Below, in pieces: positions 1-64,000 of a stretch of DNA of 64,000 nt (position 1 is its first letter; each line of letters opens with the position of its first letter). The position numbers and the translations under genes are program-made. Source of the DNA: a virus; IMG/VR virus record IMGVR_UViG_3300050132_000248, positions 1 through 64,000 of that record. One strand, 5' to 3'. The notes beneath the pieces were generated by a model. The model searched no databases. It had not been told where the DNA came from and worked only from the letters and a program-made list of their open reading frames with translations.

Positions 1-29
1 AAAAAAAGAACCCTTTAAACTTAAAAAGT

Positions 30-275
30 ATGAAACAAATGATGAATGGTCCAATGACACCACAGAAAATGGGTAAAAAACCTATGAAAAAGATGCTACC
101 AATGAAAAAGAAACCTACATCAGTTCCTGTAAGGTCTCAACCAACAAGAATGATGCCTCCTCAACAGGGGCCAATGCAACAGGGTCCACAACAGCAATTT
201 CAACCTCAGCAACCTCCAATGAAAAAAGGTGGAAAAGTGAAGAGAAAAAAATGTTGTGGCGGAGGTCGTATATAA
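30..275 (+). CDS. Basic Met/Pro/Gln/Lys-rich small protein
   Basis: 81 residues with no recognisable domain. The N-terminal half is MKK/PMKK-rich, residues 45-65 are Pro/Gln-rich, and the end is strongly basic with a CC-GGG tail. The composition suggests a disordered, nucleic-acid- or capsid-associated peptide, but that is inference. It is the first of three small plus-strand basic genes that end the plus-strand block on the left side. The start is the first ATG in the frame. Confidence 0.6.
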   Translation: MKQMMNGPMTPQKMGKKPMKKMLPMKKKPTSVPVRSQPTRMMPPQQGPMQQGPQQQFQPQQPPMKKGGKVKRKKCCGGGRI

Positions 276-290
276 CAAAAGGAAGTAATT

Positions 291-452
291 ATGGCAACTA
301 AAAAAAAGGGCAAGAAAGATTGGATATCTTCAGCTGTGAATCCCAAACACAAGGGATATTGTACTCCAGAAACTAAGGCCACATGTACACCAGCTAGAAA
401 GAGGTTGGCTCACACGTTTAAGGCAATGGCCAGAAAAAGAAAGAAAGGATAA
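291..452 (+). CDS. Small basic Cys-containing protein, 53 aa
   Basis: The ATG lies 15 bases after the preceding stop, behind an AGGAAG-like ribosome site. The protein is rich in Lys/Arg at both ends, with a central KGYCTPETKATCTPARKRL segment in which two CTP motifs sit ten residues apart. I recall similar short basic proteins from Bacteroidota phages but do not know the function. DNA or capsid binding is a guess based on charge. Confidence 0.6.
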   Translation: MATKKKGKKDWISSAVNPKHKGYCTPETKATCTPARKRLAHTFKAMARKRKKG

Positions 453-454
453 TC

Positions 455-598
455 ATGTCAAAAGCTGGAACTCCAAAAAAGGCACCAAAAATAAAGGCTC
501 CTTCAAAGCAGAAGCCTAATTTCATGCGAGAAAATTTACATGCAGATAATAGGAAAAGCCCTCAAGCTCCTATGAAGAAGAAAAGATTGTCTAAATAA
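455..598 (+). CDS. Small basic Pro/Lys-rich protein, 47 aa
   Basis: It starts two bases after the preceding stop and is very rich in Lys, Pro and Ala. There is no domain. The last codons overlap the end of the convergent minus-strand methyltransferase gene by 8 bases, so this is the boundary between the two transcription blocks. The function is unknown. Confidence 0.5.
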   Translation: MSKAGTPKKAPKIKAPSKQKPNFMRENLHADNRKSPQAPMKKKRLSK

Positions 599-1220
599 AT
601 TGTTGTTTATCTGTCAGCATTGTGAGAAATTCTTCTTCACTAATTAAATGAAGGAGAATTTCTCTATTTTTATTGAATTCCTCCCATGATAAATTGAGAG
701 AATATCTCTTTGAATACATAATAGGAATAGTATAAGGATAGATGATTCCTACACCCCAATCAGTATTAATGGTAAAATGATGCACATTGAAACTGTTAAC
801 AGCTTCTATGTATCCTTTATATACATCACCATTCCAATCTCCTCCTGTTTTCTTAAATTCTTCATAACTTCTTGTATGCCATTCAGTTGGAGGAGAGCAA
901 TCATGCATTACAATAATTCCTTTAGGATTGAGATGAAATAATGAATTTCTAATATCCTTGAACACTTGTTTTGCTTCATGCATTCCATCAATAAAAACAA
1001 TATCAAATTTTACATGATCACTCACTCTCTCGAAGAAGTCATCAGAGGTTTTAGGATAAAGCCTCACCTTTCCTTTATAGGAATCAAAGTCAGGATCTAT
1101 TCCTATCTTATATGGAGCTATGCAGCCATCCAATGTTTCCCCTACATGTACTCCTATCTCCAGATATCTCTTATAGTAGAATCTGTTAATGAGATGATTG
1201 ATGATGTCTAGTCTGTTCAT
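591..1220 (-). CDS. Class I SAM-dependent methyltransferase-like protein
   Basis: 209 residues. The glycine motif LEIGVHVGET (about residues 20-29) matches motif I of Rossmann methyltransferases of the Methyltransf_24 kind. It is followed by acidic IGIDPDF and by DIVFIDGMHE (about 93-102), the usual motif III/IV positions. The start overlaps the stop of the upstream glycosyltransferase gene by 4 bases. With the two glycosyltransferases it forms a cassette that probably modifies a glycan. The substrate cannot be read from the sequence. Confidence 0.75.
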   Translation of the reverse strand: MNRLDIINHLINRFYYKRYLEIGVHVGETLDGCIAPYKIGIDPDFDSYKGKVRLYPKTSDDFFERVSDHVKFDIVFIDGMHEAKQVFKDIRNSLFHLNPKGIIVMHDCSPPTEWHTRSYEEFKKTGGDWNGDVYKGYIEAVNSFNVHHFTINTDWGVGIIYPYTIPIMYSKRYSLNLSWEEFNKNREILLHLISEEEFLTMLTDKQQFI

Positions 1221-1879
1221 AGTCTTTCTTTATTTAGTCTTGACCAAATTGCTTCAGGATATTTACCATCTAAATGATTCAAATAGTATTTCTCTTCCTC
1301 TGGAAGAGCATTAAAATCCAAATACCATGGAATGTGTCTGCAGGCAAAATCTCCTCCTATTCTCACACTATCATATCTATAGCCTGCAGATTTACTATCA
1401 AGGGAGAATGTCATATCTGTAACACCATGATAAACATTCTCATCTTCTGTTGTAAACCAACATATATTCTGATGATTCTTTATTTTCTCTTTTAGTTCTC
1501 CTTCAGGAACATCATCAAGTCTGAGAACAAGACTGGCTTTTCTGTCATATTTCTTATGCAGTTCCATTAATATTTCTTGCCAATTAGAAGGCATATTAGG
1601 ATTTAACTCAAGATCACAATCCGAATAAATGTAATAGTCTTCCTTACAGCAAGCATAATATCCTGAATAGAAGAAGGACCAGCATCCTTTATTCTCTGTA
1701 TGACGGACTATATTAACAGTTCCTTTAATACACTCATACCATTCTAATAATGGAGGATATGTAGATGCATTATCAATTATTGTAATTCTACTATTCCCAT
1801 CTAACCTAAACAGGTCTTCTACCATTTTTTTGGTGGTAGAAAGCCTGTTCATGTTGGTTAGATAGATGGGATAGTTCAT
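1217..1879 (-). CDS. GT2-like glycosyltransferase
   Basis: 220 residues. The opening YPIYLTNMNRL followed by ITIIDNAST (about 33-41) is the nucleotide-sugar binding start of GT-A, GT2-type enzymes. YIYSDCDLEL (about 83-92) gives the metal-binding D-x-D. Family 2 members are often longer, so this is a compact catalytic domain with no membrane segment. Four-base overlaps on both sides place it in one operon with the methyltransferase and the GT6-like gene. Confidence 0.75.
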   Translation of the reverse strand: MNYPIYLTNMNRLSTTKKMVEDLFRLDGNSRITIIDNASTYPPLLEWYECIKGTVNIVRHTENKGCWSFFYSGYYACCKEDYYIYSDCDLELNPNMPSNWQEILMELHKKYDRKASLVLRLDDVPEGELKEKIKNHQNICWFTTEDENVYHGVTDMTFSLDSKSAGYRYDSVRIGGDFACRHIPWYLDFNALPEEEKYYLNHLDGKYPEAIWSRLNKERL

Positions 1880-2637
1880 TCTATACTCACTTTACCAGAT
1901 TGAATATTAATAGGAAAATTTCTTGCTGCTTTTAATTCAAGTTTAATTTGTTCAACATCTAAATCCATATATCGAGGATCTCCTATTCCACCTTTACAAC
2001 TAACAATGAATTTGAAATCCTTAGATAGAACAATTTTCTCTGGAGGATTGAAATGAAACTCACAGTTTATGTAGCTTTCATCATTCACTCCCGGTTCATA
2101 TCCCCATTCTCTGTCAGCAAGTTGATAACTTCTCATCACTTTACAGAAAGCAATCATCTTATTCTTTGTACCTCCAAAGAAAGCACCCAGAAAATACATC
2201 TGAGGAAGTCCTGTATCATGAGGAATATAAGCTTTGCTTCTTGAATTTCTCTCAAAAGGTCTTCCTTCTGTTAACATAGATCCTTGATCATTATAATGTT
2301 GACCTCCTACCATGTCTCCTAAGAACCAATTCTCATCAAAAGGTTTATCAACATTAGTGTCAGCATCGAAGTAGAATAAATAGTCAACATCTCTATTCTC
2401 CAAATTCATGATACAGGGAAACTTCATATCTGTGCCTTCTTCCCAATTATTATTAGTAGTGTGAATATACTCGACAAAATTATAATTATCAGGAAGATAC
2501 TCTTTGGGATTCAAATCAGAGAAAAAATAGAAAATTATAGTCTTATCCCTTTTATAGAATTGCATAAACCTCTTGATAAATCTGATACCTAAAGGGAAAT
2601 ATCCCCTAGTTGCCAACACTACTATCCCTATTCTCAT
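1876..2637 (-). CDS. GT6-like (ABO-type) retaining glycosyltransferase
   Basis: 253 residues. The order of motifs fits family GT6: IGIVVLATRGY at the start, FYFFSD near residue 37, a DxD-type metal site in FYFDADTNVD (about 88-97), MYFLGAFFGG (about 147-156) and the NDESYIN acceptor/catalytic motif (about 185-191). From memory, bacterial GT6 enzymes often carry NxN in place of DxD, whereas this one has D-A-D. It probably adds Gal or GalNAc to a surface glycan, which is inference from the family. Confidence 0.7.
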   Translation of the reverse strand: MRIGIVVLATRGYFPLGIRFIKRFMQFYKRDKTIIFYFFSDLNPKEYLPDNYNFVEYIHTTNNNWEEGTDMKFPCIMNLENRDVDYLFYFDADTNVDKPFDENWFLGDMVGGQHYNDQGSMLTEGRPFERNSRSKAYIPHDTGLPQMYFLGAFFGGTKNKMIAFCKVMRSYQLADREWGYEPGVNDESYINCEFHFNPPEKIVLSKDFKFIVSCKGGIGDPRYMDLDVEQIKLELKAARNFPINIQSGKVSIE

Positions 2638-2972
2638 ACTTCAACACAAAAAGTTCCTGAATTCAATGCATAATCTGCTTGCATTAAATTAATACCTCCA
2701 ATTGATCCTCCTTGATAAATTATCTCTGGAGTGGGATTATACCATGGATAAACATAAGGTCGAGGCCAAATATCAGGATAATAAGGAAAAGAGCGAGAAT
2801 ACTCTTTGATAACAATAGGACTCTGCCAAACAATTTGTGTATTTGTTTCCAGTTTGAATGTTTTCCATTCTTCTGAAGAGAGAAGTTTGTCTAAAGCTTC
2901 AATCAATTCACCAAGATTTACTGATTCTTCAATTTTGATAATTTTGTTTGTAGTATCTAGTAATAGTTTCAT
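2634..2972 (-). CDS. Hypothetical protein with Pro/Tyr-rich middle
   Basis: 112 residues, not recognised. The N-terminal half is helical and charged. Residues 65-90 are rich in Pro, Tyr and Trp, and the tail is neutral. The stop overlaps the start of the GT6-like gene by 4 bases, so it is translationally coupled to the glycosylation cassette. Confidence 0.6.
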   Translation of the reverse strand: MKLLLDTTNKIIKIEESVNLGELIEALDKLLSSEEWKTFKLETNTQIVWQSPIVIKEYSRSFPYYPDIWPRPYVYPWYNPTPEIIYQGGSIGGINLMQADYALNSGTFCVEV

Positions 2973-2974
2973 AA

Positions 2975-3271
2975 TTATTCTATTGACATTAGTTTTATAA
3001 ATCTTTCGTTATCATCATCCATTAATGTAACATTTGTTTGATAAAGTCCTTTTTCTTTCTTGATTTTAAGAACTTTACCATTTTTAATAGCAGAGGGAAC
3101 TTCTCTAATTTCTTCATGAAAATCATCAAGAACAACAAGTCTCTCTGTTGGAGAAATTTCCATTGTCAGAATGATTTTGTCTAAATTGAAACTGTCTTTT
3201 TTAGTAATAAATTCTCCCTCTTTTCCAGAGACAGATTCTCGTCTTTCGTAGAAAAATTGATTTTTAGTCAT
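2975..3271 (-). CDS. Hypothetical protein, 98 aa
   Basis: Not recognised. It is a charged, soluble protein with predicted beta-strand character (alternating VLKIKK, YQTNVTLM). It overlaps the upstream 3268-3510 gene by 4 bases. The function is unknown. Confidence 0.55.
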   Translation of the reverse strand: MTKNQFFYERRESVSGKEGEFITKKDSFNLDKIILTMEISPTERLVVLDDFHEEIREVPSAIKNGKVLKIKKEKGLYQTNVTLMDDDNERFIKLMSIE

Positions 3272-3510
3272 AATTTTGAATTTTCGGTTAATATTTTATT
3301 TAATTTAGTAATTAATTCTACTGAATAAGGTGACGTAAATTTATGAGCTCCTATGTATACAACAAATTCTACAGGTTCATCATCTTCTGTATCAATCCAA
3401 TAACCAAGTAAATCTTTTCTATTGAAATAGAAATTGGTATATGAATCAGGAGAATCCAATCCCGTATCTTGTAATTTAGTATTAGAAAGTGTTATTTTAA
3501 TAGTTTCCAT
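3268..3510 (-). CDS. Hypothetical protein, paralogue of 35023-35256
   Basis: 80 residues. It shares the pattern I-x-L-x-N-x-x-L-x-D-x-G then YTNFYFNRKDLLGYWI and V-V-Y-I-G with the product of 35023-35256 (YTTFIFRPDKLSGWWI), so the two are diverged copies about 32 kb apart. I chose the ATG just after the RepL-like stop. A longer reading would need a non-ATG start inside that gene. The function is unknown. Confidence 0.6.
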   Translation of the reverse strand: METIKITLSNTKLQDTGLDSPDSYTNFYFNRKDLLGYWIDTEDDEPVEFVVYIGAHKFTSPYSVELITKLNKILTENSKL

Positions 3511-3512
3511 AA

Positions 3513-3962
3513 CTAACAATCTTTACAATATAGTTCGAGAACAGCTTTTAATTGATTATTCCTTTCACTTGAAGATCCTTGAAACACATGTCTAGGATTT
3601 ACTCTATATAGTTGAGAATCAATTTTTACAATTATGTTCTCCTTAAGAAGATAAGTAAACGCACTATCAAAGGAACGAGGTTTACACCCTGTTTCCTTAG
3701 CTATGATAGTCTTTAATGATTTACTCATAGAAAATTCTTGCCCTTTACTATATCTCTCTAATAAAGAGGCAAAAAGTTTCATTCTGACATCACTACTACC
3801 TTTTAATATCAGTACCATAGAAGAATACATGAGATAAAATTCCTCTTTAGTATTTGCTAGATATGTTGACCTATTAACAATAATATCAACCACTTCACCT
3901 GTTCCACTATCTACAATAACATCTGTAGAAGTGTTTCCTGTTTTTAGAAACGAATTTTCCAT
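3513..3962 (-). CDS. RepL-like winged-helix protein
   Basis: 149 residues from the chosen ATG. The middle reads like a helix-turn-helix (IIAKETGCKPRSFDSAFTYL, about 91-110). The C-terminus carries YRVNPRHVFQGSSSERN, which I recall from RepL-type plasmid and phage replication proteins. A Bacteroidota promoter (3966-3997) ends so close to this ATG that the transcript would be almost leaderless, which is why I prefer this start to one nine codons earlier. An operator-like array lies upstream. It is either a replication initiator or an autoregulated DNA-binding protein. Confidence 0.6.
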   Translation of the reverse strand: MENSFLKTGNTSTDVIVDSGTGEVVDIIVNRSTYLANTKEEFYLMYSSMVLILKGSSDVRMKLFASLLERYSKGQEFSMSKSLKTIIAKETGCKPRSFDSAFTYLLKENIIVKIDSQLYRVNPRHVFQGSSSERNNQLKAVLELYCKDC

Positions 3963-3965
3963 ACG

Positions 3966-3997
3966 CAAAAGTAACGTATAATTAAACAACCACCAAA
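3966..3997 (-). promoter_or_regulatory. Bacteroidota-type promoter for the RepL-like gene
   Basis: Read on the minus strand, TTTG (3994-3997) is followed by 20 bases and then TACTTTTG (3966-3973). This fits the -33 TTTG and -7 TAnnTTTG pattern. The ATG at 3960-3962 begins three bases after the -7 box, which implies a leaderless or nearly leaderless message. Confidence 0.6.
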
Positions 3998-4028
3998 TAT
4001 TTCTTACTATTTTTTTATGTGTACATAC

Positions 4029-4088
4029 ACACTTTATAACGTAGAAGAATCTACGCTATAAACTGTAATCATCTACGCTATAAAGTGT
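4029..4088. repeat. Three 17-base operator-like repeats
   Basis: The unit TCTACGCTATAAAGTGT occurs at 4072-4088, with one change at 4050-4066 and inverted with one mismatch at 4029-4045. The starts are 21 and 22 bases apart, close to two helical turns. The array lies directly upstream of the RepL-like promoter, so binding by that protein or by a repressor is likely. It could also act as an iteron cluster. Confidence 0.6.
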
Positions 4089-4170
4089 ATAGATATACAT
4101 TATTAAACGTAAGAGTTATTGATATAAATTATTGAGATGTTGAAAGTTAGAAAATAATCATCTCTATCTA

Positions 4171-4548
4171 TCATACAAGGTTATATTTTTTCAATAGATA
4201 TTCCCTCCTTCTGTTAATTTCCTCATATCTATATTTATCAGACTCCACATTAGAATGCTCATCCAGAGTTAGTAAAATAATATTCTCTTCATCATATTTA
4301 GCTTCTGGATATTTCTCCTTTAGAAGAATATGATGAAAATAGGCTGATGAGGGGAATCCGTTAATCTCATATAGTTTGTCATTATTTAATTCACTCTGAT
4401 GTTTTCTTTTTTTCCATATAGAGAGGAAAAAATCATACATCTTTTTGATATTCTCAATTTCTTCCTCTGTGACAACTTTTTTATGTCTCTTAAATAGCTT
4501 CCTCTTTAGTGGTACTCTTTTTATTTTGCTGAATGTCTTCTTTAACAT
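4171..4548 (-). CDS. HNH-like nuclease, possibly degenerate
   Basis: 125 residues. A basic N-terminus is followed by SAYFHHILLKEKYPEAKYDE and ENIILLTLDEHSNVE. The HH pair and the later N..LL...H arrangement resemble HNH nucleases of the recombination (NinG-like) type, but the Cys residues of a zinc knuckle are missing. It overlaps the RecA gene end by 59 bases, and a recombination role would suit that neighbour. The nuclease call is tentative. Confidence 0.45.
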   Translation of the reverse strand: MLKKTFSKIKRVPLKRKLFKRHKKVVTEEEIENIKKMYDFFLSIWKKRKHQSELNNDKLYEINGFPSSAYFHHILLKEKYPEAKYDEENIILLTLDEHSNVESDKYRYEEINRRREYLLKKYNLV

Positions 4549-5518
4549 CGTTTGAATTTTTCAGTTTGTTAATCACCTTTTCTCTTATTTCTTCATAGAG
4601 TTCTGGATTGTCATCCATTAGATGTTGTACCTTCTCAATTCCTTGTCCAAGTTTGGTCTCTCCATAACTAAACCAAGAGCCTGCTTGTATTATTATACCA
4701 AAATCAATAGCATAGTCCAATATTTCTCTTTCTTTTGAAATACCAATACCCCATTGAATTTGAAACTTTGCTTGTCCAAAAGGCTTTCCTATTTTACTTT
4801 TAACAATATCAACAGTTGTTTTATTTGCTTCATGCTCTTTATCTCCTATTTTCCATATTTTCCATCTGGCATCTGCATAGAACTTTATAGCATTTCCTCC
4901 ACTGGTGATTGTTGGATCCCCATATCCACCAATATTACTTCTTGTTTGAGAAATGATAAATAGTGTAGTTTTATGGATTGTTAATAAACCCTTCACCTTC
5001 ATACAGAATTTACTATTATTTCTGGCTTGAAGTCCAATAGTACTATCTCCCATTTCTCCATCAATAATAGCTTTAGGGCAAGCTGCAGTTTGACTATCTA
5101 TCACTATGCAAGAAACTAAATCTTTTTGAATCAAAGCTAATATCATATTGTATCCAGCTTCTTGAGAGTCAGGTTGATAGATTAATAAGTCATTAGTGTT
5201 TATACCTATAGCTTCTGCGTAGGCTTTATCAAAAGAATTTTCATAATCAAATAATGCCACCTTCCTCTCTGGAAAAGCCTTTTGATATTCTGCCATTTGA
5301 TGTAAAGACAACGTAGATTTTCCAGAACTGTTTTCACCAAACAATTCTATCATTTTTCCTATAGCTGTACCACCTATCTCCATAGCTTGATCAAGTTGTA
5401 CACTTCCTGTACTTACGATTATTAACTCATCCATGGAAGCTCTTCCCATTCCATATTTCTTTTCTAACAAATCAAGAATTGCATCATTTCCTTGTTTTTC
5501 AGGTTTTTGTTTCGCCAT
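4490..5518 (-). CDS. recA: RecA-family recombinase
   Basis: 342 residues. Walker A GENSSGKST lies near residue 45-70, with ALFDYENSFD after it, the Walker B strand VSCIVIDSQTA near 135-146, and the RecA signature region SQTRSNIGGYGDPTITSGG near 190-210. It would form filaments on ssDNA and drive strand exchange in recombination-dependent replication. The Gln/Lys/Glu-rich tail after residue 310 is not conserved. The ATG two codons inside the longest frame is used because the outer codon is TTG. Confidence 0.9.
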   Translation of the reverse strand: MAKQKPEKQGNDAILDLLEKKYGMGRASMDELIIVSTGSVQLDQAMEIGGTAIGKMIELFGENSSGKSTLSLHQMAEYQKAFPERKVALFDYENSFDKAYAEAIGINTNDLLIYQPDSQEAGYNMILALIQKDLVSCIVIDSQTAACPKAIIDGEMGDSTIGLQARNNSKFCMKVKGLLTIHKTTLFIISQTRSNIGGYGDPTITSGGNAIKFYADARWKIWKIGDKEHEANKTTVDIVKSKIGKPFGQAKFQIQWGIGISKEREILDYAIDFGIIIQAGSWFSYGETKLGQGIEKVQHLMDDNPELYEEIREKVINKLKNSNDVKEDIQQNKKSTTKEEAI

Positions 5519-5708
5519 TTTCAATTAGTTTTTTAGTTATATTGTCTATGTGTTTATATGTTAAATACACATCTGCATCAGGATGTTCGATTACTATCTT
5601 CTTTCTGAATTCTTCCATTTCTTTATAATCATTGAAGATTATTTCTGCAACATCTTTGTGAGAAGTTTTACTTCCATTCACTACATCGTATTTTATTAGT
5701 TCCAACAT
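5499..5708 (-). CDS. Hypothetical protein, 69 aa
   Basis: Small charged protein with no recognised domain. It overlaps the RecA gene start by about 20 bases, so it is in the same operon. I chose the ATG just after the upstream stop rather than one inside that gene. The function is unknown. Confidence 0.55.
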   Translation of the reverse strand: MLELIKYDVVNGSKTSHKDVAEIIFNDYKEMEEFRKKIVIEHPDADVYLTYKHIDNITKKLIENGETKT

Positions 5709-5712
5709 ACAA

Positions 5713-6156
5713 TTACTGTTTAGCAATCATTTGACTTATTAAATACTTATTGAGAGTCATATCCTCGCATACTCTTATAAATTTATCAAGAGTGGAAGGA
5801 TTAGTTCCAAACAGAGTCTTTATTGTTTTTATTGAGTAGGGAACAGAGCCTTTGTTATTAAGTTTGAATAGAAGAGATATTCTGTTCTTCTTCATTCTTA
5901 CAACATAATACATTAGGAGAATTGACATTTGACGTGCTTCAACTATTTCCCTTTTTCGGGTTAGTTTATATACTGCTCCTTTTGATAGTCCATATTGAGT
6001 CTCTACAAGATCTGTAATTCTCTCAATCTGGGAAGTAGTATTATTTATTGGATCCATTTGCTGAATCTGTAATTTCATCCTATCTAAGCTCTTCTGTACA
6101 TTATCAATCTCTTGAAGGAGATCTAAAGGAGTGATAGGATGTATTCTTATACCCAT
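5713..6156 (-). CDS. Hypothetical protein with coiled coil and HTH-like segment
   Basis: 147 residues. Residues 10-45 look like a coiled coil (LLQEIDNVQKSLDRMKLQIQ). The C-terminal half contains SLLFKLNNKGSVPYSIKTIK followed by LFGTNPSTLDKFIRV, a possible helix-turn-helix. The longer frame starts with TTG inside a candidate -7 box (TATATTTG, 6184-6191), so I use the ATG at 6156. The function is unknown. Confidence 0.55.
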   Translation of the reverse strand: MGIRIHPITPLDLLQEIDNVQKSLDRMKLQIQQMDPINNTTSQIERITDLVETQYGLSKGAVYKLTRKREIVEARQMSILLMYYVVRMKKNRISLLFKLNNKGSVPYSIKTIKTLFGTNPSTLDKFIRVCEDMTLNKYLISQMIAKQ

Positions 6157-6238
6157 AATCTTAGTTTTAGGGACAAAGGGGAGCAAATATACTCCCTTTG
6201 TCTCACATTTCCTACATAAATATTGTTAATTTTTAAAA

Positions 6239-6640
6239 TTAGACTTCATCAATATTGTTATCAATATATTGAACAGCAGCAAGTATTGCATAGTGTTCAA
6301 CATCAGGTCTATTGAAGAAATCTTCTGGAGTTTCTTCCAAACATTTTCCTTTTGGACAGATATAATAATTGAATATCACCTTTCCTGTTATAGGCACCTG
6401 TTGTACTACAATACCAACATAAACCTGTAAACTGTCAAATATTTCAAACAAAGCTGCAGGATTCTTATCAATAATATTAGCTAACATCTCATCAGCAACT
6501 CCTCTTTCTTTCATTGTATTCCTGAACTCCTCAGGAACATCAGTTGACATTGGCAAACTCTCCAATAGTTTAGTTGTGAAATATTCCTTAATTATCTTAG
6601 CTACCTTTGGATAGGTATCTAATAGTTCTTTTCCTTTCAT
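6239..6640 (-). CDS. Hypothetical protein, 133 aa
   Basis: Not recognised. An acidic, mostly helical protein with a FNYYICPKGKC segment (about 90-100) and an acidic tail. It overlaps the next upstream gene by 4 bases and lies in the recombination cluster between RecA and the PD-(D/E)XK exonuclease. Confidence 0.6.
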   Translation of the reverse strand: MKGKELLDTYPKVAKIIKEYFTTKLLESLPMSTDVPEEFRNTMKERGVADEMLANIIDKNPAALFEIFDSLQVYVGIVVQQVPITGKVIFNYYICPKGKCLEETPEDFFNRPDVEHYAILAAVQYIDNNIDEV

Positions 6641-7212
6641 GACATCACCTCCTCTTTTTTTAAATATTGTTTAAGTCTTTGTTCAGTTAGTGTTTCTCTA
6701 TCCTCTTGATATCCTTCATAAACTTCAGAATCTTCTGGAAGATCTGTTTGAAGAAGGTCTTCCCAGAATTTTCTAAGATCTGGAGTTTTCTTGAATATTC
6801 TCACCTGAAGAGAAATTTCATCTCTACGAAGTCCATCTATAATTATTTTTACTGTCTTGGGAAATAATGCTTGAAATTCAGGAGATGTTTTAGAATATTG
6901 GGAGTGTCTTATTTTATCAAAATCTCCCTTGAAATCAGGATTAAGTTTATAAACGATAACAACAAATCCATCTGAATGATCATAATCAGTGATTATATCC
7001 TTGGTTCTTTCATATTCACTATCAAGAAATTCTCGAAACCTATCTATGTTCTTTGGACGAAACAATAAGTAGCAAGAATCCTCATAATGTTCTTCACGAG
7101 CATCATCTTTAGCATATCCATTTAGAAATTCATTAGCTTTTAGTGCTTCTCTATCAATACCTAAACTTGGCACCATAAATATTGAGGTAATAGTCTTTGT
7201 TAGTTTTTCCAT
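6637..7212 (-). CDS. Hypothetical protein, 191 aa
   Basis: Not recognised. A mixed alpha/beta soluble protein with a conserved-looking GFVVIVYKLNPDFKGDF stretch near residue 83-99 and an acidic C-terminus. The gene lies four bases downstream of the exonuclease gene and is coupled to the next gene by an ATGA overlap, so a helper role in DNA recombination is possible. Confidence 0.6.
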   Translation of the reverse strand: MEKLTKTITSIFMVPSLGIDREALKANEFLNGYAKDDAREEHYEDSCYLLFRPKNIDRFREFLDSEYERTKDIITDYDHSDGFVVIVYKLNPDFKGDFDKIRHSQYSKTSPEFQALFPKTVKIIIDGLRRDEISLQVRIFKKTPDLRKFWEDLLQTDLPEDSEVYEGYQEDRETLTEQRLKQYLKKEEVMS

Positions 7213-7216
7213 TAAA

Positions 7217-8263
7217 TCATTTTTTCAGATTAACAATTCCATTAGATTCATAATTTTCTCTACTTATTGACCACTGATTTTCAGTTTGAGCCCATTCAAG
7301 AGAATTCACTAGGTCGGAAACTCCGACATACTGCCTTCCTTTATACTCAAATCCTTCTTTTGCTTCTTTCAAATCGTCAAATGTAAGAGCATATATCAAC
7401 GGATTATAGTAGTTGGTACTATCACAAACAATAAACTTAATAGGTTGAATGGAGTATCCCGGGAAATTGATATTTCTGTAATGCTGAATAGCACAATGAT
7501 AAACATATGCCTGAATATAAGCCTTCCTGTACAGGTAGTACTCTTCAAGAAAGTTCTCAACTGCCCAAGTGGTCTTAAGATCAAACACTTGCAGAGTTTT
7601 AGTAAGGTGATTAATATGTACCAAATCCATCATACTCTTAAATTGCAGATTTCCAATCTTATATCCCTCAACCTGTAATTGCTTATGAACTTCCCACTCA
7701 TTGCTATTTACACGATTGACAATATCCTTGGTAACAAAGTTTGTCTTCAGCTCTTCAACAATCTTTTCAGCATTAGTAACATCTTGTGTAGTGACAACTG
7801 TTAAATTGTTAGTTCTCACCTTCAGGATTTCATTGAAATAAATTTCAGCATCGCTTCCTGCAAATTTTCCTATAACAGCCTCATATTTAATTTTGAATCC
7901 AGAGTCATTATAAGCATCTTGGGAGATGTCTGCAAACTCACGCATTACTATCCCCTCTTCGTTCCTTGCATTCATTGTATGCTTATATAAAGCTTCTACG
8001 AAGGCCAACATCAGATTGGTTGGAGCAGATGCACAAGCTGATAAATAAAACTTTTCATCGAATTTTTCTGGTTCCAGTAATAAAGTTTCCACTACCATGC
8101 CAGTGACAATGGCTTTGGTTTCTTCTTCTTCAACTTCCTCATTTAAAATATAACGTTTGTAATAACGTTTTCTGTTAGTAGCGAAATCTTTTAAGCTACT
8201 ACTTGAGTCGAGGAGCAGCTGACGGTACTGAGTTTCAGTAGGTTTTGTATTTCCTTGTATCAT
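7217..8263 (-). CDS. PD-(D/E)XK-family exonuclease
   Basis: 348 residues. The core reads EVHKQLQVEGY, then FKSMMDLVHIN (about 214-224) and LQVFDLKTTW (about 231-240), giving the D...DxK catalytic pattern of RecB/lambda-exonuclease-like nucleases of the DUF3799 type. The N-terminal VTGMVVETLLLEP segment is the helix that usually precedes the core. It probably resects DNA ends for annealing or RecA loading, in line with its neighbours. Confidence 0.75.
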   Translation of the reverse strand: MIQGNTKPTETQYRQLLLDSSSSLKDFATNRKRYYKRYILNEEVEEEETKAIVTGMVVETLLLEPEKFDEKFYLSACASAPTNLMLAFVEALYKHTMNARNEEGIVMREFADISQDAYNDSGFKIKYEAVIGKFAGSDAEIYFNEILKVRTNNLTVVTTQDVTNAEKIVEELKTNFVTKDIVNRVNSNEWEVHKQLQVEGYKIGNLQFKSMMDLVHINHLTKTLQVFDLKTTWAVENFLEEYYLYRKAYIQAYVYHCAIQHYRNINFPGYSIQPIKFIVCDSTNYYNPLIYALTFDDLKEAKEGFEYKGRQYVGVSDLVNSLEWAQTENQWSISRENYESNGIVNLKK

Positions 8264-8269
8264 TATTTT

Positions 8270-8560
8270 TCAGTTTTTAGGTTTAATTTGTGGAGAGGTG
8301 TTTAAATATACACTCCACCAACTTCTATCAAATAACTTTCCTTTGATTCCTGTTACTTTTTGGGTGTATTCTTTTGCCCATTTTTCCCATTCGTCATGTT
8401 GTTCCTGAGTAACCATATATGATTCATAAAACTCTCTTGTATGTTTCTCTGGGTTCTTTTCCCATTCAGGATGTTCTTTCTTAATTTTCTCTAAATCAGT
8501 GTGATGATATTTCTTCAACCACCAGTTTATCACATCTTCAGGTTTTACTAGTTTTCTCAT
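8270..8560 (-). CDS. Hypothetical Trp-rich protein
   Basis: 96 residues with many Trp and charged residues (INWWLKKYHHTD, HDEWEKWAKEY, DRSWWSVYLN). I recall similar short phage proteins with a Y-x-VT-x-EQ segment, here YMVTQEQ, but no function. It overlaps the HNH gene start by 4 bases and lies six bases upstream of the exonuclease gene. Confidence 0.6.
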   Translation of the reverse strand: MRKLVKPEDVINWWLKKYHHTDLEKIKKEHPEWEKNPEKHTREFYESYMVTQEQHDEWEKWAKEYTQKVTGIKGKLFDRSWWSVYLNTSPQIKPKN

Positions 8561-8928
8561 TTTCCATGAATTTTATTGTGACATTTTGAACATAAAACAA
8601 TTAATCCTTCCTTTTCACAGAATAATCTTTCAGCAAATGAAGAGAGGTCCGCAAAGGAATTAAGTGAACCACAGTCAATTTTATGATGTACCTTTACTTC
8701 CTGTATAGGAAATTCATGATGACATTCAGTACAAACATAAGAATATTTTCTTCTCTTATTTGGTCCTTTATATAGAACTTGAGCTTCTTTTCTTGCTTGA
8801 GAAATAGGTTTCCAATACATAGAAGCTCTGCGAAGTTTTTGTCTTAGCCATTGAAAGAACATACTCTCCGTCATAGTGTTTCCATTCCTTGTTCTCGCTA
8901 CTCGGAATTTCTTAACTTTCTTTTTCAT
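8557..8928 (-). CDS. HNH endonuclease
   Basis: 123 residues. The C-terminal half has the HNH fold: a CxxC pair (YVCTECHHEF), VKVHHKIDCGS with the catalytic His, and LIVLCSKCHNKIHGK with the second CxxC and final His. The N-terminus is Arg/Lys-rich. It could be a homing or packaging nuclease or a recombination nuclease. Position among recombination genes favours the last. Confidence 0.75.
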   Translation of the reverse strand: MKKKVKKFRVARTRNGNTMTESMFFQWLRQKLRRASMYWKPISQARKEAQVLYKGPNKRRKYSYVCTECHHEFPIQEVKVHHKIDCGSLNSFADLSSFAERLFCEKEGLIVLCSKCHNKIHGK

Positions 8929-8937
8929 AATAAATAA

Positions 8938-8980
8938 AATAGGTTAGTACAAAGATAACGATTTTTTGTACTAACCTATT
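8938..8980 (-). promoter_or_regulatory. Perfect 14-bp inverted repeat enclosing a -7-like box
   Basis: AATAGGTTAGTACA (8938-8951) and its exact complement (8967-8980) flank a 15-base loop. On the minus strand the loop and right arm hold TATCTTTG, a good -7 box for the HNH gene that starts at 8928. No clear -33 box is seen. It can be an attenuating hairpin, a terminator for the rIIB-like gene or an operator over the promoter. Confidence 0.5.
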
Positions 8981-8991
8981 ATGTTAGTTAG

Positions 8992-10407
8992 CTATTCTTC
9001 CTCATCTTCTTCATTAACAACACGGTTTTTTATAATATCAGTCATTTCATTAAGAACATCTACAATATTTCTCATTTGAGAAGAAGATAGATTTGAAAAG
9101 TTAAATTCATGTTTTGTAGCTTCAGCAGCAAATCCTTCTTTTACCTTTTCTTCTAAATTCTGAAGTTCGTCTATTGCATATTGCTCATCCAATTCCAAGA
9201 AGTCAAAATCTGCAGAATTCATAATTTCTTCAGCTTCTACTACACTACTCGTCATGAATGGTAAATACTCCCAACATCTTCCTTTTTCAATACCAATACC
9301 AACAACCTTCATTGGATTATGAAGAGTGAAAACAGTAGTGTCTCCACATAATACATAAGGAGCTGTATGACCAGCAAAATGTAATCCTGCTTCTGCACAA
9401 TCTGCTGTAGACCAACTACATTTCTCTGGAGACATAGTTACTTTCTGACCAATTCTGATATTGAAGGAATGCGTATATGCGTCAGTATAACTATTTTCCT
9501 TCATCTTTGGGAGATCCAGATATAGACTTTCAAGATTACCTACAATAGTTCCTTTGGGTTCATTTACTACCTTATGCATGGAATATTTACCATCCTTTTC
9601 TTCAATCCTAAAATCTCTCGGGGATTTTTTCCATACTGCTTTGACATTATTATATGTATTAGAAATTATTTCTACTAATTCATGATTAGCTTCATCTTTT
9701 CTAACAACATTTCTTAAAGCTACAAAGAATCCTTGTTTAGTGATTTTAAAATCATTCCTTACAAGAAAGTCATATAGTTTGTCTGCTACTTCTGCCCTAG
9801 GATTTAAGCAACACCATAAAAAGAATCGTTTAAGAGAAGTATATTCCACATCTGCGTAAACATCATTTTCCCATGCTCCTCCTAAACCCTTAAAATAATT
9901 AATTATTTCAGCAAATTTGCTTACAAGAAGAGGGGGAAGACTTCTATCAATTCCCTTGAGATAGATAGAATTTCCTTTTGTTTCAAAGTCAGGAAAGTCA
10001 ATAACACTATTTATATCATCATTAGAGACCTGAATACTATCTAGAATATCCTTCTTTGGTTCCTCTTTTCCTCTCATTATATCAATGATTTCATCTTCTG
10101 TAGAACAAGCTTTTACATCAAGAAAATCATTGACAGTTGCTTGAGATTTGTTAATAACACTACCATCATTGAAGACAATAGTGAGAACGTTGTTTACGAA
10201 TTTAAGCCTCTTATACGGCCCTGTAGGAAAATAAGGCTGAGGTGTAGGAGATTTTATACATTTTAAAACCTCATCTTTATTATCACGGAGTTCCTCCCTT
10301 TTCAGATTCTTCTCTATAGAATCATTAAACAATTCTTCTCTCCTTATTTGAAGATCAAGAAGCTGTTCTTGTTTCTTCTTATCTTTAAACCAATTTAAAA
10401 TACTCAT
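8992..10407 (-). CDS. rIIB-like protein
   Basis: 471 residues. The strand region RLKFVNNVLTIVFNDGSVI near 65-85 is followed by a helical domain with LKRFFLWCCLNPRAEVADKL and ITKQGFFVALRNVV, which resembles T4 rIIB. The C-terminal half has ADCAEAGLHFAGHTAPYVLCGDT, also typical of the family. It lies 12 bases downstream of the rIIA-like gene. The T4 pair sits at the membrane and blocks premature lysis and exclusion. The same role here is inference. Confidence 0.7.
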   Translation of the reverse strand: MSILNWFKDKKKQEQLLDLQIRREELFNDSIEKNLKREELRDNKDEVLKCIKSPTPQPYFPTGPYKRLKFVNNVLTIVFNDGSVINKSQATVNDFLDVKACSTEDEIIDIMRGKEEPKKDILDSIQVSNDDINSVIDFPDFETKGNSIYLKGIDRSLPPLLVSKFAEIINYFKGLGGAWENDVYADVEYTSLKRFFLWCCLNPRAEVADKLYDFLVRNDFKITKQGFFVALRNVVRKDEANHELVEIISNTYNNVKAVWKKSPRDFRIEEKDGKYSMHKVVNEPKGTIVGNLESLYLDLPKMKENSYTDAYTHSFNIRIGQKVTMSPEKCSWSTADCAEAGLHFAGHTAPYVLCGDTTVFTLHNPMKVVGIGIEKGRCWEYLPFMTSSVVEAEEIMNSADFDFLELDEQYAIDELQNLEEKVKEGFAAEATKHEFNFSNLSSSQMRNIVDVLNEMTDIIKNRVVNEEDEEE

Positions 10408-10419
10408 AAGTTTTTGTTT

Positions 10420-12714
10420 TTAATTGTTTATAATTTCATCATTTTCTTCTTTTAATTCTGATTCTGACTTTTTATTATACCAATCAAGGTTTACTTTATA
10501 CTTGTTATATTTCAACAAATCAACGATTATTCTGTCTCTGGTAGTGTCATTATTTCTAATTTCTCCATAGATGATATCAAGAAAAGGGAACCTGTCAAGA
10601 GTTTCTTTCATCTCCAGATATTCCAGATATATACTATAATCAAATAGATCGTGTGTTGTAGCTACTTCTAACATAGCTGTAAATAATTCATCAGACACTC
10701 CATGACTATAATTCTTACTATCATAATTATTTATCTTCTCGAGTTTGTTTGATAAATCAGTAGATATAGTTTTTATGTCATCTCTATTATCAAAGACATG
10801 TCTGTATTTACTTTTCAATCTGTCAATTAATTGAGCAGTTATTAGTCTTTTATAGATTGCATTGTTTCCTTCCATAAATTTCTCATATGAAATTAAATTA
10901 TGAACATCAAGTGTATCCACTCTTTTTATTTCTCTTTCAGAGAATGTAATAAGTTTACATGTTTGGTTAGAAGAAAGTTCATATAGTCTATCAAGTTTCA
11001 GAGAATTATCATGAGAAGTATAAATATAGAACATATTAGTACTCATGATTTTTTTGAGATCAATGGAGAAAGGAACAAACTTACAACTCTTTCCATCAAC
11101 ATATCTCTCTAAATTCTCTGCTCTCTTACATGACAATTCACCTTCAAGCTTCTGATGTCCATTCTTCTTGATTTTAATGGTTACTCTCTGGGCTTTTCTA
11201 TTGGCAAGCCATGGTGCAGGAATCACAAGAGCATCAGCATCAATGATATTAGCCTCAAGGCTTTCTTTAATAAGCTGAAACTCCTTTATTCTTGCTCTCC
11301 ATTCACTTTTAGGATGTAAATGTAGACTGAGAAGAGAATTATAAGAGATATTCTTGCCATTATCAAACAAATCATTCTTATTAGAAAAAAGTTTTCTCTC
11401 TCTTATCTTCTTTATAAAATATGCGTTCTTGGAAGAAATAGACTTGATATACTCTTTTTTAACACCTCCTAATTTTTCAGAGAATTTATAGATGTTGTAC
11501 TTATCTTCAAAATGCCACCATTTAACATAGTCATTGTATTTTCTCTCCCTTAATCTACTGCTATAACTAAGTTCGTATTTTACAGCATATTCAGAGAATA
11601 TTTCATCTCTTTGTCCTGCCAGCTTTTTGAGATCTAATAAAGAGATTCCCTTAAGATGAGGTTCTTTGATCTTTACATCAGAATATTTGAGAATACTACT
11701 AATTTCAACATTCTGTTTATGTCCAACATCAATATATCTTCCATTATTAGAATAATACTGAACAATCTTCCTGAAATCATCTGTATTCTCTATGAACTTA
11801 TTATACATTTCAACCAGCTTGGAAGCAACAGTCTTTATCTTTTTAAGAATAATTTCTTTTGCTTCATTGGTATATCTGATTGATTCCCTGTTTACTACAG
11901 GATAAATTCCATCAGATAGACCAAATCTTAAACCAATTGGAACAGCTATTGGAGAAATTCCTAATTTAGAAAAATCTAAAGGATAATAGACATTATCAAG
12001 ACATAGATGTAAATTACTATCAGTGGTAAGTTCTGACATTTGAAAATCGTCATATCTGGTTATTTTGAAATTGTTATCTATGGAGCCATTATTACAACTC
12101 ACATCAAAATAGATACTCTCAAAATAACAAAGTTGCTCTTTGATTTTAGTAAAGAAGTTATTTGCATCATAATAACTGACAGGAACAATTATTTTTACCC
12201 CATTGGGTTGGTCAGTAGAATTCTCATCAATCAAATCAATGATATTTTCCTCTTCTCCTTCAGACATTATATACTTCCTCTCTATTCCATTCTTTCTTAC
12301 GATAAAAGTGAAAGAAGAAGTATATGCTAATGGAGCTTTCCACCCTAATCCGTACATTCCCAATTCAATACTACTAAGCTTCTTGGTAGATTTTCCATAT
12401 TTGGAAATAATATCCACAACATCATTATGATCCAAGCCTTGACCAAAATCCTCTACTGTGAATTCATAATTATTATTCTCACGTTTGAAGGATACAATAA
12501 TAGGTCTGTCGGTCACTCCTGCTGCTCTATGACTGTCTAATGCGTTACTACAAACTTCACGCACAGTACTACCAATAGCATCTGAATATAAATTCTTACT
12601 TAGGATTTGCATTATGTCTTTTGCAGAATCTAAGTCAAGTGACATTTTGATGGTTTCCTGAATATTCTCTCCATCTTGTAGAATTACTGCTCCTGATTGC
12701 TTTTGTTCTATCAT
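10420..12714 (-). CDS. rIIA-like GHKL ATPase
   Basis: 764 residues. The N-terminal GHKL ATPase fold is clear: STVREVCSNALDSHRAAG (N box, about 49-66), FTVEDFGQGLDHNDV (G1 box) and ELGMYGLGWKAPLAY (G2 box, about 118-132). The remaining 500 residues are charged and helical, as in rIIA. It pairs with the rIIB-like gene next to it. In T4 these proteins help resist prophage exclusion and control lysis timing. Confidence 0.75.
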   Translation of the reverse strand: MIEQKQSGAVILQDGENIQETIKMSLDLDSAKDIMQILSKNLYSDAIGSTVREVCSNALDSHRAAGVTDRPIIVSFKRENNNYEFTVEDFGQGLDHNDVVDIISKYGKSTKKLSSIELGMYGLGWKAPLAYTSSFTFIVRKNGIERKYIMSEGEEENIIDLIDENSTDQPNGVKIIVPVSYYDANNFFTKIKEQLCYFESIYFDVSCNNGSIDNNFKITRYDDFQMSELTTDSNLHLCLDNVYYPLDFSKLGISPIAVPIGLRFGLSDGIYPVVNRESIRYTNEAKEIILKKIKTVASKLVEMYNKFIENTDDFRKIVQYYSNNGRYIDVGHKQNVEISSILKYSDVKIKEPHLKGISLLDLKKLAGQRDEIFSEYAVKYELSYSSRLRERKYNDYVKWWHFEDKYNIYKFSEKLGGVKKEYIKSISSKNAYFIKKIRERKLFSNKNDLFDNGKNISYNSLLSLHLHPKSEWRARIKEFQLIKESLEANIIDADALVIPAPWLANRKAQRVTIKIKKNGHQKLEGELSCKRAENLERYVDGKSCKFVPFSIDLKKIMSTNMFYIYTSHDNSLKLDRLYELSSNQTCKLITFSEREIKRVDTLDVHNLISYEKFMEGNNAIYKRLITAQLIDRLKSKYRHVFDNRDDIKTISTDLSNKLEKINNYDSKNYSHGVSDELFTAMLEVATTHDLFDYSIYLEYLEMKETLDRFPFLDIIYGEIRNNDTTRDRIIVDLLKYNKYKVNLDWYNKKSESELKEENDEIINN

Positions 12715-12718
12715 GTGT

Positions 12719-13003
12719 TTAAATGTTTAAAAGTTTAAGTGCTTCAAGTGCTGTTTCATAGGTATCTCTTACTTCTGGATTAATAATCAACTCTGGAGAA
12801 TATTTAACTATTCTGTCTGGAAGATACTTTTTCATATGAGATTTATAAGGCTTATCCTTTTTATCTACAATAAACCAGTTCCATAAGCTATTTATAGTAT
12901 AATATTGATGATTTCCTAAATAAAAAGCAGCAGTTCCATATTTATCCTCAACTACAAAAATCAAATCACCCTTCTTAATTTCTCCTGATATATAACTTTC
13001 CAT
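12719..13003 (-). CDS. Hypothetical protein, 94 aa
   Basis: Not recognised. The first half has an SH3-like strand pattern (GDLIFVVEDKYGTAAFYLGNH). The C-terminus is helical. It is spaced five bases from the rIIA-like gene and one base from the next gene. Confidence 0.55.
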   Translation of the reverse strand: MESYISGEIKKGDLIFVVEDKYGTAAFYLGNHQYYTINSLWNWFIVDKKDKPYKSHMKKYLPDRIVKYSPELIINPEVRDTYETALEALKLLNI

Positions 13004-13004
13004 A

Positions 13005-13319
13005 TTACATTCCCTCCCTTTTTACAAGCCACATATCTTTGTAATTCAATCCATATATCATCTTTTCAGTATTATGTTCCTCTGGAGTACAGTAATAACG
13101 ATAAAAGACTTTAGTCCTCATATAACTTGTTCCCTGATATAATACTCTTTCTTCTCTATCCATTTTCGTAGAACATTTTACTCCTGACCATTTACTACTT
13201 TTAGCACTCTTCTTTGGAAGTCTACACACCTTATAATATCTCAAATGACCGTTGGAAGAGACAATAATCTCATCTCCTATTTCCAATTCTTCAATTTTGA
13301 TTATTCTGTTTGTATCCAT
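13005..13319 (-). CDS. Hypothetical SH3-like protein, 104 aa
   Basis: Not recognised. It opens with a beta pattern, IEELEIGDEIIVSSNGHLRYYKV, of the kind seen in small barrel proteins, followed by a basic segment with KKSAKSSKWSGVKCS. It overlaps the uracil glycosylase gene by 19 bases. Confidence 0.55.
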   Translation of the reverse strand: MDTNRIIKIEELEIGDEIIVSSNGHLRYYKVCRLPKKSAKSSKWSGVKCSTKMDREERVLYQGTSYMRTKVFYRYYCTPEEHNTEKMIYGLNYKDMWLVKREGM

Positions 13320-14068
13320 GTGATTGTTGTATTATTGTTTTCTTTTAGTATTTTATTCACGGCTGTAAATGTTCCTTTAGAATCCCATTGACTATTAGTG
13401 TATGCAGCACTCGCTGGGTGAGAGAGTTCAAATATCCATGTAAAGGGCATTATATACCTCTTAAGTTTTTGAGCTTCTCTGCCTAATAGAACAATAGGAA
13501 TTCCATTGGTTGTAAACACCTCTTCAAATAGGAATTTCATAAACGGTTCCCAAATTTCCTGATGACTTCCGGGTTTTCCTTCCTCTACAGTAAGAGCAGA
13601 ATTTAATAAAAGGACTCCCTCGTGAGCAAGATAACTAAGGTCTGGATCCTTCACCATATTCAATTGTAAACCTTTTCCTATATCAGTTTCTAATGCATTG
13701 TAGAATTGCTCCAACGATGGTTGTAGTCTTTTAGTTATTGAACAACTCATCATTAAACCATCTGCGATTGGATATATCTTAGAAGGTCTATTCATATCAG
13801 CATTAGGAAGAAATTTGTCTGACCATCCAGCGAATGTATGATAAGGGCAAAAACCTGCCAAAACAGTCCTTACATCATCTAAAGGAGTTTCTTGAAAACA
13901 TCTAAAGACATTATGAGAAAGTGGTGCAATTTTTTTTCCTCTAGCAGAATCTGTTTTAAGTCTCTCATACACAGCATCAAAGCCTCCAGAGAGGAAGAAG
14001 GGCTTGAATTTTTCAGCCCAACTTCCGAACAGAGGTTTAAACAACTCAAAATCAAGTTTTGTGCTCAT
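13301..14068 (-). CDS. ung: Uracil-DNA glycosylase-like protein without the motif-1 Asp
   Basis: 255 residues with family 1 UDG layout: VLAGFCPYHTFAG (about 69-81, for GQDPYH), ADGLMMSCS (about 101-109), GVLLLNSALTVEEGKPGSH (about 150-168) and SHPAS near 217 for the HPSPLS loop with the catalytic His. The water-activating Asp of motif 1 is Cys here, which I confirmed by re-reading the codons. It would remove uracil from DNA if active; otherwise it may only bind uracil or host UDG partners. Confidence 0.75.
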   Translation of the reverse strand: MSTKLDFELFKPLFGSWAEKFKPFFLSGGFDAVYERLKTDSARGKKIAPLSHNVFRCFQETPLDDVRTVLAGFCPYHTFAGWSDKFLPNADMNRPSKIYPIADGLMMSCSITKRLQPSLEQFYNALETDIGKGLQLNMVKDPDLSYLAHEGVLLLNSALTVEEGKPGSHQEIWEPFMKFLFEEVFTTNGIPIVLLGREAQKLKRYIMPFTWIFELSHPASAAYTNSQWDSKGTFTAVNKILKENNNTTITWIQTE

Positions 14069-14324
14069 TCTTCCATTTTTTAAACTCTCTAATAGTCATT
14101 CGTGAAAGAGAAGAGTAAGAAATAGATAATTTTCGATGACTCTCTTCTAATTTACTTAATTTCTCCTGAATAGATATGAGTACCTCATCATTGGTAAGAA
14201 GAAAAGCGCCATATCCATCTTTAAGATTTACTCCTACTCTCTTGTACTTTCCTATGTGGTTTAATTTGAAATCTCTTAATTTATTATAATAATCAAGAGA
14301 AATCGTTACTGTGTCTTTTTCCAT
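14052..14324 (-). CDS. Hypothetical protein with short coiled coil
   Basis: 90 residues, not recognised. LISIQEKLSKLEESHRKLS near 49-67 looks like a coiled coil and the ends are basic. It overlaps the UDG gene by 17 bases and touches the DUF932-like gene, so it is co-expressed with both. Confidence 0.55.
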   Translation of the reverse strand: MEKDTVTISLDYYNKLRDFKLNHIGKYKRVGVNLKDGYGAFLLTNDEVLISIQEKLSKLEESHRKLSISYSSLSRMTIREFKKWKNEHKT

Positions 14325-15223
14325 TATTCTAATTCTTTAGATTCATTAGGAACAATAGTTGGTTTAGCAAAAGATGCCAAAGGAATATTTGCTATTTCTT
14401 CTTCAGACAATTCTTCTGTTACTCCCGGGACATCAAATATTTCCATTTGATTGGTAGCAAATCCATTAGAAATATCATTCTCAATAAGTATATTCTTCTT
14501 CTCTGGAACAAATAGTCCAGCTTCATTAACGAAGAATTTATTGGCTGCAAGGTGGTCTTTCATCCATAATGAGGGATGAATATCACGCATAGAATAGGTT
14601 ACAAACTGATAAATTTCCCACATACTGTTAGGAGCACCATAATCATAGGTAGGTTTCATCAATTCTCTCTTTATGATGTTCATTTGGGTAGATTCGATGA
14701 AATCTTCCTCAATATACATCCTTCCAAGTAGTTCAGCCTGTACTCTCTTACTCAATTGCATTTCCTTCATTGTCTCACGCTGTTTCTGCATCTGTATGAA
14801 CATATCTCCTGCTGTCTTGATATACTCCTCTATTGTCTTGGGAGTGAACTCCTGTACATCGCCAGTGTGCTTACGTTTGAAATTACCCATATCAGAACTA
14901 CAACATCCATTAGAACACACGAAAACGTGAATTCCCAATGCAAATTTTAGGCTAACTTGCTTATTATAAGAGTTTTGCCATGCGATTTGTAATTGCATTT
15001 CCTTATCTGCGATATTCTTAATAGAATAATGCCCTGTAGCAATTGCTCCATCTCTGGCAGATTGATACCACTCTTTCTCAAGTTCAAACCCTGCTCCTGA
15101 TATACTATTGAGTGTTAAATCAATTAGTTGTTCATGAGAAATTGGTTTGTATGATTTTGTTTCCTCAGCAATTGGAACTCTTACCAATACTTCTTTTGTT
15201 GTTTTATATGTTACTTTGTCCAT
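14324..15223 (-). CDS. DUF932-like phage protein
   Basis: 299 residues. LKFALGIHVFVCSNGCCSSD followed by FKRKHTG (about 95-125) is the hallmark segment of DUF932 phage/plasmid proteins, and QAELLGRMYIEEDF fits the helical part after it. The biochemical function of the family is unknown to me. The gene follows a 69-residue gene after ten bases. Confidence 0.65.
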   Translation of the reverse strand: MDKVTYKTTKEVLVRVPIAEETKSYKPISHEQLIDLTLNSISGAGFELEKEWYQSARDGAIATGHYSIKNIADKEMQLQIAWQNSYNKQVSLKFALGIHVFVCSNGCCSSDMGNFKRKHTGDVQEFTPKTIEEYIKTAGDMFIQMQKQRETMKEMQLSKRVQAELLGRMYIEEDFIESTQMNIIKRELMKPTYDYGAPNSMWEIYQFVTYSMRDIHPSLWMKDHLAANKFFVNEAGLFVPEKKNILIENDISNGFATNQMEIFDVPGVTEELSEEEIANIPLASFAKPTIVPNESKELE

Positions 15224-15233
15224 TTGTTATGTT

Positions 15234-15443
15234 TTAAGATTGTTCAATTGTGAATTCGATTCCTAATTCTCGTAATACCTTTCTTGCCATGTTAGTTTCT
15301 CCAGCAGATTCTCCACCAGAGTAAGCATCATCAAAATTTCCTCCTGACATATCTTTAGGATCAAAGTCATCTTGTTCATCCCAAGATTTATTTTCAGCAT
15401 AACTCTTCAATGTTTTAATAAATTCTTCTGTAAGTTCTTTCAT
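15234..15443 (-). CDS. Hypothetical acidic protein, 69 aa
   Basis: Not recognised. An acidic, Gly/Asp-rich middle (DDFDPKDMSGGNFDDAYSGG) lies between two helices. The spacing of four bases to the next upstream gene indicates one operon. Confidence 0.55.
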   Translation of the reverse strand: MKELTEEFIKTLKSYAENKSWDEQDDFDPKDMSGGNFDDAYSGGESAGETNMARKVLRELGIEFTIEQS

Positions 15444-15447
15444 AATT

Positions 15448-15738
15448 CTAGTTTTTATATTCTACAAAAAGTTCTTTCCCATTCCATTTGCTCTTCTCAT
15501 TCCATATCCACTCTCCCTTTAGTCTTCTTAGTCTTACTCCCGGGAGAGTATTTAGAGCTTGTGCTGTTGTTGCTGTGCACCATCCACAATCATAAATAAG
15601 AAATCCTCCTGCACACAATTCTGCAATTGTGTTTCCAAAGAGGATGAATTCAGATCCTGTGGATTCATAATTTCCAAGTTTGAGCCTCTGTCCATTTACA
15701 AAGGCTCTTGCCATTTTAATTGCTGTACTATTTCCCAT
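15448..15738 (-). CDS. Hypothetical protein, 96 aa
   Basis: Not recognised. A compact alpha/beta protein with a GGFLIYDCGWCTATTAQALN stretch. I chose the ATG that overlaps the upstream stop by 11 bases. A start ten codons earlier would lie deep inside the upstream gene. Confidence 0.55.
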   Translation of the reverse strand: MGNSTAIKMARAFVNGQRLKLGNYESTGSEFILFGNTIAELCAGGFLIYDCGWCTATTAQALNTLPGVRLRRLKGEWIWNEKSKWNGKELFVEYKN

Positions 15739-16033
15739 TTTCTTTTCGTTTTTGTAACACATCTTCAAGTTTGAGATAGAAATCTATTCCTTCTTCTACA
15801 GAATGGGAAATTGCTCTATCTAGTTCAACATTAAGAACTTCTGTCAAATTGGTATAGAATCTTGAGGTTCCAAACTTACTCTTGATTTGATGATATTTGA
15901 ATCCCGGGATTTTAATAAGTCCCTGAAATATCTCATCAAGCTTATTAGTTACCTCTGGAATACTAATATCAAGTCCATAATGACCTTCTTCCAAATAATC
16001 TTTGTATTTCTCGTTAAATTCATCCGTTGTCAT
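15728..16033 (-). CDS. Hypothetical protein, 101 aa
   Basis: Not recognised. A helical, charged protein with many Lys and Glu. It is three bases from the upstream zinc-ribbon gene and overlaps the next gene. The function is unknown. Confidence 0.55.
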   Translation of the reverse strand: MTTDEFNEKYKDYLEEGHYGLDISIPEVTNKLDEIFQGLIKIPGFKYHQIKSKFGTSRFYTNLTEVLNVELDRAISHSVEEGIDFYLKLEDVLQKRKENGK

Positions 16034-16036
16034 AAT

Positions 16037-16327
16037 TTATCCTCCATCTGTTCCTTCCTGCATAGCAGAAAATACTGATTTTTCATCTGAATGACATTCA
16101 TTTTCATACTTCTTTGTAGGTTTTCCTGTTTTAGGATTTAACCAATCATCCTTCTTTAGTTCATCATGATTATATGGAATAGTTGCTACAAAACTTACCC
16201 TCCTATGTAGCATTACAATATTACCACAGCAGGTAGTTACACCTTTTGGATTTCCTTCATATATTTCACAATTTTGAAATACAGGAGCCAAAAATTCTAA
16301 TTCTCCATTACAATGTGGACATTTCAT
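16037..16327 (-). CDS. Small zinc-ribbon-like protein
   Basis: 96 residues. MKCPHCNGELEF supplies a CxxC pair and VTTCCGNIVMLHRR a second Cys pair about 30 residues later, so one zinc site is likely. It starts one base after the ligase stop codon. A role in nucleic-acid binding is inferred from the zinc ribbon only. Confidence 0.6.
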   Translation of the reverse strand: MKCPHCNGELEFLAPVFQNCEIYEGNPKGVTTCCGNIVMLHRRVSFVATIPYNHDELKKDDWLNPKTGKPTKKYENECHSDEKSVFSAMQEGTDGG

Positions 16328-16328
16328 A

Positions 16329-17384
16329 TTATTCCTCCTCTTCTAAATCACGTTTATATTTGAGTTGTGAAATTGTACATTCATCTGGTTCTACATCATC
16401 ACGAAATTCCTTTAGAACAGGTTGAAAAAGGCTACCACCTTTATAGGCATATAAGTATTTGATTTCCAGCACCTGACCAATTTTCGGCATTTCCTGATTT
16501 GGATATACAGTTACACTTCCTACATTTACTCTAACAGGACCATCATAAAGCCACATTTCTACTGATCTTTTTCCTTCTTTTCTTTGCTCTCCTGCAATTA
16601 CAGAACATGTAGCCCTGAATTTGAATTTCAAATGATCACCCCCACTATTAGGTCTACCAGCTTTATAAAGAGAATCTTTCCTCTTGAAGACAACACCTTC
16701 AGCATTCTTCTCTTTCATTTCCTTAAAGAGAGCAATTTTCTCTCGTTGAGTAGTAGCAGTCTTTGTAATCTTGATATTATCAGAGTTCATTCTTCCCATT
16801 AATACCTGAAGTATGAGATATCTATCTATATAGGGAGATTTTCCTGACTTAATAGAGAAATCTATAGCATCCCAACATTTAAAAACCTCCCCTACAAGTT
16901 CTCCACAGAAAGTTACATCATCAGCAATATTAATCTCAATATCATGAATGATCTTCTCTGGAATAGAAATCTGCAAACCTTTCTTATTTGAGGCAATGGC
17001 TTTACCATCTTTGAAAATAACTCCAATATTTCTCCCATCCTCTTTCTCCTGCATAAGCCAATCATCATTCAATATCAATTGATTAGCAATATCCTCATCA
17101 ATTTCATTAAGAAGTTGAGGTTTATAACCAACATAATTAGAATCTGTTGGAGTAGAATAAGCCACTCCTTCACTTCCTTCATTATAACCTTTTGCCTTTT
17201 TCTCGTTAATTAACTGATTGTAAACCTTTAAGGCTTTATCAGGGGTACAATTCTCACATTTCACTAAACTCGTGAGAGCATTTCCTCTCCTTCCATATTG
17301 AACAGTAACAGTTCCTTCTGATAAGGAAACATGATATTCCTTATCCGATCTGGAATCTTTGTAATATAAAGACGTTTTTTCCAT
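16329..17384 (-). CDS. WGR domain-ATP-dependent DNA ligase fusion
   Basis: 351 residues. Residues 1-75 form a WGR-like domain (VTVQYGRRGNALTS, then helices ending in EKKAKGY). The ligase part has the adenylation motif MQEKEDGRNIGV (catalytic Lys near 113), motif III TFCGELVGE and the motif IV/V area GVVFKRKDSLYKAG and HLKFKF, then an OB-fold ending near residue 340. It seals DNA nicks during replication. The WGR domain, known from PARPs and some ligase-like proteins, may bind nicks. Confidence 0.75.
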   Translation of the reverse strand: MEKTSLYYKDSRSDKEYHVSLSEGTVTVQYGRRGNALTSLVKCENCTPDKALKVYNQLINEKKAKGYNEGSEGVAYSTPTDSNYVGYKPQLLNEIDEDIANQLILNDDWLMQEKEDGRNIGVIFKDGKAIASNKKGLQISIPEKIIHDIEINIADDVTFCGELVGEVFKCWDAIDFSIKSGKSPYIDRYLILQVLMGRMNSDNIKITKTATTQREKIALFKEMKEKNAEGVVFKRKDSLYKAGRPNSGGDHLKFKFRATCSVIAGEQRKEGKRSVEMWLYDGPVRVNVGSVTVYPNQEMPKIGQVLEIKYLYAYKGGSLFQPVLKEFRDDVEPDECTISQLKYKRDLEEEE

Positions 17385-17608
17385 TATATTTCCTCCTGTT
17401 TTGGTAATTCTGTTAAAGATTCATCTCCAAATTCCACTCTTCTTTCATTCAATTCTTCAAGGGAGTAATATTCTGTTTGTGTGAAATAATGAAATCCACA
17501 ATCAAAACATTCTCCACTAACAGCATCAAAGGGTTTATAATCACCACTACTTATTGTATTTTCACTTCCACAATTTGGGCAAGTGAAACTGTCTGACCAT
17601 CCACTCAT
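17384..17608 (-). CDS. Zinc-ribbon protein, 74 aa
   Basis: FTCPNCGSENT (about 8-18) and SGECFDCGFHYF (about 31-42) give two CxxC pairs, a classic four-Cys zinc ribbon. An acidic tail follows. It shares one base with the ligase start, so the two are coupled. Confidence 0.65.
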   Translation of the reverse strand: MSGWSDSFTCPNCGSENTISSGDYKPFDAVSGECFDCGFHYFTQTEYYSLEELNERRVEFGDESLTELPKQEEI

Positions 17609-17639
17609 AATATTTTCCTTTCTTTTAAATAATCTTCAA

Positions 17640-17816
17640 TTAATTTCTTTTTGCATGAATAGTAGAAATCTCTGCTTCTGGAAATTTCTCTTTAAAGTAT
17701 ATTTTTGCAATATTAGTTGCATTCTCAGCACTATAGGAGGAATAATGATATTCTACAACATAATTACTTCTATTGAGTATATAAGTTATTTCTACTTTAA
17801 ATAAATAAGATTTCAT
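17640..17816 (-). CDS. Hypothetical protein, 58 aa
   Basis: A short beta-rich then helical protein (FKVEITYIL, ENATNIAKIYFKEKFPEAEI). Its ATG overlaps the stop of the homing endonuclease gene as ATGA, so it is translationally coupled to that stop. Before the endonuclease arrived this gene probably followed the primase directly. Confidence 0.6.
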   Translation of the reverse strand: MKSYLFKVEITYILNRSNYVVEYHYSSYSAENATNIAKIYFKEKFPEAEISTIHAKRN

Positions 17817-18661
17817 ATTAATAATCCTTTCTTTTTAAAATGTTCTTCAACTTCCTTCATATTTTTGAAATTTTTGAATTTTTCATATTTTCTTAATAAT
17901 TTTATACAATTATCGTCAGAATAGATATACTCACAGAATCTTAAAACTTCTGATATTCTTGTAATAAACATATACCAAGAATTACTTCTCTTATCTTTCT
18001 TATGATTTGCATTAATATTTAACTCTTTACTTAGAAAGATAGAGAGATCTTTTAAGAACCATTCACTACTTACAATATTTATCATTATTCTATTCTGGGA
18101 AGCATAAATACACTCATCTCCATCTATATATCCCCTAATAAAATGACTTAATTTATCTAAAGGAACCTGTTCCTCTGTAGGAAATTTTAAAATTTGGGAT
18201 TTATTGGCAGTTATACCCTTCCCTTCCAAATCATTTATTAACTTTTCAGAGTTTAGTTCTAAAGAGTAGTAAGCCTTTCCTATATACTTGGTATTTTTGA
18301 TAGGTTTTGATTTACCGTATGCTAATGGTTTTTTTGTCTCTACTTCTTTTCTTAAACTTTCGAGAATATAACTATCCTTTTCTGTTAGAGTTATCTTGCA
18401 GCTATTCTTTTTAGTGTTAATAGAACCATCAGCATATAGAAGTCCCAAGAAATAAGCCTTATTTGGAGTGTTAATATTTTCAAAATACCTGTCATTGAAT
18501 TTGTATCTAAATCTAGTTATCTCTACGTTATTACTTTTTAGATAAAAACCTACAGTAACTGCAGATATATGAAGTTCTTTGGCTATTTCTTTTGTATTTT
18601 TTCTAACTGTTACATAACTGTAGATCATGTAATCAATCATTTCTTGTGTTATTTTCGTCAT
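17813..18661 (-). CDS. LAGLIDADG homing endonuclease ending in a primase-like tail
   Basis: 282 residues. A helix-turn-helix (NTKEIAKELHISAVTVGFYL, about 22-41) is followed by two LAGLIDADG helices, AYFLGLLYADGSI (about 69-81) and FIRGYIDGDECIY (about 172-184), so one chain can form the full nuclease. The last residues, MKEVEEHFKKKGL, repeat the C-terminus of the primase encoded just upstream. The nuclease is thus fused to a copy of the primase gene end. Its likely target is an endonuclease-free primase gene. Confidence 0.8.
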   Translation of the reverse strand: MTKITQEMIDYMIYSYVTVRKNTKEIAKELHISAVTVGFYLKSNNVEITRFRYKFNDRYFENINTPNKAYFLGLLYADGSINTKKNSCKITLTEKDSYILESLRKEVETKKPLAYGKSKPIKNTKYIGKAYYSLELNSEKLINDLEGKGITANKSQILKFPTEEQVPLDKLSHFIRGYIDGDECIYASQNRIMINIVSSEWFLKDLSIFLSKELNINANHKKDKRSNSWYMFITRISEVLRFCEYIYSDDNCIKLLRKYEKFKNFKNMKEVEEHFKKKGLLI

Positions 18662-18722
18662 ATTACTTATATTTTATTTCTGCAAATATAAGTAATTCTA
18701 GTGATTGAAACAAGAAATTATA

Positions 18723-19721
18723 TTAAAATAATCCTTTTTTCTTGAAGTGCTCCTCTACCTCTTTCATGCTCTTAGCTCCCCAACTTGCAAAATCCTTACA
18801 ACATTCAGTTAATAATTGATCAGGAGGATTAATATGTTTCCATTTGAATGTATCTGTTATTATATAACTTGCTGATTTTCCAACAGGATCACTATCACCT
18901 CCATAAAAGACAAGAATAGAATTATTGTTTATATAGTCTACTGTCTCCTGAGAGAAAGCTGCTAATGATTCATTTTGCACATGACAGACATAAGAGTAGA
19001 TTTTTCTGCAAACAACCTGATCCTTAAGTGATTTAGCGATAAGAGTATTATGATTCTTATCCAAGTTCTCTAATCCTCCCGCTAAACTTAAGGGAACATT
19101 AGAAAGCCATTTGGTTTTCTTACTATTGTGAGGTCGATAAAGTTTCCAATATCTTCCCTGATAAAGATAACCAAACCTCAATTCAGTTTCCTTTAAAGGA
19201 AATCTCTTTCTATTGAGAAACAGTTTATCAATAGAATAGATGTGATTATCTCTCAGATCCTGTAGGTCTATATGATAAGAATTCCAATAGGATAGCTCTT
19301 CATTTGTAAACTTACGAGTAACAACTTGAATCATTACTGAATGTTTCTCTTTATCTTCCTCTGGCTGCTTATATTCAGAAACTATTCTCTTATATTCTCC
19401 TACATTTGAAACATCAGATATTCCCAAGCCAAACTCTTTATCAATTATTCTCAAAGCCTCATTATATGAGCATGCATGGAGTGCCTTTATAAAATCAAAT
19501 GCATCTCCCGAGAGAGAAAGACTAAAATCAATAAATGTTAGATGACCATTCTTATTACCGATAAGAAAGCTTGGATTCTGGTCTGGATGTAGGGGTGAGT
19601 TTGTAGCTTCATTAATCCTCCAATTTATATTTGGCATGAAATGTCTGAATATATCAAAAGGAGTGATCATTTTAAGAATATTCTCTGCTGTTAGTTCTAT
19701 TTTAACTTTTCCTTTTATCAT
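18723..19721 (-). CDS. DnaG-type primase with TOPRIM domain
   Basis: 332 residues from the ATG at 19721. The N-terminal part SPLHPDQNPSF then SLSGDAFDFIKAL matches DnaG, but the zinc ligands of CPxH and CFGC are Ser and Asp/Ser, so no zinc can bind. The TOPRIM strand NSILVFYGGDSDPVGKSA lies near residue 280, and other DnaG-like blocks lie between. It would make primers for the family B polymerase. The longer frame runs into the preceding gene. Confidence 0.75.
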   Translation of the reverse strand: MIKGKVKIELTAENILKMITPFDIFRHFMPNINWRINEATNSPLHPDQNPSFLIGNKNGHLTFIDFSLSLSGDAFDFIKALHACSYNEALRIIDKEFGLGISDVSNVGEYKRIVSEYKQPEEDKEKHSVMIQVVTRKFTNEELSYWNSYHIDLQDLRDNHIYSIDKLFLNRKRFPLKETELRFGYLYQGRYWKLYRPHNSKKTKWLSNVPLSLAGGLENLDKNHNTLIAKSLKDQVVCRKIYSYVCHVQNESLAAFSQETVDYINNNSILVFYGGDSDPVGKSASYIITDTFKWKHINPPDQLLTECCKDFASWGAKSMKEVEEHFKKKGLF

Positions 19722-20112
19722 TATTGTACCATTTAATGAATTCAACTACTGCAACCCATGTAGCTTCGATCTTTGAGGATATTTTACTTGAGGAAGGATT
19801 AATAGTACATCTTATTTCTCCACCAAGACAATCTTTAATTGTACAATTCCAATTATCAATTATAACAGCATGACCATAAAAGTCTCTATATGAAACATTA
19901 GTATTCTCTATCTTTTCTACAACAGGCATTAACCAATTCCAATCTTTATGATAATTCAAACTTGTGGTATAACCAACTCCTTTTTCATTTATCCATCTCG
20001 ATGGTGCAAAATATTCACCATGAGAATCTGTTCCATGACTTGCTCTTGCAAATTTCATTCCTATGAATTTTGCAATTAGTTCATTTCCTTTCTTTGCATC
20101 TTTAGCTTTCAT
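19702..20112 (-). CDS. Hypothetical protein, tandem paralogue of 20102-20587
   Basis: 136 residues. It shares GNxLIAKF at the start, W-[DN]-WL-x-x-V-x-EKIE in the middle and W-x-x-VVEFIKWY at the end with the next gene. I chose the ATG that overlaps the upstream stop; a second ATG lies two codons before it. I have seen this family repeated in other phages of Bacteroidota but know no function. Confidence 0.6.
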   Translation of the reverse strand: MKAKDAKKGNELIAKFIGMKFARASHGTDSHGEYFAPSRWINEKGVGYTTSLNYHKDWNWLMPVVEKIENTNVSYRDFYGHAVIIDNWNCTIKDCLGGEIRCTINPSSSKISSKIEATWVAVVEFIKWYNNDKRKS

Positions 20113-20587
20113 GTTCATACCATTTAATAAATTCAACCACTGTAAGCCATACACATTCTATTTTTGTAGAAGGTCTCCATGTTCCCATTTCATAATTTAC
20201 TTTACCTCCTTCAGTTATCATTTCTTTAGAATAAGGTTTAGAACTTTCAAATTTCAATAAAGGTTTATGATTATGAACAATAATACCACAATAGTTCTCA
20301 AATCCAATAACTACTCCAATAGAATGATTATTAATCTTTGTTTGTTCAATCTTCTCAATAACCCTAAGAAGCCAATCCCACGAAGAATGAAACTCTAATT
20401 GATCAAAAGAAAATTGATGATCATCTTTATCATCTTCATGAGGATTATAATTTGTCTTATCTGGAATATCAAATCCCTCTATACATTGATGATAGCCATA
20501 TTCATCTTCATAATGAGGAAAACCATTTTTATATTCCAGAAATTTAGCAATTAAAACATTCCCTTCTATTCTTTCTTTATTTGTCAT
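20102..20587 (-). CDS. Hypothetical protein, tandem paralogue of 19702-20112
   Basis: 161 residues from MTNKERIEG. It has GNVLIAKFLEY at the start, SSWDWLLRVIEKIEQT in the middle and VWLTVVEFIKWY at the end, as in its neighbour. The longer frame would begin inside the terminator at 20611-20645, which decides for this start. The function is unknown. Confidence 0.6.
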   Translation of the reverse strand: MTNKERIEGNVLIAKFLEYKNGFPHYEDEYGYHQCIEGFDIPDKTNYNPHEDDKDDHQFSFDQLEFHSSWDWLLRVIEKIEQTKINNHSIGVVIGFENYCGIIVHNHKPLLKFESSKPYSKEMITEGGKVNYEMGTWRPSTKIECVWLTVVEFIKWYEHES

Positions 20588-20610
20588 ATATATGGAGTTA
20601 TTAATGATAT

Positions 20611-20645
20611 AAAAAAGAGGTCTACTATTTCTAATAGGCCTCTTT
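20611..20645 (-). terminator. Intrinsic terminator after the SSB-like gene
   Basis: On the minus strand, AAAGAGGCCTATTA, GAAA loop and TAGTAGACCTCTTT form a near-perfect stem followed by TTT more. It lies 15 bases after the stop of the 20660-21538 gene. It separates that gene from the primase group. Confidence 0.75.
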
Positions 20646-20659
20646 AACAATTTAAAGAT

Positions 20660-21538
20660 TTAATATTCCGAAGAAGCAGGATCTATCACTTTATCACTGC
20701 TCGTAATGAATTTACTTGGATCAAATTCTTCCAAATCTTTTAATACATATGCATCCCGGCAACCATATTCACCAACAACCTTCAGGACAAATTTCTCATA
20801 AGCTTTCTGATCCTTTGGTTTCTTTGCAGAAATTTTTGCAATGACATCTGGATTTGAATAATCAACAAGTCTAAAGTTCTTAATTGCATAAGGTGGCAAG
20901 AAAGCCTTGTTATAGATCCCTTGATATTCCTTCTTTTCTATTTCTCCTGTTTCAGTATTTGCTTTCTCACGAGTGATTACAGTAGCAAGAACACCAACAT
21001 TACCAGCATATTCTCCACCAATCTGTTCTGACAACTCTTTAACATTGCCTTTCATAAGTTTCTTGAAGTCAATACTTAAATCAGCTTCTGCTTTACGAGT
21101 GTCAATATTTATCCATGTACGCAGGAATTCATATAATTCTTCTTCTCCTGTATTAGCTTTGCGATAAGGATATTTCTTAAACCAATCAGGAAGATTATTC
21201 TCACCATCAGCCCATGTGGTACTACCAATATTGTTAATATATTGTATTTTGGTACCTTCTTTATTCTCTCTGATTTTATCTTCAAGATAGAAACTAACAG
21301 GAGCTTGAAATATTTCACCTGGTGTTTTTATATCCTTCAGCCAGAAGTTCAGCCTTAAATATGTATTTCCCTCCTTGCTTTCTCCAAGATATTCAGTTGC
21401 CTTACTTTCTTCAGGCAGCGTTATTCCTAACACCTCAGAATACTCTTCAATAGAAGGATTAATAATTACTACGGAACCCTCAAAAATTCCTACAGATTTG
21501 CTAAAATCTTTAGCTTCACGCTTATTTCCTTGTATCAT
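20660..21538 (-). CDS. Putative ssDNA-binding or replication accessory protein
   Basis: 292 residues, not firmly recognised. The order of strands around FQAPVSFYLED and YINNIGSTTWAD and the position between primase and recombination ATPase fit the place where crAss-like phages carry an SSB-like protein. No acidic GDDDIPF-like tail is seen; it ends DPASSEY. Its own terminator suggests strong expression. The SSB call rests mainly on context. Confidence 0.45.
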   Translation of the reverse strand: MIQGNKREAKDFSKSVGIFEGSVVIINPSIEEYSEVLGITLPEESKATEYLGESKEGNTYLRLNFWLKDIKTPGEIFQAPVSFYLEDKIRENKEGTKIQYINNIGSTTWADGENNLPDWFKKYPYRKANTGEEELYEFLRTWINIDTRKAEADLSIDFKKLMKGNVKELSEQIGGEYAGNVGVLATVITREKANTETGEIEKKEYQGIYNKAFLPPYAIKNFRLVDYSNPDVIAKISAKKPKDQKAYEKFVLKVVGEYGCRDAYVLKDLEEFDPSKFITSSDKVIDPASSEY

Positions 21539-21550
21539 GATTTATAGTTT

Positions 21551-21895
21551 TTAGTTATTAGTTTCTTTTATTTTATAAGATATCTTTTGAATTTCTTCCA
21601 TTTCATAGAAATGTATAGTGATAAAACAATCCTCAACTTCTGACTCTTCTGACTCTTCTGAAAATAGATTGGTAATTAGTCTTATGCCAAGAAATCTATC
21701 ATAAATTCCTATTACTGTTGTGATTAGTTCATACCATCCATGAGCATCAGGATTCAAATAATCCTCAAGCAACTTCCAATTGCCCTCGAAATACTCCTTC
21801 CATATATCATCAGGAATATTCTCTTCCCAGCTCATTGATTTCTGAAGGATTTTTAAATCATTCAGCTTTTTCAATAATTCATCAAATTTTTCCAT
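21551..21895 (-). CDS. Hypothetical acidic protein, 114 aa
   Basis: Not recognised. A helical protein with an acidic EESEESEVEDC stretch near 87-97. It lies one base downstream of the Sak4-like ATPase gene and 12 bases upstream of the SSB-like gene. Confidence 0.55.
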   Translation of the reverse strand: MEKFDELLKKLNDLKILQKSMSWEENIPDDIWKEYFEGNWKLLEDYLNPDAHGWYELITTVIGIYDRFLGIRLITNLFSEESEESEVEDCFITIHFYEMEEIQKISYKIKETNN

Positions 21896-21896
21896 A

Positions 21897-22562
21897 TCAC
21901 TTATAATATTCGTTTACAGTAGTTATTACATCTTTCATATTATTAGGAATCTTCAATTCGTTAAACATTCCCGTTGGTGATTTAGCTGGATACTTTTTAT
22001 ATCTATTTGTAGCAAACCAATAATCTGTCTTTTCACCCTTAGTTTCTACGATAGCATATAGTACAACAGTAAAAAGTCCTTCTAATTTAATCTGAGAATC
22101 TATGAGTTTCCCCGCAGTCTTCATCTTGTAGGTAGTAATTTCTCCACTATCATCAACTTCTTCCAAATGAGAGATATAGATAACAATTAAATCATCTCTA
22201 AGCTTCTTTGCAGTCTTAATGAGGTTAACCATTTGCTGAGCCATTACAGAGAATTTAGTATATCCTACTTCAGTGGCTTTTGCTACTAAGTTGAATCCCA
22301 TAATGTAATTGGCATCCTCAATGATTATATTCTTTATCTGGGGAGCTGTATCTGATAAAGTTTGAAGAAGTCTTTGAATCTCAGTAGCATCTTCTACTGT
22401 CTTATAATTTTTGTTATCTCTATTATATATTGCAGAACTCCCTTTAAATGGTAACTCTTTATCTGCTACATTGATAATATATGTTTCCTTGTGATCCAAG
22501 AATTGGATACTGTGGGATTTTCCGCTTCCGGTATCACCTACTAATGCAATTAGTTTGCTCAT
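21897..22562 (-). CDS. RecA-like P-loop ATPase (AAA_24, Sak4-like)
   Basis: 221 residues. Walker A LVGDTGSGKSHS lies near residues 7-18. IKNIIIEDANYIMG (about 77-90) is the Walker B strand and VIYISHLEE (about 126-134) the sensor strand. Size and motif order match the AAA_24 group, which includes the Sak4 recombination proteins. With the neighbouring SSB-like gene it probably supports single-strand annealing. Confidence 0.7.
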   Translation of the reverse strand: MSKLIALVGDTGSGKSHSIQFLDHKETYIINVADKELPFKGSSAIYNRDNKNYKTVEDATEIQRLLQTLSDTAPQIKNIIIEDANYIMGFNLVAKATEVGYTKFSVMAQQMVNLIKTAKKLRDDLIVIYISHLEEVDDSGEITTYKMKTAGKLIDSQIKLEGLFTVVLYAIVETKGEKTDYWFATNRYKKYPAKSPTGMFNELKIPNNMKDVITTVNEYYK

Positions 22563-22611
22563 ATTTATTTATATTTAGTTGATTATTTGTTGTTTCACTC
22601 TGTAAAATTAA

Positions 22612-22800
22612 TCAAATTTCTTCAGACTTCAAAACTTTTTCTTTAGTTTGTATTACATCAGGGTTAGCTTTAATTTCTTCATATCGCTTCTCAATTTCAT
22701 CCTTATCATAGCTTCCAACTATGAATTCTCCATCTATAGTTATTCTATACCAAGGATAAGGATTATTAAATTTGTGTTCTTCTGTTAGTTCTATTTTCAT
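22612..22800 (-). CDS. Hypothetical protein, 62 aa
   Basis: Not recognised. A short charged protein with WYRITIDGEFIVGSYD, a likely beta hairpin, then a helical tail. It overlaps the next upstream gene by 4 bases. Confidence 0.5.
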   Translation of the reverse strand: MKIELTEEHKFNNPYPWYRITIDGEFIVGSYDKDEIEKRYEEIKANPDVIQTKEKVLKSEEI

Positions 22801-23036
22801 GATTTATAGTTTATTAGTTTTACAAAACCTTTGCTTAATTTTATACAGAATTCTTCTTCTATCTTAGATTCAATTTCATTTCTTAACTTATTCCTTGAAT
22901 ATTCAATTATAGCCAGAATTAATTTTCCAGGGACTTGTGCATTATTAAGAAAAGGAACTTGAATAATCTTATCTTCAATATTCTCTTCTTCAAAGAATTT
23001 CTCTAATTCTTCAAGTGTTTTTTTACTTAGTTCCAT
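22797..23036 (-). CDS. Hypothetical protein, 79 aa
   Basis: Not recognised. An acidic helical N-terminus (LEELEKFFEEENIED) then a second helix with basic and acidic residues. The gene begins one base after the helicase stop. Confidence 0.5.
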   Translation of the reverse strand: MELSKKTLEELEKFFEEENIEDKIIQVPFLNNAQVPGKLILAIIEYSRNKLRNEIESKIEEEFCIKLSKGFVKLINYKS

Positions 23037-23037
23037 A

Positions 23038-24108
23038 TCATAAATATTTGATTTTAGATTTGTTGAACAGTTCTAGTGATTTATGCAACCATGCAGATTC
23101 TGTGGGTTCTGTTGAGGATAAAATAGTAATCTTTGCAACCTTCTCTGCATTGTCATAATCAAAATTCATACAACGATTTATTTTTTGTGTCATATTCTGA
23201 CTATTACTATCAAAAAAGTTAATGATCACTCTGCTTAGATTTAGATATGTGGTACCAGTGTTTCCGATTTTACAGACAGCTAACTGTTTAATATCTCCCT
23301 TGACAAAATCCTCAAATAGATTCTTCTCTGTGGATTTACTATGATAGGATGGAATCCCCAAAGAATCCGCTATTTTGATAACTCCACAGAAAGTTAATAC
23401 TCTTTGATTCTCATACTCCTTTAGAAGAGAAATAGTTTTATTCTTCTTTGCAAGACTGTTTTGAATAATTCTCATTCTCTGTAGTCTTAAAAAGAATGTA
23501 TCCTTTCCCTCTTTAACAAGTTTATTAATCACCCATGAGACATTATCAAATTTCTGTTTCTCTGTTTTGCCATTGTACAGCTTCACTTTATTATCTAAAG
23601 GAACAGAAACAACACTAATTTCATAATTCGCTATAATACCCTCTTCAATTGCTTGCTCTATGGAATATTCAGCAATAACATTAAGACCAAGAACATCTTT
23701 TATAGTTTTCCTTGTATCTTTAGCCAATGTGCCAGTTAATGCAAGACAGATTTTGTTCAGTTTAAGAAGTTCATAACATGTAATTAGTTGCTGCTCACTA
23801 AGAAGGTGCACCTCATCAATTATTACAATATCATAACTTGCATCCTTATATTTATGTAAAGAAAGATGAGTTGTAAATGTAACATTGGGATTGATATAAT
23901 TCATTATTTCAAATTCATCAATCCAAGACTGCCTTATTTTCCCATCAGGATATGCAATTAATACAGAAGGCTGTGGATTGAAAGTGTTTAGTATAAGGAC
24001 ACCAATCCTGCTCTTACCTGTCCTTGGAGCTGCTAAAATGATCCCAAACTTTTCACTTTCAATCCACTTATCACATAATTCTTGCTGTCGTTGATCACGT
24101 AGACTCAT
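23038..24108 (-). CDS. SF2 helicase
   Basis: 356 residues from MSLRDQRQQ. Motif I is LAAPRTGKSRIG (about 25-36), motif II VIIDEVHLLS (about 94-103), motif III LALTGTLA and motif VI near NMTQKINRCMNF (about 310-321). It is shorter than most SNF2 or RecG helicases, so it is a minimal two-domain motor. It probably acts at recombination or replication forks. The longer frame starts inside the upstream gene. Confidence 0.75.
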   Translation of the reverse strand: MSLRDQRQQELCDKWIESEKFGIILAAPRTGKSRIGVLILNTFNPQPSVLIAYPDGKIRQSWIDEFEIMNYINPNVTFTTHLSLHKYKDASYDIVIIDEVHLLSEQQLITCYELLKLNKICLALTGTLAKDTRKTIKDVLGLNVIAEYSIEQAIEEGIIANYEISVVSVPLDNKVKLYNGKTEKQKFDNVSWVINKLVKEGKDTFFLRLQRMRIIQNSLAKKNKTISLLKEYENQRVLTFCGVIKIADSLGIPSYHSKSTEKNLFEDFVKGDIKQLAVCKIGNTGTTYLNLSRVIINFFDSNSQNMTQKINRCMNFDYDNAEKVAKITILSSTEPTESAWLHKSLELFNKSKIKYL

Positions 24109-24382
24109 TCTTCTTCTTTTTATATTCTTCAAACCATGCCTTAAATAAGAAATAAGGATCTTTACCATCATTTAATGTAGTAAAGGCAAAGACCTGTCCA
24201 GCAATGTTTAACACTTCTTCTTCAGAATACATTCCTTGTGTATGGAAATCTTTAGCACTCTGTGATTTAGCTCCTGTAATAAAAGCAATATGCATAAAAG
24301 CATCATAAGATTTAGTATTACCAGGAATAGCACATTGTCCATATACATATTCTTTAGCAGCTTCTTCTATTGTCTGTTTCAT
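24095..24382 (-). CDS. Hypothetical protein, 95 aa
   Basis: Not recognised. A helical protein with EAAKEYVYGQCAIP near the start and LFKAWFEEYKKKKNEST at the end, a pattern I recall from small phage proteins without known role. It overlaps both neighbours by 4 to 14 bases. Confidence 0.6.
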   Translation of the reverse strand: MKQTIEEAAKEYVYGQCAIPGNTKSYDAFMHIAFITGAKSQSAKDFHTQGMYSEEEVLNIAGQVFAFTTLNDGKDPYFLFKAWFEEYKKKKNEST

Positions 24383-24603
24383 GATGTTGAAATTAGAAGT
24401 TTATACTCAAATTGAGGAGGAAATGAATCTATTGGTTCTCCATCTTCCATATCACATAAATCATATTCATTATCACCAATTACTACAGTAGAAGGTCCTC
24501 CTCTTGAAGGATTATAGTAGATTTGTAATTCATCTAATAACTCTACTGCCTTACGAAGTTTAATCATATCTGGGTGATTATCAGTTAGTTTTTGTCTTTT
24601 CAT
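24379..24603 (-). CDS. Hypothetical protein, 74 aa
   Basis: Not recognised. A helix (MIKLRKAVELLDELQIYY) is followed by a Gly/Asp-rich beta part. It overlaps neighbours on both sides, as expected for a compact operon. Confidence 0.55.
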   Translation of the reverse strand: MKRQKLTDNHPDMIKLRKAVELLDELQIYYNPSRGGPSTVVIGDNEYDLCDMEDGEPIDSFPPQFEYKLLISTS

Positions 24604-24916
24604 ACCATTTTTGTTTTAAAGCTTCATCAAACATTTCAATTAATTCATCAACCAAATCTTCATTATTCTCAAGATAGTGCCACACTTCTTTGAATTCTAA
24701 TTCATCTTCATGTGTACATGTTCTATCTTTCCATCTATGGAGAAAAGGATAAAATGTATCAAAGAGATAGGTATCATTATCCCAAGCTAAATGTTGATCT
24801 GAATAGTCTTCTTCATGAAGCTCATAAAATTCAAGCCACGTAAGTCTATCACCTGTTGTAAAGCTGGAGAGTTCTATTTCTCCTAACATTGTGTGTAAAG
24901 TTGTTGTCTGAAACAT
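24581..24916 (-). CDS. Hypothetical acidic protein, 111 aa
   Basis: Not recognised. It is very acidic and rich in Trp, Tyr and His. It lies two bases downstream of the DnaB-type helicase gene and overlaps the next gene by 23 bases. Confidence 0.55.
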   Translation of the reverse strand: MFQTTTLHTMLGEIELSSFTTGDRLTWLEFYELHEEDYSDQHLAWDNDTYLFDTFYPFLHRWKDRTCTHEDELEFKEVWHYLENNEDLVDELIEMFDEALKQKWYEKTKTN

Positions 24917-24918
24917 AA

Positions 24919-27165
24919 TTAAGGGTTTTTAAAAAAGTAAGTTTTATCTATAATTGCTTCATAATCAGAATCTGTAATGTCACTCTTCTTAGGCATCTCT
25001 TTGAATAAACCTAACTCACCCAAGAATGCGAGTCCAATTCTCAGGTCATCGCTGCCCATTGAGTTCTTAATAAGTCTCAAACTTCTGTAATACTTATTCC
25101 CAAGATTGTCTTTTAATTTCTCAAGATTGTATCCAGAGGTGTCTTCAACTTTATATCTTATAGGATCAAAGAGAGCAAGAACAGCATCTGCGTCATTCTG
25201 AGTCTGAGAACTATCAGCAAAATCTTCAAGATTTGGCTCTACATCTCCAACCTTCAGTCTCATAGGATTAGAAATTGATCTATTGAACTGGCTTACCAAT
25301 ACAGGCGTATAACCATAAAAATCTCTGGCTCTCTGCATCTCAGAACTTAATTTATCAATTACATCCTTTTTAGTATTAAGGTCTTTTGTAAGTCTCAACA
25401 AACCAACATGATCAACGATTACAATAGTAATTTCATTGTTGTTGTTTGGTATGTAGATGGTGTTATATTGACTGATTTCTTCTATCCTGCCATGTTCAAG
25501 AGCATAAGTTCTCAAATCTTTCGCAACACCAACAGGATTTTCAGGTCCGTCAATGAGAATTACAGTTTCCTCTAACTCATTAATGTAATCCTGATAGGAG
25601 AGATAGAGATCATGCTCATCATGGGTCATTTTCTCTGTCCAACCCAATAGTTTATCAACAGGAACAATAAATCCTTGATCCATGAATATCTTTCCACTTA
25701 TCCACTTAGCTAATTTATACTTCTTATTCCTCTCCATGGAACGATAGATGATTTTCAGCTTGATTCCTGTTGTATTCTCCTTGGATCTGACAAATTCAAA
25801 CGGATTAAGAACAAAGGCATTATCTACAAAACTCGTGTTATGAGTTACTGTAAAATCCTCCAGAAAGAATAATTTAGAATCTTCAAGTTCAAATCCATAA
25901 TACTCTCCTTCCCCTATTGATTTAATTACTAACTGTCCTCTAGTATTATCTTTATTTGGAGTATTAATCTTAGCTTGTTTTCGTTTAACTCTGCATGGAA
26001 TTTGATTAACTGCTCCATAGATTTGAATTCTAAATACAGGACATGAATAAATAGTTCCATCTTTTCTTTTCATTGTAGCAAGTTTTGGATTAATAGATGT
26101 ATAAAATCCTAATGATCTACTAAGCCAAACTATATCATTAGCTAACTGTTCGTTCTTCTGTATAATTTCATAACCCGCTTTATTAGTATAATATCCATCT
26201 GTATCTACTAATCCTGCTAATAATTCTAATCTATTCTTTCTTGAATTTCTAGAAAAGTCAAATGGAATGTGTTTATTATTTAGAACATTTAATGATCTTA
26301 GTATAAGTTTAAATGGAATACCATTATTCTTATTTCTCTTCCAAAAATATCCTCCAGTTTTTGATCCTTTTATAGCTGCTGTTGATATATTACTATTAGC
26401 TATTCCAGTTTTTCGTGAAGCATCACAAGCATTCTTAAACTCCTCAATAAAATTCAAATTCTCATCTAGTTTTATAACTGCTTGAGAACGTCCTGCTACA
26501 ATATGATATGATGGACAACTACTACTATTATCAATCCTTATAAAATTATTAATAGATTCAGAAAATTTATAAATTGCTTCCTTTAGCTCAGGATCTGGAG
26601 TAGTTATAGCAGGTTCAGCACATGAACCATCTCCTAACCATAGTCCAAGAATATAAGGATCCAAAGACAATTGTTTTTCTGGAAAATCTACACCTACTTT
26701 ATATCCATATAATCTATCTCGTTGCCATTTAGGTAACTTTAAATAGGATTTAATATTTATATTTAAAGTTTCTCCAAATTTTTTCATTAGTTGTTTACCT
26801 GATGGTTTTAAGGATAAAATATGAGAACCGTTCACTACATATGTCATTCCTCTTTTTTGACTAATAGAAAACATTTCTTCAGTACCAGAACAGATTCCTA
26901 TAACCTTTGTAGATTTACTATCTATAGATATTAATAAATCATCTACTTTTATATCCTCTACCTTCTTATAAGTACCATTATACATCAGTACTTTAGTACC
27001 TTTAGCTAGACATTTCCCAGATCCAGTATTTCCACCTACTAGAAAGAAAGTAGCCTTTCTAAGCCCCACATACTTATTAAGTCTACCAAATCCTATAGGA
27101 ATGCCTTTGTTTCTCCCAGCAAGCCCATCATTAACTTCCTCATTTAATGTTTCAAAATAACTCAT
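24919..27165 (-). CDS. dnaB: DnaB-type replicative helicase interrupted by an intein
   Basis: 748 residues as encoded. After removal of a 392-residue intein the helicase has 356 residues, consisting of the RecA-like motor only and lacking the DnaB N-terminal domain. Walker A GGNTGSGK^TS is split by the intein after the Lys (residue 51). VIVDHVGLLR gives motif H2/Walker B and VLVSQFNRSIS motif H3. It would unwind the fork with the primase. Splicing is needed to restore the P-loop. Confidence 0.85.
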   Translation of the reverse strand: MSYFETLNEEVNDGLAGRNKGIPIGFGRLNKYVGLRKATFFLVGGNTGSGKCLAKGTKVLMYNGTYKKVEDIKVDDLLISIDSKSTKVIGICSGTEEMFSISQKRGMTYVVNGSHILSLKPSGKQLMKKFGETLNINIKSYLKLPKWQRDRLYGYKVGVDFPEKQLSLDPYILGLWLGDGSCAEPAITTPDPELKEAIYKFSESINNFIRIDNSSSCPSYHIVAGRSQAVIKLDENLNFIEEFKNACDASRKTGIANSNISTAAIKGSKTGGYFWKRNKNNGIPFKLILRSLNVLNNKHIPFDFSRNSRKNRLELLAGLVDTDGYYTNKAGYEIIQKNEQLANDIVWLSRSLGFYTSINPKLATMKRKDGTIYSCPVFRIQIYGAVNQIPCRVKRKQAKINTPNKDNTRGQLVIKSIGEGEYYGFELEDSKLFFLEDFTVTHNTSFVDNAFVLNPFEFVRSKENTTGIKLKIIYRSMERNKKYKLAKWISGKIFMDQGFIVPVDKLLGWTEKMTHDEHDLYLSYQDYINELEETVILIDGPENPVGVAKDLRTYALEHGRIEEISQYNTIYIPNNNNEITIVIVDHVGLLRLTKDLNTKKDVIDKLSSEMQRARDFYGYTPVLVSQFNRSISNPMRLKVGDVEPNLEDFADSSQTQNDADAVLALFDPIRYKVEDTSGYNLEKLKDNLGNKYYRSLRLIKNSMGSDDLRIGLAFLGELGLFKEMPKKSDITDSDYEAIIDKTYFFKNP
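25837..27012 (-). mobile_element. Intein with LAGLIDADG endonuclease in the DnaB Walker A motif
   Basis: Codons 52-443 of the helicase gene. It begins with Cys (CLAKGTKVLM, block A) and ends FFLEDFTVTHN before Thr, so the splice residues C, HN and T are intact. Block B reads NGSHIL. The two endonuclease helices are YILGLWLGDGS (intein residues 120-130) and LLAGLVDTDGY (264-274). Between them lies a NUMOD1-like segment (IKLDENLNFIEEFKNACDA onward, ending GGYFWKR). All key parts are present, so splicing and homing may both be active. Confidence 0.85.
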
Positions 27166-27329
27166 ATGGGTTCTGTATTAGACAGTTGTTCTCTTAATTC
27201 TTCTATTTTCTCGTCTTTCTCATCAACTAATTTCTCAAGAGATTCTATTTCACTAATTAGTTCCTCTATGTAGCCTTCTACATTGTCACAAGAATTTCTT
27301 GCATCTCTTTCAAGTTTTGTATTGTTCAT
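27162..27329 (-). CDS. Small coiled-coil protein, 55 aa
   Basis: Its stop overlaps the DnaB ATG as ATGA. Residues 20-50 form a strong heptad pattern (YIEELISEIESLEKLVDEKD). A partner or loader for the helicase is possible because of the tight coupling, but nothing in the sequence proves it. Confidence 0.6.
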   Translation of the reverse strand: MNNTKLERDARNSCDNVEGYIEELISEIESLEKLVDEKDEKIEELREQLSNTEPI

Positions 27330-27330
27330 A

Positions 27331-28134
27331 TTATTTTTTGTTATTTAAAAATTCAAGAAATTCGTCTATTACATTTCTGCGATAAGTTCTTCCTGAAGAA
27401 TCAAGGGCTTTATTCAGAAGATCAATATGTTTCTCAGCTACAGTCTTTTGTCTTTGTGTGATAGCTAATGGAATACCAGAACTCCATACCTTTCTATAGT
27501 CTTTGTTATAAAGACTTTCCATATTGCTCCATATATAGTTCTGAATATTCTCAGTCATAGTGATAATCTCTTCATACTTCTCATTGGGGATTTCTACATA
27601 TTTATTAGAAAAATCTTTACTCAAAGGATATTCCACCTTCATCCAAGAAGAATATGGAGTCATAGGAACCTCTGATATATCAGCTGTCTGTAATTGATCT
27701 AAAGGAACTTTCTTTGCCCTTCCATCTTTCTTAAATGAAGTTCTTACAGAGTATTTTCCACCAGACAACCCTTCAGTTAAAGTTTTATGTCCGTTTGTTC
27801 CTCCTGTTTTGTTATATTCAGGATCACTCCATTTTTCATCATAATATGTATGTTTCGCAAGGAGAGCAGGAGCACAATGAATATATATACAATCAGCATA
27901 AAGTTCAAGACATGGATTTTTATTATAGTCTTCTCTTGCTCTTGAATCTCTTACATATATAACTTCCCAATAAGCATCTCCAACCATATTAGCTCCACCA
28001 AATTTGATGTAGCTCTTTCCATGCATTGTTTTTCCCTTTTCTGTTATTTCTGCCAAGAATTTTTGTTGTTCATTATGTTTTTCTTTTGCTTTTGCTTTTT
28101 CTAATTCTGCAATTTGTTCATCTATTGTCTTCAT
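27331..28134 (-). CDS. Hypothetical protein, 267 aa
   Basis: Not recognised. A Lys/Glu-rich helical start (DEQIAELEKAKAKEK) precedes a mixed domain with YADCIYIHCAPALLAKHTYY near 107-126. The coding sequence is one base from the DnaB-linked 55-residue gene and two bases from the next upstream gene. Confidence 0.6.
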   Translation of the reverse strand: MKTIDEQIAELEKAKAKEKHNEQQKFLAEITEKGKTMHGKSYIKFGGANMVGDAYWEVIYVRDSRAREDYNKNPCLELYADCIYIHCAPALLAKHTYYDEKWSDPEYNKTGGTNGHKTLTEGLSGGKYSVRTSFKKDGRAKKVPLDQLQTADISEVPMTPYSSWMKVEYPLSKDFSNKYVEIPNEKYEEIITMTENIQNYIWSNMESLYNKDYRKVWSSGIPLAITQRQKTVAEKHIDLLNKALDSSGRTYRRNVIDEFLEFLNNKK

Positions 28135-28136
28135 GT

Positions 28137-28484
28137 TTATTTCTTTTTGATTAAATTATACTCTGCTTCTGGCATATACTCATTGAACATTCTTTTACCT
28201 CTCCATTCAATTCTTTCATTATTTCCAATCCATACAAGTCCTGAATCTCTTGCAGCTCTTTGTTCTGCATTTGATTTACTCCAATCACCTCTATATCTAC
28301 CATTTGCAAAAGCTTTCATATATTCGTCATAGAGCTTTACAGAACATCTCTTACAAAGATTAGTTGGATCAAAAGGTTCAGGACTCCCAGGATCAGCACA
28401 ACCAAATGGGATATAGGAATCCATTTCACTATATTTGAAGAATACACCACAATGTCCACATTGATTACCTACATATCTTTTCAT
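28137..28484 (-). CDS. Zinc-binding protein next to RtcB
   Basis: 115 residues. NQCGHCGVFF (about 7-16) and NLCKRCSVKL (about 42-51) supply two CxxC pairs for one zinc. The remainder contains DWSKSNAEQRAARD and basic residues. It starts one base after the RtcB stop, so it may work with that ligase. Confidence 0.6.
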   Translation of the reverse strand: MKRYVGNQCGHCGVFFKYSEMDSYIPFGCADPGSPEPFDPTNLCKRCSVKLYDEYMKAFANGRYRGDWSKSNAEQRAARDSGLVWIGNNERIEWRGKRMFNEYMPEAEYNLIKKK

Positions 28485-28485
28485 A

Positions 28486-29670
28486 TTAGTGAGATTTAAA
28501 ATTGTAAACAGTTTTAATAGTGTCTATTACATCTACAGTATCAACAATTGCTGTTCTTATTTCTTCAATAGATTTGTATGCCTGTGGAGATTCATCAAGA
28601 GTTTCAGGAACAACAGATGTGCTATAAATATTCTTCATAGAATCAGAAAAATCATTCATGTTTATAGTTGCTTTTGCTCTACTCCTACTCATCAATCTAC
28701 CTGCTCCATGAGGTGCCGAATAATTCCATTCTTCATTTCCTTTTCCAACACACAACAAAGAACCATCTCTCATGTTTATAGGAATAATAAGTCTTTGTCC
28801 ATTCTCTGAACTAACAGCTCCCTTTCTTAGGATCATTCTCTTGAAATCTATGTAATTATGTATTGTCTCAAATCTATCTACCTCTCGAAGATTTGCTTCT
28901 TTTATTATGATTTCAGCCATTGTTTTTCTATTAAGAATGGCAAATTGCTGAACTATTGACATATCATTCATATAATTTGCAAAATCATCTCCTGAGAGAA
29001 AAGCTAATTCCTTATCTGTTACGGGCTTCTTTATTTTCTTAAGTTCTGCTGCTATCTCCTTTTCTCTTCCTTCCTTCTTTAATTTATCAATGAGAGCTTG
29101 TGTAATAGTACTCATTTCATTAACATTCTTGAAAGCTGTATCCTGATAATATTTACAAACATCTCCTCCAAGTTTCCTGCTTCCTGAATGAATAACCAGA
29201 TAGAGTTTTCCAGTATTTTCAGATTTTCCTATTTCAATGAAATGATTTCCTCCTCCAAGTGAACCGATAGAAAGAGAGGCTCTTCCTAAATCAACATGTT
29301 TCTGACAACGTAAATTTGAGAAATCAAATGATTTTTTTGATTCTTGATGTATATTAAATCCACTTGGAACATTATTTTTAATAACATCATCAAGAATAGC
29401 AAAATCAATAACGTCTCCTTTCAGTTCACTGGTGAGCATTCCACAACCAATATCAACACCGACTAAATTAGGTGTAATTTTATCAGAGATGGTCATAGTG
29501 GTTCCAACAGTACATCCTTTCCCAGCATGAGCATCTGGCATAATCCTGATTTTAGCATTTTGGTATGCTTCAAAATTTGCTAATTTCTTCACTTGCTCAT
29601 ATGCTTCATACTCAAAGGTTTCTGCATACACAAGGGTTTCTATTCCTTTGATATTCTTAATTGTTATCAT
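28486..29670 (-). CDS. rtcB: RtcB-family RNA ligase
   Basis: 394 residues. NLVGVDIGCGML (about 69-80) holds the metal-binding Asp and Cys, GGGNHFIEIG (about 139-148) and LVIHSGSRKLG further metal His residues, and APHGAGRLMSRSRAK (about 320-334) the GMP-linked His region. RtcB joins 2',3'-cyclic phosphate or 3'-phosphate RNA ends to 5'-OH ends using GTP and Mn. In a phage it may repair tRNAs cut by host nucleases. Confidence 0.85.
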   Translation of the reverse strand: MITIKNIKGIETLVYAETFEYEAYEQVKKLANFEAYQNAKIRIMPDAHAGKGCTVGTTMTISDKITPNLVGVDIGCGMLTSELKGDVIDFAILDDVIKNNVPSGFNIHQESKKSFDFSNLRCQKHVDLGRASLSIGSLGGGNHFIEIGKSENTGKLYLVIHSGSRKLGGDVCKYYQDTAFKNVNEMSTITQALIDKLKKEGREKEIAAELKKIKKPVTDKELAFLSGDDFANYMNDMSIVQQFAILNRKTMAEIIIKEANLREVDRFETIHNYIDFKRMILRKGAVSSENGQRLIIPINMRDGSLLCVGKGNEEWNYSAPHGAGRLMSRSRAKATINMNDFSDSMKNIYSTSVVPETLDESPQAYKSIEEIRTAIVDTVDVIDTIKTVYNFKSH

Positions 29671-30290
29671 ATGTCAGTTGCACCCACGCTTTTAGTTTCT
29701 GTTATCTTCACCCCTGAATTCAATAATTCAATGAATCCGTCATAACTGCGTTGATTGAGCCATGTAAGACTATTTTGCATATAGGATAGTTTATTAGAAC
29801 CTTCTTTAAGTGATTTCTCCTTTTTCTGAAACACTTCAAGTTTTAGAGCTTCTACTATCTGTTTTGCATCTATCTCGCCTTCCAAAAGAATCTTATTAAA
29901 CTTAGTTCGACAATCATCCTTACCCACTCTCAAGCTTCTACTCCCTTGAAAGGTTTTACCTTTATATTCAAAGGAATCACTACGAGGATATATTTCCCAG
30001 AAATCATCAAACTCTGTACATATTACTTTTGGCTTAATAATCTTCTTCTTATCCTTGGAATCTATAAACACTAATAATTCCTTTCCAATTGTTGTTAATT
30101 TAGCTTCTGTTTCAAAGACAAGCCCTTTTCTAATTAAACTTTGGTGAATGAGAGCTATCTTACTGCTCTCATTCACATTTTTAGAAATGTCAGTACCTTC
30201 ATCAATCAGTTTTAGGATACTTATATGATCGAGGTTGTAACCCTTCTCAACGATTTCCTGTATTTTTTCAATTGTTAGTTGTAGTTTCAT
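29667..30290 (-). CDS. Putative replication-associated winged-helix protein
   Basis: 207 residues. The N-terminal half is a helical, likely winged-helix region (IHQSLIRKGLVFETEAKLTT). The C-terminal half opens with FDDFWEIYPRSDSF and contains RTKFNKILLE, a pattern found in the C-terminal parts of replisome-organiser or DnaT-like proteins. It overlaps the RtcB gene by 4 bases. The assignment is tentative. Confidence 0.45.
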   Translation of the reverse strand: MKLQLTIEKIQEIVEKGYNLDHISILKLIDEGTDISKNVNESSKIALIHQSLIRKGLVFETEAKLTTIGKELLVFIDSKDKKKIIKPKVICTEFDDFWEIYPRSDSFEYKGKTFQGSRSLRVGKDDCRTKFNKILLEGEIDAKQIVEALKLEVFQKKEKSLKEGSNKLSYMQNSLTWLNQRSYDGFIELLNSGVKITETKSVGATDI

Positions 30291-30508
30291 ATTTCTATTT
30301 CCTCATGACATTTTAAACAATGATAAATATAATGTTCGTTTCTATAAACAACCTTTTTCCAGTCATGATCACATTTATTCTTCTTGGGAATAAATTTGAA
30401 TATCATTCCAAACATAGGAATTGGAAAGAAATAAAGCCATTTATTCTTAGAATCCCAAAAGAAACCAATCCAGAAGTCATACCATTTAAAAATCAATTGT
30501 AGTTTCAT
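30287..30508 (-). CDS. Small membrane-associated zinc protein, 73 aa
   Basis: Residues 5-40 are hydrophobic and aromatic (FKWYDFWIGFFW, then FFPIPMFGMIFKF), probably a membrane segment. The end NKCDHDW...YHCLKCHEE has Cys and His residues for a metal. It overlaps the next gene by 4 bases. The function is unknown. Confidence 0.5.
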   Translation of the reverse strand: MKLQLIFKWYDFWIGFFWDSKNKWLYFFPIPMFGMIFKFIPKKNKCDHDWKKVVYRNEHYIYHCLKCHEEIEI

Positions 30509-30556
30509 AAAGTTATTACTTTAGATTTGTTACATTTTCATAAAGTGGTAGCTTTA

Positions 30557-30598
30557 AAATTATAAGGAGATGGAATTTCTTTCATCTCCTTATAATTT
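30557..30598 (-). terminator. 16-bp stem-loop after the Gly-Tyr repeat gene
   Basis: AAATTATAAGGAGATG (30557-30572) and its exact complement (30583-30598) enclose a 10-base loop, five bases after the stop of the repeat gene. On the minus strand it is followed by only a short T-rich stretch (TTAAAG), so it may be a terminator or a transcript-end stabiliser. Confidence 0.55.
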
Positions 30599-30603
30599 CT
30601 TTA

Positions 30604-30891
30604 TTAATAGCCATAGCCATAGCCATAGCCATCGCCATTGCCATAGCCATTGCCATTGCCATTGCCATAGCCATAGCCATCGCCATTGCCATTGCCATAG
30701 CCATAGCCATTGACATAGCCATAGCCATTGACATAGCCATAGCCATAGCCATAGCCATAGCCATAGCCATTGCCAAAGCCATAGCCATAGCCATTGCCAA
30801 AGCCATAGCCATAGCCATTGCCATTGCCATTGCTATAAGTATTTTGAGAGTCCTCAAAATTAATAGCTATTCTTAAATCAATTTTTTCCAT
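30604..30891 (-). CDS. Gly-Tyr/Asn repeat protein
   Basis: 95 residues. After a 20-residue leader (MEKIDLRIAINFEDSQNTYS) the rest is only Gly, Tyr, Asn, Asp, Phe and Val as GYGYGNG units. The start overlaps the end of the DUF6948-like gene, which supports this frame against the Ala-Met frame that is also open. The function is unknown; such tails are often seen next to DUF6948-type phage genes. The repeat is a hexanucleotide microsatellite and should vary in length. Confidence 0.65.
   Translation of the reverse strand: MEKIDLRIAINFEDSQNTYSNGNGNGYGYGFGNGYGYGFGNGYGYGYGYGYGYVNGYGYVNGYGYGNGNGDGYGYGNGNGNGYGNGDGYGYGYGY
30606..30830. repeat. Hexanucleotide tandem repeat (ATAGCC/ATTGCC)
   Basis: About 37 imperfect units of the six-base period catagc/cattgc, with variants catcgc and catagc-cattga. 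It keeps the reading frame of the Gly-Tyr protein because the period is a multiple of three. Replication slippage would lengthen or shorten the protein by two residues at a time. Confidence 0.8.
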
Positions 30892-31220
30892 GACTCAGGA
30901 TTTACAGTAATAGTATGGATAACCGTAAGAAAATCAAATTCAACAACTCCTTCACATTTATCAAGTTTTGTAGAAGATGTTGCTCCATTTACCAATTCAC
31001 CTAATCCTTTTGTAGTTCCCCAAGTCCTAATGTTATAAGCATTATGGAGTTTACAGTCGTTTCCATTTCTTTCAAACCTTCCAATATAAATCCATCCTCT
31101 CTGAAGAACAACAATTTTTATGTCTCCTGTAAATTCTTTAGGTTGTTGAATAGAATTTTTTGGAACATATAAAGTCCCATTAATGTCAATTTCTTGAATT
31201 GTTTGTTTCTGTGTGTCCAT
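30873..31220 (-). CDS. DUF6948-like phage protein
   Basis: 115 residues. IKIVVLQRGWIYIGRFERN then LHNAYNIRTWGTTKGLGELV (about 50-82) follow the pattern of DUF6948: strand, glycine, then an IR-x-WGTTxGLxEL segment. The family has no known function to me. It overlaps the Gly-Tyr repeat gene by 19 bases, which couples the two. Confidence 0.6.
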   Translation of the reverse strand: MDTQKQTIQEIDINGTLYVPKNSIQQPKEFTGDIKIVVLQRGWIYIGRFERNGNDCKLHNAYNIRTWGTTKGLGELVNGATSSTKLDKCEGVVEFDFLTVIHTITVNPESWKKLI

Positions 31221-31224
31221 GATT

Positions 31225-31425
31225 TTAAATTTTTGAGTTAGTGATTATTGTTTCTTGTTTATTTATTTGTAGTAGTTTCATATCTTCTTCCAAAATTATT
31301 CTTGCAGGAAGCTGTTGATTATATTGTTCTGCTTCACGCCAATCAGCTTCCATTTCTATTCTTTTTTCTTCTTCAAGAATGATTTGGTCTCTTAGATATT
31401 CAAGTTCGTAGTCTTCTGTTTCCAT
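31225..31425 (-). CDS. Small coiled-coil protein, 66 aa
   Basis: It is Glu/Lys/Gln-rich and likely helical throughout the first 40 residues (LEYLRDQIILEEEKRIEMEA). It lies four bases downstream of the next gene. No family is recognised. Confidence 0.5.
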   Translation of the reverse strand: METEDYELEYLRDQIILEEEKRIEMEADWREAEQYNQQLPARIILEEDMKLLQINKQETIITNSKI

Positions 31426-31429
31426 AGTT

Positions 31430-31651
31430 TCATTTTTTATGATGATTTAACAGATGAGCTGTAACTTCTTCACTACTCCCAAGATATCCACAGAAAGGAC
31501 ATTCGCAACTTGTGTCTTTTTTTAGTCTATAATATGACCCTGGTTCTTCATCTAGTTCATCAAGAGAATCCCTCAACAGTTTTCTCCAATAATCCAAACC
31601 ACTAATCCAATGTTGTTTACCATTCTTAAAGAACTGTTTTATCTTTTTCAT
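31430..31651 (-). CDS. C2H2-type zinc-finger protein, 73 aa
   Basis: The C-terminus CECPFCGYLGSSEEVTAHLL followed by NHH gives a C-x2-C...H-x4-H zinc finger near residues 50-70. The N-terminus is basic (KKIKQFFKNGKQHW). It overlaps the upstream gene by 22 bases. DNA or RNA binding is likely. Confidence 0.6.
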   Translation of the reverse strand: MKKIKQFFKNGKQHWISGLDYWRKLLRDSLDELDEEPGSYYRLKKDTSCECPFCGYLGSSEEVTAHLLNHHKK

Positions 31652-31853
31652 TTTCTTCCTTTCTTTTTAATGAATGTGCTTGAGGACCTTTTGGTATCCT
31701 CCAGAAATATTCACATGATTTTGTTTCCTGATTATAAGGAGCTTCTGCAAAGTAAGATTGTCCATATTCATCAGGAATCACTCTAAACCTGTAACATTTG
31801 TTCTTTTTATTTAGAGGACAACCCTCTCCTCCGCACATTGTTATATCACTCAT
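31626..31853 (-). CDS. Cys-rich small protein, 75 aa
   Basis: MCGGEGCPLNKKNKCYRF (about 6-23) and SCEYFWRIP near 47-55 place four Cys residues as in metal-binding phage proteins. The tail is basic and acidic. It overlaps the next upstream gene by 4 bases. The function is unknown. Confidence 0.6.
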   Translation of the reverse strand: MSDITMCGGEGCPLNKKNKCYRFRVIPDEYGQSYFAEAPYNQETKSCEYFWRIPKGPQAHSLKRKEENEKDKTVL

Positions 31854-32068
31854 AGCTTGTTTTCATTTAAAAATTTACATACAGCTTTTAACATTTTGTT
31901 ATTTTTCTTTGTCCATTCTCTCACCTCTTTCCTGCTCCAATTAAGTAATTCTTTATCAGAAGGAAAGAATGGTTCAAGAACACCAGAGGTGTATTTTCCA
32001 AATCTACCTGGAATTTCAATACCTATTCTTGTAGCTACTCCAGAGATGTAATCAATTGTATATTTCAT
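31850..32068 (-). CDS. Hypothetical protein, 72 aa
   Basis: Not recognised. YTIDYISGVATRIGIEIPG begins with a beta pattern, followed by a Trp-containing basic helix. It is coupled to its downstream neighbour. Confidence 0.5.
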   Translation of the reverse strand: MKYTIDYISGVATRIGIEIPGRFGKYTSGVLEPFFPSDKELLNWSRKEVREWTKKNNKMLKAVCKFLNENKL

Positions 32069-32073
32069 ATTAG

Positions 32074-32328
32074 TTAGTTTTTAATTCTTACACCAAACAT
32101 CTGCCAATACCATTCAAAATTCTGTAATGCTTTATTCTTATTACATCTGAATGTTTTCATCATCAAGGAAACAGCATAGTCTTTAAAAATTATATACTGT
32201 TCCCTTGTCATGGTAAAATGATAAAACCAACGATCATCATCAATTATATCTAATCTTGTCTTTCCTATGATATCCAATTCAAAGGTAAAAAGATGATCAC
32301 CAATATTCTCTCTTTTAACTTTTTCCAT
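32074..32328 (-). CDS. Hypothetical protein, 84 aa
   Basis: Not recognised. A beta-rich N-terminus (DHLFTFELDIIGKTRLDII) precedes two helices with aromatic residues. The ATG overlaps the stop of the upstream gene by one base. Confidence 0.5.
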   Translation of the reverse strand: MEKVKRENIGDHLFTFELDIIGKTRLDIIDDDRWFYHFTMTREQYIIFKDYAVSLMMKTFRCNKNKALQNFEWYWQMFGVRIKN

Positions 32329-32501
32329 TATTCAGAAGGATAAATATCATCATCAAATGCTTGTAAAAGAACTTTTGACAGATCCTTCACTTGAGTTCTT
32401 GTAAGTTGAATGTAAGAAGATCCTTCATCATTAGTAATTGTAAGTTGTAACATTCTTCCATTCCCTTTTCTTCCAATTATTTCTTTTATATCTGTACTCA
32501 T
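32328..32501 (-). CDS. Hypothetical protein, 57 aa
   Basis: MSTDIKEIIGRKGNGRMLQL then TITNDEGSSYIQLTR forms an evident beta-sheet unit, followed by a helix ending DDDIYPSE. The stop TAA overlaps the next ATG by one base, which supports a real gene. The function is unknown. Confidence 0.55.
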   Translation of the reverse strand: MSTDIKEIIGRKGNGRMLQLTITNDEGSSYIQLTRTQVKDLSKVLLQAFDDDIYPSE

Positions 32502-32509
32502 AACTTTAT

Positions 32510-33010
32510 TTATAAGTAAACATTATCAATTTCTCCATTTTCTATTTTCTGAAGAGTTTCGTTCATACGAACAAGATCTCTTTTACAAGACTCAATATTA
32601 TGCTCAGTATCATCTATTTTGTTTTTTATAATATAGAGCATTCTATCTTTATCTCTTAGTGCAGTTTTTCGTTTAGCCCATACTGTATAACATCCATGTT
32701 GATGAGATAGATTAAACAGATCATCATAGGAATAATATTCTGTCTCCCACTCTTTAATATATTCAACATCATCCAAATTACATTTAAAAGTAAGAGTTCC
32801 TTGTTTCAATGCTTCTTCAAGTGTAAAAGTTCTGTTATCATTTTCTCCCCAATATGTATCAACTAGCATTAATCCATCTTTATAATCTTTTACCACAAGT
32901 TGCCTATCAAAACAATGATAAGGTTCAAATCTCTTTTTTACTTCACTATCATTATATCTAAAGGAGTAGACATCATTAATTTTTAGCTGTATTTTCTGTT
33001 CTTCGTTCAT
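32510..33010 (-). CDS. Hypothetical protein, 166 aa
   Basis: Not recognised. Residues 10-70 look like a beta barrel (YSFRYND, QLVVKDYKDGLMLVDTYWG), and the last 45 residues form a coiled coil (LRDKDRMLYIIKNKIDDTEH onward). It lies ten bases downstream of the polymerase gene, so it may be a polymerase partner. Confidence 0.55.
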   Translation of the reverse strand: MNEEQKIQLKINDVYSFRYNDSEVKKRFEPYHCFDRQLVVKDYKDGLMLVDTYWGENDNRTFTLEEALKQGTLTFKCNLDDVEYIKEWETEYYSYDDLFNLSHQHGCYTVWAKRKTALRDKDRMLYIIKNKIDDTEHNIESCKRDLVRMNETLQKIENGEIDNVYL

Positions 33011-33020
33011 AATTTTTACT

Positions 33021-35012
33021 TTAAAAAAGTGAAAGTTGATTTGCTACTGTCTTATTATTTCTCTTTTTTCCTTGAAATTCTACCTTGAAGATGATATTAT
33101 TAGCTTTCTCAATGTAATATGAAAAGTTAATATCCGCATCTTTCACTTGTGTAGTTTTTGGAAGATAATTACAAATAGTCATAACCCACTCACCTGCTTC
33201 TACTTGTGATTTAGCTGCTGCATTAGTTGTGCAACTTGGATTCTTAATTTTATACACCTTCTCTCCATGGTTTGAAACATAATAACGAATAAGTTTGTTA
33301 TAAATATGTTTCTCTCCTGTGGAAAGGATTGTTCCTTCATAATGAAAATCACGAGAAGCTTTTTTCCTAATGCAGAAATCATAAATGTTTGTATGATTCT
33401 TGATTGTCTCTTCAACAGGGATGTTATTAACAAAATATTCCTTGAGAGTAATGGGAATAATTCTCATTGAACTATTCTTGTGCAGAAGTTTGTCAATCTC
33501 AAAATCTCCCTTTTCTTTGGTAGTTCCATCAAGTTTAAGAGCAAGATAATCATTAACAGATGTCTGAGCAATCCATTTAAACTCAGTATATTCAAAATTA
33601 CCAAGAATATCATTTCCAATTATCTTTTCCCATTCAGTTAGAATAGCTTTAAATTCTTCTTCTCTGGAGATTGATATGATTGTATCCCAGCCATCAGTGT
33701 TAATCGAGACAACATTAAAACCCTTCAGAACTAAATCCTCAACAATCATTAATATTTCCATCTGTCCACCAATAGTTACCTGAAGCATTCCGTAAGGATA
33801 TTCCTGAAAATCTCCTTTACTATTTAAACGACCAAAACATCCCCCATTGAGACTTAATTTTCCCATTTCCTGCATAGAGTTATATTTAGGATCTCCTGTC
33901 GCCTTTCCAAGTTTCTTATATTTTAATCGTCTATCAATTTTACTAACAATTAAACTATTCCATCCCGGGAGATGTGAAGGTTCAACTTTATACTTACGAA
34001 TTGCATTTGGATATTGGCTGCCTATATCGCAGGATATGTATTTTTCATCTTCTTTTGGTTGCAGGAATCTACCTACTTCATTACTGTGTGCACCACCTTT
34101 AGCAATAGTAACTATAAGCTTATTAGGAAATGTAAATTTGAATTCCTGTTGCTGGGCAAGAGCATAAGTATTGCCAAATTCTTTTACAAACTTCTTGAGT
34201 TCAGGAGTTTGATAACTTATCCATTTAGGAAAGAACTTCTTGAATGGTTTTCCATAGAATGTAATTATCTGCTTGGGTTTAATATCCTTCTCCAACTTTC
34301 TACTCATCTTCAAATAATCAAGCTTATTCCATTCAGCTCCTATTTTTACATCACTCCAATTAAGACATTTTAGACCAAATTCCTGTTCCATAATAAGTCT
34401 ATCTTCTATCTTATTCTTTCCTTTATATAGAGACATTTCTGTCTTACCAATAGTAATTTTATAGAACTGATAAGTAGCAAAGACATCATTGTGACAATAT
34501 TTAATAACATCATCCATTTGATCATCAGTCATTTCTTTCATCCAATGATCTATTGGCATTTCCTCAATATTTTCAAGACACATGGAAAATTCTAATGATT
34601 TTAATGAGGTACGAAGATTAAGATTTTCATATCCAGAGATTGTAAATAAATCAATCTGTTTGAAAGATAGATATTCTTCTCTATATTGAGGAAGTACACC
34701 ATAATTCCCATCATCAATTACATCTTGTGCCTTCTGATAGATTAGTCCCACTATTTCATCTACAGGGGTATCAATCCACTGTTCATGATTTCTGATTATC
34801 CATTCAATCACCTGACTGTCAAAATGTAAACCATTAAAAGAGATATAGTAGTAATCCTCATGTGTGTCTATGAACTTGATAAGACTATCAAGCTGATTCT
34901 TTCTCCTACTCACCTCAAAATCATAAGTCTTGTCTTCTATAGGATCATAAACACACACAAGGAACATACATCTAATGGTTTCAATGTCATAACATAAAAC
35001 CTTGTCTATCAT
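33021..35012 (-). CDS. Family B DNA polymerase with 3'-5' exonuclease
   Basis: 663 residues. Exonuclease motifs are CYDIETIR (about 7-14), YISFNGLHFDSQ (about 56-67) and YCHNDVFATY (about 168-177). Polymerase motif A is SCDIGSQYPNAI, motif B GKLSLNGGCFGRLN and motif C SINTDGWDTI. In motif C the usual D-T-D is N-T-D, as in a phage subgroup I recall. It replicates the genome; whether it is protein-primed cannot be told, and a primase gene is present. Confidence 0.85.
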   Translation of the reverse strand: MIDKVLCYDIETIRCMFLVCVYDPIEDKTYDFEVSRRKNQLDSLIKFIDTHEDYYYISFNGLHFDSQVIEWIIRNHEQWIDTPVDEIVGLIYQKAQDVIDDGNYGVLPQYREEYLSFKQIDLFTISGYENLNLRTSLKSLEFSMCLENIEEMPIDHWMKEMTDDQMDDVIKYCHNDVFATYQFYKITIGKTEMSLYKGKNKIEDRLIMEQEFGLKCLNWSDVKIGAEWNKLDYLKMSRKLEKDIKPKQIITFYGKPFKKFFPKWISYQTPELKKFVKEFGNTYALAQQQEFKFTFPNKLIVTIAKGGAHSNEVGRFLQPKEDEKYISCDIGSQYPNAIRKYKVEPSHLPGWNSLIVSKIDRRLKYKKLGKATGDPKYNSMQEMGKLSLNGGCFGRLNSKGDFQEYPYGMLQVTIGGQMEILMIVEDLVLKGFNVVSINTDGWDTIISISREEEFKAILTEWEKIIGNDILGNFEYTEFKWIAQTSVNDYLALKLDGTTKEKGDFEIDKLLHKNSSMRIIPITLKEYFVNNIPVEETIKNHTNIYDFCIRKKASRDFHYEGTILSTGEKHIYNKLIRYYVSNHGEKVYKIKNPSCTTNAAAKSQVEAGEWVMTICNYLPKTTQVKDADINFSYYIEKANNIIFKVEFQGKKRNNKTVANQLSLF

Positions 35013-35022
35013 TTAGTTAGTA

Positions 35023-35256
35023 TTATTTTGGTAAAATTGAGTTAAGAATATTAAAGTTTTCTTCATCATAATCACAACAGAACTTATTACCATCTACATA
35101 GAATATAATATCAGAAGATTTGTCTTCATCATTTCTGGCAATCCACCATCCAGATAGTTTATCAGGACGAAAGATGAATGTAGTATATTCATCATCTTGA
35201 GATATACCAAGATCTCTCAGTTCAGCATTCTCTATTGCTATTTCTATTTGACTCAT
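35023..35256 (-). CDS. Hypothetical protein, paralogue of 3268-3510
   Basis: 77 residues. IEIAIENAELRDLGISQDDE, YTTFIFRPDKLSGWWI and FYVDGNKFCC line up with the 3268-3510 product along the whole length. It follows the polymerase gene by ten bases on the upstream side. The function is unknown. Confidence 0.6.
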   Translation of the reverse strand: MSQIEIAIENAELRDLGISQDDEYTTFIFRPDKLSGWWIARNDEDKSSDIIFYVDGNKFCCDYDEENFNILNSILPK

Positions 35257-35663
35257 TCTTCCTCCTCAATTAGTTTAATAATAATCTTTTCTTCATCATA
35301 AACAGGAATAATCATTTTTTCCTTTTCATAGAGTTTATCCTTGATTTGTATCATACAACGATGTTTGTTTGCAAGAATAATATTAATGTCATCAACAGTT
35401 ATTTCATGCATGTCTTCAGAATCTTCTCCTTCATCTACCCAAGCTATTTCTTCATGTTTAGCCAATAGTATTTCCAGAGATGTATCAAAGAGTTGTAACT
35501 CAACAGGATGTCCATTATTAAATATAAATGCATTCATGTCATAAATTTTATGATTCAACTCAAAAACCTCAACACTATCTTCTCCCTTTATGACAAATAA
35601 CATTCCTTGTTGTAATTTACGAGGACTGTAAGCAGTGAGTACTAATTCAGCAGTTATGTACAT
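35253..35663 (-). CDS. Hypothetical protein, 136 aa
   Basis: Not recognised. A beta-rich, acidic protein (SVEVFELNHKIYDMNAFIF, AWVDEGEDSEDMHEITVDD). It overlaps the genes on both sides by 4 to 17 bases. Confidence 0.55.
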   Translation of the reverse strand: MYITAELVLTAYSPRKLQQGMLFVIKGEDSVEVFELNHKIYDMNAFIFNNGHPVELQLFDTSLEILLAKHEEIAWVDEGEDSEDMHEITVDDINIILANKHRCMIQIKDKLYEKEKMIIPVYDEEKIIIKLIEEEE

Positions 35664-35895
35664 GGTTTTCCTCCGTTATTTCTTCATTCCACCATTCTTC
35701 AAAGATTAACTTTTCTCCTCTATCGTAAGGAGTATTTCTGTTTTTATACCAATCTATAGTTGCTCTTTTCCATGCCTGCCAAGCAGATTCCTTACAAAAT
35801 TCTTTAAGAGTTTGCATAGAAACATATCCTAAATTATCATTACCAGACATGTAATAAGGTTCAATATTTTCTAATATTTTTTCATATCTTTTCAT
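35647..35895 (-). CDS. Hypothetical protein, 82 aa
   Basis: From MKRYEKILENIEPYYMSG. The pattern KEFCKESAWQAWKRATIDW and KLIFEEWWNEE is aromatic and helical, of a kind I recall in small phage proteins. The chosen ATG has a CCAGAGAT stretch just upstream. An earlier start overlaps the previous gene by about 50 bases. Confidence 0.5.
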   Translation of the reverse strand: MKRYEKILENIEPYYMSGNDNLGYVSMQTLKEFCKESAWQAWKRATIDWYKNRNTPYDRGEKLIFEEWWNEEITEENHVHNC

Positions 35896-35905
35896 ATCTC
35901 TGGAG

Positions 35906-36112
35906 TTATGTACATAATGCATTATGATTTGCAAGACACATTTCAATATACTCAATCAAATATTTAGCATAAGAACAAAGAATTTCCTGTCCACCAAATA
36001 TAAATATTCCTGTTCTATCTTTATGAAATTCATATTCCTGTTTCAACACAGATAGATATGCATTTGCTGCTTCTGGAGTAAGCGATTGCCCATTTATAAT
36101 AATATTTTTCAT
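35906..36112 (-). CDS. Hypothetical protein, 68 aa
   Basis: Not recognised. SLTPEAANAYLSVLKQEYEF then FIFGGQEILCSYAKYLIEYI suggests two helices. It is the first gene after the terminator at 36134-36170. Confidence 0.5.
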   Translation of the reverse strand: MKNIIINGQSLTPEAANAYLSVLKQEYEFHKDRTGIFIFGGQEILCSYAKYLIEYIEMCLANHNALCT

Positions 36113-36133
36113 ACATCTCTGGAGTTTAAAATT

Positions 36134-36170
36134 AAAAAAAGAGTGAACAGAAACATTCTCTGCTCACTCT
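36134..36170 (-). terminator. Intrinsic terminator
   Basis: On the minus strand, AGAGTGAGCAGA pairs with TCTGTTCACTCT around the loop GAATGTT and is followed by TTTTTT. It lies 15 bases after the stop of the 36185-36397 gene and ends the transcript coming from the 36-37 kb genes. Confidence 0.75.
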
Positions 36171-36184
36171 CAACATGAAAACAA

Positions 36185-36397
36185 CTATATATTGTCCTGA
36201 ATTAAACCAAAATGATCTATGCATTCCTGTTCACCTATTTCATCAAGTAGTTTATTATGATCAAAATGATGAACAATCTCTGATTCAGTAAAATGATCTA
36301 AAATTTCATCACCATCTACGTGTGAGATTTCTAAATCTACAGCATTAGTATTCCATGCTGTTATTTGAAGTGATTTGCACTTGATATTTATATCCAT
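36185..36397 (-). CDS. Hypothetical acidic His-rich protein, 70 aa
   Basis: From MDINIKCKSLQ, two bases after the stop of the upstream gene. Repeated units ILDHFTESEIVHHFDHNKLL and ECIDHF show a DHF/HHF rhythm. Such small D/H-F repeat proteins are common in phages; the function is unknown. Confidence 0.5.
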   Translation of the reverse strand: MDINIKCKSLQITAWNTNAVDLEISHVDGDEILDHFTESEIVHHFDHNKLLDEIGEQECIDHFGLIQDNI

Positions 36398-36398
36398 A

Positions 36399-36716
36399 TC
36401 ACTTTTTATTAAATTCTGATAGAAACTTTCCATCAGAAATAACAAGCTTTCCATTATAATAAGCTTTCTTAATTTTACCACAATTCACAGAGCCATCTCC
36501 TCTACATTCTTCAAATTGCTTGAGAATTATAAGAGCTTCATCCAAAGACATTACATCCTTGAAAGTATATGTTGTTCTGAAATCTTTGGATCCTTTTCCT
36601 GTCAAAGAGTCTTTTCTTGCAGGATTGTATAAATATACAACTACACGATGCATATTTGGAGAAATTAATTCTCCTTCTCCATGAATTTTACGATTTAATT
36701 TTGTCTTTGTTTCCAT
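36399..36716 (-). CDS. Hypothetical protein, 105 aa
   Basis: Not recognised. A beta strand MHRVVVYLYNPARKD precedes helical MSLDEALIILKQFEECRG. It is basic overall. The next upstream gene is 26 bases away. Confidence 0.5.
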   Translation of the reverse strand: METKTKLNRKIHGEGELISPNMHRVVVYLYNPARKDSLTGKGSKDFRTTYTFKDVMSLDEALIILKQFEECRGDGSVNCGKIKKAYYNGKLVISDGKFLSEFNKK

Positions 36717-36742
36717 CCTTAAATGATTTTGTATTAGTTTAA

Positions 36743-37390
36743 TTAATGTTTATAATTATATATCCAAAAAGAAGCTTGCCTTCCGCTATCGAAGCATATC
36801 CAACTTATAATAGCTTTCCCTGCGATAACGTACCACTTTCTATTGCTGTGAATATCAGCTAAATTAAATACTAATCCTCCTGTTAAGAATAGGTTTCTGC
36901 CCATTTGAATCCCATGATATTTGTCCGTTGTCCAGACAAGGAATGAAGTTGAACCCAGGAATTTAGCACCCTGTTTAGGATCGTGATTTTTGTATTTGTT
37001 AGTCCATGTCAGAGCAGGGTCACACCTATAAGCAGGACAGTTCCATAACTTTTCAAAACGTTGTGGTGAGTGATCTAATGTCTGCATAGATCCATCACTC
37101 AGACCACTAATGAACCACGAGGCACACCCCGCAATAAATAATGGTGTGATAATGGGCTTCTTTTCGATCTTCACTACTGCATACCGTTGGGAAAACTCCC
37201 TGCGGTCTCTGGTTATTATAGAATCAGGTAAAACACAATCACCGGGTCTTCCGTAATACAATTTTGCTGTATCTATTCCAGTTCCTTTTATTTGTGGAAA
37301 CATTCTGTATTTCCCTACTATTGAATCCTGTGAATGTCCTGTAATGCCAATCAATACGAATAGCATCATAATGCTTAAAATTGTTTTCAT
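36743..37390 (-). CDS. Secreted or membrane protein with signal peptide
   Basis: 215 residues. MKTILSIMMLFVLIGITGHS then QDSIVGKY is a Bacteroidota-style signal peptide with likely cleavage near residue 21. LFIAGCASWFISGLSD and a hydrophobic C-terminal stretch (WYVIAGKAIISWICF) may be membrane segments. It is richer in G+C than its neighbours. A role at the host envelope, for example exclusion, is inference. Confidence 0.6.
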   Translation of the reverse strand: MKTILSIMMLFVLIGITGHSQDSIVGKYRMFPQIKGTGIDTAKLYYGRPGDCVLPDSIITRDRREFSQRYAVVKIEKKPIITPLFIAGCASWFISGLSDGSMQTLDHSPQRFEKLWNCPAYRCDPALTWTNKYKNHDPKQGAKFLGSTSFLVWTTDKYHGIQMGRNLFLTGGLVFNLADIHSNRKWYVIAGKAIISWICFDSGRQASFWIYNYKH

Positions 37391-37408
37391 TTTTTTGTTT
37401 TTAAAGGT

Positions 37409-37639
37409 TTATTTCTTTAGATATTCAATAAATTCATCAATATCTGCTACCTCTATCCACAATGTTGATCCTGAATGTCTTTGGTTAAAATACTGCATAA
37501 ACTTGACTAATCCATCTCTTGGTTCAACCTTTGAAGCATAAGCTACCATTAATCTCATAACTTCACTTATAGGAACAAATGAACCATCATGTTTGCATCC
37601 ATTTGTGAATTTTTTTGCATTATCAATCGTGTTTTCCAT
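37409..37639 (-). CDS. Hypothetical protein, 76 aa
   Basis: Not recognised. A mainly helical, soluble protein with GLVKFMQYFNQRHSGSTLWI in the middle. It sits between the secreted protein and the Ala-rich protein genes. Confidence 0.5.
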   Translation of the reverse strand: MENTIDNAKKFTNGCKHDGSFVPISEVMRLMVAYASKVEPRDGLVKFMQYFNQRHSGSTLWIEVADIDEFIEYLKK

Positions 37640-37657
37640 ATCTCTTATTCCTTTCTG

Positions 37658-38350
<693 letters not shown>

Positions 38351-38371
38351 GTTTCCCTTTCTGTTATTTGG

Positions 38372-39499
38372 TTAATCCCCTGTGTGATTGCCGTAACAGG
38401 CATTTGTTCTCTCAAAATTGGTTTGTTCGTCTTCCTTTTCCCCCTTATCCTCAACATGTTGCACAACTCCATCCTTATCAGGATTCCCCCATTTCCTTTT
38501 CTTATTAACCTCCATTTTAGTCTTTGAAAATTCAACAAGATCATCAAATGTTAATTTGAATTGTGATGCTGTGTTTAACAGTAATATAAAACAATCCGCA
38601 AACTCAGATCCAATCTCATCTTTTGAATGTTCGTGAAATATTGCCTGTTTTAATTCCTCAACTTCTTTAAGCAAATGAATACAATGAGAAATTGGTGTTG
38701 CATTTGGAAAGGTTTTATTTCGCCATTCATCCCAATCTTCCATTAATTTTTGTATTTCCCCCTTATCCTTCACATTAACAGCGTCTTGTGCCGTTACCCA
38801 TTTTGCATGAGGTGAATATGGGTCAAGGAATGAGTTTTTACCCAAAGTTACAGGCTTATCCTCAATAGGCTTATTCAGCAATGTTAACTTGTCAGGATTG
38901 GTATTGCCTTCTAATAATGCTTTAAATGGCTTAACCAAAACACTTTCTGGCTTATCATTAATGTATTTTTCTGCATAAGCACGAACATCAATACCCCTTC
39001 CCTGTAATCCTTTTTCAAGAATTTTAACAATTTCAGTATATCCCATTAAGCCATAAAACATAGAATAAAGACCATCATTAACACCACTCATATAATCAAC
39101 TGAGCCTGAAAACTTGTCTTTAATTCTTTGAATGTACGGATCGGAAATGATGAATTTGCCTTTTTCGTATTTATCTTCATCACCTTCCTCCATAGGTAAG
39201 TTTTCTTTCTTATCCTCAACTCTGGATAGGAGATGGGATTGAAACTTTATATTGCTTTGAACCTGTCTATAAATCAAATTATCCCAAATCTCTGTATTTC
39301 CATATATATTTTCTATGAATGGATATTCTTTTATGACATATTCCCTTATCTCCTCCTCAGACATAGGAGAGGATTGATTGCGGTAGGATTCCATTGCTTG
39401 TAAGGTATCTTCATAAAGCATATACTTTTCATTCTTACCATTCAGATGAAGAGTAAATGTCTTGTATTTACCAGAAATAATTTCTTCTTTTGTTGTCAT
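38372..39499 (-). CDS. dATP/dGTP pyrophosphohydrolase-like (MazG-superfamily) protein
   Basis: 375 residues. The last 110 residues hold the domain: HCIHLLKEVEELKQAIFHE, then EIGSEFADCFILLLNTASQF and KTKMEVNKKRKWGNPDKDGV, matching PF04447 (DUF550, dATP/dGTP diphosphohydrolase). ExxE and ExxD metal ligands are present. The first 250 residues are not recognised. It may adjust dNTP pools. No PurZ-like gene is seen, so a 2-aminoadenine genome is not indicated. Confidence 0.65.
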   Translation of the reverse strand: MTTKEEIISGKYKTFTLHLNGKNEKYMLYEDTLQAMESYRNQSSPMSEEEIREYVIKEYPFIENIYGNTEIWDNLIYRQVQSNIKFQSHLLSRVEDKKENLPMEEGDEDKYEKGKFIISDPYIQRIKDKFSGSVDYMSGVNDGLYSMFYGLMGYTEIVKILEKGLQGRGIDVRAYAEKYINDKPESVLVKPFKALLEGNTNPDKLTLLNKPIEDKPVTLGKNSFLDPYSPHAKWVTAQDAVNVKDKGEIQKLMEDWDEWRNKTFPNATPISHCIHLLKEVEELKQAIFHEHSKDEIGSEFADCFILLLNTASQFKLTFDDLVEFSKTKMEVNKKRKWGNPDKDGVVQHVEDKGEKEDEQTNFERTNACYGNHTGD

Positions 39500-39518
39500 T
39501 TTGCTTGTTTTTATTGGT

Positions 39519-39572
39519 TTATATTTCGTGTCCTGAAAACTTTTCCCAGTCTTTTTCTTCCCCGAAGGGAGG
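39519..39572 (-). pseudogene. Remnant C-terminal tag after the stop of the 39573 gene
   Basis: Directly after the TAA of the 39573-39881 gene, the same frame continues as PPFGEEKDWEKFSGHEI before another stop. The peptide EKSWEKFSGHE ends the 40644-40856 protein, so this is likely a duplicated or cut-off tail. It has no own start codon. Confidence 0.5.
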
Positions 39573-39881
39573 TTAATTAATACTCAATGTCTTAACTTTA
39601 CTTTTATCTGGAGAATAACTGATGTGCGATAGATTTACACAGCATCCTGATTTGCCATTACGAGGTTTATAACCATCACACCACTTACCGCAAGGCTTAT
39701 CTTCTATATCATAGAAGGCCTCATATTCTCTGCACCAAAATACATCTCCGATTTTTTCAGGTATAGCAGGATGAAGTTTTACCTCTTTTACTTCTTCGTA
39801 ACTCAGAAACCACCTCCAATATTCAAGAGTATAACAATTTTCAGGATCGGATTCTTCTGCATTAAAATAGAGCTTCTTCAT
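39573..39881 (-). CDS. Cys-containing hypothetical protein, 102 aa
   Basis: Not recognised. KPCGKWCDGYKPRNGKSGCC (about 62-81) clusters five Cys residues and may bind a metal. A tag-like sequence lies in frame after the stop. It overlaps the next gene by 4 bases. Confidence 0.55.
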   Translation of the reverse strand: MKKLYFNAEESDPENCYTLEYWRWFLSYEEVKEVKLHPAIPEKIGDVFWCREYEAFYDIEDKPCGKWCDGYKPRNGKSGCCVNLSHISYSPDKSKVKTLSIN

Positions 39882-40117
39882 TTTTTATGTTTTTTTGGAT
39901 AATAAAGTCCGTATGTTGTTGTATCGGCAGGCTGTATCTTGAAGTTTAAAGCCCCTCCGGTGATCTGTAATGCGTTTATCTTCTTTTGCTGGTACATTCT
40001 GTCGCCCAACTGGAGGGCATTGAGAAGAACACTTAAAATAAGAAATGTACCCAATGCCCAGTCTATTGCAATTTGAATTTTTAATTTTCGTTTATAATCA
40101 AAATTGGAGTCTATCAT
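39878..40117 (-). CDS. Small single-span membrane protein, 79 aa
   Basis: From MIDSNFDYKRK. IAIDWALGTFLILSVLLNAL (about 15-34) is a transmembrane segment, followed by a polar tail ending in Lys-rich residues. Together with the next gene, also membrane-anchored, it could be part of a spanin or holin system. This is inference; I see no lipobox. Confidence 0.5.
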   Translation of the reverse strand: MIDSNFDYKRKLKIQIAIDWALGTFLILSVLLNALQLGDRMYQQKKINALQITGGALNFKIQPADTTTYGLYYPKKHKK

Positions 40118-40121
40118 TATA

Positions 40122-40625
40122 CTATTCTTTGCGAATTTTATCAAGAATATTAGTATACAGAGTCATTAAATCAATTTCTGAGTCTATACTCTGAAGAGCC
40201 ATTACAGCAAGTGTCATGGCTTCGGCTTTCATATTAACTTTTTTATATTTTCCCTCTATAATAGCTGTTTGATTTCTACTGATGTTCAGCTTTTCTTCAA
40301 GATCATCCACCTGAGAAGACTTGATTATCCATTTTTGTTTCCATTCTTCAACTTTTTTTGTTGATGTTTCTATTTCATCAGAGAGAGTTTTAATAGCTTT
40401 CTCATTTTGAATGAATACATTATTCAACTGATTACACCATTTTTTAATTTCATCTTTTAGTTTATTAATGAGAATTTTTCTTCTGACATTCTTTGCCATT
40501 ATTATCCCCATCCATATGATATAGACAATAATAAAGAGAATAGAAAGTATAAATATCCAATTATGTACTGTTGTTGGCGTCTTTAACCATTGTATAATAT
40601 TGTTCCAAATATCTGTTGCATTCAT
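40122..40625 (-). CDS. Membrane-anchored coiled-coil protein (spanin-like layout)
   Basis: 167 residues. WIFILSILFIIVYIIWMGII (about 23-42) is a transmembrane helix and residues 48-125 form a coiled coil (LSDEIETSTKKVEEWKQKW). An N-terminal anchor with a periplasmic coil matches an i-spanin topology, but many other proteins look alike. The small membrane protein after it could be the partner. Confidence 0.5.
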   Translation of the reverse strand: MNATDIWNNIIQWLKTPTTVHNWIFILSILFIIVYIIWMGIIMAKNVRRKILINKLKDEIKKWCNQLNNVFIQNEKAIKTLSDEIETSTKKVEEWKQKWIIKSSQVDDLEEKLNISRNQTAIIEGKYKKVNMKAEAMTLAVMALQSIDSEIDLMTLYTNILDKIRKE

Positions 40626-40643
40626 TTTTGTTTGTTTTAGATG

Positions 40644-40856
40644 TTATTTTTCATGTCCTGAGAATTTTTCCCAAGACTTTTCTTCCTTCAATGCTTTATT
40701 CTTTTCATCACTGAGAAGAAGTTTATCATTAAATTCCTTTTCACCTTCATATTCTTCCTCTTCTTCCACACCTGTATGTTCGTGGCATAAGGGACATAAA
40801 TCTGAATCAGGCCAATTAATCATTTCCTCAGCACAGCATTCTGAATAGTATTTCAT
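40644..40856 (-). CDS. Small zinc-binding protein with WEKFSGHE tail
   Basis: 70 residues from MKYYSECCAEEM. SECCAEEM and DLCPLCHEHTG give a CC...CxxC site. A very acidic stretch follows, then the end EKSWEKFSGHEK. A near copy of this end follows the stop at 39573, so it is a recurrent tail. The ATG overlaps the upstream gene by 4 bases. Confidence 0.55.
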   Translation of the reverse strand: MKYYSECCAEEMINWPDSDLCPLCHEHTGVEEEEEYEGEKEFNDKLLLSDEKNKALKEEKSWEKFSGHEK

Positions 40857-41086
40857 AGTAAACGATGATGAGTGATATGTTTCTCCCAAAGTGCTCTTAC
40901 TCTATCTACATCTTCTAATGATTTAGCAAATACAACTGTTTTTCCATCAGAAAGATAAACTGGTATTTTATTAGTGATATCTCCAGCAATACGTTGTTCG
41001 GGAGTGAGTTTATTTTGGATTAAATGATTAATAGCAGATCCTAATCCTTTGGCTGTCTTACGACTACTTACTCTTGGATGTCTCAT
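40853..41086 (-). CDS. Hypothetical protein, 77 aa
   Basis: Not recognised. A basic N-terminus (RHPRVSSRKTAKGLGSAIN) and DRVRALWEKHITHHRLL at the end. Coupled to both neighbours by 4-base overlaps. Confidence 0.5.
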   Translation of the reverse strand: MRHPRVSSRKTAKGLGSAINHLIQNKLTPEQRIAGDITNKIPVYLSDGKTVVFAKSLEDVDRVRALWEKHITHHRLL

Positions 41087-41307
41087 ATCTTTTTACTTTT
41101 TCCTGCAAGTTTACGATTATAACCACTCTGATCATACATCATCATTGATTTTTGAATCTCTAATGCTCCTATAATTTCCTGATAGTTTGGCTGAAAACCT
41201 TTCTCAAGACTATTTACATTAATAGTTTGACAGTTCTCACCCACTGTTATAACAATTTCAAATTTCTGTTTGTTGAAATCTGGTTTCATTAGTTTATTTA
41301 AACTCAT
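41083..41307 (-). CDS. Hypothetical protein, 74 aa
   Basis: Not recognised. FEIVITVGENCQTINVNSL looks like a beta hairpin, followed by a helix with several Met residues. A GGAGGA ribosome site precedes the start. Confidence 0.5.
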   Translation of the reverse strand: MSLNKLMKPDFNKQKFEIVITVGENCQTINVNSLEKGFQPNYQEIIGALEIQKSMMMYDQSGYNRKLAGKSKKI

Positions 41308-41329
41308 AATATTCCTCCTTAAGTTTTAT

Positions 41330-41381
41330 AAGGGAAAAGATTCCAAAATTACTAATAATTTCAATTAGAATCTTCTCCCTT
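41330..41381 (-). terminator. Terminator-like stem-loop
   Basis: AAGGGAAAAGATTC (41330-41343) pairs with GAATCTTCTCCCTT (41368-41381) with one mismatch. It lies between the small 41406-41576 gene and the next gene. No long T-run follows, so it may be a processing or stability element. A 12-codon frame starting ATGAAAACC also lies here. Confidence 0.45.
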
Positions 41382-41405
41382 CAAATTTAATAATGGTTTT
41401 CATAC

Positions 41406-41576
41406 TTATACTCCTTCCTCAAGTTTGAAGATGATTCTTTCTGTTAATGATACTTCAGGATTTACAAGTTTTTCTGTTCTTACAATTCTTGCTGCCTGAC
41501 GAATTAATGATTCTTGATTGCCTGCTGCTCTCAGCTTCTTGTTAATGACAAGAGTTTTCATTATTACTGTTTTCAT
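41406..41576 (-). CDS. Hypothetical protein, 56 aa
   Basis: MKTVIMKTLVINKKLRAAGN opens with a short strand; QESLIRQAARIVRTEKLV is a basic helix. No domain is recognised. The composition and the position in the row of small genes support that it is coding. Confidence 0.5.
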   Translation of the reverse strand: MKTVIMKTLVINKKLRAAGNQESLIRQAARIVRTEKLVNPEVSLTERIIFKLEEGV

Positions 41577-41606
41577 GTTTTTGCTTTTTTAGTTGTTTAC
41601 TTATAA

Positions 41607-41822
41607 TTATTGTTTTTTAACATTGTTCCACCATATTTCAAATTCCCCTCGATGAAAGCTTAATAAGGAAGCTTGTCTGCAGAGAACCTTCACCTCTTCT
41701 TCAGAATAGAAGAATTTCTTTGCATGTTTGGCATTGTGCTCAGAGAGCATTTCATGAACTCCTTCAATAAGAGTGACATCTTTATCAGAGACATCACTCT
41801 TAACAGATTTGGGTGTTATCAT
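41607..41822 (-). CDS. Hypothetical protein, 71 aa
   Basis: Not recognised. FFYSEEEVKVLCRQASLLSF and EFEIWWNNVKKQ at the end resemble short phage proteins of unknown role with a YSEEEV motif (compare YSEEEVLNIAG in the 24095-24382 product). The ATG overlaps the preceding stop as ATGA. Confidence 0.55.
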   Translation of the reverse strand: MITPKSVKSDVSDKDVTLIEGVHEMLSEHNAKHAKKFFYSEEEVKVLCRQASLLSFHRGEFEIWWNNVKKQ

Positions 41823-41923
41823 TTTCTCACCTCCAAATATCCATTTTTCATTCTGAGCATCATCTCATCAATTTTACGAATTAGCTGTTCAACAGCTTTT
41901 TCTAATTTGATTTGTTCTTTCAT
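41819..41923 (-). CDS. Small helical peptide, 34 aa
   Basis: MKEQIKLEKAVEQLIRKIDE and a basic end. A strong AGGAGG ribosome site precedes it, and its stop overlaps the next ATG. Though short, both signals support expression. The function is unknown. Confidence 0.45.
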   Translation of the reverse strand: MKEQIKLEKAVEQLIRKIDEMMLRMKNGYLEVRK

Positions 41924-42144
41924 TATTTTGTCCTCCTATTTGATTTGTAAATTGTGTTTTTAGAAGCTTTTTCCCATTTGCTTGTTTCAGGAAATGAGTT
42001 ATACATATGATTGATTTGAATTCTATGAACAGGAGCAAAATATGATTTATATTTGCTCTTAGAAGAATGATGATGACGTGGAGCTGGAAAAGCTGGTTCA
42101 CATCCCCATAGAAAAATGAGTATGATAATTAATAGTGTTTTCAT
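41923..42144 (-). CDS. Small lipoprotein, 73 aa
   Basis: MKTLLIIILIFLWGC is a lipoprotein signal with lipobox LWGC (Cys at residue 15). The mature part is basic and has HHHSSKSKYKSYF. It would be anchored in the host envelope. A lysis (o-spanin-like) or exclusion role is possible. Confidence 0.6.
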   Translation of the reverse strand: MKTLLIIILIFLWGCEPAFPAPRHHHSSKSKYKSYFAPVHRIQINHMYNSFPETSKWEKASKNTIYKSNRRTK

Positions 42145-42187
42145 TATTATTCTCCTTATTAGTTAAGATTTAATTGATAATGCTATA

Positions 42188-42523
42188 TTACTTGCTGAAT
42201 TTCTTTTCCCAAAGAGCAATAGCATCTTTGACATTTTTGATTCTTGAGTCATAATCATCATCCTCATACCAAGCATACTTTGCATCTGTAGGACGTTGCT
42301 TTGCCAATTCTGGTAGAAATAGCAAATGACTATTACAACCATGTATGAAGAATCTATTACCCTTCAATATATCATGTTCTATAATAACACACATGAAACA
42401 AAACTCGTTGTCTCTTTTGGCAATTTTCAATTCTTTCAATAATTCCCTGTATATGAGAATTCTGTATTTAGGAAGAATGATTCCTTTCCTGAATTTGACA
42501 TTCTTTAATTCTGTGTTTTTCAT
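42188..42523 (-). CDS. Hypothetical protein, 111 aa
   Basis: Not recognised. A helix-strand mix with EFCFMCVIIEHDILKGN near 41-57 and ALWEKKFSK at the end. Behind it (minus strand, upstream) lies the cloverleaf element 42647-42736. Confidence 0.5.
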   Translation of the reverse strand: MKNTELKNVKFRKGIILPKYRILIYRELLKELKIAKRDNEFCFMCVIIEHDILKGNRFFIHGCNSHLLFLPELAKQRPTDAKYAWYEDDDYDSRIKNVKDAIALWEKKFSK

Positions 42524-42614
42524 GTTATTTTCTCTTTAAAGTTTTAATTTATAAATAGTTGTAACAAGAGGAATAGTTGAAATTCCATCAAAGACTTTCT
42601 ACTTCGATTATCTT

Positions 42615-42633
42615 TAGCACTCCCGTTGTGCTA
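42615..42633. other. Small GC-containing hairpin beside the cloverleaf element
   Basis: TAGCAC (42615-42620) and GTGCTA (42628-42633) enclose the seven-base loop TCCCGTT. On the minus strand it follows the T-run that ends element 42647-42736. It may close the same transcript. Confidence 0.45.
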
Positions 42634-42646
42634 TCTTGTTAAAAAA

Positions 42647-42736
42647 CAAACTCTCACAAGGTTGTAATCCTTGATAGTAAATAACTTTTAGTTCTCTACT
42701 ACTCAAATAAGATCGTTCAATTTGAATGAGAGTTTG
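42647..42736 (-). ncRNA. Cloverleaf-like structured element, copy 1
   Basis: Read on the minus strand, a perfect 10-bp closing stem (CAAACTCTCA with TGAGAGTTTG) holds three arms: TCAAAT/ATTTGA, GTAGTA/TACTAT-type with inner AACT/AGTT, and CAAGG-ATTACAA-CCTTG, with almost no linkers. TTTTTT follows. No genes overlap it. It lacks a tRNA T-loop, anticodon or CCA. A second element at 46561-46684 shares closing stem and last arm. The strand is inferred from the T-run and gene direction. Confidence 0.55.
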
Positions 42737-42743
42737 ATATTGA

Positions 42744-42905
42744 TTAACTTTCTATCAAATAGTTATTGAATTCATCTTCATCTCCTTCAACAGAACAAAT
42801 AGTATCCTTTTGTCCTATTCCATGGAGTAATAAATATAACAGCCAGAACTCAAGAATAAGAGCAAAGGTTGATAAAATTGGATGATTGCTTACAAGTGTT
42901 TCCAT
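42744..42905 (-). CDS. Small membrane protein, 53 aa
   Basis: A strong AGGAGGAAA site precedes the ATG. ILSTFALILEFWLLYLLLHG (residues 10-29) is one transmembrane segment and the tail is acidic. It may be a holin-like or regulatory membrane peptide; nothing more can be read. Confidence 0.55.
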   Translation of the reverse strand: METLVSNHPILSTFALILEFWLLYLLLHGIGQKDTICSVEGDEDEFNNYLIES

Positions 42906-42923
42906 AATTTTCCTCCTAAAAGT

Positions 42924-43493
42924 TTATTTGTATTTTAAAGCTCTTTTTGCTATGATTATTAATTTTTTAGTAGTTACAGCAGCAGCATCAGCAGCAGCAG
43001 CATCAGCAGCAGCAGCATAAGCAGCATCAGCAGCATAAGCAGCAGCATAAGCAGCAACAGCAGCATTAGCAGCAGCATAAGCAGCAGCATCAGATCTATC
43101 TTTATCACTCAACCAATCATTTGCCCATTTATTCCATTTCTTGTCTTTATAAACTAATTTTCCCATAAGAATGGCAAAAGCAACTCTTTGATTAGTAGTA
43201 AGTTTTGGAAGTTTTATTCTCTTAATAATAGTCATATGAGTATACGCTTCCTTTAATTTATCTGATTTTGACTCTCCACTTACTTCACACTCATAAAGTC
43301 TTGGATTCTTAATATTAGCATGTATAGGATTTAGTAAAACAGCTAATAATGGATGTGAATAACAATGTAACCACCCATCTGAGCACATTTCTCCTATACC
43401 AGAAGTTGTTACTTCTTTATTTAGTTTCCATTGAAAGTCATTATGTGTTGTTAATGACTGTGTTGTAAGTTTATATCTAATTATAGGTTTCAT
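42924..43493 (-). CDS. DUF7666-like protein with Ala-rich repeat
   Basis: 189 residues. The first 100 residues (IRYKLTTQSLTTHNDFQWKL, ...CSDGWLHCYSHPLLAVLLNP, ...LYECEVSGESKSDKLKEAYT) resemble a phage family I know as DUF7666. Residues 137-175 are AAYAADAA-type repeats, as in the 37658-38350 protein, and the tail is basic. The function is unknown. Confidence 0.5.
   Translation of the reverse strand: MKPIIRYKLTTQSLTTHNDFQWKLNKEVTTSGIGEMCSDGWLHCYSHPLLAVLLNPIHANIKNPRLYECEVSGESKSDKLKEAYTHMTIIKRIKLPKLTTNQRVAFAILMGKLVYKDKKWNKWANDWLSDKDRSDAAAYAAANAAVAAYAAAYAADAAYAAAADAAAADAAAVTTKKLIIIAKRALKYK
42974..43090. repeat. GCA/GCATAA trinucleotide repeat
   Basis: A shorter version of the repeat at 37757-38067, with the same cagcagcataagcagca units. 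It codes for the Ala-rich part of the 42924-43493 protein. The shared repeat may have spread by recombination or arisen twice. Confidence 0.7.
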
Positions 43494-43519
43494 AATTTTC
43501 CTCCGTAAAGTTTAAATTA

Positions 43520-43774
43520 TTAATTTTCAGTTAGTTCTATTGTGCCTTTAAATGGTGTGTAAAATTGTGAACTCCATCCTTCTGCATATAGTCCTATATC
43601 TGTTGGAGCACCACTGTTTACAACACAGGTTCCTGCTAATTTAGAATCAGAATTTTCTGTACAAAGTACAATAAGAAAATCCTCATCATCAGTCTTAGAG
43701 AAAGTGTAAAGCTTTCCTTTTTGAAATTTTTGGCAGCTTTTATTATATTTTGATGAGATAACTTTTGATTTCAT
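43520..43774 (-). CDS. Hypothetical protein, paralogue of 45051-45308
   Basis: 84 residues. MKSKVISSKYN, KFQKGKLYTF, FLIVLCTENSDSKLAGT and GWSSQFYTPFKGTIELTEN match the 45051-45308 product in order. A small beta barrel is likely. The function is unknown. Confidence 0.6.
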   Translation of the reverse strand: MKSKVISSKYNKSCQKFQKGKLYTFSKTDDEDFLIVLCTENSDSKLAGTCVVNSGAPTDIGLYAEGWSSQFYTPFKGTIELTEN

Positions 43775-43794
43775 AATTATTCCTCTTTAAATTG

Positions 43795-44166
43795 TTAATA
43801 GTTAATAACATTTCTTATTTTAACCCATTGCCAATTATCTGGATAGGTCCCTATTGGATCATCATTAGGAAGTCCATTGATGGTGTCCTGAATGAAAGCT
43901 CTCCAATGTGTGTCAAAAGTTGGTTGTCCATTTGCTGAAGGACAATTGATTGAATCATAAGGCAATAGTTGGATTTTTGTGCAGCCTTCATCTAATTGAA
44001 ATACTACATGTCTATTGCCTGAATTGACAAACCATATATTCCAAGTCATTAACTCAGAATTGTTTATCTTATTTGTGCAGCCAGAGAAGAGCAATGCAAA
44101 TATTATCAATACAATGAGTGCAATCCAACAAGCAATATTTTCCGCTTTGTTGTAAGTTGTTTTCAT
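43795..44166 (-). CDS. Lipoprotein, 123 aa
   Basis: A basic start precedes a hydrophobic signal (CWIALIVLIIFALLFSGC) with lipobox LFSGC, Cys at about residue 30. The mature part is acidic and has QLLPYDSINCPSANGQPT. It is probably anchored in the host envelope. Its role is unknown; superinfection exclusion or lysis are options. Confidence 0.6.
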   Translation of the reverse strand: MKTTYNKAENIACWIALIVLIIFALLFSGCTNKINNSELMTWNIWFVNSGNRHVVFQLDEGCTKIQLLPYDSINCPSANGQPTFDTHWRAFIQDTINGLPNDDPIGTYPDNWQWVKIRNVINY

Positions 44167-44187
44167 GATAGTCCTCCTAAAGGATGA

Positions 44188-44352
44188 TTAATGTGAAAGC
44201 CAATAGAGCCATCCCCACATAAGACAGATAACAGCTACAATAATGACATCAAGCCAATGACTTTCATTCATATTTATAACACGATTAATCTCCATTTCAA
44301 TATATCCTATAGAAAGGAATAAAGAAAATACAAATACGATAGTTGGTAGCAT
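44188..44352 (-). CDS. Two-span membrane protein, 54 aa (holin-like)
   Basis: MLPTIVFVFSLFLSIGYI and WLDVIIVAVICLMWGWLYWL are two hydrophobic segments joined by a short polar loop (EMEINRVINMNESH). Size and topology fit a class II holin. The lipoprotein gene lies next to it. No experiment or homologue supports it. Confidence 0.5.
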   Translation of the reverse strand: MLPTIVFVFSLFLSIGYIEMEINRVINMNESHWLDVIIVAVICLMWGWLYWLSH

Positions 44353-44356
44353 AGTT

Positions 44357-44530
44357 TTAAAAATTAGGATTGAATGAATAATTAACCTTATAACTCTGAA
44401 ATTCAGTAGTTACACCTACAGAATCACAAGGAAAATTAAGAAATGGTGTGAGAAAATACTTTCTCTGTCTTCCTGAATAAGCAAGATCATAGCCATATTT
44501 TCTTGCAATGTTGAATAGTTTCTTTTTCAT
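44357..44530 (-). CDS. Hypothetical basic protein, 57 aa
   Basis: MKKKLFNIARKYGYDLAYSG then RQRKYFLTPFLNFP. A helix followed by a beta part. It lies four bases before the holin-like gene, so they share a transcript. The function is unknown. Confidence 0.5.
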   Translation of the reverse strand: MKKKLFNIARKYGYDLAYSGRQRKYFLTPFLNFPCDSVGVTTEFQSYKVNYSFNPNF

Positions 44531-44573
44531 AATATTAGTTTAAATTGTTAATAATCAATCATATATCAAAAGG

Positions 44574-44657
44574 AATGTGTAAAAATGAGAGAAGACAAAA
44601 TACAAAACACATTGTTCAACATAATACAAAATGTCTTCTCTCATAAATTTACACATT
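44574..44657. other. Long inverted repeat (about 24-bp arms)
   Basis: AATGTGTAAA-A-ATGAGAGAAGACA (44574-44597) pairs with TGTCTTCTCTCAT-AAA-TTTACACATT (44633-44657) with small bulges and an A-rich loop of about 35 bases. It lies between two minus-strand genes and has no T-run. It could be an RNase III-type processing site or a regulatory hairpin. It holds no gene. Confidence 0.6.
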
Positions 44658-44698
44658 GGTGTCATTCTGCACTACCTTCATTTCACTAATTCATTTAA

Positions 44699-45031
44699 TC
44701 AAAAGAACTCTTCACAATCACAATTTATATACAATAAATCATGATGGAAAGTAGGAGCATGTTCTGGGTAACATCCTTCATGAATTCTACAAAAATCTTT
44801 TGCCCATTCAAAAGCTTCAAATGTCCATTCTTTATTACAGTTTGGAAGAGGAATTTTAATATATCTTTTTTCTATTTCAATATCCCGTCCACAAATTCTT
44901 GAACCAAGAGCATCTACAGCATCAGATAGAGAAGGTTTTCTCTTCTGTTTGAATTTAATACATTCAAGAGTTGAATGTTCTTTGTCAATTTCATAACCAT
45001 CAGGTGCAATGATTTTAATTTCTTTTTCCAT
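44699..45031 (-). CDS. Hypothetical acidic protein, 110 aa
   Basis: Not recognised. APDGYEIDKEHSTLECIKF near the start is a pattern I have seen in small proteins of Bacteroidota phages. Several Cys residues (CGRD..., CNKEW..., CRIHEGC, NCDCEEFF) may bind metal. Confidence 0.5.
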   Translation of the reverse strand: MEKEIKIIAPDGYEIDKEHSTLECIKFKQKRKPSLSDAVDALGSRICGRDIEIEKRYIKIPLPNCNKEWTFEAFEWAKDFCRIHEGCYPEHAPTFHHDLLYINCDCEEFF

Positions 45032-45050
45032 TTTGTTTAGTTTTAAGACG

Positions 45051-45308
45051 TTATTCTGTTTCTAATTCAATTTTTCCTGTCCAAAGTTCTGGTGTAGATC
45101 CCCAACCCATTGAAAAATAACCCACAATATAATTTTCCTCATTCTCATTTTTCCTAATGACATTGATTATGACTCCTATTAATGATTCATGATCTATTGT
45201 ACATAGAATAATGAGTTTATTACCATTTATATTCCACAAATAGCACTTCCCTCTTTGATATTTGGAAGGATTGGAATTAGTTGTTGTTGATAAAATTGTT
45301 GATTTCAT
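45051..45308 (-). CDS. Hypothetical protein, paralogue of 43520-43774
   Basis: 85 residues. MKSTILSTT, KYQRGKCYLW, KLIILCTIDHESLIGV and GWGSTPELWTGKIELETE align with the 43520-43774 protein. The upstream side opens on the palindrome cluster at 45359-45455, which may regulate it. Confidence 0.6.
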   Translation of the reverse strand: MKSTILSTTTNSNPSKYQRGKCYLWNINGNKLIILCTIDHESLIGVIINVIRKNENEENYIVGYFSMGWGSTPELWTGKIELETE

Positions 45309-45358
45309 AATAGATTGATTAAGTTTAACTTATAAATATATTGAGTTTTATTGTTGTA

Positions 45359-45455
45359 TTGATAAATATCAACGATATCAATGACAAATATCAATCAAAC
45401 CATTGATATATATCAATGGACTAATTGACAACTCTCATTAAATTATTGATATATC
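45359..45455. repeat. Cluster of ATTGATAT half-sites and palindromes
   Basis: TTGATAAATATCAA (45359-45372), GATATCAAT (45374-45382), AATATCAAT (45387-45395), the perfect 16-base palindrome ATTGATATATATCAAT (45402-45417) and ATTGATATATC (45445-45455). Five related sites in 97 bases, upstream of the 45051-45308 gene. It may be an operator or an iteron cluster of an origin. Confidence 0.55.
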
Positions 45456-45509
45456 TCATTCTCAATTCCTTGTGTATGTCAAAAATTTCACCGACCTTTG
45501 CCAGCAGTG

Positions 45510-45537
45510 AGCGGAGTGGAATAAAGCGAACACCGCT
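45510..45537. other. GC-rich hairpin in an AT-rich gap
   Basis: AGCGG-A-GTG and CACCGCT form an 8-bp stem with one bulge around GAATAAAGCGAA. The surrounding 45456-45562 is otherwise AT-rich and I see no gene in it. The role is unknown; a terminator without a T-run or a regulatory fold is possible. Confidence 0.45.
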
Positions 45538-45562
45538 TATCTAAAAGCTGAAGGAACAGTCT

Positions 45563-45808
45563 CTAACTATAATACTCCCGAGATAGGAATCCAACACTCT
45601 TCAAATAGAATCTTTTATTATGAGTTCTTGACAACATTGTACGAGGTTTACCATTTTTCTTGAGCCTATCTCTTATTGGATTACCACCTATTGTGTTTCT
45701 CCAGCCAAACAACTTTCTATTGGCTTCCATGGAGCTTGAAAACTCACCAATATATTCTCCATCCTCCCAATAAGCTATAACACGAATAGAATTATCAATT
45801 TCTTTCAT
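45563..45808 (-). CDS. NUMOD1-like DNA-binding protein, 81 aa
   Basis: IRVIAYWEDGEYIGEFSSSM then EANRKLFGWRN...GGNPIRDRLKKNGKPR...NKRFYLKSV matches the NUMOD1 repeat (strand, S-x-x-EA, helix, I-x-x-x-L, KxxG). NUMOD1 occurs in homing endonucleases; here it stands alone without a nuclease domain. It could be a leftover of such an element or a small regulator. Confidence 0.5.
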   Translation of the reverse strand: MKEIDNSIRVIAYWEDGEYIGEFSSSMEANRKLFGWRNTIGGNPIRDRLKKNGKPRTMLSRTHNKRFYLKSVGFLSREYYS

Positions 45809-45914
45809 ATATCCTCCAATTGATTAAATTGATTAACAATAAGCTGCTGAACAGCCACTAATAATACTCTTATATCTAAAGGAATAGAACAACTCTATTC
45901 TCATAATAATCAAC

Positions 45915-46055
45915 TCATTCATTATCACAAATGCCCAAAACAAGAACAAGAGCAATAACACAAATCACTGCCCAGACACTATGCCATATAAACTCATAGA
46001 ACACAATACCTATAATAGAGAGTATTAATAAGAATAACCATTTACTTTTAGACAT
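45915..46055 (-). CDS. Two-span membrane protein, 46 aa (holin-like)
   Basis: A strong AGGAGG site precedes the ATG. KWLFLLILSIIGIVFYEFIW and WAVICVIALVLVLGI are two membrane segments, the ends are polar. It is short even for a holin. Another two-span protein lies at 44188-44352. Confidence 0.5.
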   Translation of the reverse strand: MSKSKWLFLLILSIIGIVFYEFIWHSVWAVICVIALVLVLGICDNE

Positions 46056-46104
46056 ATGTATTCCTCCTTATTTGTCAATATAAAGCCATATTAAACTCAA
46101 CATG

Positions 46105-46195
46105 ATTGATTATTGTGTTTGGAATGAGTAAGTTTTTTACTCAATGTGGATACATCCACATCAATTATTCTCACTCAAACACATTGATAATCAAT
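46105..46195. other. Branched inverted-repeat element, 91 bases
   Basis: The outer stem (ATTGATTAT-T-GTGTTTG with CAAACAC-ATTG-ATAATCAAT) holds two hairpins: GAGTAA/TTACTC and ATGTGGAT/ATCCACAT. It lies between two small minus-strand genes and shares the branched design of the cloverleaf elements, but not their sequence. It may be a structured RNA or a cis site. Confidence 0.5.
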
Positions 46196-46210
46196 AATTT
46201 ATAACAATCA

Positions 46211-46390
46211 TTAGAGATGTGAATGATTCACTCTGTATATCCACATTCTCTTATAAATTGTTCTCTTGTTAGAGAGCTTTTTATACCTTAATAGGTATTG
46301 ATACTTCATCCACTTCTCCATTTTACAGGCAAATTTTAATGTTGGATAGGCTTTAAAGTCTCCATTTATAGGATTTATGACTATTATCAT
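46211..46390 (-). CDS. Small basic protein, 59 aa
   Basis: MIIVINPINGDFKAYPTLKF then Trp/Tyr/Arg/Lys-rich (KWMKYQYLLRYKKL, YKRMWIYRV). A -7-like box (46406-46413) ends 16 bases before its ATG. It is very basic and could bind nucleic acid. No family is recognised. Confidence 0.5.
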   Translation of the reverse strand: MIIVINPINGDFKAYPTLKFACKMEKWMKYQYLLRYKKLSNKRTIYKRMWIYRVNHSHL

Positions 46391-46405
46391 GGTAGAAATT
46401 TCTTA

Positions 46406-46413
46406 CAAAGATA
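46406..46413 (-). promoter_or_regulatory. -7-like box TATCTTTG
   Basis: On the minus strand TATCTTTG fits the Bacteroidota -7 consensus and stands 16 bases before the ATG of the 46211-46390 gene. No good -33 box is seen 19-21 bases upstream, so the promoter call is modest. Confidence 0.4.
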
Positions 46414-46449
46414 CATTAAAGTGACGTTTTCTCTGCATATAGTATCAAC

Positions 46450-46518
46450 TATTTCTCTATTTAGAATGAGTAAGCATTAGTGATACTTAAGTGTACACCT
46501 TACTTATATAGAGAAATA
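46450..46518. other. Inverted-repeat element with inner stem
   Basis: TATTTCTCTAT and its exact complement ATAGAGAAATA (11 bp) close an inner AGTAAG/CTTACT stem with a GTGTACAC palindrome. It lies within a gene-free stretch (46391-46902). It is followed at 46530-46559 by ATTCTTT/AAAGAAT, a small hairpin, and by the cloverleaf element. Confidence 0.5.
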
Positions 46519-46560
46519 ATCAAAACATTATTCTTTATTCCTCTCTATATAGAAAGAATA

Positions 46561-46684
46561 AAAGACTCTCACAAGGTTGCACCTTGACTAACTAGAATGC
46601 AAAATATTCTGCACAAGATTAGTTTCAGCCATATGGCTTATTACCAGAGCTATTAGTTATCCTTGCAATTGGATGAGAGTCTTT
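46561..46684 (-). ncRNA. Cloverleaf-like structured element, copy 2
   Basis: An 11-bp closing stem (AAAGACTCTCA with TGAGAGTCTTT) holds, on the minus strand, a short TCC/GGA arm, a large arm closed by TAACTA/TAGTTA with inner AGCC/GGCT and AGAAT/ATTCT hairpins, and CAAGG-TGCAA-CCTTG. Relative to copy 1 one base pair of the closing stem changes from A-T to G-C on both sides. No gene overlaps. It is a paired RNA family by structure; the strand is inferred. Confidence 0.55.
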
Positions 46685-46868
46685 GTGCTCCTGCAAACAT
46701 CACTGCTCACAGAAGCGTTAATACATAGCATACAAATCAAATGTTAGAACAACAAAGACGTGCTACAAAATATTGTAATTCAAATGATTATTCTTATTCT
46801 CTATATATGGAACAACTAAGAGTAGATGTGTTACAATTATAAGCCCACCCACACCGCCCAATATATAA

Positions 46869-46899
46869 GAAAAAGAAAAGGGGGAATTTCTTCCCCCTT
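46869..46899 (-). terminator. Strong intrinsic terminator
   Basis: On the minus strand AAGGGGGAA, loop GAAA, TTCCCCCTT, then TTCTTTTTC. It lies three bases after the stop of the 46903-47247 gene and isolates it from the following structured region. Confidence 0.8.
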
Positions 46900-46902
46900 C
46901 TA

Positions 46903-47247
46903 TTAGCCAATTGCGTTTTCAAGATCAACAACACCAATCTTCACATTTTCCACTGTGATGGCGTCATAGGTTATCTGATGTTTCTTTTGAGCAATAGCTC
47001 TGTTCCAGGTCAGGTGATTAGCCAGGCTCCAACCTTCATCAGTTACAGTGATAAGGACTGATTTAACATTTCCGTCGGCAAAGTCCTTGTTGAAACCATC
47101 ATCTTCGTGAACTGCAAATGCCTCATCTCCAAAGGCGTAAATGCGGTATTTCTTACCTGCGAAGCCTTCAGTTGTTGATTTGTAATCCCTTACGAGGTTA
47201 GTCCTTTTGATCATCAGGACATCTTCCCCTTCAAGTTTTCTTTCCAT
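46903..47247 (-). CDS. Hypothetical protein, 114 aa, base composition unlike neighbours
   Basis: Not recognised. An alpha/beta protein with GKKYRIYAFGDEAFAVHEDD (about 31-50) and EGWSLANHLTWNRAIAQKKH (about 71-90). It uses more G/C-ending codons than the genes around it, has its own strong terminator and starts from the divergent regulatory region. It is therefore probably a first-expressed gene. No function is known. Confidence 0.6.
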   Translation of the reverse strand: MERKLEGEDVLMIKRTNLVRDYKSTTEGFAGKKYRIYAFGDEAFAVHEDDGFNKDFADGNVKSVLITVTDEGWSLANHLTWNRAIAQKKHQITYDAITVENVKIGVVDLENAIG

Positions 47248-47289
47248 TGTTTAAAGTTTTAAAATTGTTTTTAGATTAGTTTTAGTGAC

Positions 47290-47450
47290 GGGGGTACCCC
47301 CAACCACGCTAACCCAAGGTGGGGTTGTTGTTGGCAGTGAACTACTCTCATTATCACATACTTAATTTTCAATTCCAAAAAATTAATAGTAATTTAGACC
47401 CAAGGGGGGATGTTCACAGTCCCACAAAATTTAGAAATTTGGGGGTCCCC
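47290..47450. promoter_or_regulatory. Divergent regulatory region with GC blocks
   Basis: Within an AT-rich gap (47248-47556) stand four GC blocks: GGGGGTACCCCC (47290-47301), AACCCAAGGTGGGGTT (47311-47326), ACCCAAGGGGGG (47398-47409) and GGGGGTCCCC (47441-47450). Two share CCCAAGGnGGG. The region separates the two transcription blocks. Protein-binding sites for a switch are likely. No gene is seen in it. Confidence 0.5.
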
Positions 47451-47496
47451 ACTCTATTTTTAAAAAATAAAATCTAACTATTTTAGTTAAACCCTA

Positions 47497-47526
47497 TTGA
47501 CATTTCATGAAATATGTTTATCTTTG
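47497..47526 (+). promoter_or_regulatory. Bacteroidota-type promoter of the packaging/virion block
   Basis: TTG (47497-47499), 19 bases, then TATCTTTG (47519-47526), matching -33 TTG and -7 TAnnTTTG. It lies 30 bases before the first plus-strand gene. The host group is supported by this box type. Confidence 0.65.
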
Positions 47527-47556
47527 TGTCGGAAATTGAGAATGAACTAACTACAT

Positions 47557-47907
47557 ATGGAAATGATTGTTCAAAGATTGAAAAAAGAGAATGAAGACTC
47601 TCAACAACTTGCTGAGAGGTATTATGAAATCCTGTCTTCATTGAATTCGCTTAGTCTTACTAAGAGAGAAATTCAACTGGTTGCTTATACAGCTATACAT
47701 GGAAATATTTCCTATCCTCATCTCAAGGAGGAATTTTGTATAAGGTATAAAACGTCTATTCAGACAATTTATAATATGGTGTCAAGGCTGATGAAGCTCA
47801 AGGTGATGGTGAAGAACAATGGAAATATAAAAGTGAATCCTGTTCTTGTTTTAAAATTTGATGAAACAATCGTAATGCAAATTTCTCTTATATATGGAAT
47901 TAGATAA
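47557..47907 (+). CDS. Winged-helix-like protein at the start of the virion block
   Basis: 116 residues. A helical start (LKKENEDSQQLAERYYEILS) precedes LTKREIQLVAYTAIHG and IRYKTSIQTIYNMVSRLMKL, a clear helix-turn-helix. A similar gene stands before the packaging genes in crAss-like phages, as I recall. It may regulate late transcription. The leader has AACTACATATGG, as other virion genes do. Confidence 0.6.
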   Translation: MEMIVQRLKKENEDSQQLAERYYEILSSLNSLSLTKREIQLVAYTAIHGNISYPHLKEEFCIRYKTSIQTIYNMVSRLMKLKVMVKNNGNIKVNPVLVLKFDETIVMQISLIYGIR

Positions 47908-48391
47908 ACCTGTTTCTCTTACAATGAAGGCATGGATTATTAGGAACATGTCTGTGAGAATATTAATGCAAGAGAGTGTGATAGAAACAGTTGTCAATCA
48001 TCAATTTGAAACGGCTTTAGCTGCTCTTGAAACATGTAATAGTCTTGAGTTCTCGGGATTTGGAAAGTTCTTCTTTAACAGACCAAAGGCAATTAAAAAG
48101 CTGGAGAGTCTAAAAGAGGTGTTAAAAAAATTGAATGATGTTTTAGAGGATTCTTCTATTACAGATATTAAGAGAAAGAATACAGAAGTAAAATCAGAGA
48201 TGATAAAAAAGATTTTTGAAAATCTAAATATAAAGGTGAATGGATGTATTTCAGATATGGGAGGGGTGGCACAACAAACTATTGCCTCCGAAGGAATTAA
48301 AGGAACAAATAAAGAGGGTGGCAGAGATGAGAATGGAGATTTGCAAGGATTGTCCAAGCAACTCCAAATTCCACAAGACTCTCAGACCTGA
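47894..48391 (+). CDS. IHF/HU-like protein
   Basis: 165 residues. Residues 23-70 read SVIETVVNHQFETALAALET then LEFSGFGKFFFNRPKAIKKL, the helix plus GFGKF strand of IHF/HU. The last 50 codons overlap the next gene and look poorly conserved. It may bend DNA for packaging or regulate. It overlaps the winged-helix gene by 14 bases. Confidence 0.5.
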   Translation: MELDKPVSLTMKAWIIRNMSVRILMQESVIETVVNHQFETALAALETCNSLEFSGFGKFFFNRPKAIKKLESLKEVLKKLNDVLEDSSITDIKRKNTEVKSEMIKKIFENLNIKVNGCISDMGGVAQQTIASEGIKGTNKEGGRDENGDLQGLSKQLQIPQDSQT

Positions 48392-48566
48392 TGAACATTG
48401 TGTCATATGTGGATGTACATTGTCAGCTAAGACAGCCTGTCTTTCATGTGCTTGTCCTTTATGTAAATGGGATCATGTAATGAGTTCCAAACAGGAAGAA
48501 GAAATAAAAAAGGAGAATGAACAACAAATTAACAGTGAAGAAAATCTTAATGGAGGATTTCATTAG
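48240..48566 (+). CDS. Cys-rich zinc protein upstream of the terminase
   Basis: 108 residues. FQIWEGWHNKLLPPKELKEQ, then EMRMEICKDCPSNS, CVICGCTLSAKTACLSCACP and LCKWD give about eight Cys residues for two metal sites. I recall this W-x-G-x-x-N...R-x-x-IC-x-x-C pattern from crAss-like phages, which supports the full-length start even though it overlaps the IHF-like gene by 152 bases. The function is unknown. Confidence 0.65.
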   Translation: MDVFQIWEGWHNKLLPPKELKEQIKRVAEMRMEICKDCPSNSKFHKTLRPDEHCVICGCTLSAKTACLSCACPLCKWDHVMSSKQEEEIKKENEQQINSEENLNGGFH

Positions 48567-48738
48567 GATATTGACAGAGCTCTATAACGATGGGATAGAT
48601 TGTGTCAGCATGACTGTGGAGAAAGGTGAACATCAGGATTCTATTTATTTTAGTGAATACAAACCAGTTGACAACATTTTGTCGACAACTGAAAGCAAAC
48701 AAAAGAATGAAATAAAGAACGTGGAGGATTTTCTATAA
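48550..48738 (+). CDS. Hypothetical protein, 62 aa
   Basis: From MEDFIRILTELYNDGIDCVS. A helix and strand unit with an acidic end. An ATG 33 bases earlier is also possible, but its ribosome site would be too close. It shares one base with the next gene. The function is unknown. Confidence 0.5.
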   Translation: MEDFIRILTELYNDGIDCVSMTVEKGEHQDSIYFSEYKPVDNILSTTESKQKNEIKNVEDFL

Positions 48739-49046
48739 TGACTGTAAAGAAAAATACATACATAACCGCAGAACTTGATTGGGCTGAAAATCAATTAGAA
48801 TCATGGAAGACATATGTGAATGATCATCCTCTTCACACTATGGTCGATAGAATTGAGTGGAAGCCAACAGCAAAAGGAGGATTGATGCCAATGGTTATTG
48901 CATCTATTGAAGCTCAAGGAAAGTTTATACAGGAGACAATGAAGAATTATCTTTCTCTTCTTGAGGTAGTTGATAAACTTAGAGAGAAGGAAGAAGCTAA
49001 AAAAGAAGCAAGAGGATCAGGTAGTGTTCCTCTAAGGATGGGATAA
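48738..49046 (+). CDS. Hypothetical protein just upstream of terL, 102 aa
   Basis: Helical and charged (LDWAENQLESWKTYVNDHP, QETMKNYLSLLEVVDKLREK). The overlap with the terminase start by one base suggests coupling. A small terminase subunit would stand here, but no DNA-binding motif is visible, so this stays open. Confidence 0.55.
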   Translation: MTVKKNTYITAELDWAENQLESWKTYVNDHPLHTMVDRIEWKPTAKGGLMPMVIASIEAQGKFIQETMKNYLSLLEVVDKLREKEEAKKEARGSGSVPLRMG

Positions 49047-51067
49047 TGGAAATAAAAACTACCGAGTTCTTTAGAAATATGAAATCTCTTCCTCCTGAGG
49101 GATCTGATGAATTCAAACAATTAGTTGATTGGGAAATACAAAAGATAACAGGAGGAATTACCATCAATGGAGTGTTTATTTCCGGGTGGTTATATTGGCA
49201 CATTAATCATTGGTGGATAAGAGTGGATGATTTGGATGAATACAAGAACATCATACGAAAGCCACAACTAGCTGAACTACGTGATAATGAATGGATAAGA
49301 GCTGAATATCTTGAGAGGTGCAAAGCTGAGAAGAAAGGATATATGGAAGTGGGAGCAAGGCAGACAGGAAAAAGTGAGATGGAAGCCTCTTATTTTGGAA
49401 TGAATAGTATAGTGTTTGAAAATACTCAAAATCTAATTGTCTGTGGAAATGATGATGACTTATCTCTCTTAAAGGATAAGGTAGACTTTGGTCTCAAGAG
49501 ATTGTGGAATGGAATATCAATTCCTCGTCTTGATAAAACATGGAGACTTAATCAAATTCGTCTTGGTTATAAAGACACAGCTGGAGAGGATCATGTATGG
49601 AGCTACATTATTATTCGTAATGCTCAGGAAGGACGTAAAACAGAAGCAGGAGCAGGAACTACAGCCAAGACAGTAATATTTGACGAGGTGGGTAAATATT
49701 TATTTGCAAGTTCATTTGCAGCAGTTGAACCAGCTATAAAGAGTCAATTTGGTTGGAGAACAGTTCCTATTCTTGTTGCTACAGGAGGATCATTTGAGAA
49801 TGGAAGAGATGCTGAAAACTTTTATTACAATCCTGATTCTAATAACTTTCTGAGTGTTGAGAATATTGAGAAACATCAAAAGACAACTATCTTTCTCTCT
49901 GGACTTTATAGACTTGATTGTAAGGAGAAGATGCCTCTTGGTGAATGGTTAAGATCAAGGGGAATACAAATTGAAGATATAAATGAACTAAATAAAATTA
50001 CAATAGCTGTATCTAATAAAGAGAAAGCAAATGCACTTATTGAGGATGAACGTGAGAAAGCAAAACATAATCCAGACAGGACAATATTCCTTAAAAAGAA
50101 AATGTATTATCCTCTTAGTGAGGATGAATGTTTCTTAAGAGAGACACAGAATATATTTGATATTGAAGCAGCTAAGAGACAGAAGTTTAGATTGATAGAG
50201 CAAGGAAGAACAGGAACACCTGTAATATTGTTTCATGATGGAGAAAAAATTAAGCATGAATTTAGTGATAAACAAGCAATTACAAACTTTCCGTTAAGAC
50301 CAAATGATTCAAAAGATGCTCCTGTAATCATATATGAGTTTCCAATAGAAAATCCTCCATATGGATTGTATGTTGCTGGTGTTGACCCATATAGGCAAGG
50401 ACAAGCAGCATATAGTTCTTCTCTTGGATCTATTTATATATACAAGAGGATGCATTCTATTAATGATGAGAAGTTTCAGAATATGTTTGTGGCTTCTTAT
50501 TGTGCAAGACCTGATAAAAAAGAAACATGGGAAGAGCAGGCAAGACTGTTAATTAAATACTATAATGCCAGAACATTATGTGAGAATGATGACATCTCTT
50601 TTATAGAATATATGAAAGCAAAAGGAGATGCTCGCTTTTTGGAAAAACAACCAGAGTGGCTGAAAGAAATAGTTCCTAATAGTACAGTACATCGTGATTA
50701 TGGTGTACACAGAAGTGCACAGAAGATAATAGACTTTCTTCATAATGGATTTAAGGCATATATGGAGGAAGTAGTTTATAGTGAAAAGGACGATAAAGGA
50801 GTTATAATAAAAGAAGTGTATGGAGTTTCTACAATATTTGATCCTGTTCTTCTTGAAGAGGTGATACAATATAATGATGATGGAAATTTTGATAGAATAA
50901 TTGCAGCAGAACTTGCTGTAGCTCAAGCAGTGAAGATGGATCCAATAATAGGAAGAGTGGGAGGAAGTGGTGATCCGAGAATTAACTCAATGAAAAGAAA
51001 TGTATTAAATCCTCTGTTTCTTCCAGCAAGAGTGATGAAGGGTAAACAAAGAAAACTATTTACTTAA
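49046..51067 (+). CDS. terL: Terminase large subunit
   Basis: 673 residues. Walker A EVGARQTGKSEMEA lies near 108-121, Walker B KTVIFDEVGKYLFA near 209-222, and the motor continues to TGGSFENGRDAENF. The nuclease half begins at YGLYVAGVDPYRQG (about 440-453) with a catalytic Asp and goes on to CENDDISFIEYM and RIIAAELAVAQAVK. It packages DNA into the procapsid through the portal encoded next. Confidence 0.9.
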   Translation: MEIKTTEFFRNMKSLPPEGSDEFKQLVDWEIQKITGGITINGVFISGWLYWHINHWWIRVDDLDEYKNIIRKPQLAELRDNEWIRAEYLERCKAEKKGYMEVGARQTGKSEMEASYFGMNSIVFENTQNLIVCGNDDDLSLLKDKVDFGLKRLWNGISIPRLDKTWRLNQIRLGYKDTAGEDHVWSYIIIRNAQEGRKTEAGAGTTAKTVIFDEVGKYLFASSFAAVEPAIKSQFGWRTVPILVATGGSFENGRDAENFYYNPDSNNFLSVENIEKHQKTTIFLSGLYRLDCKEKMPLGEWLRSRGIQIEDINELNKITIAVSNKEKANALIEDEREKAKHNPDRTIFLKKKMYYPLSEDECFLRETQNIFDIEAAKRQKFRLIEQGRTGTPVILFHDGEKIKHEFSDKQAITNFPLRPNDSKDAPVIIYEFPIENPPYGLYVAGVDPYRQGQAAYSSSLGSIYIYKRMHSINDEKFQNMFVASYCARPDKKETWEEQARLLIKYYNARTLCENDDISFIEYMKAKGDARFLEKQPEWLKEIVPNSTVHRDYGVHRSAQKIIDFLHNGFKAYMEEVVYSEKDDKGVIIKEVYGVSTIFDPVLLEEVIQYNDDGNFDRIIAAELAVAQAVKMDPIIGRVGGSGDPRINSMKRNVLNPLFLPARVMKGKQRKLFT

Positions 51068-51078
51068 TAATCAATAAC

Positions 51079-53664
51079 ATGGCAATAATTCGTTATACTA
51101 AGGATGCTACAATTAGGTATGCTTATTTGAATATCTTCCCTGATCAGTTTAAAACAGAGAAAGAGAAGCAGGATGAAAGCTGGGTGAAGAATACCATGGA
51201 CTATTTTGCTAACAAAGCTTATGCAGAATATACAAAGAATAGAGATCCTAAGAGTGGCTTTGTAAAAAATTATGATTTGGTAAAAGGAATTCTTCATGCT
51301 GAAGATTTTTATCAGGAACCTGAGGTGAAATCTTTTGTAGAAATTCTTGAAAAGAATTTAGAGCTTCCTGCGTATGTAAAACATTATTCTATCATGAGTA
51401 CTCCTCTTAATGAACTAATAGGAGAAATAAGCAAGAGACCAGATACTTATAGAATAAAAGCTTTTGATGATGATAGTAGATCAGAAGAACTACAGGCTAA
51501 AACAGATTTGCTTCAGGCATATGTTGTAAATGAAGCAAAGAATCAAATTCTTTTGAAAGCTGCAAAACAGGGACAGAAAATTCCTGATGATCAATTACAA
51601 CAAATGGCTTTTGCAGATGTTAAAGATCAAATAGATACATATACATCAGTGGCTGAGAAATGGGGAAATCATATTCTCACTTCCTGTAAAGCCGAGTTTA
51701 ATACTAAGGAAAAAAGTGAGGACACATTCAGAGATCTTAATATTGCATCCCGGGAGTTCTTTCATATATATGAAGACAATTCAAAAACTGGATTTAATAT
51801 AAATGTGGAGAATCCAAAGAATGTTTGGTTCCTCACCACTCCAGATAGAAAGTATATAAGTGATCCTTCAGGAAGAGCACAGGGAGCATATGCTGCAGGA
51901 ACTGTTAAGGTGATGGAACTTTCAGAAATTATAGAAACCTATCCTGATTTAACTAAGGATGAGATAGATCACTTGAGGAGTAGTCTTCAGGACTATGGAC
52001 TTATCAATGTAAGAGAATCCAATTTAGGAAATTCTAATGTAACTCCTGGAACTGACAGTGTTGAATATGATACATATGATCCTCTGGTTTTACAAACCAG
52101 GATGATGATTGAGTCTGAAATGAAAGAGAATTCTGATACATTAAAAGATTTCTTAGGACTGACATCAAATGTTTCCTCCTTTGGATATAAATATGTGGTT
52201 GTCCATGGATATTGGATTTCCAAAAGAAAGGTGGGGAAGGTAATATATAAGGATGAATTTGAGAATGAGCAATCACAACTTGTTGATGAATCATATAAGA
52301 AAGGAATGATACCCACAGAAATAAGTCTTGAATGGGGATGGATAAATCAATGGTATTATGGAGATAAGATTGGTCCAGATGTTTATCATGTAAAACCTTT
52401 TAAACTATTAAGTTATTGTCCTATCATAGGAACTGTGTATGAAATAAAAAATACTGAAGCTCGTTCTACAGTAGATTTAATGAAACCTTTTCAAGTGATA
52501 TACAATGTATGTATGAATCAACTCTTTAAACTCCTTGAGAAGGAAATAGGAAAGGTGTATTTAACATCTATAAGACATATTCCTATTCCTAAAGATGGTG
52601 ATGCCCAAGATGCTTTAGATGTATGGGAAATGGAAGCAAGGAATAGGGGAGTGGTATTTATTGATGACTCCCCGGAAAATTTAAAGAGTCCAAGTGGGTT
52701 TAATCAATTTCGTGATATTGATTTAACAAGAACAGCAGAAATCCAATCTCGATACACTCTTGCACAACAGATGAAGAATGAATGTTGGGAACTTATAGGT
52801 CTCTCTAAACAGCGTTTAGGTAGTGTATCAGCAAGTGAATCTGCTACAGGTACTAATACAGCAGTGCAACAGAGTTATTCACAGACAGAGCCCTTGTTCG
52901 TTGCACATGAATATATCCTTGGTCAGCTGTATCAAGCAATCATTGATGCTGCTCAATATGTGGAAAGTTCAAAACCCTCTTCCACTATTTCTTATATAAC
53001 AGATGAAGGAGAGAATGCTTTTATTAGTGTCAATGGAACAGATTTAAAATTCCGTGACTTAAAGGTGTTTCCAACCAATCGTCCTGAGGATACTCAGATG
53101 TTTAATGAAATCAGACAGTTGTCTCAAGCTGTTCTTCAGAATGGTGGAACTATTTATGATGTAATAGAACTCTATTCTACGAATTCATTGAGAGCAATGA
53201 AGAAGACATTTAAAGATTTGCAGGATAGGACAATACAACAGCAACAGACAGCACAACAGCAACAACAGCAACAAATTGATCAACAACAGAAACAATCTGA
53301 AGCACAATTGCAGCAACAACAACAACAGGCAGAAGAACAGATGCAGAATGACAATGCTCAGAAAGAACTTGATAGAATTAATAAGAAAGAGATTGCAATC
53401 ATTATGGCAACCAAAGATACTGGTGGACCAGAAGAAGGTGACACAGGTCCTAATGCTGCTGAAATGGGAAAACTTGAGAATGAAAGAGTTAGAGTGACAA
53501 AGGATAACCTTACCAAATTAGCAGAGTTGACAAATAAAGCAAAAGCAGATAATCAGAAGAATGATATTGAAAAGGAAAAGCTTAAAGTGGAAAGAGAAAA
53601 GATAAAAGCAGATATTTCTGTAGCAAAACTCAATGCTAGGAATAGAGGAGGTAAAAAGAACTAA
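51079..53664 (+). CDS. Portal protein with Gln-rich C-terminus
   Basis: 861 residues. Position after terL, size and content (helical wing region, YTLAQQMKNECWELIGLSKQ and RLGSVSASESATGTNTAVQQ near 555-600, which is typical of portals) support the call. From about residue 725 it is Gln-rich (QQQTAQQQQQQQIDQQQKQS), then Lys/Glu coiled coil to the end. The long tail could line the capsid interior or bind scaffold. It forms the ring for DNA entry. Confidence 0.8.
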   Translation: MAIIRYTKDATIRYAYLNIFPDQFKTEKEKQDESWVKNTMDYFANKAYAEYTKNRDPKSGFVKNYDLVKGILHAEDFYQEPEVKSFVEILEKNLELPAYVKHYSIMSTPLNELIGEISKRPDTYRIKAFDDDSRSEELQAKTDLLQAYVVNEAKNQILLKAAKQGQKIPDDQLQQMAFADVKDQIDTYTSVAEKWGNHILTSCKAEFNTKEKSEDTFRDLNIASREFFHIYEDNSKTGFNINVENPKNVWFLTTPDRKYISDPSGRAQGAYAAGTVKVMELSEIIETYPDLTKDEIDHLRSSLQDYGLINVRESNLGNSNVTPGTDSVEYDTYDPLVLQTRMMIESEMKENSDTLKDFLGLTSNVSSFGYKYVVVHGYWISKRKVGKVIYKDEFENEQSQLVDESYKKGMIPTEISLEWGWINQWYYGDKIGPDVYHVKPFKLLSYCPIIGTVYEIKNTEARSTVDLMKPFQVIYNVCMNQLFKLLEKEIGKVYLTSIRHIPIPKDGDAQDALDVWEMEARNRGVVFIDDSPENLKSPSGFNQFRDIDLTRTAEIQSRYTLAQQMKNECWELIGLSKQRLGSVSASESATGTNTAVQQSYSQTEPLFVAHEYILGQLYQAIIDAAQYVESSKPSSTISYITDEGENAFISVNGTDLKFRDLKVFPTNRPEDTQMFNEIRQLSQAVLQNGGTIYDVIELYSTNSLRAMKKTFKDLQDRTIQQQQTAQQQQQQQIDQQQKQSEAQLQQQQQQAEEQMQNDNAQKELDRINKKEIAIIMATKDTGGPEEGDTGPNAAEMGKLENERVRVTKDNLTKLAELTNKAKADNQKNDIEKEKLKVEREKIKADISVAKLNARNRGGKKN

Positions 53665-53668
53665 TGCT

Positions 53669-53690
53669 ATATTACCCAAAAAAGTAATAT
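53669..53690. other. Short stem-loop between portal and scaffold genes
   Basis: ATATTAC and GTAATAT flank an A-rich loop just after the portal stop. It may be a weak terminator or processing hairpin; eight Ts follow at 53709-53717, too far for a standard intrinsic terminator. Confidence 0.35.
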
Positions 53691-53766
53691 CATTCTTCAT
53701 CAAAAATGTTTTTTTTAATTAAATTTATTATAATTTTACATCACAATTTGATTTAAACAACTACAT

Positions 53767-55026
53767 ATGGCTGAGAAACAAAATGATAGTCCTTCCTTTA
53801 GTATTGAGGAAACGATGACTGCAGGTGCCGGTGATCAACAACTCTTTAATGATTTGATATCACCTGAAACAGTATCTGGAAATGCAGATGATCTTAAACC
53901 TGTTGAAGAAAAAAAGAAAGAGGAAATTCCTGAAAAGAAAAACATTGAGAAGAAAACTCCTGAGAAAAAACTTCCTGAGAAGAAAGAAGAAATAATTCCA
54001 GAAACAGAGGAAGACGAGACTAAGAAAGGTCAGAATGCAATTTCTAGTTTTCTTGAGAAAGAAGGAGATGAAGAAGAGGAAGAGGAAGAAGTAATTCCAG
54101 AGAAGAAAGAAAAAATAGAAGGAGAAGAAGAACCAGAACCTTCTAAATTTAATGCTCTTGCAAAAGACCTTTTCAAACTTGGAGTATTTACAAAGGAAGA
54201 TGATGATGATGAACCAGTTATTTCAACTCCTGAAGAATTCCTTGAGAGATTTCAGAATGAAGGAAAGAAAAGAGCAACAGAAGCTTTACAAACCTTTATA
54301 GGAAAATTTGGTGATGACTATCAGAATGCATTTGATGCCATATTTGTAAAGGGAGCAGATCCTAAAGAATATTTTGCAGCATATAATGCTGCTGTGGATT
54401 ATGCTCAAATGGACATGACGAAGGAATCAAATCAAGAAGCTGTCATTCGTCAAGCTCTTACAGATCAGGGACTTGATCCTGAGGATGTAAAAACAGAATT
54501 AGAAAGACTAAAGAACTATGGTGATTTAGAAACTGTTGCTGCCAAACATCACAAGGTATTAGTGAAAAAGGAAGCACTTAAACTTCAACAGATAGAACAA
54601 AAGGCTGAAGAAGATTCTAAACAGAAAACAATCATCAAGAATCAATATATAACTAATGTGCAGAATGTTCTGCAAGAAAAAGTAAAAGCAAAGGAGTTTG
54701 ACGGCATACCAATCAACTCTAAATTAGCAAACGAACTACAAGATTTTTTATTGGTGGATAGATGGAAGACTTCTTCCGGGGAAACACTCACTGACTTTGA
54801 TCGTGCTATTTTGGAGTTAAAGCGTCCTGAGAATCACGCAAATAAGGTTAAACTTGGTCTTCTCTTGAAAATCATGGAAAAGGATCCCACACTATCTGTC
54901 ATTCAAAAATCTGGTATTACAAAAAAGACGAATGAGATATTCAGCGAAACTGCCAAACAAGTAACTAAAGGAAAGGCAAATGTAGCTGATGGATCAGTGA
55001 AAAAGAATTCATGGTTTATTCAATAA
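53767..55026 (+). CDS. Acidic scaffold-like protein
   Basis: 419 residues. The first 130 residues are nearly all Glu, Lys and Pro repeats (KKNIEKKTPEKKLPEKKEE). A helical domain follows (LFKLGVFTKEDDDDEPVIST, then TFIGKFGDDYQNAFDAIF). Its place between portal and capsid genes and its charged, helical nature fit a scaffolding protein. The leader has AACTACATATGGC. Confidence 0.65.
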   Translation: MAEKQNDSPSFSIEETMTAGAGDQQLFNDLISPETVSGNADDLKPVEEKKKEEIPEKKNIEKKTPEKKLPEKKEEIIPETEEDETKKGQNAISSFLEKEGDEEEEEEEVIPEKKEKIEGEEEPEPSKFNALAKDLFKLGVFTKEDDDDEPVISTPEEFLERFQNEGKKRATEALQTFIGKFGDDYQNAFDAIFVKGADPKEYFAAYNAAVDYAQMDMTKESNQEAVIRQALTDQGLDPEDVKTELERLKNYGDLETVAAKHHKVLVKKEALKLQQIEQKAEEDSKQKTIIKNQYITNVQNVLQEKVKAKEFDGIPINSKLANELQDFLLVDRWKTSSGETLTDFDRAILELKRPENHANKVKLGLLLKIMEKDPTLSVIQKSGITKKTNEIFSETAKQVTKGKANVADGSVKKNSWFIQ

Positions 55027-55055
55027 TTAATTATTAACCTTAACACTTAAATAAA

Positions 55056-56609
55056 ATGGCTATTCAAACAGTTCCCGGGTTAACGGGTTTTGTCTACTCC
55101 CGTGTGGCTTCAATGGACAAACGTGCAGTGGGTAAATTAACAGACGCAAATCACTTGGAATCATTTCACAGTACAGAGCCTGCGGACTATGATAAAAAAA
55201 TCATTAGTCTATATACCCAGAGCTCTTTGTATAGTAATGACTTCCTTGACATGATCAACAAAAGTACTCCCTATTACATCGACAACAATTCTGATGCATG
55301 GAAATGGGATGTACAGGTACCTTACAAATTTCCAAAAATCATCGACATTCCTGCAGCTACATTGAACTTATCAAAGCCGGGGATTGATGGTCAGGAATTT
55401 CAAATTGTTCTAGATACTAATGAGTTCTCCAAGAATGCAATTGTATCTGTGGGTTCTCGTCAGTATGGTCCTCGTTGGTATGTTACCAAAGATCCTATGC
55501 CTTACAATGTTGGATATCTTTACAACTTTACACTTGTAAGTGATAATCCTATAATTGATTACGTCAGTAGTACATTCCTTCAGGTAGGTGTTGAACTTGA
55601 ACTCATTGATGGTGTAATAGGTGAATTTGATCAGGATCTCTTAGGACTTCCTAGGTTGGGTGAAAAAATCACAATGTTTGAATCTCTTGGTTCAGCATAT
55701 GGTTTTGAACACAAAATTACACAATGGGCTGATGAGAAGATGATGAGGGATGCTTCTGGTAAAGCTTTAGACATTCTTGTATATGCTCCTCAGCGTAGGA
55801 ATCAACTTCCTCTTACAAGAAATGATATTAAATGGGAACCCTTTATTGAGTTCTGGATGCGTAAATCAATGCTTGAATTAAAGGTGAAGCGTATGATTTG
55901 GAGTAAGCCAGGAACTGTAAAAACAGGGGGTACCAAACAAGAATTAAAACGTGTATCTGCTGGTGTATACCATAGAATGCGTAACAATGGAAACCTTGTT
56001 CAATACAACAGGGGAGAATTCTCTGCTAATCTAATTCGTTCTGTCTTTGGTGATTTGTTCTATAGAAGGGTCGATGTAAAAGACCGTCATGTGAAAATGT
56101 ATACCAATGAATCAGGATTTGATGTTTTCCAACAGGCTCTTAAGAATGATGCTCTCAATTCTGGATTAACTTTCATGGCAGATTCTGGTAACAGATATTT
56201 GCAGGGTGAAGGTCAGCACATCACTTATAACTTTGCATTTGATGCAATGGTTACAAGGGAAACTGGTAGAGTGGAACTTATTCACTTAAAAGAACTTGAC
56301 CTGCCACAGAGCAATCTTGAATTTGGTCAGAATAAAAAATCTACACCTGTATTCATGGTGTTTGATGTCTCTCCAATGAGTGATGGATCAATGGTAAACA
56401 ATATTCGTGAGGTAAGGATGCAAGGTGCTCCTTCGATGACATGGGGATATATTGATGGTACTGCTCATCACTTAGGCTTTGCAAAGAGTCAGGGTATGAG
56501 CTCTGCAAATAAATTCCCGGGATATGAACTCTGGATGAAAGACCGTTGTGATGTATTTATTGAAGATCTATCTCGTACAGTGTTGATTGAAGAAATTCCA
56601 CAACTCTGA
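55056..56609 (+). CDS. Major capsid protein
   Basis: 517 residues. It follows the scaffold-like gene and has its own leader and terminator. WKWDVQVPYKFPKIIDIPA, SVGSRQYGPRWYVTKDPMPY, VELELIDGVIGEFDQDLLGL and the C-terminal GMSSANKFPGYELWMKDRCD fit the long form of the HK97-type capsid protein in crAss-like phages. It forms the capsid shell. The match is by position, size and memory of the family. Confidence 0.75.
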   Translation: MAIQTVPGLTGFVYSRVASMDKRAVGKLTDANHLESFHSTEPADYDKKIISLYTQSSLYSNDFLDMINKSTPYYIDNNSDAWKWDVQVPYKFPKIIDIPAATLNLSKPGIDGQEFQIVLDTNEFSKNAIVSVGSRQYGPRWYVTKDPMPYNVGYLYNFTLVSDNPIIDYVSSTFLQVGVELELIDGVIGEFDQDLLGLPRLGEKITMFESLGSAYGFEHKITQWADEKMMRDASGKALDILVYAPQRRNQLPLTRNDIKWEPFIEFWMRKSMLELKVKRMIWSKPGTVKTGGTKQELKRVSAGVYHRMRNNGNLVQYNRGEFSANLIRSVFGDLFYRRVDVKDRHVKMYTNESGFDVFQQALKNDALNSGLTFMADSGNRYLQGEGQHITYNFAFDAMVTRETGRVELIHLKELDLPQSNLEFGQNKKSTPVFMVFDVSPMSDGSMVNNIREVRMQGAPSMTWGYIDGTAHHLGFAKSQGMSSANKFPGYELWMKDRCDVFIEDLSRTVLIEEIPQL

Positions 56610-56618
56610 TAATATTGA

Positions 56619-56655
56619 GAAAGCTCCCTCTTATTGAGGGGGCCTTCTTCTTTTG
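56619..56655 (+). terminator. Terminator after the capsid gene
   Basis: AAGCTCCCTC and GAGGGGGCCTT pair around TTATT (one bulge) and are followed by TCTTCTTTT. It lies ten bases after the capsid stop. Confidence 0.65.
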
Positions 56656-56684
56656 AATTTAATTAATTTAAACTACATATTTAT

Positions 56685-57653
56685 ATGGGAAAAATAGGAA
56701 AGATTTCTACTATTAAGAAGGACTATTCAGTTAGTGGATTAGAAACAATGCAAGGAGGATTATCAAAACATGGACTCACAAGAATTCCGGGTACAGGTGT
56801 TTTTAAATATCCTTATAAGGAAATGGATGGAAAGTATAGAACAGGATTAGACAAAGATGCTTCCTACATTAAAAGGATAAGTGATCCTACAGAACAAGAT
56901 ATTGAACGAAAGAGAGTGGAGGATTTAAAGCAGAAATTAGAGAGTGCTCTTGGGGATGTTAAACTTGGTCCTCGTTCAACTTTCTGGAATTATGCACTTT
57001 CTACATCAACTGACGATACTCTTCATGTTCAACCTATGAAGTTAATAGATGGAGATAACTATTTTGACTTAAATATTCCTAGTCAGGAACTTGCTTTTTC
57101 TTGGTTAAGAGTGCATCCTACAATTGCAAGTTCTTATGGAGCTTGGGAAAGAGGAGACTATCCTGCTGAGACACAGTTTTATGTTGTTGATGATGACATT
57201 GAAAATTTGGTAGTATTTAAAAAGAAGGTGTTAATCAATAAGGCAATCTCAAAGTTTGACAGTATGACTCCTGATAAGAAGAAGAAGGTAGCCAGACTTT
57301 TAGGACTTCCTGTTACTGATAGTACAACAGAAGAATCTGTCTATAATCAGGTGGATAATGTTCTTAAACAAACTGAATTCAAATCTGGAAAATATCAAGG
57401 ATTATCAACAGTTGAGGTATTCAACAGATTTGCAGATATGAAAGAAAACCTACTCCATATAAAAGATGTAATTAAACAAGCCGTTCAATTCTCTATATAT
57501 AGGGTGAAACCTAATGGCAAAATATATGAAGGTGAATTTGAAGTGGCTACAGATGAAGATGAACTTCTAAAATTTCTTGCAGATGATGATCATCAGGAGG
57601 ATTTGATGACATTAGAAGGTAAACTTAAAATGAAGAAAATTGCTTCCGTATGA
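56685..57653 (+). CDS. Virion-associated hypothetical protein, 322 aa
   Basis: Soluble, charged; AFSWLRVHPTIASSYGAWER near 139-158 and KKKVARLLGLPVTDSTTEES near 197-216. Position after the capsid gene suggests a head component such as a head-tail joining or cargo protein. No family is recognised. The leader again has AACTACATAT. Confidence 0.55.
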   Translation: MGKIGKISTIKKDYSVSGLETMQGGLSKHGLTRIPGTGVFKYPYKEMDGKYRTGLDKDASYIKRISDPTEQDIERKRVEDLKQKLESALGDVKLGPRSTFWNYALSTSTDDTLHVQPMKLIDGDNYFDLNIPSQELAFSWLRVHPTIASSYGAWERGDYPAETQFYVVDDDIENLVVFKKKVLINKAISKFDSMTPDKKKKVARLLGLPVTDSTTEESVYNQVDNVLKQTEFKSGKYQGLSTVEVFNRFADMKENLLHIKDVIKQAVQFSIYRVKPNGKIYEGEFEVATDEDELLKFLADDDHQEDLMTLEGKLKMKKIASV

Positions 57654-58381
57654 TACCTGTAGATAGTTTATTGTATAAAATAGATCAGAAACTAAATAAG
57701 CTATCGACAAACGATCACCAGCGTATTCAATTGGAAGATAAGATATTAGCCTTAAATGAGGCTCAATTAAAACTAATTAAGGAAAAAGTTGATGGTCCTC
57801 CCACTCCTTCAGGAGCAGGAATGGATGCAACAAGAAAGAGATATGAAGATCTTCAGAAACTCATAGAGTATTGGGAAGATCATCCTCTTGATCTAAAACT
57901 CACGAACAAAGAATTAAATAAGTGGACTGCTTCTTTGTCAACTATAAGTCCTGCATATATGCTTTATGTTGATGCATATGTTCTTGCTGATAAAGGAAAA
58001 TGCAAAGACAGGAAAATATGGATAAACAGAGACTTATTGGCTCATGGAGATATTCAGTTTGTATTAAATAATGTTCATTACAAACCATCATTTGAATATC
58101 AGGAGACATGTAGTTATGTAGCTTCAGATCAGATTGACATCTTTACAGATGGTACATTTACACCTACAAAACTATTTCTATCTTATTTACGTTATCCCCT
58201 TTATATAGATAAGGAGGGATATGTAAAATTAAATGGAAAAGATTCTGTCACTCAGGATTGTGAATTAAAGAATTACTTAGAAGATGAACTCGTTGATTTA
58301 GCTGTACAAGATCTTGCTGGCTATACAGAAAATGCAGGTGCAATGAGTACAGCACAAAGTAGAATACAAAAAAATGAATAA
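57650..58381 (+). CDS. Head-completion-like protein, 243 aa
   Basis: It overlaps the previous gene by 4 bases. Residues 5-45 are helical with KLIKEKVDGPPTPSGAGMDA, then YVLADKGKCKDRKIWINRDL and a C-terminal helix with TAQSRIQKNE. Such proteins of 200-250 residues stand at this place in crAss-like phages as ring or head-tail connector proteins; this is inference from order. Confidence 0.5.
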   Translation: MIPVDSLLYKIDQKLNKLSTNDHQRIQLEDKILALNEAQLKLIKEKVDGPPTPSGAGMDATRKRYEDLQKLIEYWEDHPLDLKLTNKELNKWTASLSTISPAYMLYVDAYVLADKGKCKDRKIWINRDLLAHGDIQFVLNNVHYKPSFEYQETCSYVASDQIDIFTDGTFTPTKLFLSYLRYPLYIDKEGYVKLNGKDSVTQDCELKNYLEDELVDLAVQDLAGYTENAGAMSTAQSRIQKNE

Positions 58382-58411
58382 TTTATTATTAACCCTTAAA
58401 TCTTAAACAAA

Positions 58412-59593
58412 ATGGCTGATTTTTCTTTGACTACCGTCTTTGTAGTACCTGTTGGGAACACTGTTCCAAGCACAGGATCTACACAGAATTTGGCTGCTGG
58501 TCAAGTGGGAATTTTTCTCAATGATTACAGTGCTGCAACTGCCGGAAATGTTGCTGCTGCTCCTTATTTCTACATTGCTCAAGGTAGGACTAACACCTAT
58601 CTGCAAGGTAGTAAACGCTCTGCTAAAATAAAAGGTTGTCCTTCAGGAACTGGCTGCAATAGCAATGTAACTGAATGGTACAAGGTAACAGGATGCCCTA
58701 CACCAGTTAATCAGATAATTGATATTGGTAGTTGGAATGTACAATGTGGTGATATAGTCACATTAACAATTCGTGCTCATTCAAGTTATATTGATACTCT
58801 GTATTTCAATGGTTTAACTCGTAGTGTAACTGTTAATGCTCCTTGTTGTGCATGTGGTGCAGATCCTTGTACTCAAGTTGATTACAATGCTCTTATTAAT
58901 GCATTCATTGTAAAACTGAATGCTACTGCTTCTGATTTCCTATTACCCGGAAGTACAGGAAGTAATCCTGATAATATTTATTTGTCACAATTCTTCACCT
59001 TCACTAATGTTGGTGGAACAGTTTTGGAAATCCAAGGTAAACCTCTTACCAAATATGGTCAGCCTTGTGATGTCTCTGCTTTTCCATTTGAATATGACAG
59101 AATGTGGTTCAGGACATTTGTTTATAGTGGACCTGCTACTACAGCTGACTTTATTGTTAGTGATGCTTGTAACATCGTAGCTACATCTACAACTACACAG
59201 AACTCCAACTTTGCAAAAGGTACTGATGCTGAAATTCAACAGTTGGAAAAGAATTATTACAGTTATCAGGCTGGTTATCTGAAACATATGTATAGGTTGA
59301 TGGGATACAATGGTAACTATGAAGATTGGGTTACTGCTGGAACTATCTATAATACATATTATATCAAATTCAATGGACTTGATAGAAATGAAGAAAATTG
59401 GGGTGACTATATTCCTGAGGATAGTATGGTGATAATTGCTGTTCAGAAGAGTAGTGCTGCAGAGACAGCTATTGTAAATATTCTTACACCTGCTCTTGGT
59501 TCTCCTACTGACGATAGTGGTGCATGTATTACTACAACATCTACTACTACAATTGCTCCAACAACTACTACTACAACCACTGGGATAGGCTAA
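58412..59593 (+). CDS. Abundant structural protein (auxiliary or fibre), Cys/Thr-rich
   Basis: 393 residues. A beta-rich N-terminal half (WYKVTGCPTPVNQIIDIGSW and CGDIVTLTIRAHSSYIDTL) with a CCACGADPC cluster near 147-155, then SDFLLPGSTGSNPDNIYLSQ and a tail of nearly pure Thr (TTTSTTTIAPTTTTTTTGIG). It has the same type of leader as the capsid gene and a very strong terminator, so high expression is likely. A capsid decoration or tail role is open. Confidence 0.6.
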   Translation: MADFSLTTVFVVPVGNTVPSTGSTQNLAAGQVGIFLNDYSAATAGNVAAAPYFYIAQGRTNTYLQGSKRSAKIKGCPSGTGCNSNVTEWYKVTGCPTPVNQIIDIGSWNVQCGDIVTLTIRAHSSYIDTLYFNGLTRSVTVNAPCCACGADPCTQVDYNALINAFIVKLNATASDFLLPGSTGSNPDNIYLSQFFTFTNVGGTVLEIQGKPLTKYGQPCDVSAFPFEYDRMWFRTFVYSGPATTADFIVSDACNIVATSTTTQNSNFAKGTDAEIQQLEKNYYSYQAGYLKHMYRLMGYNGNYEDWVTAGTIYNTYYIKFNGLDRNEENWGDYIPEDSMVIIAVQKSSAAETAIVNILTPALGSPTDDSGACITTTSTTTIAPTTTTTTTGIG

Positions 59594-59610
59594 CTAAATA
59601 ATTAACTTAT

Positions 59611-59662
59611 AAGAACCGTTAAGGGTAAGGGGATTCCCAAATTCCTTAACGGTTCTTTTTTT
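59611..59662 (+). terminator. Very strong intrinsic terminator
   Basis: AAGAACCGTTAAGG (59611-59624) pairs fully with CCTTAACGGTTCTT (59644-59657), followed by T5. It lies 18 bases after the stop and ends the transcript of the structural gene. The stem is 14 bp. Confidence 0.85.
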
Positions 59663-59675
59663 AAATAAAACAACA

Positions 59676-60224
59676 ATGGCAAACATCATAAATATATTAA
59701 CCATTCCTACTTATGACCTTAATACATTAGCTGTTGTTGACAACTCAGTGTATGATGGCACACCTCCTTCTGTTACATTAACAATAGATGTACCTGGATT
59801 TGGACAAGCTATGGGATTGGCTTTTAATGTTAATTCTGTAAATATTTATAACTCAATAAACTTGGGTATATCTTCAGCACTTGAACCTCTTCCTGATGGT
59901 AATTATTGCATCTCATATATGATAACTGGAAATCCTGTTCCAGCGATAGAGAAGAGAATAATGAGAGTTGATAGGCTTCAGCAAAAATTTGATGAAGCTT
60001 TTCTTACCCTTGATATGATGGAAAATGATAGAGCAATAAAGACGCAATCAAAAATTGATCTTATGAGCATTTATTTCTTCATACAGGGAGCAATTGCTTC
60101 AGCAAATAATTGTGCTGTTGCAGAGGCAACCAAACTTTATATTCAAGCAGACAGGATGTTGAATTCATTTATAGGAAAGAATTGTGGATCTTCAGGAAAC
60201 AATTACATTATAAATTTTTCATAA
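59676..60224 (+). CDS. Structural protein with helical C-terminus, 182 aa
   Basis: The N-terminal 90 residues look like a beta sandwich (LTIPTYDLNTLAVVDNSVYD, then PSVTLTIDVPGFGQAMGLAF). The C-terminal half is helical (VDRLQQKFDEAFLTLDMMEN, SIYFFIQGAIASANNCAVAE). I recall this combination in the crAss-like tail/connector region but cannot name the protein. It follows the strong terminator with a 13-base gap. Confidence 0.6.
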   Translation: MANIINILTIPTYDLNTLAVVDNSVYDGTPPSVTLTIDVPGFGQAMGLAFNVNSVNIYNSINLGISSALEPLPDGNYCISYMITGNPVPAIEKRIMRVDRLQQKFDEAFLTLDMMENDRAIKTQSKIDLMSIYFFIQGAIASANNCAVAEATKLYIQADRMLNSFIGKNCGSSGNNYIINFS

Positions 60225-60225
60225 T

Positions 60226-60363
60226 ATGAAGTGTATAGGATGCCACAAATCAGTTTCATGCAGTTGCCAATTAGTAGATGGCTTATGCTTACAATGTAGA
60301 AAACTTAAGAAAGGAATAATCAATGCTGCACTCACGACTTACAAATTGTTCAGGAGCTACTGA
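60226..60363 (+). CDS. Small zinc-finger protein, 45 aa
   Basis: MKCIGCHKSVSCSCQLVDGL and CLQCRKLKKG give C-x2-C, C-x-C and C-x2-C, probably one or two zinc sites. It starts one base after the previous stop and overlaps the next gene by 41 bases. A tiny zinc protein at this spot is plausible as a conserved gene. The function is unknown. Confidence 0.6.
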   Translation: MKCIGCHKSVSCSCQLVDGLCLQCRKLKKGIINAALTTYKLFRSY

Positions 60364-60919
60364 CATATCTATATTATTAAATGATATAGATTGCAAGTTG
60401 GTAAAACTTGGGAATGCATTATATGGGAATGCAGTCTATATGATGAATAATGATATTTCAGCAGTTGACATAATTGATTTATTAACATACAAAAGAATTC
60501 TTACCTTTAAACAGGTAAATCCTAATTATGCTTCAGTTGGAAGTTCATGGGGAGCAGAAATGATTGGTGATGTTATTCAATGGAACCAAACCAATCTTAT
60601 TTATAGAACACCTTACATCTTCTGGTGGAACAGAATAATCAAAGATGCTATTTCAACAGATACAATATTTCCTGATCTTATTCCACAAAAGACAGTTATC
60701 ACCACCATTAGTGTTGATAATTTAACTACTAATGGATTTCAACTTGTCATTCAGTTATCAGACACTACTGAGTTACTTAATGAATATATAAATCCATCTG
60801 GATTTTTAACATTAACACTTAACACACCAGTTAATTCATTGAGTGGAATTAATATCACATCTCCTTCATGGAATGGTGCAGAAATAAATCTTTCACTAAC
60901 TATTGAAAATCCATTTTAA
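60323..60919 (+). CDS. Virion protein, 198 aa
   Basis: The N-terminal CSGATDISILLNDIDCKLVK segment looks conserved and needs the start inside the zinc-finger gene. NYASVGSSWGAEMIGDVIQW is in the middle and IVIQLSDTTELL-type strands follow. Probably a tail or connector component by position. The next gene starts directly at its stop. Confidence 0.55.
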   Translation: MLHSRLTNCSGATDISILLNDIDCKLVKLGNALYGNAVYMMNNDISAVDIIDLLTYKRILTFKQVNPNYASVGSSWGAEMIGDVIQWNQTNLIYRTPYIFWWNRIIKDAISTDTIFPDLIPQKTVITTISVDNLTTNGFQLVIQLSDTTELLNEYINPSGFLTLTLNTPVNSLSGINITSPSWNGAEINLSLTIENPF

Positions 60920-63900
60920 ATGAGAAAGATTTTAATATTTATATTGCTTTTATGGACAGGATTTCTTGTTGCTCAGAATCCTTTTAAAACTTCTAAGCTA
61001 ACTACTCCACTTATTTTTATACCTGATAATATAACTGCTCCTTCTCCTTCAACAGATTTTATATATCATATAGGGAGTGGTCTTTACTGGGGTAATCAAC
61101 TTCTTAATTTTGATACAACAGGAGTTGCAAAGAGAGGATGGGTAACAGCTACTTTTGAACCTAAGTTGGGAAATCCTCTTGTGAATGGATGTATATTATC
61201 TTCTACAACAGGAGGGTTAAGATCATGGATTCCTAAAAGTGGTATAATAGACACTACAATTTTAACAACCCTCTGGCATTTCAATCATTATGCTACATGG
61301 ACAGACAATGGCAATAATAAGCAAACCAGCAAGAGGGATACTGTACAAGTAGAATTTCTCAAACTTCCTAATGATGGACTTTCTGCAATAGACTTTGATA
61401 ATTACGATAGCACAACTATTTACAGTGATCGAAGTGGAAATTTGGTTTTATCAACCGATATGTACAATGGAAATTATTTTAATTTATCCAGACCAGCACC
61501 AGGTTATTCTGGATTCAGGATAGCAGCTCAAAATAAAATGAGCCCGATTACCGAAGAAATAAGTGGCAATTCAAATTTCGATAACCCATTTATAGATTTG
61601 TCTATTGTTTCAAAGGGTGAAAATACTTCTGATTTAAGATTTGATTCAACCGGAATGTGTTTTTACTTTTCAACACCCGGAATACATAGAATGAATTTAA
61701 TGAAAGACACGTTACCTTGTGATACCATATTTTCAAAACACTTAAAACTTGAAGATTTGTCAGGTTCAGGAACTTCATTGGGATTGGATTCTCACAATAA
61801 CGTAATAAAGACAAGTGTTGGTGATTATGATTCCATCTGGACTGAAGATTTAACATTAGGTCACCATTGGTTATATTTAAGACGTTTTAATGATAGTGTG
61901 GGAATAGGACTATCGCAACCAACTGCTAAATTAGACGTAAACGGAGAAATTAAAGCAACTGTAAATAGTGGGGATGCCATAAATGCAACTTCAATAACAG
62001 GAATTGGAGTTTATGCTAATGCTCCTGACAATGTAGGTGTATGGGGTGCGTCTTATAATGGTTCTGGGGTATATGGTTCTTCTACAAATAGCTATGGGGT
62101 ATACGGAAATAGTTATGCAAGCGATGGAGTTAAAGGCATTTCAATAACAGGATTTGCGGGTGAATTTATTGGTCTTACAAAGATGGATAGTGTTATTATT
62201 ACCCACGTCAAACTTCGCACAGGATTAGATACTATAATGGTAATAAATCACGATAGCTTGTATAAGCAACTATTACCCACCATCCCTGCTGGACAGATTC
62301 AATCTGATTGGAACCAGACAAATAATGTTTATCTCGACTTCATTAAGAATAAACCCAACCTTTCAATTTATCGTACATTGGGTAATCATGATTCACTTTC
62401 ACAGTTAAAGGAAAAAAGTTATAATGATCTGACTGATAAACCATCTTTCGTTAGCGGAACTGGCCCCCAAAATTATTTACCAGTGTGGTTATCAGGAGGA
62501 ATAAGTTTAGGTACGAGTATAATAAGTACAACGGGAACAGATATAACTTCTATTTCTACTTATAAAGGATTACATTCTGATGGACATAATATTTTTATGG
62601 GTGGTGGTGGTCAAAATTCCATAGGACAAGTGGGGTCAACTTATCTTGGAAGTAATAATACTGTTTATGGGAATCAATCTTTTATGAATAATACTAATGG
62701 TTATATGAATGTCGCCATTGGTAATACATCGTTATATAGTAATACAACGGGGATTGGTAATGTCGCCATTGGCGGTCAATCTTTGTTTAACAATAGTACA
62801 GGAAATTATAATATTGCCATTGGCTATGGTTCAATGATGCCTTCTAATGGTGACAATAATACTGCTATTGGGAAATCAACACTTATGACTAATACCACTG
62901 GAAGTCATAATACAGCAATAGGGTTTTTTTCTATGGAGGGAAACGAAACAGGATTTTATAATACCGCAATTGGAGAAAATAGTTTGGGAGAAGTATTATA
63001 TGGTTGGGGTAATACAGGATTGGGTAGTTATTCTTTATGGTTAAATTTTAATGGAAGTGACAATATTGGAATAGGAGATAGTGCTGGATTTAATGAAACA
63101 AGTTCATTTAATCTTTATATTGGTAAAGGAGATTCTACGACAGCTCCTATTTATGGAAAAATGTCTAAAAACAGATACAGAATAAACGGCAATTTACTTG
63201 TAAAAACCATTCCAATAGCAGGTTCACGGCCCAATTATGTTTTATCTCCAGACGCAAATAATAATATACAAAAATATTCATTTCCTTCTTATTCAGCCGG
63301 ATATGGATTAGGACTATCAGGAACTACCTTCTATAATTCACGTTATTGGGGAACACAGGATAGTCTTAAAACATCATTATCGGGATTGGTATTGGCAACA
63401 GCAGGTAAGCTGACAGCAATTACTAATAATTCTTCAAATTGGGATAGCGGATATGCTTACCGATTGACAGGAGCAACAGGTTCAGCACCCTTGACATTGG
63501 GATTAAGTGGTAATGCTTTAACAGGTTCGATAGATACCTCAACAGCAAAGACAGGTTTGGCAAACTTATATCAACTTGGATTGAAGGCTAATAAAGCCAC
63601 TACGATAACAATAAACGGAACAGGGTATGATCTATCCACCAATAGGAGTTGGTCTATTGCAGGTAGTGATACTTCGTTACTCAAGCACAAAAATGATACC
63701 GTGAATACCAAAACCGGATTCACTACTTTATACCAAAACGGTTTGAAGGCAAACAAATCAACCATCTTAACTATTAATGGTACGGCATACGATATTTCGG
63801 CTAATAGAAGCTGGACAATTGCCACTACCGACACCTCGCTTTTGAAGCACAAAAACGACAGTATAAATGCAAAGACAGGGTTCACTACCTTGTACCAAAA

Positions 63901-64000
63901 TAGTCTAAAGCAGAATAAGATCACCACTTCAGCCGACACTTCTAAGTTTGCATGGCATGACTTAACTATGCACAAAATTTATTACAGTAATATTCAGGCT
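60920..64000 (+). CDS. Fibre-like protein with signal-peptide start and YadA-like repeats (incomplete)
   Basis: Open frame of at least 1027 codons, running past the window end. It starts MRKILIFILLLWTGFLVAQ, a typical signal peptide, overlapping the preceding stop by one base. AKLDVNGEIKATV (about residue 335-347) is typical of fibres. Residues near 590-720 repeat NxAIGxxSLxxNTTGxx N (YadA-like head, trimeric beta-roll). Near 870-1000 there are three copies of about 55 residues with T-K-T-G...LY-Q and SLLKHKND. Likely receptor-binding fibre; the signal peptide is odd. Confidence 0.75.
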   Translation, partial: MRKILIFILLLWTGFLVAQNPFKTSKLTTPLIFIPDNITAPSPSTDFIYHIGSGLYWGNQLLNFDTTGVAKRGWVTATFEPKLGNPLVNGCILSSTTGGLRSWIPKSGIIDTTILTTLWHFNHYATWTDNGNNKQTSKRDTVQVEFLKLPNDGLSAIDFDNYDSTTIYSDRSGNLVLSTDMYNGNYFNLSRPAPGYSGFRIAAQNKMSPITEEISGNSNFDNPFIDLSIVSKGENTSDLRFDSTGMCFYFSTPGIHRMNLMKDTLPCDTIFSKHLKLEDLSGSGTSLGLDSHNNVIKTSVGDYDSIWTEDLTLGHHWLYLRRFNDSVGIGLSQPTAKLDVNGEIKATVNSGDAINATSITGIGVYANAPDNVGVWGASYNGSGVYGSSTNSYGVYGNSYASDGVKGISITGFAGEFIGLTKMDSVIITHVKLRTGLDTIMVINHDSLYKQLLPTIPAGQIQSDWNQTNNVYLDFIKNKPNLSIYRTLGNHDSLSQLKEKSYNDLTDKPSFVSGTGPQNYLPVWLSGGISLGTSIISTTGTDITSISTYKGLHSDGHNIFMGGGGQNSIGQVGSTYLGSNNTVYGNQSFMNNTNGYMNVAIGNTSLYSNTTGIGNVAIGGQSLFNNSTGNYNIAIGYGSMMPSNGDNNTAIGKSTLMTNTTGSHNTAIGFFSMEGNETGFYNTAIGENSLGEVLYGWGNTGLGSYSLWLNFNGSDNIGIGDSAGFNETSSFNLYIGKGDSTTAPIYGKMSKNRYRINGNLLVKTIPIAGSRPNYVLSPDANNNIQKYSFPSYSAGYGLGLSGTTFYNSRYWGTQDSLKTSLSGLVLATAGKLTAITNNSSNWDSGYAYRLTGATGSAPLTLGLSGNALTGSIDTSTAKTGLANLYQLGLKANKATTITINGTGYDLSTNRSWSIAGSDTSLLKHKNDTVNTKTGFTTLYQNGLKANKSTILTINGTAYDISANRSWTIATTDTSLLKHKNDSINAKTGFTTLYQNSLKQNKITTSADTSKFAWHDLTMHKIYYSNIQA

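Follow-up and report, generated by a model that had tools for sequence, protein, structure and literature searches.

Evidence for a small structured RNA family of crAss-like phages with a constant frame and an exchanged inner domain

Introduction

What are two gene-free, cloverleaf-like sites doing in the early region of an uncultured phage, and do they belong to a wider RNA family? The window analyzed here is the first 64 kb (64,000 nucleotides) of the 117-kb IMG/VR virus record IMGVR_UViG_3300050132_000248. A prediction made from its letters had marked 42647-42736 and 46561-46684 as copies of one candidate structured RNA and had named a tRNA-like decoy, an antitermination or nuclease-bait RNA, or an RNA processing site as possible roles. 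Few known viruses are as abundant as crAss-like phages, and to our knowledge no phage-specific small RNA has been described in them.

Results

Two copies in the window

Both sites are intergenic and lie where they had been placed. The closing stems of 10 and 11 bp, the single A-T to G-C change between them, the shared CAAGG..CCTTG arm, and the TTTTTT after copy 1 on the minus strand were all borne out, with the T6 not conserved in the family. Folding also holds on both strands, since neither site was equaled by any of 200 dinucleotide shuffles on either strand (z about -3.9 on the plus strand and -4.4 to -4.9 on the minus strand). A structural scan finds just these two copies in the whole 117-kb genome. 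No Rfam family matched at the two sites, and ARAGORN found no tRNA in the window.

Copy 2 is a canonical member of the short-loop subtype, 118 nt long on the minus strand (46564..46681, its stem reaching 46561-46684), and is identified by its fold and by the top structural scan score, 21. Its P1 5' strand GACTCTCA (46674..46681) pairs with the P1 3' strand TGAGAGTC (46564..46571) in a stem that covaries across the family. Enclosed by this stem on the same strand are the family's conserved joint TCCAATTGCAAG (46662..46673), whose TTGCA can pair with the loop TGCAA; a 75-nt variable domain, P2, that clustering leaves as a singleton family (46587..46661); and the P3 hairpin CAAGG[TGCAA]CCTTG, located by the scan (46572..46586). 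Copy 1, also on the minus strand, is a divergent member of 86 nt (42649..42734, stem reaching 42647-42736), identified by its fold and by a score of 17, at or above which the reversed-sequence control has no hit. The scan places its P1 strands AACTCTCA (42727..42734) and TGAGAGTT (42649..42656), its diverged joint TTCAAATTGAAC (42715..42726), and its P3 hairpin CAAGG[ATTACAA]CCTTG (42657..42673), all on the minus strand, as is a 41-nt P2 (42674..42714) unrelated to that of copy 2. The part between joint and P3 is thus a variable domain, wholly different between the copies. The original prediction was right to treat the two sites as one element; the three arms with nearly no linkers that it described are not the conserved design, which consists of P1, joint, and P3, and it overlooked both which strand is transcribed and the swapping of the inner domain in cassette fashion.

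Other features of this region stand apart from the element. Four more long imperfect inverted repeats, intergenic and in the early region (44565-44665, 46100-46200, 46437-46531, and 45356-45440), are unrelated to it in sequence and are possibly other structured RNAs, and a GC-richer intergenic stretch adjoining inverted repeats at 45470-45570 on the minus strand (AAGCGGTGTTCGC..CCACTCCGCTCACTGCTGGC) is a candidate noncoding RNA. Two minus-strand genes, at 37658-38350 and 42924-43493, carry long alanine-rich repeats of the AAYAADAA type built from CAG/CAT/AAG triplets. They represent expanding low-complexity proteins, and one of them adjoins copy 1.

A family in crAss-like phages

We searched 503 loci (4.6 Mb) with a structural scan that called for an 8-nt P1 with at least 7 pairs, a joint near TCCAA(TT)GCAGG, and a P3 stem with a loop near RTTGCAA or TGCAA. 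The scan and its reversed-sequence control were chosen because a whole-element covariance model would penalize a P2 of 5-156 nt as an insertion. It recovered 112 distinct copies, all in IMG/VR crAss-like phage contigs. A second version that left the P1 and P3 sequences free gave 166 hits at a score of at least 17, and reversed sequence gave no hit at that score. Copies unselected for P1 or P3 came from four more scans, two anchored solely on the joint and two on the terminase or a neighboring protein. At least 119 viral stretches contain the exact 14-mer CTCTCACAAGGTTG, and in most of them TGAGAG follows 40-190 nt later. Together with the covarying pairs described below, these conserved copies in related phages strongly support the predicted new structured RNA family. 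The two sites are almost certainly members of one widespread, undescribed small RNA family of uncultured crAss-like phages.

Records usually hold one copy and some hold two; contig L096 apparently holds three, including a mini form. Prevalence was judged in relatives picked by a neighboring protein and not by the element, with at least 3.5 kb of sequence upstream. The element was present in 34 of 47 close relatives, whereas distant relatives, in which that protein is 49-54% identical, mostly lacked it (3/16 have one). Searches further afield found little. INPHARED phages gave no blastn match of note, and the P3 core was without a match in six of eight named crAss-like phages; in the other two, Lbo-JY46 and ProJPt-Bp1, weak matches with 2-3 mismatches were judged to be chance or tRNA-like. 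GTDB genomes held no match to a 23-mer and one to an 18-mer, in Desulforhopalus, which is probably chance. In Rfam 15 no family exceeded its gathering cut-off, and a permissive search with one canonical element gave only chance matches. No description of the element was found in the open-licence literature searched, PMC8040213 included.

Some elements depart from the common form. Those of L445 (4700-4850), L448, L297, L291, and L282 have an additional hairpin and another TCCAATATTTGGATGAGAG tail located between P3 and P1', by which P1 is lengthened by TCCAA/TTGGA. Mini or decayed copies of the frame, with no full P3 or P2, adjoin full elements in the upstream flanks of L018 and L454 (ACCTCTCATCCTGTAAAGCAGGGGTTGACTTGTGGT) and at L096:189-433.

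Strand and conserved frame

Genome organization and base pairing indicate that the RNA corresponds to the window's minus strand. This assignment was made because neighboring genes at about 90 loci lie almost all on one strand, equivalent to the window's minus strand (of 73 elements flanked by mapped genes on both sides, 60 have the two genes on it), and because the non-Watson-Crick pairs in P1 and P3 on that strand comprise 24 G-U and 2 A-C. In this orientation the CAAGG arm is therefore the last arm. The frame then reads as an 8-bp closing stem P1, the joint TCCAA(TT)GCAGG, the variable P2, and the hairpin P3 CAAGG[RTTGCAA]CCTTG directly against P1. P3 abuts P1' in all scored elements, but this holds by definition, since the scan demands it. 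The P3 loop has 7 nt in 100 of 115 cases and 5 nt in the remaining 15. Immediately 5' of P1, six bases are almost exclusively A or T; on the 3' side the flank is TAC-N-A.

Both stems vary in sequence while keeping their pairing. P1 occurs as TACTCTCA/TGAGAGTA, TACTCTTG/CAAGAGTA, TACTCTTA/TAAGAGTA, TGTTCTTG/CAAGAACA, AACTTTTA/TAAAAGTT, and AACTCCTA/TAGGAGTA, among others, and P3 as CAAGG/CCTTG, TAAGG/CCTTA, CAGGG/CCCTG, and CAAGA/TCTTG. Across P1 and P3, 9 of 13 pairs changed on both sides (0/500 shuffles). An alignment of 34 sequences, its rows picked for diversity, had 97.9% of cells paired, against 33-44% in slid controls, and 10 of 17 pairs double-changed, against 3.2 in shuffles, of which none of 500 reached the observed count.

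The joint probably also pairs with the P3 loop as a pseudoknot, to judge from their complementarity. Joint GCAG can pair with P3-loop TTGC in 94.9% of cells, and L044 (GTAG/TTAC) shows compensation between joint and loop, as does L353 (GTGG/TCAC) once the pairing is shifted by one base. All 15 of the 5-nt P3 loops occur with a TT-containing joint. Counting against the pseudoknot, only one of its in-register pairs in A3 carries a double change.

A variable domain exchanged as a block

P2 ranges from 5 to 156 nt. At the BLAST threshold used, clustering sorts the 106 distinct P2s into 63 families, 47 of them singletons, an upper figure for the sample as some are clearly related at a deeper level. 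P2 is not random filler, because it is structured and covaries within families: it folds better than shuffles (mean z -1.2, P=6e-9), equally strongly on both strands, and 5 of 14 pairs in one family and 4 of 13 in another carry double changes. In one phage (L020/G012) P2 is dispensable, given that the element there has a P2 of 5 nt. We found no complementarity of P2 to its own genome beyond that of shuffles (longest matches 11-14 nt), and in the related phages searched P2 occurs elsewhere only in undetected or overlapping element copies and as short, weak matches. These off-element matches argue against an origin as fragments of phage genes. A coding role was likewise rejected, since the apparent open frames of some families are broken in sister sequences, where pairing covaries instead.

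Comparison of close relatives indicates that P2 is very probably swapped between them as a block, like a cassette. Near-identical phages whose flanks are 87-100% identical up to the element bear unrelated P2s. L123 and L456 share an identical flank, P1, and joint, have unrelated P2s, and are identical again from P3 on; L033/L069 and L477/L489 show the same pattern, and the alignments of L123/L456 and L033/L069 break at the end of the joint and resume at P3. With exact duplicates removed, and counting pairs that are not independent, all six locus pairs with both 70-nt flanks >80% identical have unrelated P2s, while 23 pairs share the upstream flank only and 31 the downstream flank only. Breaks in homology blocks at the frame reach 8-14 times background: the median bin holds 4, whereas 33 blocks end within the first 25 nt from the P1 start and 57 begin within the element's final 25 nt. 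Members of a single P2 family turn up between different flanks and next to either type of joint. Chimeric assembly is an unlikely source of these patterns because sequencing reads far exceed the frame halves (18-25 nt) in length and several combinations recur in independent samples.

Genomic setting

By its proteins the window phage is crAss-like. Its terminase is 40% identical to that of Leptolyngbya phage Lbo-JY46, 31% to those of Cellulophaga phi17:2/phi4:1, and 23-26% to those of gut crAss phages, and for the capsid protein the matches are to Lbo-JY46 and Flavobacterium Fpv phages. Lbo-JY46 (PP438436.1, L160) has a cyanobacterium as its listed host, and its terminase and capsid group with crAss-like and Flavobacterium phages; a co-cultured Bacteroidota may be the true host.

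In these genomes the element heads the early unit, on the downstream side of the early/late divergence: opposite-strand genes (late, terminase) lie 2.5-5 kb upstream of it and the genes downstream are on its own strand. In phi17:2 and Lbo-JY46 this place is taken by tRNA arrays, and tRNA-Arg(TCT) is often found near the element. In the gut crAss phages cr115_1 (L522:9994-11167) and cr55_1 (L525:9641-10793), the early unit opens with about 1.1 kb in which no genes are annotated, a gap that may hold unrecognized RNAs. One viral contig carries a tmRNA gene (L035:2736-3128, minus strand; tag EAKTEMLIAA) 1.4 kb from the element.

Elements show no enrichment of a promoter of their own (Bacteroidota-type, 5/105 upstream against 5/103 downstream). 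A GC-rich hairpin with a T run is not a family feature (1/110 downstream, 6/110 upstream), which speaks against an intrinsic terminator and against the antitermination role first suggested. The distance to the next gene runs from about 0 to more than 1000 nt and the neighboring genes differ; as the element keeps no fixed place immediately before any one gene family, we rejected a riboswitch. RNA-end chemistry had been raised on account of a nearby RtcB gene. The window phage does encode RtcB (28486-29670, E 3e-130), along with a WGR-RNA/DNA ligase-like protein (16329-17384, minus strand), yet RtcB occurs in none of the 19 other phage records (1/20), and this link was set aside. Hatchet ribozymes (RF02678, 81-82 bits) share the element's strand and precede it by about 500-760 nt in several contigs (L075:2069-2206, minus strand; L444:258-395; L455:2353-2515; L464:3450-3586). 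Among 20 phage records, only 3 have one. They are likewise structured RNAs, with a motif distinct from that of the element.

Discussion

Comparison of the sequences establishes the family, its strand, the covariation of P1 and P3, its position where the early unit begins, and the replacement of P2 as a block. Taken together, these data suggest that the element is an RNA part caught up in the conflict of phages with their hosts or rivals. We envisage small structured RNAs that crAss-like phages of Bacteroidota would make from their early transcript. Each would be cut out of a longer transcript, a step we infer because no promoter or terminator of its own was seen and the 5' flank is nearly all A/T. 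The frame (P1, joint, stacked P3, and the probable pseudoknot) would protect or deliver P2, and each P2 would serve as a small RNA effector or recognition module against a factor of the host or of a rival phage. Rare or novel P2s would be favored, which would drive exchange through recombination at the frame.

As a whole, a scaffold RNA with a swappable, conflict-related P2 is our best explanation, and we regard its being correct as evenly balanced. The narrower claim, that a constant RNA scaffold displays effector or recognition domains that are interchangeable and evolve under diversifying selection, is tentative and somewhat less probable than not. Rather unlikely is a new RNA system of crAss-like phages in which a constant pseudoknotted scaffold carries RNA specificity domains swapped between phages by recombination at the scaffold, in effect a cassette system of RNA weapons or counter-defences. 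An effector role for P2 would best account for a domain that is structured and conserved within families, yet replaced between near-identical phages.

We weighed this explanation against several others. The element could be mainly a DNA recombination joint, a conserved boundary or attC-like structured site that reshuffles early modules with P2 as a passenger. Homology blocks end at P1/joint and P3/P1' at the elevated rates given above, left flank, P2, and right flank reassort independently, and paired conserved ends around a variable inside recall integron attC sites, in which conserved paired ends surround a variable terminal structure that is a focus of recombination. The boundary sequences of lambdoid phages, short and conserved, similarly join unrelated modules. 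However, the strand-specific G-U excess (24:2), the compensatory changes in P3 and between joint and loop, and the internally covarying P2 families point to RNA. The element's ends, ACTCTCATCC and CCTTGTGAGAGT, do not match the attC core sites RYYYAAC/GTTRRRY; attC-type arrays with gene cassettes are absent, as genomes carry one or two copies, mostly one per record; and a non-exhaustive search saw no dedicated recombinase gene beside it. Unlike either comparison, the boundary here is a covarying RNA structure and the module exchanged inside constant ends is the element's own P2. We consider such a joint unlikely as the main role, but it may coexist with the scaffold, the frame then providing both support for P2 and homology for cassette movement. 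An early-mRNA processing or stability element (a nuclease site, 3'-end protector, or spacer) with a freely drifting P2 would fit a position between early genes, the lack of own promoter and terminator, an A/T-only 5' flank like single-stranded nuclease sites, and the minimal L020 form without P2. Drift, however, predicts graded P2 divergence matching the flanks, whereas unrelated P2s lie between 87-100% identical flanks and the same P2 families recur elsewhere, and we find this account improbable.

The likeness to tRNA bears on a further possibility. A decoy or nuclease bait would use P1 and P3 as acceptor and T-arm, dock the joint in the P3 loop as a D-loop docks in the T-loop, replace the anticodon domain with P2, and titrate a tRNA-targeting host factor. 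P3, with 5 bp, a 7-nt loop, and a G53-C61-like closing pair, joins the 3' strand of P1 without a linker as a T-arm joins the acceptor, the probable joint-loop contact is elbow-like, and the element occupies a phage tRNA region; T4 stable RNAs C and D likewise lie in the T4 tRNA cluster. These likenesses of place and shape keep the predicted decoy alive as a possible variant of the effector explanation. Against it, the tRNA rules fail, as originally noted: the loops are RTTGCAA or TGCAA rather than the T-loop TTCRANY, the 3' flank TAC-N-A holds no CCA, P1 is longer at 8-11 bp, and the swappable P2 families share no anticodon arm. ARAGORN does not match the elements, and the Rfam tRNA models (RF00005) match true tRNAs nearby but never the element. 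We judge a decoy quite unlikely as the primary explanation. There is also a slim chance that the element is an antisense RNA of superinfection immunity or incompatibility, with P2 defining compatibility groups. Phage and plasmid antisense immunity RNAs exist (c4 of P4/P1, plasmid ctRNA), and such a role would fit frequency-dependent diversification; against this, the complementarity of P2 to its own genome does not rise above shuffles. GOLLD, ROOL, and other ornate phage RNAs in Rfam are also phage noncoding RNAs of unclear function, but they are far larger, and the element matched no Rfam family.

In this common RNA, an inner domain that turns over faster than the surrounding genes shows the pattern of host-range, immunity, and anti-defence proteins, here found in a noncoding RNA. 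The element offers a concrete marker and natural swap pairs, in which one phage backbone carries different P2s, for testing the role of RNA domains in the outcome of infection.
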